Origin: a bacterium
GTDB lineage: Bacteria; UBP6; JAFGXH01
Direction of reading: 5' to 3'
Length of the DNA stretch: 26,982 bases
NCBI GenBank assembly: GCA_027064085.1
Contig: JAMOQH010000184.1
Location: 1-26,982, forward strand
The translations under genes and the position numbers were made by a program. The notes beneath the pieces were generated by a model. The model was not told where the DNA came from. It did no database searches and saw only the letters and a list, made by a program, of their open reading frames with translations. Below are positions 1 to 26,982 of the stretch, piece by piece; within the stretch, counting starts at the first letter, position 1; each line of letters starts with the position of its first letter.

Positions 1-35
1 ACACTAAAAAAGATTAAAAAATACAGTTTTTTCAT
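1..35 (-). CDS. N-terminal start of a secreted or lipoprotein gene, cut by window edge
   Basis: Reading leftwards from an ATG at 35-33, the open frame gives MKKLYFLIFFSV and then leaves the window. The two lysines followed by a hydrophobic run are the start of a signal peptide. A near-perfect Shine-Dalgarno (AAGGAGGG, 46-39) lies just upstream. An extended -10 (TGnTATACT on the minus strand, hexamer at 59-54) is a plausible promoter, but no good -35 is visible. The following 117 bp to the end of the EGF/RCC1 gene holds nothing else recognisable, so the two minus-strand genes may be separately transcribed. Function cannot be told from twelve residues. Confidence 0.7.
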   Translation of the reverse strand, partial: MKKLYFLIFFS

Positions 36-53
36 ATACCCTCCTTGATATAA

Positions 54-59
54 AGTATA
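54..59 (-). promoter_or_regulatory. Extended -10 promoter element for the leftmost minus-strand gene
   Basis: On the minus strand this reads TGTTATACT, an extended -10 (TG, one base, TATACT), about 18 bases before the start codon at 35. There is no convincing -35 at the usual distance (the 77-82 region reads AAATAT), so the call rests on the extended -10 alone. Confidence 0.3.
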
Positions 60-152
60 ACATCATATAAATAAGTATATTTTTTACAAATAAAATTCAA
101 TCGGAGAAAATACCTATCTAAAATATTATTACAGATAATTGATAAATAAGAA

Positions 153-2018
153 TTATTCAACATTCTGAGGAGTATATCCATTATTTTCTGTTCCTATTCC
201 AAGTTCTGAATGAAAATTATCGCCCCAACAATATAATCTATTATTATTTTTAATTCCACATGTATGAAAATAACCAGCACTAACTTTAGTCCAAGTAGTA
301 TCACTTCCAACCATTTTAAAGATTGTTGATGAGGTAGTATTTCCTGTGCCAAGTTGTCCTTTATCATTTGAACCCATACAATATAATGTATTTTCAGATA
401 TTCCGCATTTATGGGATTTACCAAGTGAAACTTTATTCCAATTATTGTTATTTATTATTTGAGGTGAATTTGTTTCGTTTCCAAAACAGTATAGTTTTTG
501 AGCTTTTATACCGCATATTTCATTATAACCTACTGAAATATCGCTCCAATTTTCTGCCATATCAACTCTTTGAGGTATATTTGAATTATTGTATTCACCC
601 CAGCAGTATAGTTTTCCTTCTTTTATTCCACATGTGTTATTACCACCCAAAGAAATTTTACTCCATGTGTTATCTATGCCAACTTGCTGTGGAGTACTTC
701 GGTTATTTGTATCACCAAGGCCAAGTTGACCTTTACTATTGTTTCCCCAGCAAAATAAATTACCATTTCTAATACCACATGTTGCATTATATCCGCATGA
801 AATATTTTCCCAATCTGAATTTAAGCCAATTTGTGAGGGAAGACTAGTGTTTTCACTGTTTGTACCAAGTTGTCCGCTTAAATTACTTCCCCAGCAAAAT
901 AGTTTGCCATTTTCAATTCCACATGAATGGTCTCCACCCATTGATATTTTAGTCCAGTTTGTGTTATTTCCTACAACTCTTGGTGTACTTTGATTTACTG
1001 AGCTTCCAATTCCAAGCTGACCACTCCAGTTTTTTCCCCAGCAAAATAATGCTCCATTACTAATTCCGCAGGTATCACTGTCTCCTGTGGCAAGTGATTC
1101 CCAATTTCTAACACAAATACCATTTTCTTTGGTAAAACCTATAATGCATTCACAAAAATAGCCATTTATTCCATCTACACATTTTTCATTTTCAGAGCAG
1201 TTTGCTCCAATACATTCATCAATATTATTTTGACAATATCTTCCGTCAAATCCAGGAGTGCAGTTGCATGTAAATGAGTTTGCTCCATCTATGCAAGTTC
1301 CACCGTTTTGGCATGGATTTACAGCTCCACAATCATTTTGATTTATTTCACAAAAATCCCCTTCATATCCATCTGGACATGAACAAAAGAAACTTCCAGG
1401 ATAGTTTTCACATGTTCCTCCATTTTTACAGGGGGAGTTTTGACATTCATCTATATCTGTTTTGCAGTCTGCTCCTTCAAAACCATTATTACATTCACAT
1501 GTTGTTTCATTATTTGCATTTAATATACAATTACCATTATTACCACAGGTGAAAATATTACAGTCATTTTGATTTAAACAAATATTGTCCTGATACTGAA
1601 AAAAACTTTCTGCACATTTCCATTTTGTACAATATTCTATATCACTCCACCTTTTGGTTTGGGGGTTATAGGTTATTTGAACTGTTTCGATTATATCAAT
1701 GCTATTGTTAGGTTTATTCGGGTTTGGTTTACAATTAACAGTTTTGGTGTTTTCAATACATTCATTGTTTTCAAGATGGTCTGTTTCATTTTTGCAATTA
1801 CATATAGGTTTATTGTTTTGAATTTTACATATTTGATTTTCCGAACAAAAATTTTCACATGGATTATTTTGACATTTGTAGGTTTTAAGGTTGCAATAGT
1901 TTGTTTGACTGCAATCTGAATCTTGGTTACATTCCCGGTTATTCCCTGTAATAGTGTTAGTTTCTTGATTGCATGATGTAAAAATAATTAAAATTGATAG
2001 GAAAATAAGTGTTTTCAT
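153..2018 (-). CDS. Lipoprotein with EGF-like repeats and RCC1-like beta-propeller
   Basis: A 621-residue cell-surface protein. Residues 1-16 form a lipoprotein signal (MKTLIFLSILIIFTSC, lipidation expected at C16). Residues 30-150 are rich in Cys and Asn. Four EGF-like modules follow at about 153-186, 192-223, 230-262 and 269-302. Two are preceded by the xIDEC signature of calcium-binding EGF domains (D190-C192 and D267-C269). Residues 304-621 contain seven RCC1-type repeats, each with a CGI...G.L(F/Y)C(W/F/M)G core and, in most, GQLG. Seven blades would close a propeller. Repeats 4 and 5 are shortened and lack GQLG. Paired Cys in each blade suggest disulfides and hence an extracytoplasmic location. 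Role is probably adhesion or binding, but no ligand can be named. It diverges from the NAD operon. The start is set by the lipoprotein signal. Confidence 0.88.
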   Translation of the reverse strand: MKTLIFLSILIIFTSCNQETNTITGNNRECNQDSDCSQTNYCNLKTYKCQNNPCENFCSENQICKIQNNKPICNCKNETDHLENNECIENTKTVNCKPNPNKPNNSIDIIETVQITYNPQTKRWSDIEYCTKWKCAESFFQYQDNICLNQNDCNIFTCGNNGNCILNANNETTCECNNGFEGADCKTDIDECQNSPCKNGGTCENYPGSFFCSCPDGYEGDFCEINQNDCGAVNPCQNGGTCIDGANSFTCNCTPGFDGRYCQNNIDECIGANCSENEKCVDGINGYFCECIIGFTKENGICVRNWESLATGDSDTCGISNGALFCWGKNWSGQLGIGSSVNQSTPRVVGNNTNWTKISMGGDHSCGIENGKLFCWGSNLSGQLGTNSENTSLPSQIGLNSDWENISCGYNATCGIRNGNLFCWGNNSKGQLGLGDTNNRSTPQQVGIDNTWSKISLGGNNTCGIKEGKLYCWGEYNNSNIPQRVDMAENWSDISVGYNEICGIKAQKLYCFGNETNSPQIINNNNWNKVSLGKSHKCGISENTLYCMGSNDKGQLGTGNTTSSTIFKMVGSDTTWTKVSAGYFHTCGIKNNNRLYCWGDNFHSELGIGTENNGYTPQNVE

Positions 2019-2041
2019 GATACGCTCTCAAAGTTCGATTA

Positions 2042-2070
2042 ATTATAACCAATTATTATTTTTAAAACAA
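2042..2070 (-). promoter_or_regulatory. Sigma70-type promoter of the EGF/RCC1 lipoprotein gene
   Basis: On the minus strand, TTGTTT (2070-2065), a 17-bp spacer and a perfect TATAAT (2047-2042) lie 24 bp before the start codon at 2018. Spacing is ideal and the -10 is consensus. Confidence 0.6.
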
Positions 2071-2106
2071 TAAATTCTTGGTTTTTGTATGTTTTTTTAC
2101 TAAAAC

Positions 2107-2135
2107 TTGACAAACAAACTATATAGTGTAATGAT
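2107..2135 (+). promoter_or_regulatory. Promoter of the barrel-nadE-nrtR operon
   Basis: TTGACA (2107-2112), a 17-bp spacer and AATGAT (2130-2135), with a TG at 2127-2128 giving an extended -10. The predicted start site is around 2142, just before a strong GGGGG ribosome site (2154-2158). The -10 lies inside the spacer of the inverted repeat at 2116-2150, so a protein bound there would block RNA polymerase. Confidence 0.65.
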
Positions 2136-2150
2136 AACACTATATAGTTT
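2116..2150 (+). promoter_or_regulatory. Candidate NrtR operator, 14+7+14 perfect inverted repeat
   Basis: The left arm AAACTATATAGTGT (2116-2129) and right arm ACACTATATAGTTT (2137-2150) are exact reverse complements separated by AATGATA. Each arm also contains the ten-base palindrome ACTATATAGT. The junction reads GT-N7-AC, the core that I recall being reported for NrtR operators in several lineages. The repeat covers the -10 and start site of an operon that itself contains nrtR, as expected for an autoregulated repressor site. No U-tract follows, so a terminator is unlikely. The inverted repeat and promoter overlap are seen directly; assignment to NrtR is inference. Confidence 0.72.
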
Positions 2151-2164
2151 ATTGGGGGTAAATT

Positions 2165-3232
2165 ATGAAAACTATTATTTTCTTACTTATATTAATTTCA
2201 ACTTATGTTTATTCTTCGGATTCTGATATGAAAATAAAGTTGAATATGGGATTGAATTATTCCAAATGGAATTTTAAAGACAGTTCGGGTGGTAAGAAAA
2301 TGTTACATGAAATTGATCCATATTTTTTAAAAACAATATCCGTAAAAATCTTTAACTTTCATGGACTAGATTTTGATTTGTATTATCTGACAAATTCTTT
2401 GTTTTCATCATTGGGGTTTTCAGCTCCTGAAAATAAGGGAGATAAAGATGAAGATGGAATCCGAAGATTCCGTTTTATTGTGGAAACCAAAAAAACAAAC
2501 TCTGTATCTTATGGCTTTCATGCTGATTTTAGAAAATTTCAAGGTACATCAGTTTATGAGGCGTATAAAAATTATCCAACACCCTCTGTAAATTTTTTTC
2601 CTTATGAAGGAGAACAAGGAGTTATTAAAGTTGGTGATAAAATGTCATGGTACACAACAATTCAAGAGTTTTCACTTTTTAGGAGGGTAAATTCAAAAAT
2701 AGACGAAAGATTTTATAAATTTGGCATTTATTATCAAAGTAAAAAAGCTTTTAATTCCGTAAGTTTGAAAAAAGATATTAAAAATTATACAATATACATA
2801 AATGGCGTAATGGACCTTATTCAGTCAATGATAACCATATATTATACTCAAGGACTTGAAAAGAAAATTAATAAATGGCAATTATCCTCTGAAATGAATT
2901 TTGGGCTTGGATTTTCTTCTTATGAAAATCAGTTTATTGAAGCTTCATTTATAGATGGTTCTGCAATGAGTGCATATCTTGATGTTTTTGCCAAAAGAGA
3001 TTTTTTGTTTCTAAATAAACCTGCTTTTTTAAAGATGGGGGTAAAAGGAAATGTTGTAAAGTATTTTACTTTTGGAGATGGAGGAACATCTGTAAAATTA
3101 AAAAAAGATATAAGTTATGAAACCTCCTATAGTGGAAGAAGAACAGCAGAAAAGGGTGAGGAGTGGAATCTAGAATTAGATAGATATGAAACTATCTGGG
3201 GTGCTTATCTTGAATTTCAAATAGTGTTTTAA
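2165..3232 (+). CDS. Putative outer-membrane beta-barrel protein, first gene of the NAD operon
   Basis: A 355-residue protein with a Sec signal peptide (residues 1-18, MKTIIFLLILISTYVYSS). The body has alternating polar/hydrophobic, aromatic-rich strands and the C-terminus is YLEFQIVF. A hydrophobic strand ending in Phe is the classical outer-membrane barrel signal. I do not recognise a family. The gene is headed by a strong ribosome site (GGGGG, 2154-2158), lies downstream of the putative NrtR operator, and ends 15 bp before nadE, so it should be the first gene of the NAD operon. That position suggests a pore or channel for a pyridine precursor such as nicotinamide, nicotinate or nicotinamide riboside. 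This role is inference from context only. Confidence 0.75.
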   Translation: MKTIIFLLILISTYVYSSDSDMKIKLNMGLNYSKWNFKDSSGGKKMLHEIDPYFLKTISVKIFNFHGLDFDLYYLTNSLFSSLGFSAPENKGDKDEDGIRRFRFIVETKKTNSVSYGFHADFRKFQGTSVYEAYKNYPTPSVNFFPYEGEQGVIKVGDKMSWYTTIQEFSLFRRVNSKIDERFYKFGIYYQSKKAFNSVSLKKDIKNYTIYINGVMDLIQSMITIYYTQGLEKKINKWQLSSEMNFGLGFSSYENQFIEASFIDGSAMSAYLDVFAKRDFLFLNKPAFLKMGVKGNVVKYFTFGDGGTSVKLKKDISYETSYSGRRTAEKGEEWNLELDRYETIWGAYLEFQIVF

Positions 3233-3247
3233 ATTTGGGAGTAAATT

Positions 3248-5236
3248 ATGAAGCTAATAAAAGTTGCAAGCTCTATTCTTAATCAAAAACCACTTGATTG
3301 GGATAATAATAAATTAAATATAATAAATGCAATAAATGAGGCAAAAGAAAATAATGCGACTATTGTGTTATTACCTGAAATGTCTATTACTGGATATGGT
3401 TGTGAAGATGCTTTTTTATCAACGGGGGTTCATAAAATAGCTTGGGATAGTTTGCTTGATATCTTACCGTACACAAAAGGTATAATTACTTCTGTAGGAT
3501 TGCCTATTTTGTATAAAAATGCTGTATTTTCATGTGCGGCTTTACTAGCTGATGGGGAAATTATAGGTTTTGTTGCAAAGCAAAATTTAGCAGGAGATGG
3601 AATACATTATGAACCTAGGTGGTTTAAACCTTGGCCTGCAGGAGTTATTTCTAATATTAATGTTAAAGGGCAAAAATATCCTATTGGAGATATAGTTTTT
3701 AATGTTGGGGGAGTGAAAATAGGATTTGAAATATGTGAAGATGCATGGGTTGCTAATAGGCCTGGAAGTATTCAAGCTCTTGAGGGGGTTGATATTATTT
3801 TAAATCCAAGTGCAAGTCATTTTGCATTTGATAAACTTCAAACTAGAAAGCGATTTGTAATAGAAGGAAGCCGTGCCTTTAATGTTAGTTATATATATTC
3901 AAACTTGGTTGGAAATGAGGCGGGAAGGGTTATTTATGATGGTGGTGCATTAATTGCTATGTCTGGTAAATTAATTGCAGAGGGAGAGAGATTTATATTT
4001 AAAGATTACTCTTTAACTTATGCCGTAATAAATATTTCAAAAACAAGAACTATGCAAGCTAGAATTAGTAGTTTTAGACCTAAAATTGAAGATGATAATA
4101 GTTTATATACTCCATTTGAGTATAGGGATGTTGAATATAAAGTTTCTAAATTGAACTTAAAGCAATCATGGGAATCATCAAATCATTTAAAAGAAGAAGA
4201 ATTTACTCGTAGTGTTACTTTGGGGTTATTTGATTATTTAAGAAAATCATATTCACAAGGTTTTGTTGTTTCTTTAAGTGGAGGAGCTGATAGTACCGCA
4301 ACTGTTGTGCTAATATCATTAATGGTTCATTTAGCAATAAAAGATTTAGGTTTTGAGGGCTTTTTAGAGAAACTAAAGCATATTAAAGCTATTCAAGACA
4401 AAGTAACTGTACCGGAAATTGTACAAGAATTGCTTTTAACTGCCTATCAAGGTACTAGAAATAGCTCTGATACAACTAGAAACGCTGCTCTTAAAATAAG
4501 TGAGGCTGTAAATGCAAATTTTTATAATTTAGAAATTGATAATTTAGTAGAAGCATATAAAGTTATGATTGGCAATGCAATAGGCGAAACTTTAACTTGG
4601 GAAAAGCATGATTTAACTTTACAAAATATTCAGGCAAGAGTTAGGTCTCCTGGTATATGGATGTTTGCAAATTTAAAAAACTTTTTATTACTTTCAACTA
4701 GTAATAGGTCAGAGGCTGCTGTTGGCTATGCAACTATGGATGGAGATACGAGTGGAGGCTTAAATATTATAGGTGGAATAGACAAAGCATTTTTAAGAAA
4801 ATGGTTAATTTGGATGGAAAAGCAAGGTCCTCTTGGCTTATTTAATATTCCGGAATTAGTTTTAGTAAATGAACAACAACCAACTGCTGAATTAAGGCCT
4901 TTATCATCAAATCAAACAGATGAAGCAGATTTAATGCCTTATGAAATTCTTGATGCAATAGAAAAAAGTTCAATAAGGGATAAATTAATGCCTTTAGAAG
5001 TATTTTTAATTATTAGAACAGAATTTGGAGGAATTTATACTCAAAAACAGTTGGCTTTATGGATTAAAAAGTTTTTTATCTTATGGAGTCGAAACCAATG
5101 GAAGCGAGAAAGGTATGCCCCTTCATTTCATTTAGATGACGAGAATTTAGATCCGAAAACTTGGTGTAGATTTCCTATTTTATCTGGTTCATTTAAAAAA
5201 GAGTTAGTAGCTTTAGAGGTGTTTATTAATGAATAA
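3248..5236 (+). CDS. nadE: Glutamine-dependent NAD+ synthase
   Basis: Makes NAD+ from nicotinate adenine dinucleotide, ATP and glutamine in the cytoplasm. The N-terminal nitrilase-fold glutaminase (about 1-275) shows the catalytic triad E44 (LLPEMS), K111 (AKQNLAGDG) and C163 (GFEICEDAW). The C-terminal synthetase (about 310-662) has the ATP pyrophosphatase P-loop SGGADS at 344-349 and the conserved STSNRSEAAVGYATMDGD segment. At 662 residues it belongs to the longer class of glutamine-dependent enzymes rather than the roughly 540-570 residue form. A GGGAG ribosome site precedes the ATG. It lies 15 bp after the barrel gene and overlaps the following nrtR start by 8 bp, indicating one transcript with translational coupling. 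Confidence 0.96.
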   Translation: MKLIKVASSILNQKPLDWDNNKLNIINAINEAKENNATIVLLPEMSITGYGCEDAFLSTGVHKIAWDSLLDILPYTKGIITSVGLPILYKNAVFSCAALLADGEIIGFVAKQNLAGDGIHYEPRWFKPWPAGVISNINVKGQKYPIGDIVFNVGGVKIGFEICEDAWVANRPGSIQALEGVDIILNPSASHFAFDKLQTRKRFVIEGSRAFNVSYIYSNLVGNEAGRVIYDGGALIAMSGKLIAEGERFIFKDYSLTYAVINISKTRTMQARISSFRPKIEDDNSLYTPFEYRDVEYKVSKLNLKQSWESSNHLKEEEFTRSVTLGLFDYLRKSYSQGFVVSLSGGADSTATVVLISLMVHLAIKDLGFEGFLEKLKHIKAIQDKVTVPEIVQELLLTAYQGTRNSSDTTRNAALKISEAVNANFYNLEIDNLVEAYKVMIGNAIGETLTWEKHDLTLQNIQARVRSPGIWMFANLKNFLLLSTSNRSEAAVGYATMDGDTSGGLNIIGGIDKAFLRKWLIWMEKQGPLGLFNIPELVLVNEQQPTAELRPLSSNQTDEADLMPYEILDAIEKSSIRDKLMPLEVFLIIRTEFGGIYTQKQLALWIKKFFILWSRNQWKRERYAPSFHLDDENLDPKTWCRFPILSGSFKKELVALEVFINE

Positions 5237-5921
5237 TAATTTTGAATATTCAAAAATTTTAAATACTGTTGATGCTGTTGTATTTACTTATGATAATGAA
5301 GAATTAAAAATATTATTAGTAAAGCGGGAAATAGAGCCTTTTAAAAATCAATGGGCACTTCCTGGAGGTTTTCTAAGAGATAATGAAACTTTAGAAATTG
5401 CCATTAAAAGAGAATTAAAAGAGAAAGCTAATATAGAAAGCATTTTTTTAGAACAATTACATAGTTTTAGTTCTATTAATAGAGATCCTCGTGCGAGGGT
5501 AATAACTACAGCATTTTATGCTCTTATTAATAATAGTAATTATAAAATTAAAGCTGATGCAGATGCTATAGATGCAAAATGGTTTTTATTTAATTCTAAT
5601 TTTAAGCTTGCATTTGATCATAATTTAATAGTTGATATGGCTATAAAGAGATTAAAAAAAAATTTAGAATATAGACCCATAGGTTTTGAGCTATTACCAA
5701 AATATTTTACTATTAGTCAAATTCAAAAATTATATGAAATTATCTTTGATAAAGAAGTTGATAAAAGAAATTTTAGAAAGAAATTATTAAAGACAGAATT
5801 AATTATAGAAACAGATAAATTTGATAAAACTGGAGTAAAAAGGCCTGCTAGATTATATTTTTTTAATGAAGACAAATATAATGAATTCAAGAAAGAAGGC
5901 TTTAAGTTTAAAATAATATAG
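5229..5921 (+). CDS. nrtR: NrtR-type Nudix-domain transcriptional regulator of NAD metabolism
   Basis: A 230-residue regulator with an N-terminal Nudix fold (about 10-145) and a C-terminal winged-helix DNA-binding domain (about 150-230). NrtR proteins sense ADP-ribose or related NAD metabolites and repress NAD biosynthesis and salvage genes. Family features include ALPGGF (43-48) and the HSFSSINRDPRARVI segment (78-92). The Nudix box aligns as G-x5-E-x7-REL-K-E-K-A-N-I (about 47-69). The second Glu of the catalytic EE pair is Lys and the conserved Gly is Asn, so hydrolase activity is unlikely and a sensor role is favoured. The ATG overlaps the end of nadE by 8 bp. The likely operator is the inverted repeat at 2116-2150. 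Confidence 0.92.
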   Translation: MNNNFEYSKILNTVDAVVFTYDNEELKILLVKREIEPFKNQWALPGGFLRDNETLEIAIKRELKEKANIESIFLEQLHSFSSINRDPRARVITTAFYALINNSNYKIKADADAIDAKWFLFNSNFKLAFDHNLIVDMAIKRLKKNLEYRPIGFELLPKYFTISQIQKLYEIIFDKEVDKRNFRKKLLKTELIIETDKFDKTGVKRPARLYFFNEDKYNEFKKEGFKFKII

Positions 5922-5929
5922 GAGTAAGT

Positions 5930-6043
5930 ATAAAAAGAGCATTGATTTTATTTGATATACAAAAAGCTAGAGTAAAGATATTTAGTGCCACTTCAATCAT
6001 ACAAACTATGTTTTCCGTGGATTTACCAGCCAAAGTCTTTTAA
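5930..6043 (+). pseudogene. Possible remnant of a nicotinamidase/isochorismatase-type gene
   Basis: Nine bases after the nrtR stop, a GGAG ribosome site (5921-5924) is followed five bases later not by ATG but by ATA, then codons for KRALILFDIQ. In isochorismatase-fold cysteine hydrolases, nicotinamidase included, the protein typically begins with (M)KRAL(hydrophobic)3-D-hydrophobic-Q, where the Asp is catalytic. The frame then runs 27 more codons of unrecognised sequence to TAA. The simplest reading is a gene whose start codon mutated from ATG to ATA and whose body was deleted. Location in an NAD operon directly after nrtR, where pncA would make sense, supports it. With only ten informative residues, chance similarity cannot be excluded. 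Confidence 0.35.
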
Positions 6044-6071
6044 ATGATGATTAAAATAAATCACTAAGCTC

Positions 6072-6100
6072 TTGACAAAACTAGTATAAAATTATATATA
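6072..6100 (+). promoter_or_regulatory. Sigma70-type promoter of rpsU
   Basis: A consensus TTGACA (6072-6077), a 17-bp spacer and TATATA (6095-6100). It predicts a leader of roughly 70 bases before the rpsU ATG at 6179. Confidence 0.65.
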
Positions 6101-6178
6101 GATATTGAGTCAACACTAGCGAAAGGGATATTTAATTTCTTTGTGTCTAGTAAACTTTTTATAAAGGTGGTAAAACTT

Positions 6179-6403
6179 ATGCGTAAACTTAAGTCAAAAG
6201 AATTAAGACCTCTTGAAATTAAGGTTGATAACGACAATGTTGAAAAGGCTATTTCATTTCTTAAAAGAAGAATGGCTACAGAGGGGATTTTAAAAACTCT
6301 CAAAAACAAAAGATACAATCTTAAACCTTCTGTTGCTAACAAGATTAAATCTCTTGAAGCAGAAAAAAGAAGAAGAAAAGACAGAAAATTAAGAAGTAGA
6401 TAA
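6179..6403 (+). CDS. rpsU: Small ribosomal subunit protein bS21
   Basis: A 74-residue basic protein of the 30S subunit. It has the S21 pattern of an N-terminal beta strand (LRPLEIKVDNDNVEKAI), a central FLKRRM, and a Lys/Arg-rich C-terminal helix (EKRRRKDRKLRSR). I chose the ATG at 6179 because AAGGTGG (6164-6170) sits eight bases before it. A GTG at 6143 would add twelve residues not expected in the family and has no ribosome site. The gene is monocistronic: it has its own promoter and is closed by a strong intrinsic terminator at 6423-6466. Confidence 0.95.
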   Translation: MRKLKSKELRPLEIKVDNDNVEKAISFLKRRMATEGILKTLKNKRYNLKPSVANKIKSLEAEKRRRKDRKLRSR

Positions 6404-6422
6404 TTCTTAAAACCTAAATTTT

Positions 6423-6466
6423 AAATGGGGTGAAATATTTTTTTGTTTTACCCCATTTTTTATTTT
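6423..6466 (+). terminator. Intrinsic terminator after rpsU
   Basis: AAATGGGGT (6423-6431) pairs with ACCCCATTT (6450-6458). The stem is extended inward by a G-U and three A-U pairs. A T-rich tail (TTTATTTTT) follows, 20 bp downstream of the rpsU stop. Confidence 0.88.
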
Positions 6467-6562
6467 TCTATGAATCCTTATAACAATATATATTAGAATC
6501 AATAATATTATTATTTTAGTTCACAAAAAATTCTTATAATTAATAAATTTATTACAAAACAG

Positions 6563-6591
6563 TTGATTATAAGTTGCTTGAGTGTTATAAG
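6563..6591 (+). promoter_or_regulatory. Extended -10 promoter of pta-ackA
   Basis: TTGATT (6563-6568), a 17-bp spacer and TATAAG (6586-6591), preceded by TG at 6583-6584, so it is an extended -10. It lies about 22 bp upstream of the pta start at 6613, leaving a short leader with GAGG as ribosome site. Confidence 0.55.
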
Positions 6592-6612
6592 TTTTTTTTT
6601 ATTGAGGTAGAT

Positions 6613-7608
6613 ATGAGTATCTTAGAAAGAATTAAGGAAAAGGCAAAGCAAAACAAAAGAAGAATTGTTTTACCTGAAGGTGAGAGTGAAAGAACTTTAA
6701 GGGCAGCAGATATTATCTTAAAAGAGGATATTGCTGATTTAATTTTATTAGGTAATCTAGATAATATTAATAAGTTTGAAAAAGAAAATAATTTAGACTT
6801 AAGTAAAGCTATCAAAATTGACCCTAAAAATAATGAATATAAGGAAAGATATATTGAGAAGTTTTTTGAGCTGAGAAAGCATAAAGGAATTTCTCTTGAA
6901 GATGCCAGAGGCTACATTGAGCAAGCTATTTATTTTGGACCCATGATGATTTACATGGGAGATGCAGATGGAGAAGTTAGTGGTGCGGAACATACTACTG
7001 CTGATACCGTTAGGCCTGCTCTACAAATTGTTAAAACAGCACCTGGATTAAGTGTTGTTAGTGGTGCAATGATTATGGTTAGTGATAAAATAGAATTTGG
7101 AGATAATGGTGTGCTTGTTTTTGCTGATGTGGCAATTACACCTAATCCAAATGCTAAGCAACTAGCCGAAATTGCAATTTGTTCTGCAGAAACTGCTAAA
7201 AATGTAGCTGGAATTGAAGAACCCAAGGTTGCAATGTTATCATTTTCAACAAAAGGTTCAGCTAAACATGAATTAGCTGATAAAGTTATTGATGCTTTAA
7301 ATATTGCAAAAGAAAAGGCACCAGAGTTAAATATCGATGGAGAGCTACAAGCTGATGCCGCAATAGTTGCATCTGTTGGTAAAAAGAAATCTCCAGACTC
7401 AAAAGTAGCAGGTAAAGCAAATGTTTTGGTATTTCCTGATTTGCAGGCAGGCAATATTGGTTACAAATTAACTCAACGCTTTGGAGATGTTGATGCTGTT
7501 GGACCAATATTACAGGGATTAGGAGCCCCAATCAATGATTTATCTAGAGGTTGTTCTGTAGATGACATAGTAAATTTAGTTGCAATTACTGTAAATCAAT
7601 GTAAATAA
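6613..7608 (+). CDS. pta: Phosphate acetyltransferase
   Basis: Converts acetyl-CoA and phosphate to acetyl phosphate and CoA in the cytoplasm. It is the first step of the ATP-yielding acetate pathway completed by ackA downstream. The 331-residue protein is the short, single-domain PTA form without the N-terminal extension of enterobacterial enzymes. Family blocks include GEVSGAEHTTADTVRPAL (near residue 125), the SGAMIMV block and the C-terminal VFPDLQAGNIGYKLTQRF block with GPILQGL. I place the start at the ATG at 6613, where GAGG (6604-6607) precedes MSILERIKEK. A TTG at 6574 in the same frame would add an atypical MLECYKFFF leader. It is followed 59 bp later by ackA. Confidence 0.95.
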   Translation: MSILERIKEKAKQNKRRIVLPEGESERTLRAADIILKEDIADLILLGNLDNINKFEKENNLDLSKAIKIDPKNNEYKERYIEKFFELRKHKGISLEDARGYIEQAIYFGPMMIYMGDADGEVSGAEHTTADTVRPALQIVKTAPGLSVVSGAMIMVSDKIEFGDNGVLVFADVAITPNPNAKQLAEIAICSAETAKNVAGIEEPKVAMLSFSTKGSAKHELADKVIDALNIAKEKAPELNIDGELQADAAIVASVGKKKSPDSKVAGKANVLVFPDLQAGNIGYKLTQRFGDVDAVGPILQGLGAPINDLSRGCSVDDIVNLVAITVNQCK

Positions 7609-7624
7609 ATAAAAATCCCCAAGG

Positions 7625-7649
7625 GTAAAGAATTATTGCTTTACTTTTT
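7625..7649 (+). terminator. Weak hairpin between pta and ackA, possible partial attenuator
   Basis: GTAAAG (7625-7630) can pair with CTTTAC (7639-7644) over an eight-base loop, followed by TTTTT (7645-7649). The six-pair, AU-rich stem is weak, so it may only lower ackA readthrough or shape the 3' end of pta. Confidence 0.3.
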
Positions 7650-7667
7650 GTGGATAAAGAGGGAAAT

Positions 7668-8876
7668 ATGAAGATATTAGTAATAAATTCAGGAAGTTCA
7701 TCATTAAAATACCAGTTAATTGAAACAAATGGTGAAAAAGTTTTAGCAAAAGGTCTGGTAGAGAGAATTGGATTAAAAGGAGCAGTCTTAAGTCATTATG
7801 TTGATGGAAAAGATGCATATAAACTAGAAGAAAAAATACCAACTCATGATGATGCTGTAAGTATCGTATTAAAGTTACTTGTTGATGAAAAATATGGAGC
7901 ACTTAAGGATATTAAGGAGATTGATGCTGTAGGGCATAGAGTTGTTCATGGGGAAAGTGTTTATTCTGATTCAGTAATTATAACAGAAGATGTAATGGAT
8001 ATTATTCAGGAAGCTAGTGAACTTGCACCATTGCATAATCCAGCTAATCTTGTCGGTATAATCGCTTGTCAACAAGTCTTATCGGTACCCATGGTTGCAG
8101 TATTTGACACTGCTTTTCATCAAACTATGCCTGAAAAAGCTTATATATATGCAATACCTTATGAATATTATGAAAAATACAAAATAAGACGTTATGGTTT
8201 TCACGGGACTAGTCATAGATTTGTTACAATGAAAACTGCAGAAATTTTAGGGATAAAACAAGAGAAAATTAACTTAGTAACATGTCACTTAGGTAATGGT
8301 AGTAGTTTTACCGCAATAAAAAATGGTAAATCAATAGATACAAGTATGGGGTTTACACCTCTTGAGGGAATGGTTATGGGTACTCGTTCTGGTGATTTAG
8401 ATCCTTCAATAGTAAATTATATTGAAGATAAAGAAAATTTATGTTGTAGTGATATGGATTCTATACTAAATAAAAAGTCTGGTTTACTAGGCTTATCTGG
8501 TGTGAGTAGTGATATGAGAGATTTAGAAGTAGCTGCTGATGAAGGAAATCATAGGGCAAGAGTTTCTTTAGACTTGTTTTCATATAGGGCTAAAAAGTAT
8601 ATTGGGTCTTATGCAACAGCAGTAGGACCAACATTAGATGCTATTGTTTTTACTGCTGGAATCGGTGAAAATGCTCCCGAATTAAGAGAAGAGATTTGTA
8701 AAAATCTAGAAATTTTTGGTGCGAAATTAGATAATGAAAAAAATTATGCGGCAAATCCTTGTATTATTAGTACTGATGATTCAAAAGTAAAAATAATGGT
8801 TGTTCCCACAAATGAAGAACTTATGATTGCTCTTGATACAGAAAGGGTTGTTAATGAATACTTGAGTAATAAGTGA
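7668..8876 (+). CDS. ackA: Acetate kinase
   Basis: Transfers phosphate from acetyl phosphate to ADP, giving acetate and ATP. It pairs with pta to form the substrate-level phosphorylation route. The 402-residue length is normal. Active-site residues fall at the expected positions: N7 (VINSGSSSLKY), R91 (GHRVVHGE), D147 (VFDTAFHQTMP), H179 (YGFHGTSHRF), the RSGDLDPS loop near residue 240, and GIGENAPELR near 330. The ATG at 7668 follows GAGGG. A start at 7650 would add MDKEGN without a ribosome site. The stop TGA ends at 8876, directly against the stop of the convergent helicase gene. Confidence 0.97.
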   Translation: MKILVINSGSSSLKYQLIETNGEKVLAKGLVERIGLKGAVLSHYVDGKDAYKLEEKIPTHDDAVSIVLKLLVDEKYGALKDIKEIDAVGHRVVHGESVYSDSVIITEDVMDIIQEASELAPLHNPANLVGIIACQQVLSVPMVAVFDTAFHQTMPEKAYIYAIPYEYYEKYKIRRYGFHGTSHRFVTMKTAEILGIKQEKINLVTCHLGNGSSFTAIKNGKSIDTSMGFTPLEGMVMGTRSGDLDPSIVNYIEDKENLCCSDMDSILNKKSGLLGLSGVSSDMRDLEVAADEGNHRARVSLDLFSYRAKKYIGSYATAVGPTLDAIVFTAGIGENAPELREEICKNLEIFGAKLDNEKNYAANPCIISTDDSKVKIMVVPTNEELMIALDTERVVNEYLSNK

Positions 8877-11591
8877 TTACATCCATAGTTCTCTTGATTT
8901 TCCTGATACATCAATAGGTTTTTTTATCAAATACTTCTTTATTTTATTATAATTTTTTTCATTTTTAATGTATACTAATTCCCCGTCTAAGATTATATTA
9001 TTCCAGTGTTTTAGATAAGTATTTGCTAGTGTTTTGTTTTTGGCAAAATAATCAGGCACAGGAAAATATCTAATATCCTTATTATTATATAAGTTGATAT
9101 ATTCAATAACATATTTTTGATAAAAAATAGGTTTAAAAATTTGATTAATAGATGTTATAAAAATCTCACTGATTTCTTCTTTTTTTACTAAAATTGAAAA
9201 TTTGTCTTTAGACTCATTTATTTCTATAATATTTTCTATCTCTTCATTTTTGTTTATTAAACCTAAGTCAATAAATGAATAAAATATAACTTCTACTGTT
9301 TTTCTTATAAAATTTTCTTTATTGAAAGTTTTTCTTAGTAGTTTAGTTCCTGAGATTAATAAGAGTATAAGAAAAATAAAAAACTCAGCACTTCCACTTT
9401 TAAAGTTTATAAAGTCTGTTAAATGAAAAGTAAAAATAGAAGCTACAAGCATCATTATATCGGCAAATAAAATAGAGCGTAAAATGTAATGCTTAGATGT
9501 TGTTTTAGTAAAATAATTTGTATTTTTTTTAGATTCTTTTTTTTCATTTTTAGAACTATTTCTTTTTATTTTTCTTGAACTTATTTCTTTTGTATTGAAT
9601 TCAATTTTCTGGACAAAATTATCTCTATATTTTTCCCCGATCTTCCAATCCACATAGGTATCTCCTCTCTTTTTAGCAAGCTCTAAAGAGTTTTGATTTA
9701 TTATTTCTATGTGTTCAAGTTTTTCTTTTTCAAGACCTAAGTGAGATATACCTCTTTCTATTAGTCCACTAGGGGAGAGTGATAGAAACTGTTCATGCTT
9801 CTTTTTAACTCTTTTTAAATCATAATATCCGGTTTCAATATTGGGAATTATAGTAATAATTTCCCATATATTAGCTACCTTGTCGGCACGACAAGGGTCT
9901 TTTCTTAGTGCCCGTCCTCGTATTTGATTTACGGATACGAAAGAGGAAGTTACTGTAAGGTCAATAAGGGTGTTTATTCTTACATTATCATAACCTTCAC
10001 CGAGTAACGAGCGAGTACCGATAAGCAGTCTTGTCTTGTCGGTATATGTTAAGTTGGTTATGTGTTCCAGCAATTCTGTTGTATTGCTGGGATTTTCAAG
10101 TAAAAGGTAGTTTTCTTTTTCTTGAAAATTGAGATTAAACTTAATAAATTCGTTTTTTAACTCCTTATGAATCATCATTTTTTTACCTGTAATCATAATG
10201 GGTTTAAGTTCATTGTAGAGTTTAGTATTTGATATATGAATAAAAACACCACTTGCTCCGCCAAGAGATGGATCAATTATTTTTTTTAGACTTTTTTTGT
10301 TGTGTGCTTCGATAAAATCTGTAAGAACAAGTCCCTTTAGTTCTTTAGCAAGTATCCTAAATTCATTTTCAAGGATTGTTTCAACTGCTTTTATTTTAGC
10401 ATTTGATACTTGTAGGATATTTGAGATATTGTTTTTTATTTCTATGACTCTATTTTTATGTAAATTAAAGCCAAGCTTTTTCCATGTTTTGAGGATCATT
10501 TCTTTCAGTTTAGCTATTTCTGCTTGCTGTTTACAACTTGTCGGTTCTGTATTACGAGCATTGTTTTGTTCTGACATTTGAATATTGATAATATAATCAT
10601 AATAATATGCTCTGAAAAGACAGGCGTAATCATAAATAGATATATCCTCAAGCATTTCATCTTGAACGATTATTTCAACAGGAATACTTAAATCCTGATG
10701 TAGAATATATTTAATCATGGCTATTGCTATATCAGGTTCTTTAAGATAGTATTCATTAAAAGATATGGGGGTTGACTCATATAAAGGATTTTTTATGAAA
10801 AGTTCTGTATATTCGGTTAAATTGTAGTCTAAAATTAAGCTTTTTGATAGTTCATTTATTTCATTTATCAATGTATATATAGCATTTGTTTCTTTATTTA
10901 AAAAACTCAGTTCGCTATCCGTTGGAGTAACAAAATAAGGCAAATCTCTAAAAGGTGCGAGATTCCCATCTTTTACAACTGCAGGAATAGGTACCTGATA
11001 ATCTACTTCCCCCATAATTTCCAAATATACTTGTTTTTCTTTATTTGACTTATCTTTGGGTGGGGTAGCTGTTAAACCAATTACTACAACGCGATATGGA
11101 GCTTTCTTTATAAAAATTTTAATTATTTCAGCCCAGTAATTAAGCAAATGATGACATTCGTCTAGAACGATGGTTTTAAATTTATTATTAATAAGGTATT
11201 TTATGAGTTCTTCTGCATTTTTATGAAGTTTACCATTTTTATCTTTTACTGAAAAAGTTTGATAAGTTGTTGTTAATATTTCAGGATTGTTTTTTATATC
11301 AGAGCTTATCAGCTTTGTGCAGTCTTTATTGTTGATGGTATCTACTGCAAATGATTTAAATTTTTCTTCCCATTGATTTGCAATAGTTCGGTTTGGTGAT
11401 AAAATAAATGTTTTTTCCTTTAATTTTAAGAGTAAAAGTAATCCAAGAATTGTTTTTCCGCTTCCAGGAGGAGCAACTATATGGAATGTATGGTCATTTT
11501 TTTCTTTATAGTTTTTAAGCATTAAATCATAAGCGTGTTTTTGGTAGATTCTGGGGATAAGAGCTAAATTACAGTCTTTGATTGAAGTCAT
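8877..11591 (-). CDS. SF2 DEAD/DEAH-type helicase with C-terminal membrane hairpin
   Basis: A 904-residue protein. Helicase motifs: I/Walker A APPGSGKT (40-47), II DECH (144-147), III TAT (174-176), V LLIGTRSLLGEGYDNV (522-537) and VI QIRGRALRKD (556-565). Between the two RecA lobes is an unusually long insert (about 215-450). After the helicase core comes a basic linker (670-700), then two hydrophobic segments at about 704-724 and 733-752 predicted to form a membrane hairpin, then a 150-residue C-terminal domain I do not recognise. Motifs resemble the ResIII/UvrB-like SF2 branch. No nuclease or specificity subunit is adjacent, so calling it a restriction enzyme is unsupported. A membrane-tethered role in DNA or RNA handling, possibly defence, is conjecture. 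AAGG precedes the ATG. Confidence 0.85.
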   Translation of the reverse strand: MTSIKDCNLALIPRIYQKHAYDLMLKNYKEKNDHTFHIVAPPGSGKTILGLLLLLKLKEKTFILSPNRTIANQWEEKFKSFAVDTINNKDCTKLISSDIKNNPEILTTTYQTFSVKDKNGKLHKNAEELIKYLINNKFKTIVLDECHHLLNYWAEIIKIFIKKAPYRVVVIGLTATPPKDKSNKEKQVYLEIMGEVDYQVPIPAVVKDGNLAPFRDLPYFVTPTDSELSFLNKETNAIYTLINEINELSKSLILDYNLTEYTELFIKNPLYESTPISFNEYYLKEPDIAIAMIKYILHQDLSIPVEIIVQDEMLEDISIYDYACLFRAYYYDYIINIQMSEQNNARNTEPTSCKQQAEIAKLKEMILKTWKKLGFNLHKNRVIEIKNNISNILQVSNAKIKAVETILENEFRILAKELKGLVLTDFIEAHNKKSLKKIIDPSLGGASGVFIHISNTKLYNELKPIMITGKKMMIHKELKNEFIKFNLNFQEKENYLLLENPSNTTELLEHITNLTYTDKTRLLIGTRSLLGEGYDNVRINTLIDLTVTSSFVSVNQIRGRALRKDPCRADKVANIWEIITIIPNIETGYYDLKRVKKKHEQFLSLSPSGLIERGISHLGLEKEKLEHIEIINQNSLELAKKRGDTYVDWKIGEKYRDNFVQKIEFNTKEISSRKIKRNSSKNEKKESKKNTNYFTKTTSKHYILRSILFADIMMLVASIFTFHLTDFINFKSGSAEFFIFLILLLISGTKLLRKTFNKENFIRKTVEVIFYSFIDLGLINKNEEIENIIEINESKDKFSILVKKEEISEIFITSINQIFKPIFYQKYVIEYINLYNNKDIRYFPVPDYFAKNKTLANTYLKHWNNIILDGELVYIKNEKNYNKIKKYLIKKPIDVSGKSRELWM

Positions 11592-11691
11592 AAAAACCTT
11601 CTATTATAAAATCTTTAAAGAAACCAGTTTATCAAATATGTATCTTTGAATGCAAGCAAACTAAAAAATTAAGATTAATTTATTAGAGATA

Positions 11692-11745
11692 TAGTTACTT
11701 CAAGTCTGATAATGATTTATTTTGTAAACTAAACTTGAAATAAAA
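11692..11745 (+). repeat. 54-bp dispersed element, copy 1
   Basis: This stretch matches the reverse complement of 26500-26553 at 52 of 54 positions. Differences are C11701 (A in the other copy's equivalent strand) and G11737 (A). It contains the -35 (TTGAAA) of the MATE promoter. It also contains TGATAATGAT (11707-11716), which matches half of the Fur box consensus. It is intergenic and non-coding. Possible identities: shared regulator-binding site, leader or small RNA element, or short mobile remnant. Confidence 0.75.
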
Positions 11746-11763
11746 ACATATATATAGTATAAA
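11735..11763 (+). promoter_or_regulatory. Sigma70-type promoter of the MATE gene
   Basis: TTGAAA (11735-11740), a 17-bp spacer and TATAAA (11758-11763). The -35 lies at the right edge of the 54-bp repeat, including its variable base G11737, so the element could directly control this promoter. Confidence 0.6.
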
Positions 11764-11784
11764 TAATCTCTAACGGAGGATACT

Positions 11785-13116
11785 TTGAATAACATCTCAA
11801 CTAACAAACCCACATATAAAAACATATTAAAACTCTCTGTACCAATTATGATAGGCATGTTTGTACATTATGCTTTTACATTTGCAGATAGATTCTTTAT
11901 TTCTACCTTAGGATTAAAACAAGCTGCAGGTGGAGCAATAAGTTCAACTTTATTTTGGGTTATTTTTACTTTTGCAGGTTTAGTTTCAGGTGGAGCAATA
12001 GCATTAGTTTCTAGAAAAACAGGCGAGCATAATAACAAAGAATTAAAAGATGCAATAGAGCAATCATTACTATTAGCCTTGATTATGGGTATTACTATTG
12101 CAATTATTGGTTATTTTACAGCAAATCAGTTATTTGCATTTTTTAATGTAGAAAAAATTGTTGCTTTTTACGGAAAAGAATATTATCAAACATTTCTTTT
12201 TGGCTATCCTATGATGTATATTTCAATAACTGTCTCTGTAATCTTTCAGGCTGTTGGAGAAACTAAAATTCCAATGTTTATTTTTTCATTTATGAGCTTA
12301 CTAAATATAGTTTTAGATCCAATTTTGATTTATGGAGTAGGGGATATCCCTAGTTTTGGAATCAGAGGTGCGGCTTATGCTTCTATTATTTCAGAAATTG
12401 TTTCAGGAATATGGATGCTTACCTTATTTTATAAAAAATTTAAAATCAACTTACTCATAAAGCCTAAACTAGATATGATAAAAAGAATTTTAAAAATTGG
12501 AGCATGGAGTGGTTTATCTGGATTTTCTCGGCCAGTATCAGGATTAGCTCTACAAAAAATAATTGCATTTTACGGTACTGCTGCTGTGGCAGGATTTGGT
12601 TTTGGAATTCAATGGTTATCTATTGCTTTTATTTTCGCGGAAGGAATTAGAGTTGCTGTTTCCACTATGGTTGGACAATATTTAGGTTCAAATAGATTAG
12701 ATTATTTGAAATTAACTATAAAAAAGGCTTTTATCCTTGGCTCAATGGCTTTAGTTGGAAGTATTCTTTTAGGAGTAATTTTTGCAGAAGAAGGTATTTC
12801 TATTTTTAGTAATGATAAAGAAGTTATAAGAATAGGGTCTTCTTACTTAAGAATTGTAATGATTTCTTTAATTTTCGATATTCCTTTAACTGTCTTTTTA
12901 GCCGTTTTTTCAGGAGCAGGGGATACAAAACCTCCTATGATTATCTCTTTTATTGCAAATTGGCCTATAAAAATTCTTATGGCCTCAATTACAACTTATA
13001 TTTTAGGAATGACAATTATTGCTGTATGGTATGCAGTTGCATTATCTATTGCAGTAGAAGGCATGGGGTTATATTTCTGGTATTTAAGAGGAAATTGGCT
13101 TAAAAAGAAAATTTAA
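11785..13116 (+). CDS. MATE family multidrug/cation antiporter
   Basis: A 443-residue, twelve-helix inner-membrane exporter of the multi-antimicrobial extrusion family (NorM/DinF-like). It exchanges organic cations or drugs for Na+ or H+. Family traits seen: an N-terminal helix with PIMIGMFVHYAFTFADRFF, two homologous six-helix halves (about 15-225 and 235-440), the QAVGETKIPMFI motif near residue 155, and its second-half counterpart FSGAGDTKPPMII near 375. Initiation is at TTG, supported by GGAGG (11775-11779) five bases upstream and by the absence of a better ATG. Substrate cannot be deduced. It diverges from the helicase gene. Confidence 0.93.
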   Translation: MNNISTNKPTYKNILKLSVPIMIGMFVHYAFTFADRFFISTLGLKQAAGGAISSTLFWVIFTFAGLVSGGAIALVSRKTGEHNNKELKDAIEQSLLLALIMGITIAIIGYFTANQLFAFFNVEKIVAFYGKEYYQTFLFGYPMMYISITVSVIFQAVGETKIPMFIFSFMSLLNIVLDPILIYGVGDIPSFGIRGAAYASIISEIVSGIWMLTLFYKKFKINLLIKPKLDMIKRILKIGAWSGLSGFSRPVSGLALQKIIAFYGTAAVAGFGFGIQWLSIAFIFAEGIRVAVSTMVGQYLGSNRLDYLKLTIKKAFILGSMALVGSILLGVIFAEEGISIFSNDKEVIRIGSSYLRIVMISLIFDIPLTVFLAVFSGAGDTKPPMIISFIANWPIKILMASITTYILGMTIIAVWYAVALSIAVEGMGLYFWYLRGNWLKKKI

Positions 13117-13209
13117 TTTGTTTTCAAAACTCCGTGTATATATACTAAAATTTAATCACTGATTCATTGAAACATTTTATGGTATTAACAAAACTCTATA
13201 GAAAAACTA

Positions 13210-13237
13210 TTGTTTTTCATAAAGTTTCCGATATATT
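13210..13237 (+). promoter_or_regulatory. Putative promoter of the methyltransferase gene
   Basis: TTGTTT (13210-13215), a 16-bp spacer and TATATT (13232-13237). A short hairpin, GAAAAAC (13201-13207) with GTTTTTC (13212-13218), overlaps the -35. The intergenic stretch 13117-13257 shows no convincing terminator for the MATE gene. Confidence 0.4.
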
Positions 13238-13257
13238 ATTATATATGTTGAGGGTTT

Positions 13258-15036
13258 ATGAGAGATAATAAAAGATTAGGAGTGGTGTTTACACCGCCAA
13301 ATATTGCTGAATATATGAGTAAAGTACTTATATACAATTATTTAATTAAATATAGCAATAATCATGAAGAAATCAAAAAATTTATATGCGATGGTATAAT
13401 AATTCAAGATAATATTCTAAAAAATAAAATAATTAATCTCTTTAAAACAATAAAAATCCTAGAACCATCAATTGGTGAAGGAGCATTATTAATTGAAATT
13501 ACAAAGCTAATAATAAAATTAACAAATATAATTGATAAAAATAATAAAACTATAAAAAAAACTATAATACAATCACTTTATGGCTTTGAAATTAATAACA
13601 ATTCATTAAATAAAGCTAAAAAAAATATCTTGAATATTCTAAATATAAAAGATGCTGAATTTAATTTTATTAATGCTGATTTTCTATTATTAAATCTTAA
13701 GGATAAAATTGAACAAAAATTCGATATTATTATTGCTAATCCTCCATACATCAAAGAAAAACAAAATAAAGAATTATTTATTCCTTTTAAAAAAACTAAA
13801 TATTATCAGGGAAGAATGGATATTTGGTATTTATTTTTACAATATTCTATAGATTTATTAAAAGATGATGCTATTCTTAGCTATATAATACCTAGTAACT
13901 GGGTAACAAATAAAAGTGCTGATAAATTAAGAACATCCATTAAAGAAAAAACAGAAATATTATCAATTATTGACTTTAATAATTATAATATTTTCTCTGA
14001 AGCAGCAATTCAAACGATGATACTAAACCTAAAAAAAGAAAAAACAAAAAAAGAAAAATATTTATGTTTATATAAAAAATATAATAATATTGATTTTCAA
14101 AATTTTTTAAATTTAAAAAATTTTGAAAAAGTTGAAGTAAACAATAATTCTATAAATTTAATATTTACCAAACATATAGTTATAAAATTGTTAGATAAAA
14201 TAGAAAAGTCTTCTAATTTTAAATTATTAAAAAGAAAAGAAGCAACACAAGGAATAGTACACCCTCAGAACACTGTTTCTAAAGCAAATGAATCTAGTGA
14301 AACGGGGTTTAAATTCAATGACGGAGTTTTTGTTATTAATAGCTTAGAAAAAAGGGAGTTAAATCTAAGTAAAAAAGAAAAATATATAGTAAAACCAACA
14401 TATACAACTAAAGAATTAAAGCAATACTTTAAGTTTGGTCTTCCTAGATTCTGGACAATTTATATTGATAGTTCTTTTAATAAAGAGAATAAAATAAAAA
14501 AATATCCTAACATAAAAAAGCATCTAGATAAATATATAAAAATAATGACATCTGATAATAAACCATACGGCTTACACAGACCAAGAAAAGATTACTTTTT
14601 TAAGAAGGGAGCTAAAATTCTTGTTGCAAGAAAATGTAAAATTCCTACCTTTACTTATCTCGAAGATGAATGCTACCCAACCTTTACATTTAATGTTATA
14701 AAATCTGAAAGAATCAACTTAAAATATTTAACAGTACTGCTCAATTCTAAATTAATGATATTTTGGCTAAAATATAAAGGTAAAATGCAAGGAAAACAAT
14801 TTCAATTAGATATTGATCCTCTTTTAAATATTCCAATTATAATTAACACTGAGAAAACAAGTATATTAGAAGATAAACTTAATATATTAATTAAAGAAAA
14901 AAAATTAAAAAAAGATATAATTTTAGAAATAGATTCAATAATTTATGAAATTTATGGACTTAATAAGCAAGAAATTGATATAATAGAGAGTGATATCAAG
15001 GAGAGTCATGAAGAATATATTATTACTAAAACCTGA
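13258..15036 (+). CDS. N6-adenine DNA methyltransferase, TaqI/Eco57I-like
   Basis: A 592-residue S-adenosylmethionine-dependent enzyme that methylates adenine N6 in DNA. Order of motifs: X-like GVVFTPPNIAEYM (8-20), motif I ILEPSIGEGALL (67-78) for cofactor binding, and motif IV NPPY (161-164) for catalysis, followed by the conserved PSNWVT block (near 215). The C-terminal half (about 280-560) carries the target-recognition region, including the LLNSKLMIFWLKYKGKMQGKQF-type stretch seen in TaqI-like enzymes. This is the gamma-class order. No nuclease motif is seen in it and no restriction gene is adjacent, so it may be an orphan or regulatory methylase. Its composition is especially A/T-rich with many Lys, Ile and Asn, hinting at transfer. 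It overlaps the next gene by 29 bp. Confidence 0.9.
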   Translation: MRDNKRLGVVFTPPNIAEYMSKVLIYNYLIKYSNNHEEIKKFICDGIIIQDNILKNKIINLFKTIKILEPSIGEGALLIEITKLIIKLTNIIDKNNKTIKKTIIQSLYGFEINNNSLNKAKKNILNILNIKDAEFNFINADFLLLNLKDKIEQKFDIIIANPPYIKEKQNKELFIPFKKTKYYQGRMDIWYLFLQYSIDLLKDDAILSYIIPSNWVTNKSADKLRTSIKEKTEILSIIDFNNYNIFSEAAIQTMILNLKKEKTKKEKYLCLYKKYNNIDFQNFLNLKNFEKVEVNNNSINLIFTKHIVIKLLDKIEKSSNFKLLKRKEATQGIVHPQNTVSKANESSETGFKFNDGVFVINSLEKRELNLSKKEKYIVKPTYTTKELKQYFKFGLPRFWTIYIDSSFNKENKIKKYPNIKKHLDKYIKIMTSDNKPYGLHRPRKDYFFKKGAKILVARKCKIPTFTYLEDECYPTFTFNVIKSERINLKYLTVLLNSKLMIFWLKYKGKMQGKQFQLDIDPLLNIPIIINTEKTSILEDKLNILIKEKKLKKDIILEIDSIIYEIYGLNKQEIDIIESDIKESHEEYIITKT

Positions 15037-15775
15037 AATTGAGGTTTTTAAATTAACCGATAATCAAAAAATAGCAAGAGCTAAAATAACTGAAGTTACA
15101 GATTTTGAAATTAAAATAGCTATAATAAACAGAATAGAAAAATTGAAAATTGGAGATAGTATCCAGTGTAAATTTAAACATAAAAATCAAAATGTAAGAT
15201 TTAATGCAAAAGTAAAAGATGAAACATCTATTTTCTTAATTGGAGAATTAATCTTTGATGATGAAAAAAATTACTTAAGAGTAGATGATGATATTAAAAT
15301 AAATTATAAAAAAATAAAAATGTCTCAAATTAATAAATACATGAGTGATGTTTATAACTCAAAAGACAATATAATATCTTTGACCTCTCTTTTAGATAGA
15401 GGGGATCCTTATTTTAAAATACTACAGTATCTTATATCAAGAATAGATGAGTTAAATGAAACAGTTACTAATTTAACTGATGTTATTCAAAATAATGGCA
15501 ATAAAATCTTTGAAGAAATGTTTGTAAATATTTCTGCAAGTGGTATGAAAATAAAAAAACAAGAAAGTGTTAAAATGGGAGATGTACTATTTATTGAAAT
15601 GAAAATTGAAATCAATTTACGATATCATATAATAAAAGTAATTGGAGAAGTAATTAAAGTCCAAGAAAATTATTTTATAATTGAATACAGAATGATTTCA
15701 AATAAAGCAAAAGAAAATATAATAAGATATTCCCTTCAAAAAGAAAGAGAAGCAATTAATTTAAAAAACAAATAA
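15008..15775 (+). CDS. PilZ-like domain protein, possibly the atypical coiled-coil type
   Basis: A 255-residue cytoplasmic protein. Residues 1-85 form a beta-rich domain. YLRVDDDIKINYKKI (89-103) resembles the first strands of atypical PilZ domains. Residues 135-165 (ILQYLISRIDELNETVTNLTDVI) look like a coiled coil. The NISASG core (174-179) matches the N-x-S-x-x-G motif of PilZ, followed by strands to about 250. The upstream RxxxR motif that binds cyclic di-GMP in canonical PilZ proteins is not evident, so ligand binding is uncertain. I use the ATG at 15008, which GGAG precedes. It lies within the end of the methyltransferase gene, implying translational coupling. It converges with kamE, leaving 7 bp. 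Confidence 0.7.
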   Translation: MKNILLLKPEIEVFKLTDNQKIARAKITEVTDFEIKIAIINRIEKLKIGDSIQCKFKHKNQNVRFNAKVKDETSIFLIGELIFDDEKNYLRVDDDIKINYKKIKMSQINKYMSDVYNSKDNIISLTSLLDRGDPYFKILQYLISRIDELNETVTNLTDVIQNNGNKIFEEMFVNISASGMKIKKQESVKMGDVLFIEMKIEINLRYHIIKVIGEVIKVQENYFIIEYRMISNKAKENIIRYSLQKEREAINLKNK

Positions 15776-15782
15776 GAAAGTT

Positions 15783-16541
15783 TTAATCAATAGTTATATC
15801 TTTTCTAATTGCTAAAGTTTCTAACATATAATTAGCCATTTGATTAGGCTTAGTTCCTGGGCCGAAACCAGCATTAAACCCTAAAGTCATAGCTAATTTA
15901 TGGTCAATTCTTGGACCACCTAAAATAAGTAGCATTTCTCCATATACTCCTTGTTCTTTTGCCTTTCTTATAAAATCTTTTGAATTTTGTATATGAACTT
16001 CTTTTTGAGTAACAACTTGAGAAACTAAAATAACATCAGCATTTACTGATTTTGCATATAAAATTAAATCTAAATTATCAACTTGAGCACCAAGGTTATA
16101 AGCATCAATATATTTATATCTCTCTAAACCATAATCTCCACTATATCCTTTCATATTCATTATCGCATCAATTCCAACACTATGAGCATCTGTACCAGTA
16201 CAAGCTCCAACAACGATAATAGGTTTTTTGAACTGCTTTTCTATAACTTTATCAACTTCTTTGAGATTTCTAGCTTTTACTTCAACTTCAGGAACATCAA
16301 TAATACTAAAATCAATAGTTGCATTATGTTTTGCATAAGCTACAAAAAAAGAAAATTCATCTCCTGCATTTTCCATTGTTGTAATATATACATTAGTATA
16401 ACCCATTTTTTGTAAATATAACTTAGCTGCTTCTTTTGATTTATTGGAATTTTTAACAGGTAGAGTGAAACTTAACTGAATCATTCCATCGTTTAGGGTA
16501 TCCCCATAAGCTTTTAAGTTCTTTAAATCTAAACCTTTCAT
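15783..16541 (-). CDS. kamE: Lysine 5,6-aminomutase beta subunit, B12- and PLP-binding
   Basis: Subunit of the adenosylcobalamin- and PLP-dependent D-lysine (beta-lysine) 5,6-aminomutase of anaerobic lysine fermentation. 252 residues, close to known KamE. The N-terminal dimerisation domain (1-100) precedes a Rossmann-like cobalamin domain (105-250). The DAHSVG motif (D118-G123) supplies the lower-axial His, H120. K131 in MNMKGY lies exactly 11 residues after that His, matching the spacing of the cobalt-ligand His and PLP-binding Lys in the clostridial enzyme. The catalytic alpha partner kamD, normally adjacent upstream, is absent here; instead an EI24-like gene lies 27 bp upstream. The protein may pair with a KamD encoded elsewhere. 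Confidence 0.92.
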   Translation of the reverse strand: MKGLDLKNLKAYGDTLNDGMIQLSFTLPVKNSNKSKEAAKLYLQKMGYTNVYITTMENAGDEFSFFVAYAKHNATIDFSIIDVPEVEVKARNLKEVDKVIEKQFKKPIIVVGACTGTDAHSVGIDAIMNMKGYSGDYGLERYKYIDAYNLGAQVDNLDLILYAKSVNADVILVSQVVTQKEVHIQNSKDFIRKAKEQGVYGEMLLILGGPRIDHKLAMTLGFNAGFGPGTKPNQMANYMLETLAIRKDITID

Positions 16542-16568
16542 AGTTTTACCTACTTATATAAATAAATA

Positions 16569-17345
16569 TTAAAAATTTTCAAAATCCTCATCGTCTTCAT
16601 TATTTATGCTGTTTGCATCTAATTGTTCTTCTTGTTTTCCTTTCTTTGCTAATTTTCTTTTATTTTTCTCTTGTTTCTTTTGTAGTTTTTCTTGTGTTTT
16701 AGTTTCTATATTATGATATAAATGAACCATCCATACAATTGCAATAATTGGTACAATTAAATTTAGAATAGGGACAAGAGTCATTAAGGTAATCATTAAA
16801 CCACCAGTATAAACTTTAAATTGGTTTTTATTCTTTAATTCACTAGCTTCAGGTTTACCAATTGTATAGCCGGCAGCAGATTCAAAAAACTCACGCCCTA
16901 AAAGATATGAGTTTAATATTAAGCTCATAAGAAAGCCTATTCCAAAATAATACCATGGAATAACCAAAATATTTAAAAATAGTGATATAAGTGTAAATTT
17001 TATATCATGTAAAAAGTCAGGCCAGAATTTAGCTTTTCCTTCTTTTCCCCCAGCATAGTATTTATCTTCAACTCTTTTAATAACAAATTCTTCAAAAAAA
17101 CCAGCAATTAAAGGTATTAAAACAGGTAACATAAACCATGTAATCACAATTGCTAGCGTTCCCGTAAAGTATTTTAATAAAGATCTAAGCCATTCAGTTT
17201 CTAAATTGGCTATTTCATTTGAATAGTGCATTGCTAAAAATGTAAATAATCCGCCAATTAAAAGAGAAATTAATATATCATATACAACATACCTTACCAA
17301 TTTGGCTTCTGTAAAGGATTTTAAGGTTTTCATTAATGGAAACAT
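16569..17345 (-). CDS. EI24/CysZ-like integral membrane protein
   Basis: A 258-residue inner-membrane protein with hydrophobic segments near 22-40, 63-85, 117-150 and 180-208, plus a highly charged C-terminal tail (210-258) rich in Lys, Gln and Asp/Glu. The FLMSLILNSYLLGREFFE stretch (near 137-155) and overall layout match the EI24 domain family, which includes the sulfate-uptake protein CysZ. No sulfate-assimilation gene is nearby, so sulfate transport is not assumed. GAGGG (17354-17350) supports the ATG at 17345. It lies 27 bp upstream of kamE and is probably co-transcribed. Confidence 0.75.
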   Translation of the reverse strand: MFPLMKTLKSFTEAKLVRYVVYDILISLLIGGLFTFLAMHYSNEIANLETEWLRSLLKYFTGTLAIVITWFMLPVLIPLIAGFFEEFVIKRVEDKYYAGGKEGKAKFWPDFLHDIKFTLISLFLNILVIPWYYFGIGFLMSLILNSYLLGREFFESAAGYTIGKPEASELKNKNQFKVYTGGLMITLMTLVPILNLIVPIIAIVWMVHLYHNIETKTQEKLQKKQEKNKRKLAKKGKQEEQLDANSINNEDDEDFENF

Positions 17346-17369
17346 AATTCCCTCTAAAAATATAATTAT

Positions 17370-17397
17370 ATTATAAATATAGTTTTAAAATATGCAA
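17370..17397 (-). promoter_or_regulatory. Putative promoter of the EI24-kamE unit
   Basis: On the minus strand, TTGCAT (17397-17392), a 16-bp spacer and consensus TATAAT (17375-17370), 24 bp before the ATG at 17345. Confidence 0.45.
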
Positions 17398-17427
17398 ACT
17401 TTATTTTTATTAATCTACTCCTATTGA

Positions 17428-17457
17428 AATCAAAGGTTTTAATTAAAACCTTTGATT
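17428..17457. promoter_or_regulatory. Perfect 30-bp palindrome in divergent region
   Basis: The left half AATCAAAGGTTTTAA is followed immediately by its exact reverse complement, with no loop, centred between 17442 and 17443. It lies between two divergent genes and has no T-tract directly following it in either direction. A DNA-level binding site for a dimeric regulator is therefore more likely than a terminator. Confidence 0.6.
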
Positions 17458-17480
17458 CCCCCAAAAAAAGAGTAGGGTAG

Positions 17481-17528
17481 AGTCTTGACTTTTTTTTACT
17501 ATACTTAAAAAAAGTCTTGACTTTTTTT
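17481..17528 (+). repeat. Tandem 16-bp direct repeats with -35-like cores
   Basis: AGTCTTGACTTTTTTT occurs at 17481-17496 and again at 17513-17528, exactly 32 bp apart (about three helical turns). The inverted core AGTCAAGA follows at 17545-17552. The second repeat provides the -35 of the ATPase promoter; the first has no matching -10. This arrangement suggests a regulator site array. Confidence 0.6.
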
Positions 17529-17544
17529 AAATATAAATTAGAAT
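17517..17544 (+). promoter_or_regulatory. Promoter of the AAA/DUF4143 ATPase gene
   Basis: TTGACT (17517-17522), a 16-bp spacer and TAGAAT (17539-17544). The predicted start is about 14 bases before the ATG, with GGAGG at 17556-17560. Confidence 0.5.
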
Positions 17545-17564
17545 AGTCAAGAAATGGAGGTTTT

Positions 17565-18689
17565 ATGGAACGCTATCAACAAGATATAATAGAAAAAGAT
17601 TTGGAAAAGAAAATGGTATTCATAGTAGGGCCAAGGCAGGTAGGAAAAACATGGCTGGCTAAAAAAATAGCCATGAAGTTTAAAAATTCCCTCTATTTGA
17701 ATTATGATAACTCAAAGCACAGAGAGATAATAAAAAATGAATCATGGCTTAATAAAACAGATTTGATTATCTTTGATGAAATTCATAAAATGAAAAATTG
17801 GAAAAACTATCTTAAAGGTATATTTGATACTAAATTACCTCACTTAAAAGTCCTTGTTACAGGTTCTGCAAGACTTGAAACCTTTCATCAGTCTGGAGAT
17901 TCTATGGCTGGTAGATATTATTTACATCATCTTTTGCCATTTTCCTTAAAGGAAATTGCAGAAGTAGATAAACTTATAAAACCTGCGTCTGTACAGGACC
18001 TTCTGATTAATCTTGGAGGATTCCCAGAACCATACTTATTAAAAAAAGTTAAAGAAGCAAACAGATGGAGAAAATTATATATAAACGGCTTAATAAGAGA
18101 AGATATACTTAATTTTGAAAACATCAGAAATTTAAAAACAATAAATTTACTTTTTGAATTACTCAGAGAAAGAATTGGAAGTCCTTTGTCATATAATTCA
18201 CTTGCAAATGACCTTAACACGAGCCCTAATACTATAAAAAAATATATTGAAATACTAGAAAGCCTCTACATAATTTTTAAAATAACTCCTTATAGTAAAA
18301 ATATTGCTCGAAGTTTATTAAAAGAACCAAAGATATATTTTTTTGATACGGGACTAATTAAAGGAGATAATGGTATTAAATTTGAAAATTATGTTGCGAT
18401 TTCCTTGTTAAAGAACTGCTTATACGAAAATGACAGTAATGGCGAAAGTTATAATTTACAATACCTAAGAACCAAAGACGGAAAAGAAGTTGATTTTGCC
18501 ATAGTAAATAATAATGAAATATCTAAAATCATAGAAGTAAAGCACAGGAAAAGTGAAATACCAAAAAATTTAAAATATTTTTCTGAAAAATATAATCTTA
18601 AAGGAATACTTTTATTGAAGGAAGCTAAAAATGAATACCAGCAAGGAAATATTGAAGTAAGATTATCAGAAAACTATCTATCAGAATAA
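17565..18689 (+). CDS. AAA-family ATPase with DUF4143 C-terminal domain
   Basis: A 374-residue protein of the common AAA_14/DUF4143 family, found scattered in bacterial and archaeal genomes and functionally poorly defined. Walker A is GPRQVGKT (22-29) and Walker B LIIFDEIHK (67-75). The sensor-like VLVTGSAR follows (97-103), and a winged-helix-like region lies at about 195-240. The C-terminal domain has a PD-(D/E)xK-like arrangement: E274, the GKEVDFAI stretch with D310, then IIEVKH (E324, K326). Cleavage activity is not demonstrated for the family. GGAGG supports the start. The gene is solitary, with its own promoter and palindromes on both sides, suggestive of an independently acquired unit. 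Confidence 0.9.
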   Translation: MERYQQDIIEKDLEKKMVFIVGPRQVGKTWLAKKIAMKFKNSLYLNYDNSKHREIIKNESWLNKTDLIIFDEIHKMKNWKNYLKGIFDTKLPHLKVLVTGSARLETFHQSGDSMAGRYYLHHLLPFSLKEIAEVDKLIKPASVQDLLINLGGFPEPYLLKKVKEANRWRKLYINGLIREDILNFENIRNLKTINLLFELLRERIGSPLSYNSLANDLNTSPNTIKKYIEILESLYIIFKITPYSKNIARSLLKEPKIYFFDTGLIKGDNGIKFENYVAISLLKNCLYENDSNGESYNLQYLRTKDGKEVDFAIVNNNEISKIIEVKHRKSEIPKNLKYFSEKYNLKGILLLKEAKNEYQQGNIEVRLSENYLSE

Positions 18690-18713
18690 CAAACACTCAA
18701 TGTCCTATAAGAT

Positions 18714-18743
18714 ACATTATGTAAACTACCGTTTACATAATGT
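18714..18743 (+). terminator. Perfect 13-bp stem, 4-base loop, after the ATPase gene
   Basis: ACATTATGTAAAC (18714-18726) and GTTTACATAATGT (18731-18743) pair completely over a TACC loop, 24 bp after the ATPase stop. No T-tract follows on either strand, so it is not a canonical intrinsic terminator. It could stabilise or end the transcript, or be a protein site. Confidence 0.45.
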
Positions 18744-18873
18744 GAATAAATCCATTATTGAGAACTGACATTAACATTTTTTGCTATAACCACCTTACAA
18801 AAACATTTTTCATCAAGATTTCACCATAATATAATAAAAATTATTAAAATATATTAATAATTTTACTTCTCAA

Positions 18874-18903
18874 TTGAAATTCATATAAATATTATGATAT
18901 TAT
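18874..18903 (+). promoter_or_regulatory. Putative promoter of the zinc-finger/TPR gene
   Basis: TTGAAA (18874-18879), an 18-bp spacer and TATTAT (18898-18903), with TG at 18895-18896 forming an extended -10. It lies 33 bp before the ATG at 18936. Confidence 0.45.
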
Positions 18904-18935
18904 ATTATGTTATTATTTTTCTTGGAGTAAAATTT

Positions 18936-21779
18936 ATGGATATAACTTGTGATAAATGTAAAACAGTATCTTCTATACCAGATGCTGCAATTCCTGATGA
19001 AGGAATTACCTTTGAATGCCCTCATTGTTCTGCACAATTATTTGCAAAATTAGATAATTCTCAACCCGAAGAAGATTTATTCGGAACTAATTCATTATCA
19101 TTAGATACAGGAATTGATGACCTAGATAACCTTGAAGCATTAGATATGGACATGAGCGAAGAATCCCTTTCCATTGATATAAACCAACTTAATGCTGAGG
19201 ATATTTCTCCCTCAATGCTCTATAATACTGAAGAAATGCAAAACCAAGAAAATAAACCTAAATTAGATAAAAAAATACCTCCCTTAAAAATTAAAGAAAG
19301 AAAAGATATAAATTCTCAAGAAAACTCAATACCTCAAGAAGCAATACCTTCAAATACTTTAAATTCTTATCTAAATTCAAGATCAGCATCTGTTCAGGAA
19401 CAAAAAACTCAAATATCTCCACTACTGATTTTTTTAATGGCCTTATTAATTGTAGGTGGAGCATCAGGTTATTATTTTATGTTTATGAAGGATAAGAACC
19501 TAAACAAACAAATTATTATGACTCCAGAAATAAAACAAATTATTGAAAAAACCTATAAAGATAATCCAAGCGACTATAAGAAAGCACTTGATAACATTTC
19601 CAATAAACTTGCTCAACAACCTAATCATATCCTTTATAAGACTAGCTATATATATATTGCGGCAAAATATTTTATTTCAATTGAAAACATTATTGAATCT
19701 TTTGCTCCTGATTATGATACTTATTATAAGGATATTAAAAAATTTAAAGATAAATCCGCATTTATAAAAAAAGCAACTATTTATTATCAATTATCTAAAG
19801 TTTTAAATAAAAAAAGTGATATTCCCAATAAATTAAAGATACAAATCAATAATATAGCTGTTAATGACCCTGACTCATTACAATTAAAAGCTATTATTTT
19901 CTATAAAAATAAAGATTTAGAGAAGCTAAAAAAATTAGTTTCAGCTAGCAATCTTGACTCTAAAAAAATGCTCTCTACTTATTTTGTATTATTAAAAACA
20001 GAATTTATGAAAAATGAAAGTATTTCATTAACATTTAATAAAATAAAAGAAATAAACCCTAACCACATACATTCAATTTTTTTAAATATTGAATACTTAC
20101 TAAAATATAATCAATTAGATAGTGTAAAAAAAGAATTAAGAAAAACAGAAAGCATAAAAAAAGAAATGACTTCTTACGAACTCACTCAACTATATTTATT
20201 AGAAGCTAGAAATGCTGTATTAAAATTACAGTTAAAAGAAGCATATCGTTTCGTTAAAATTGCAGAAGACCTTAAAGTTAAAAATGATGTTTTCTTTAAA
20301 GAAATATTAAATTTTTATTATCACAATTATTATAATAGCGCTGCTCTTAGCATGCTTAAGAATACATACCAAAAAAACTATTCAAAAGATTTTAAGATAA
20401 GCAAAATATACATAAATCTACTTATTAGAGATGGTGATTTTGGAAAAGCAGGTCAAATATCTACAGATTTAAGAAATAAATACCCTAAAAAACCAGAAGT
20501 TTACTACCTTTCTGCATTACTATCAAATAGTTTAGGAAATACAGTAATGGCTATTGATTTTCTAAAAAAAGCTCTATCTATAAATAACAAATATCAAGAT
20601 GCTGTAGTTTTACTATCAGAAGAATATATTAAAAAAGGAAAAAAAGCTAAAGCGAAGCTTCTTCTTGAAGATTTCATTAAAGATTTTAAGCAAAATACAT
20701 TGGTAAAAGAAGGTTTAGCCCTACTCTATTACAAAAATAAAGAATTTAATAAATCATTAAAACTATATAATGAATTATTAAATGAAAAAGAAATAAAAAT
20801 AAATAAAGCAAATCTTCATTTTAGAATAAATATGATTAAGTTTTATACAAAAAAACAATCTCCAAAAGAAACATTAAAAAATTTATACAATATATATAAA
20901 CACTCTCCCAATTTTAAAGAATTAAGAATAGAAATTGCAAAATTAGAAATTGAAATTAAAAATTATGACAATGCAATTAAGTTGTTAAAATTAGAAGTAA
21001 AAATAAGAACAAATAGCATATTAGCAAATGAGTATTTAGGAATAGCATATTATTTCAAGAAAAATTATGATTTAGCTGAAGATTTATTAAATAAAACATT
21101 GTCTCTTGATGGGAAAAATCATTTAGCATTTTATTACCTAGGCAAAACATATCAAAGTTTAGATAAAAGAAACAAAGCTTTAGATGCATTTTCTAATGCT
21201 TATAGTTATAATAAAAAGAGTTACAAATATTTAATTGAAGTGGCAAGAACACATATTGCATTAAATCATGCATCTGAAGCCTTTGAAGCCTATGCAAAAC
21301 TTATTAAGATCAAACCTACATTTGAAGCATTGTATGAGTATGGTTCTCTGTACCTAAAGGAAAATAACAATAAACAAGCTTTAAAATATTTTAATCTATC
21401 ATACAATATAAATCCTGAAAATATAAAATTAATACTTGAAATGGGAAATTTATTTTTTAAAATGCAAAATTTAAAAAAATCATTAATATTTTTTAAAAAA
21501 GCAATTAAATTGGATAGAAAAAATGCTCAAGCATACTATATGATTGGAGAAATTAATAGAACTAAAGAAAAGTTTAAAAGAGCAATACCATATTACTTAA
21601 AGGCAATAAAACTTAATCCTAATGAAGGTAAATACTATTATCAACTAGGCTATATGTATAAAGGTATGAAAAAATATAAAAAATCATTAAAAATATTTAA
21701 AACATATCTTAAAAAAGTTCCAAATTCCCCAGATAAAGCGGAAATAATGGATGAAATATATGATTTAGAGCACATATAA
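18936..21779 (+). CDS. MJ0042-type zinc finger, membrane-anchored TPR protein
   Basis: A 947-residue scaffold protein. Residues 1-35 form an MJ0042-type zinc ribbon (C5-D-K-C8 ... C28-P-H-C31). A long acidic then basic disordered linker follows (40-158), then one transmembrane helix (about 161-184), then some 750 residues of tetratricopeptide repeats, clearest from about residue 480 onwards (ALxYFxxAxxLxP-type units). Topology should be zinc finger inside and TPRs in the periplasm. Such proteins are frequent in deltaproteobacterial-type genomes, and partners are unknown. I use ATG 18936, preceded by GGAG. An ATG at 18894 would add a hydrophobic MILYYVIIFLGVKF leader before the zinc finger and overlaps the -10 region. 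Confidence 0.85.
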   Translation: MDITCDKCKTVSSIPDAAIPDEGITFECPHCSAQLFAKLDNSQPEEDLFGTNSLSLDTGIDDLDNLEALDMDMSEESLSIDINQLNAEDISPSMLYNTEEMQNQENKPKLDKKIPPLKIKERKDINSQENSIPQEAIPSNTLNSYLNSRSASVQEQKTQISPLLIFLMALLIVGGASGYYFMFMKDKNLNKQIIMTPEIKQIIEKTYKDNPSDYKKALDNISNKLAQQPNHILYKTSYIYIAAKYFISIENIIESFAPDYDTYYKDIKKFKDKSAFIKKATIYYQLSKVLNKKSDIPNKLKIQINNIAVNDPDSLQLKAIIFYKNKDLEKLKKLVSASNLDSKKMLSTYFVLLKTEFMKNESISLTFNKIKEINPNHIHSIFLNIEYLLKYNQLDSVKKELRKTESIKKEMTSYELTQLYLLEARNAVLKLQLKEAYRFVKIAEDLKVKNDVFFKEILNFYYHNYYNSAALSMLKNTYQKNYSKDFKISKIYINLLIRDGDFGKAGQISTDLRNKYPKKPEVYYLSALLSNSLGNTVMAIDFLKKALSINNKYQDAVVLLSEEYIKKGKKAKAKLLLEDFIKDFKQNTLVKEGLALLYYKNKEFNKSLKLYNELLNEKEIKINKANLHFRINMIKFYTKKQSPKETLKNLYNIYKHSPNFKELRIEIAKLEIEIKNYDNAIKLLKLEVKIRTNSILANEYLGIAYYFKKNYDLAEDLLNKTLSLDGKNHLAFYYLGKTYQSLDKRNKALDAFSNAYSYNKKSYKYLIEVARTHIALNHASEAFEAYAKLIKIKPTFEALYEYGSLYLKENNNKQALKYFNLSYNINPENIKLILEMGNLFFKMQNLKKSLIFFKKAIKLDRKNAQAYYMIGEINRTKEKFKRAIPYYLKAIKLNPNEGKYYYQLGYMYKGMKKYKKSLKIFKTYLKKVPNSPDKAEIMDEIYDLEHI

Positions 21780-21826
21780 GTATTTTCTCCATTTGTATTT
21801 TTATTGTATAAAATAAAGTTTATTCA

Positions 21827-21859
21827 TTGACAAATAAAAAAAGCTGTTCACTATATAAT
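21827..21859 (+). promoter_or_regulatory. Possible clpB promoter with non-standard spacing
   Basis: A perfect TTGACA (21827-21832) and a perfect TATAAT (21854-21859) are present, but 21 bp apart. The overlapping TATATA (21852-21857) reduces this to 19. Either another sigma factor or an activator is involved, or one of the hexamers is fortuitous. No CIRCE element is seen. Confidence 0.35.
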
Positions 21860-21868
21860 TGAAAGCAT

Positions 21869-21886
21869 GAGTAGTTAAATCTACTC
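21869..21886 (+). promoter_or_regulatory. Inverted repeat in the clpB leader
   Basis: GAGTAG (21869-21874) and CTACTC (21881-21886) are perfect reverse complements over TTAAAT. They lie just after the predicted transcription start and 15 bp before the AAGGAGG ribosome site (21901-21907). A repressor operator or small leader hairpin is possible. Confidence 0.35.
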
Positions 21887-21911
21887 TAATTATTAAATTG
21901 AAGGAGGATAT

Positions 21912-24437
21912 ATGAATTTTAAAAACTTTTCACAAGATACACATAAGCTTATTGAAACAGCCGCATATTTTGCAGTGCTAAAGAAAAACTCAGAGGTAAC
22001 ACCTTTACATGTTTTTTACAAGTTATTGGAATTAAATGAAATTAAACTATTATTTGCAAAAGAAAAAACAGATAGTTTAATTAATGATTTAAATGATAAA
22101 ATATCTAAACTACCAATACTAGACAAAGTTGATATTGAAAATATTTATTTTTCAAAAGATATTAGTTTAATGGTTACTATTGCCGAAGAAGAAATAAAAA
22201 AATTAGAGGCAAAACAAATAATGCCTATACATATATTATTATCATTTTTTAAAATAAATAGTACCAAAGATATTTTATCAAAAAACAATATAAATAAATC
22301 AGATATTTTAGGAAAACTAGATAAAGTTGACGAAGCTAATAGTGAATTGGCCAAATATACAATAAATTTAACTAAATTAGCTAAAGAAGGTAAATTAGAT
22401 CCTGTTATTGGAAGGGATGATGAAATCAGAAGATTAATGCAGGTTTTATCAAGAAGAACCAAAAATAATCCTATGCTAATTGGTGAACCAGGAGTTGGTA
22501 AAACAGCAGTAGCAGAAGGCTTAGCAAGAAGAATTGTGGATAAGGATGTTCCTATTACTTTGTTAAACAAAACATTATTAACTCTTGATTTAGGTTTACT
22601 AGTTGCTGGAGCAAAATATAAAGGTGAATTTGAAGAAAGACTTAAAAATGTAATAAAAGAAGTTGAGGAATCAAATGGCGAAATAATTCTTTTCATTGAT
22701 GAAATACATATGCTTATTGGTGCAGGAAGTAGTGGTGACGGCTCAATGGATGCTGCAAACTTATTAAAACCATCATTAGCAAGAGGGAAACTAAGATGTA
22801 TTGGAGCAACAACCTTAAAGGAATATAAACATATTGAAAAAGACAAGGCACTAGAAAGAAGATTTCAAACTATATACTTAAAAGAGCCTTCTGTAAATGA
22901 GGCAATTACAATATTAAGAGGTATCTCCCATAAATATGAATTATTTCATGGTATAAAAATATCTGATTCAGCAATAATTGCAGCAGTAAAATTATCTGCA
23001 AGATATATGGCTGACAGAAAATTACCTGATAAGGCTATTGATTTAATAGATGAAGCAACTTCAACTATGAGAATAGAAACTGAATCTATGCCAACTGAAC
23101 TTGATGAAATTAATAGAAGAATTATATCATTAAGAATAGAACAAGAAGCTTTAAATAAAGATAAATCAGCTGATAAAGATAAACTTAAAAAAGTTGCAAA
23201 TGAATTAGCTGAACTTGAAAAGAAATACTCTTTATTAAAAGAAGAATGGCTAAAAGAAAAAACTCTTTTGCAAGAGTTAAAAGAAAAACAAAATTTATTG
23301 GAAAACACTAAAATTGAGCTAGAAAAAGTTCAAAGAAGTATGGATTATAATAAAGCAGCTGAATTGCAATATGGAATTATGCCTAAATTAGAAAAAGAAA
23401 TTGAGGATTTACAGATAAAGTTATCATCTAGAAATAATAAATATTATAAAGAATATGTTGATGAAAATGATATTGCAATAGTTCTTTCAAAAATGACGGG
23501 TATTCCTGTTAATAAAATGATTGAAACAGAAAAGGATAGAATTATTAATTTAGACAAATATATAAAAGAAAGAGTTATTGGCCAAAATGAAACAGTAAGT
23601 TTAGTATCAAATTCAATAAAAAGAAATAGAGCTGGTTTAAGTGATTCTAGTAAACCAATTTCTACATTTTTATTTTTGGGGCCTACTGGTGTTGGAAAAA
23701 CAGAATTATCAAAGGTTTTGGCTGAATATTTATTTGAAGATGAAAAAAATATGATAAGAATTGACATGAGTGAATATATGGAGAAGCATAGTGTTTCAAG
23801 ATTAATTGGAGCACCTCCTGGATATGTAGGATATGAATCAGGTGGTTTTTTAACAGAAGCAGTAAAAAGACATCCTTATTCTGTTGTACTTTTCGATGAA
23901 ATAGAAAAAGCTCATCCAGAAGTGCTTAATATTATGTTACAAATTTTTGATGATGGTGTTTTAACTGATGGACAGGGAAATACTATAAATTTTAAAAATA
24001 CTATTATAATCATGACTTCAAATGTTGGAAGTGAGTTTATTTTAAATGAAAACAATAAATTAAAAATTAAAGAAAAAATTGATAATTTACTAGAATTAAA
24101 ATTTAAACCTGAGTTTTTGAACAGAATTGATGATATTATTATATTTAACAGATTAACTAAAGAGGCTGTAGGGAATATATTCTTAAATCATATAAAAATG
24201 TTAAATCTTTTACTGAAAGAAAAAAACATTATTGTTAAATTTAGAGAAGATGCCTTGAATTATTTTATAGACAAGGGCTACAAACCTGAATTTGGTGCAA
24301 GACCTTTAAAAAGAGTTATAGAAAGAGATATAAAAAATATCCTAGCAAACTTAATTCTTGAAGGAAAATTAAGTAACAGTCAGACTCTAGAATTTATATT
24401 AAATGAAAACAATGAAATTTCCTATATAATTTCATAA
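21912..24437 (+). CDS. clpB: ATP-dependent disaggregase ClpB
   Basis: Hexameric AAA+ chaperone that threads aggregated proteins apart, with DnaK/DnaJ. The 841-residue protein has an N-terminal Clp repeat domain (1-145). The first ATPase domain has Walker A GEPGVGKT (191-198) and Walker B ILFIDEIH (259-266). A long coiled-coil middle domain (about 395-515) follows. The second ATPase domain has Walker A GPTGVGKT (590-597), Walker B VVLFDEIEK (658-666) and the pore loop GAPPGYVGYESGG (633-645). The full-length middle domain distinguishes ClpB from ClpA and ClpC. AAGGAGG (21901-21907) fixes the start. Its stop lies 3 bp from that of the convergent J-domain protein gene. Confidence 0.95.
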   Translation: MNFKNFSQDTHKLIETAAYFAVLKKNSEVTPLHVFYKLLELNEIKLLFAKEKTDSLINDLNDKISKLPILDKVDIENIYFSKDISLMVTIAEEEIKKLEAKQIMPIHILLSFFKINSTKDILSKNNINKSDILGKLDKVDEANSELAKYTINLTKLAKEGKLDPVIGRDDEIRRLMQVLSRRTKNNPMLIGEPGVGKTAVAEGLARRIVDKDVPITLLNKTLLTLDLGLLVAGAKYKGEFEERLKNVIKEVEESNGEIILFIDEIHMLIGAGSSGDGSMDAANLLKPSLARGKLRCIGATTLKEYKHIEKDKALERRFQTIYLKEPSVNEAITILRGISHKYELFHGIKISDSAIIAAVKLSARYMADRKLPDKAIDLIDEATSTMRIETESMPTELDEINRRIISLRIEQEALNKDKSADKDKLKKVANELAELEKKYSLLKEEWLKEKTLLQELKEKQNLLENTKIELEKVQRSMDYNKAAELQYGIMPKLEKEIEDLQIKLSSRNNKYYKEYVDENDIAIVLSKMTGIPVNKMIETEKDRIINLDKYIKERVIGQNETVSLVSNSIKRNRAGLSDSSKPISTFLFLGPTGVGKTELSKVLAEYLFEDEKNMIRIDMSEYMEKHSVSRLIGAPPGYVGYESGGFLTEAVKRHPYSVVLFDEIEKAHPEVLNIMLQIFDDGVLTDGQGNTINFKNTIIIMTSNVGSEFILNENNKLKIKEKIDNLLELKFKPEFLNRIDDIIIFNRLTKEAVGNIFLNHIKMLNLLLKEKNIIVKFREDALNYFIDKGYKPEFGARPLKRVIERDIKNILANLILEGKLSNSQTLEFILNENNEISYIIS

Positions 24438-24440
24438 AAA

Positions 24441-26438
24441 TCATCTTATTTCTTTCTTTGCTTCGGTATCATAGGGTATTAATGAATACAGTTTTTTAAA
24501 ATTTAACTTTGCTTTAGAAGAATCTTTTAACATTTTATACATTCTTCCTAAAAATCTATAACCATCAGGATATTTTTCCATCTCTTTCATTAAAGTTTCA
24601 AGTTTTAATAAATATGATTTAGCTTTTCCTAAATCATTTTGCCAAATAAAAATAAAATTTAAATAATATAGATATACCTTAAATTCATAATTATCTTCAA
24701 ATAAAGTAATTGCTTCATTTACATACTCTAAAGCTCTTTCATATTTTCCAACCTTAACTGCTTTTTTACATTTATTAAATAATTCTTCTGATTTAAATAA
24801 AGATTCTGCATCAAAAGTTTCACCAACACCACTATTTAATTCATTAATATATTCTTCAAGTTTTTGCTGAGTTGAAATTTTATTATATGCGGTAGAAATA
24901 TAGGTATAATATTTAGTTTTTAATTCTCTAAGTTCCTCATTAGATTCTTTATTTAACTTATCAGGATGATAATCTTTAGCCGCTTTTATATAAATCTTTC
25001 TAATCTTAGACAATGGCGTATCTTGTGAAACACCTAAAGTAACAAAATGATTATTTTCTTTCTCAATTTTTAAAATTTGAGATTTTAAAGTTTGTATTTC
25101 TTCTAAAATATTTTTTGAACTAACAAATTCTCCCTTTTGGACAAATCTAAGTTTATATAAAACATAAATTAATTTTTTGAAAACAGGTAATATCTCAGCT
25201 TTTTGTTTTAATAAAGCATTTATAAATTGCTTGGTTGTAACTTTATTATTAATTTTATTTAATAGTTTAAATTCTGTTGGTCCTAATTTTAAATACTTAT
25301 TATAACTAAATTTTCTTTCGTCTTTTATAATGACAAACTCTTCAATTTTTTTTATATGAAGCTCAACAATATCCATTGGAATCAATTTAGATGTAAATTT
25401 CCACATATGAGATAAAAAATCAATATTTAAACTTGTATCATTACTAGTAACCCCTTGCTTAAAAAGAAATTTTCCGTTATCTACTTTAAAAATTTCTTCT
25501 AATCTGTACATTACAAGCTCCTTTAATAAATCATAAATTTGAGAAGCATCTATTTTTTTTTCGGAAATCAACTTAGGAATGATTACTGTATCAGCTAAAG
25601 TTTCATCATAATGTGTAATAATATTCTTTTTTTCTTTTAAATATCTAGGTAACGACAAATCAAGTCTATTACTAGAAATATAAGCTAATTTTCCTTTTTT
25701 AAAACTAACTTCATATAAATCAGACTTTCTTGTTATTTCTAGAAGCCCTGTTAGTTTATCTAAAGAATATGTAAACAACAAAGACAGTAAAGGTTTTGTA
25801 GATAATAGTCCTTTTATATTTTCTTCTGAGAGTTTTTTAATTTTCTTAATCTCAATTTTAGGTTTTTTTTCAAAAGAACTGATTTCAGAAAAATCAATTG
25901 ATTTAATATTTTCCATTTCTTCTAAATCTTCAGCTATAACTTTTTTAACTTTTTTCGGTCTCTCCCTAACCTTTTCTTCTTTTATAGGCTTAAAGTCTTT
26001 ACCTGCTAAAATTAATTCAATTTTATTAAATAATCTTTTTTTTATCTTATTAAACTCTACAATCATATCATCTAAAATAACTTCATAATTTCCTTCAATT
26101 TTACCCTGTTTAATTAAATTTAAAAATTTTTCGTTATTAAAAGGCCCCATGGTAATATTAAAAGTAGTTTTTACTTTATATTCTGATTTTTTATTTATTA
26201 AATTTAAAAATGTCTCATTATAGAGTTCTTCTTGATCTGCGGATAAAAAAGAATCTAGATTTGGTAATATTTCTCTAATAGTTTTCCATGTTTCTTGATC
26301 TTCTGAAACTTTTTCATTTCCAGTAAATTTTTTATTATACATTATCTCTTTTAATTGTTCATATTTTAATGGACCAATGATATTTTTATCTTTTTTTATG
26401 TAGTACATTGAAAATATCTTGCTTTTTTCTTCAACCAT
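24441..26438 (-). CDS. GYF / DUF4388 (PATAN) / J-domain / TPR protein
   Basis: A 665-residue multidomain protein. It has a GYF_2 domain (about 11-57, YYIKKDKNIIGPLKYEQL), a second degenerate GYF-like unit (about 95-135, GPFNNEKFLNLIKQGKI), a charged linker (150-205), a DUF4388/PATAN-type domain (about 208-330, LTGLLEI...VSFKKGKLAYI), and a winged-helix-like region (380-440). A J-domain follows (about 462-520) with the HPD triad (491-493) that stimulates Hsp70, and TPR-like helices (550-660) end it. The combination is typical of deltaproteobacterial-type genomes and implies a link between protein-interaction modules and DnaK. Sitting tail to tail with clpB, it may serve the same proteostasis pathway, though this is inference. 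AAGGAG precedes the ATG at 26438. Confidence 0.85.
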   Translation of the reverse strand: MVEEKSKIFSMYYIKKDKNIIGPLKYEQLKEIMYNKKFTGNEKVSEDQETWKTIREILPNLDSFLSADQEELYNETFLNLINKKSEYKVKTTFNITMGPFNNEKFLNLIKQGKIEGNYEVILDDMIVEFNKIKKRLFNKIELILAGKDFKPIKEEKVRERPKKVKKVIAEDLEEMENIKSIDFSEISSFEKKPKIEIKKIKKLSEENIKGLLSTKPLLSLLFTYSLDKLTGLLEITRKSDLYEVSFKKGKLAYISSNRLDLSLPRYLKEKKNIITHYDETLADTVIIPKLISEKKIDASQIYDLLKELVMYRLEEIFKVDNGKFLFKQGVTSNDTSLNIDFLSHMWKFTSKLIPMDIVELHIKKIEEFVIIKDERKFSYNKYLKLGPTEFKLLNKINNKVTTKQFINALLKQKAEILPVFKKLIYVLYKLRFVQKGEFVSSKNILEEIQTLKSQILKIEKENNHFVTLGVSQDTPLSKIRKIYIKAAKDYHPDKLNKESNEELRELKTKYYTYISTAYNKISTQQKLEEYINELNSGVGETFDAESLFKSEELFNKCKKAVKVGKYERALEYVNEAITLFEDNYEFKVYLYYLNFIFIWQNDLGKAKSYLLKLETLMKEMEKYPDGYRFLGRMYKMLKDSSKAKLNFKKLYSLIPYDTEAKKEIR

Positions 26439-26463
26439 TTATTTACTCCTTCACAATTTTACT

Positions 26464-26492
26464 ATTATATTGTTTTTTTTTATTTATTTCAA
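26464..26492 (-). promoter_or_regulatory. Strong promoter of the GYF/J-domain gene
   Basis: On the minus strand, TTGAAA (26492-26487), a 17-bp spacer and consensus TATAAT (26469-26464), 25 bp before the ATG. The 54-bp repeat copy (26500-26553) lies immediately upstream of the -35, where an activator or UP-type element would act. Confidence 0.65.
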
Positions 26493-26499
26493 TTTTTTA

Positions 26500-26553
26500 T
26501 TTTATTTTAAGTTTAGTTTACAAAATAAATCATTATCAGACTTTAAGTAACTA
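26500..26553 (-). repeat. 54-bp dispersed element, copy 2, inverted
   Basis: The reverse complement matches 11692-11745 at 52 of 54 positions. The two differences are at 26544 and 26508. Relative to the element, the GYF/J gene here occupies the place the MATE gene occupies at copy 1. In this copy the -35-like TTGAAA of copy 1 has become TTAAAA, and the usable -35 lies further downstream. Confidence 0.75.
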
Positions 26554-26561
26554 AATTTTAA

Positions 26562-26582
26562 CAACTAAACAATATTTAGTTG
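26562..26582. promoter_or_regulatory. 8-bp inverted repeat upstream of the beta-helix gene
   Basis: CAACTAAA (26562-26569) and TTTAGTTG (26575-26582) are perfect reverse complements with a five-base spacer. The AACTAAA/TTTAGTT core also occurs at 26512-26518 and 26549-26555 in copy 2 of the repeat, giving four related half-sites in 71 bp. A cluster of binding sites is plausible. Confidence 0.4.
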
Positions 26583-26588
26583 ATTTAT

Positions 26589-26617
26589 TTGAATATATTG
26601 AAGTCTATTAAGATAAT
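26589..26617 (+). promoter_or_regulatory. Putative promoter of the beta-helix-like gene
   Basis: TTGAAT (26589-26594), a 17-bp spacer and GATAAT (26612-26617), 24 bp before the ATG at 26642. Confidence 0.5.
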
Positions 26618-26641
26618 CATTTATTTATCAAGGAGATTTTT

Positions 26642-26982
26642 ATGAAAACAATGGTTCTAGCTCTTTCTTTTCTTTTTGCAATATCTGCACTAGCAAAAGA
26701 TTATACTATTTTAGTTGCACCTAAAAAAACAGAAGCATACAAAAATGGTAAAAAATTAAAAAATGGTGATAATATTTTTTTTAAAAACAAATTATTCAAG
26801 GCAATGAGAAAAGCGGCAGAAATTCTTTCTACTAACAAAGGTGATACCGTTAATATTAAAATCTCAGCAGGTGAATATTTTGGTAAAACAAAATCAGGTA
26901 CATGGGGATTCCCGGAAATAAAAAGCCCAAAAGGAACTTTAAGAATCTTGGGTGGATATGATAACAACTTTAAAAAAAGAGC
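26642..26982 (+). CDS. Secreted protein start, beta-helix-like, cut by window end
   Basis: An open frame from the ATG at 26642 continues past the window end, with 113 full codons visible. Residues 1-19 are a Sec signal peptide with a likely cleavage after ALA (MKTMVLALSFLFAISALA|KD). The mature part includes VNIKISAGEYFG and LRILGGYDNNFKKR. Strands of this kind, ending in GGY-x-x-x-F, are typical of the N-terminal portion of DUF1565/polymorphic outer-membrane parallel beta-helix proteins. AAGGAG (26630-26635) supports the start. Function is unknown; surface or periplasmic carbohydrate- or protein-binding roles are common for the fold. Confidence 0.75.
   Translation, partial: MKTMVLALSFLFAISALAKDYTILVAPKKTEAYKNGKKLKNGDNIFFKNKLFKAMRKAAEILSTNKGDTVNIKISAGEYFGKTKSGTWGFPEIKSPKGTLRILGGYDNNFKKR

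Follow-up and report, generated by a model that had tools for sequence, protein, structure and literature searches.

The window, that is, the whole 26,982-nucleotide stretch of DNA that was analysed, carries two copies of a short repeat in opposite orientation, each placed between divergent genes, as an earlier sequence-only reading had described. Copy 1 (11689..11745, forward strand), with the full 57 bp common to both window copies, was delimited by self-comparison of the window and lies between the gene for a DEAD/ResIII-type helicase (8877..11591, reverse strand), which reads away from it, and that for a MATE transporter (11785..13116, forward strand). Copy 2 (26500..26556, reverse strand) is flanked by the gene for a GYF_2/DUF4388/DnaJ-domain protein (24441..26438, reverse strand) and by the reading frame of a secreted-looking protein (26642..26982, forward strand), incomplete at the contig end and labelled a beta-helix protein in the earlier reading. 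The sigma70 promoters said to adjoin both copies are good candidates, as consensus matches only. The one predicted for MATE (11735..11763, forward strand) combines TTGAAA at 11735-11740 and TATAAA at 11758-11763 across 17 bp, its -35 hexamer overlapping the right end of copy 1, while the one predicted for the GYF/J-domain gene (26464..26492, reverse strand) combines TTGAAA at 26492-26487 and TATAAT at 26469-26464, again across 17 bp.

Both copies are 54/57 identical (95% complementary as an inverted pair of 57 nt) and lie 14.8 kb apart. Chance is excluded for this pair, since copy 2 is recovered in the genome-wide DNA search with E = 1.9e-19, in agreement with the earlier view that such conservation was unexpected. 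The identity of 52/54 given there for a 54-bp element, as well as both its positions, also hold. Over 11692-11745 the copies differ solely at 11701 (C/A) and 11737 (G/A), the latter within the predicted MATE -35 hexamer. These two positions do face each other in an internal inverted repeat (TTCAAGT/ACTTGAA), as had been pointed out, but the significance attached to them is lost, the C-G pair of copy 1 becoming A/A and being therefore broken rather than compensated.

The earlier count of two copies is too low: the element occurs exactly nine times in the 3.65-Mb genome, as given by a DNA search and a sequence-only model (R1), all with E <= 2.1e-9, and a sharp score gap separates them from the next match in this genome (E = 0.12). 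The R1 search placed two of them on C184 and the others at C92:6929, C137:4246, C12:2700, C193:24202, C75:15076, C61:24326 and C80:15556. Their constant part is a 38-bp core, approximately AGTT-N6-AGTCTGATAATG-N5-TATTTTGTAAACT (AGTT...GTAAACT in copy 1), which the alignment and the model search locate at 11693..11730 (forward strand) in copy 1 and at 26515..26552 (reverse strand) in copy 2. In the alignment, which has 20 invariant columns, one variable spacer separates AGTT from AGTCTGATAATG and another separates AGTCTGATAATG from TTTTGTAAACT. The starts of two blocks, TAGTT and TAGTC, are spaced one helical turn (10 bp) apart, and an inverted AGTTTAC stands at the right end. A box within the core, GTCTGATAATG, is the part also present in the sister genus, and it occupies 11704..11714 (forward strand) in copy 1 and 26531..26541 (reverse strand) in copy 2. 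Changes cluster in the spacers between blocks when all nine copies are considered (20 invariant columns versus 12.4 expected, p = 4e-4), and the clustering is weaker for the 38-bp core when the analysis is restricted to the copies other than copy 2 and the convergent one (p = 0.13). The test takes the copies to be independent of one another, although they are so only in part.

All nine copies are intergenic, in a genome whose sampled portion is 7% intergenic and 93% coding. Eight of the nine lie between divergent genes, versus 30% expected of fitting intergenic positions (p = 4e-4; null from a 260-kb genome sample with simple ORF calling). The ninth, on C61, lies between two gene ends in a convergent region and is devoid of the left block. 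Predicted promoters, all of them consensus predictions only, flank the members of the family, and the predicted -35 ahead of the element, as read by eye, usually starts ~21-32 bp past the core, and 4 bp past it in copy 1. Regarding an operator, the location at promoters is thus observed: 9/9 intergenic, 8/9 divergent and predicted promoters beside. The neighbours, some of them named from reading the frames alone, are unrelated in function: besides helicase/MATE and GYF-J/secreted protein, they comprise 2-thiouracil desulfurase (DUF523)/hypothetical, phosphoesterase lipoprotein/ComM-like, radical-SAM-like/tyrosyl-tRNA-synthetase-like protein, U32-like/M20-like peptidases, NupC/hypothetical and lipoprotein/M50B. 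No common regulon by gene function is evident among the genes flanking the nine copies. The earlier idea is supported as to an intergenic, promoter-associated element, conserved beyond chance, that may mark shared control, but not as to a regulon made up of just the genes for the helicase, MATE, the J-domain protein and the beta-helix protein, seven more copies being found beside unrelated genes.

Among relatives, box GTCTGATAATGNTT is present 4, 12 and 5 times in the family's three genomes, and none of 58 other genomes has more than one copy; a reversed-pattern control gives 0 in all three family genomes. By these counts, enrichment of box GTCTGATAATG is limited to this family. The sister-genus sites follow a consensus of about TATAnnGTCTGATAATGTTTTnG and are mostly intergenic, with no visible bias to divergent regions. 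At the one locus clearly common to the two sister-genus genomes (G001 and G002), the boxes form the centres of two perfectly conserved runs, of 18 and 19 nt, the intergenic region elsewhere being 81% identical. Conversely, the site is absent at the sister-genus orthologs of tyrS and of the J-domain gene, and further G001 loci with genes that also occur in G002 have no box there, although the neighbours often differ; proximal promoters are conserved in some of these counterparts. The helicase has no ortholog hit in G001 or G002. Altogether, the box appears to be constrained where it is kept, yet gained and lost quickly between genera. Two further observations were made in the sister genus. The two-box locus (L082:10258/10531 and L084:3041/3288) has its two boxes in the same intergenic region, and its between-box sequence is also well conserved and could contain a small RNA; in addition, the intergenic stretches L158:1217-1461, L159:460-562 and L038 ~1470 have short repeats in common, AACAGTGGGTTTTA-like ones among them, which suggests further repeat families there.

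Half of a Fur box had been noticed in the element, and the half-match is real, TGATAATGAT agreeing with half of the consensus. The element contains the TGATAAT of the 7-1-7 Fur box (TGATAATNATTATCA), and L005 and L006 reach 13/15 of such a box by manual count. Nonetheless, two TGATAAT half-sites around a central base are not found in the nine-copy and sister-genus alignments: most copies are devoid of the symmetric second half-site, it is also missing in the sister-genus boxes, and the sister-genus box GTCTGATAATGTTTT has no symmetry. With, in addition, no recognised iron gene among the neighbours, control of iron or metal genes through a Fur-family box is very improbable. A structured RNA or leader element, also suggested earlier, is scarcely credible. 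L003 does fold clearly better than shuffles (z -3.3), and L006 and L009 mildly so (z ~ -1.8), but the other six copies fold no better than shuffles and neither covariation nor compensatory changes appear across copies. The family does not preserve the TTCAAGT/ACTTGAA inverted repeat, with 52% of cells paired versus 49% in shuffles (helix 1 only). Moreover, the predicted MATE and J-gene promoters lie at the element's right end or past it, and no Rfam match was found in the window; identity with a tRNA or an Rfam family was rejected.

The 54-bp element differs in this respect from a second, distinct dispersed element, represented in the window at 5986-6022 (forward strand, 45.7 bits), which covaries strongly. 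It consists of an outer 4-bp helix, TTCAAY, a variable hairpin, TTTTMC and a closing helix; next comes a second hairpin, in which a C/T mismatch is frequent. In its nine-copy seed, chosen using the inner stem and not the outer one, 95.8% of cells pair and 23 cells show double changes versus 6.9 in shuffles; in an alignment of 50 matches, which was fitted to the structure, the corresponding values are 97.5% and 155 versus 46. About 60 copies are found in this genome (G000) at E < 0.01, among them L196:802-838, L133:3173-3207, L146:19475-19511 and L129:1520-1557, and none in G001 or G002 at E <= 1. Many copies follow a stop codon within ~20 bp, often between convergent genes, and no Rfam family matches; the family is possibly a 3'-end or terminator-linked RNA or a hairpin repeat. 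Other repeats were also seen. In the window, a perfect 13-bp inverted repeat (ACATTATGTAAAC/GTTTACATAATGT) without a T run stands at 18714-18743, just past an ATPase gene, and direct and inverted repeats around AGTCTTGACTTTTTTT occupy 17481-17552, upstream of the ATPase gene. Elsewhere, a 99-bp intergenic duplicate of 97% identity is present at L138:6648-6775 and L138:11035-11328, ~4.4 kb apart, and an intergenic stretch with the hairpin GCGGGCTTTAGCCCGC is duplicated at L136:1007-1165 and L136:10198-10348.

The main rival to a protein-binding site is the short mobile element also raised by the sequence-only reading: a very short, non-autonomous MITE- or REP-like repeat, which would multiply by copying and persist at places where its presence is tolerated by the promoters on both sides. 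Such an origin is possible, though doubtful. The element resembles RUP, BOX, SPRITE, REP and NEMIS in having several intergenic copies per genome, in being AT-rich and lineage-restricted, here to the family, and in its apparent copying. Some sub-pairs share sequence past the core, namely the window pair (57 bp), L003/L005 (right flank ATTGYTTGCAAAA) and L006/L009 (at least ~100 bp, with another, degenerate copy upstream), which argues for longer pieces having probably been duplicated at least sometimes. Orthologous regions in relatives lack the element, but the nearest genomes belong to another genus, and the flanks do not align cleanly, the G001/G002 alignments showing no clean insertion boundary. 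Weak inverted ends, AGTT...AACT, are present in most copies, but they comprise 4 bp only and are nearly invariant, hence uninformative on terminal inverted repeats. On the contrary, with 38-57 bp the element is shorter than repeats such as RUP (107 bp, PMC2229807), and it shows no conserved hairpin. MITEs typically have terminal repeats and target duplications (PMC2229807), whereas no direct repeat indicative of a target-site duplication was seen by eye at the ends of the nine copies, within the limits that AT-rich flanks set on this test, and the right-side terminal TA is present in only 5/9. No longer copy with a transposase was seen among the nine loci. Viral contigs contained no copy, and plasmids and phages gave no match over the full length; an origin from a plasmid, phage or virus was rejected, the matches to AT-rich phages (mostly Staphylococcus) and to two plasmids being partial (58-61% coverage) and taken as chance. 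Placement also differs: the short mobile repeats and IS elements of pneumococcus are over-represented between convergent genes (PMC3049150), and convergent regions are also preferred by stem-loops in bacteria generally (PMC1590033), while here 8/9 copies lie between divergent genes.

A chromosome-organising or replication-linked site that needs DNA untranscribed from either side would explain a divergent preference independent of gene function, and it would fit the unrelated neighbours as well as the sister-genus boxes, which are concentrated on a small number of contigs, those of a given contig mostly sharing one orientation; as contigs are unordered, this placement is known per contig and not along the chromosome. 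This reading is nevertheless improbable, given that the window copies are in opposite orientation 14.8 kb apart and that sister-genus boxes also occur in co-directional regions. The same-orientation clusters likewise prompted consideration of an integron cassette array, which was rejected: attC core sites (RYYYAAC/GTTRRRY) are absent from the consensus on both strands, as judged by eye, and the genes are ordinary ones in both orientations. An invertible segment between the window copies was discarded as a general explanation, the other seven contigs having no second copy except a weak degenerate one beside that on C193.

The best-supported reading, to which we give about an even chance, is that the element is an operator: a protein-binding site, specific to the lineage, that is placed between back-to-back promoters and has been duplicated on occasion. 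Such a site is favoured because the placement, the lack of a conserved fold and the lack of visible target duplication depart from mobile repeats and stem-loops. With operators of divergent gene pairs the element shares a sequence-conserved site between two promoters, block-wise constraint and helically phased repeats; it differs from them in being a candidate site without a known regulator, with genes of no common function and rapid turnover between genera. An operator in such a place could affect both promoters. The blocks TAGTT, TAGTCTGATAATG and AGTTTAC (inverted) would be contacted by a dimeric or oligomeric DNA-binding protein, and the gene ahead usually has its predicted -35 ~20-30 bp further on. 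Occasional local copying, rather than shared neighbour function, would have taken the site into new intergenic regions and would account for both the near-identical window pair and the unrelated neighbours. Pointing away from an operator are the lack of an evident function common to the neighbours, the sister-genus tyrS and J-domain orthologs devoid of the site, and the sister-genus box not being visibly biased to divergent regions; the flanks that some copy pairs share beyond the core, not needed for binding, point away from a pure binding site.

A more far-reaching version, rather unlikely as it stands, is that a lineage-specific global DNA-binding protein controls or insulates divergent promoter pairs regardless of their function, its sites being dispersed by copying and the network being rewired by a minimal mobile operator. 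Were the element mobile, it would be a dispersed repeat of unusually small size with a preference for promoter regions. Were it an operator, it would point to a regulator, as yet uncharacterised, in a low-GC lineage, and to binding sites that spread and are lost from one genus to another.
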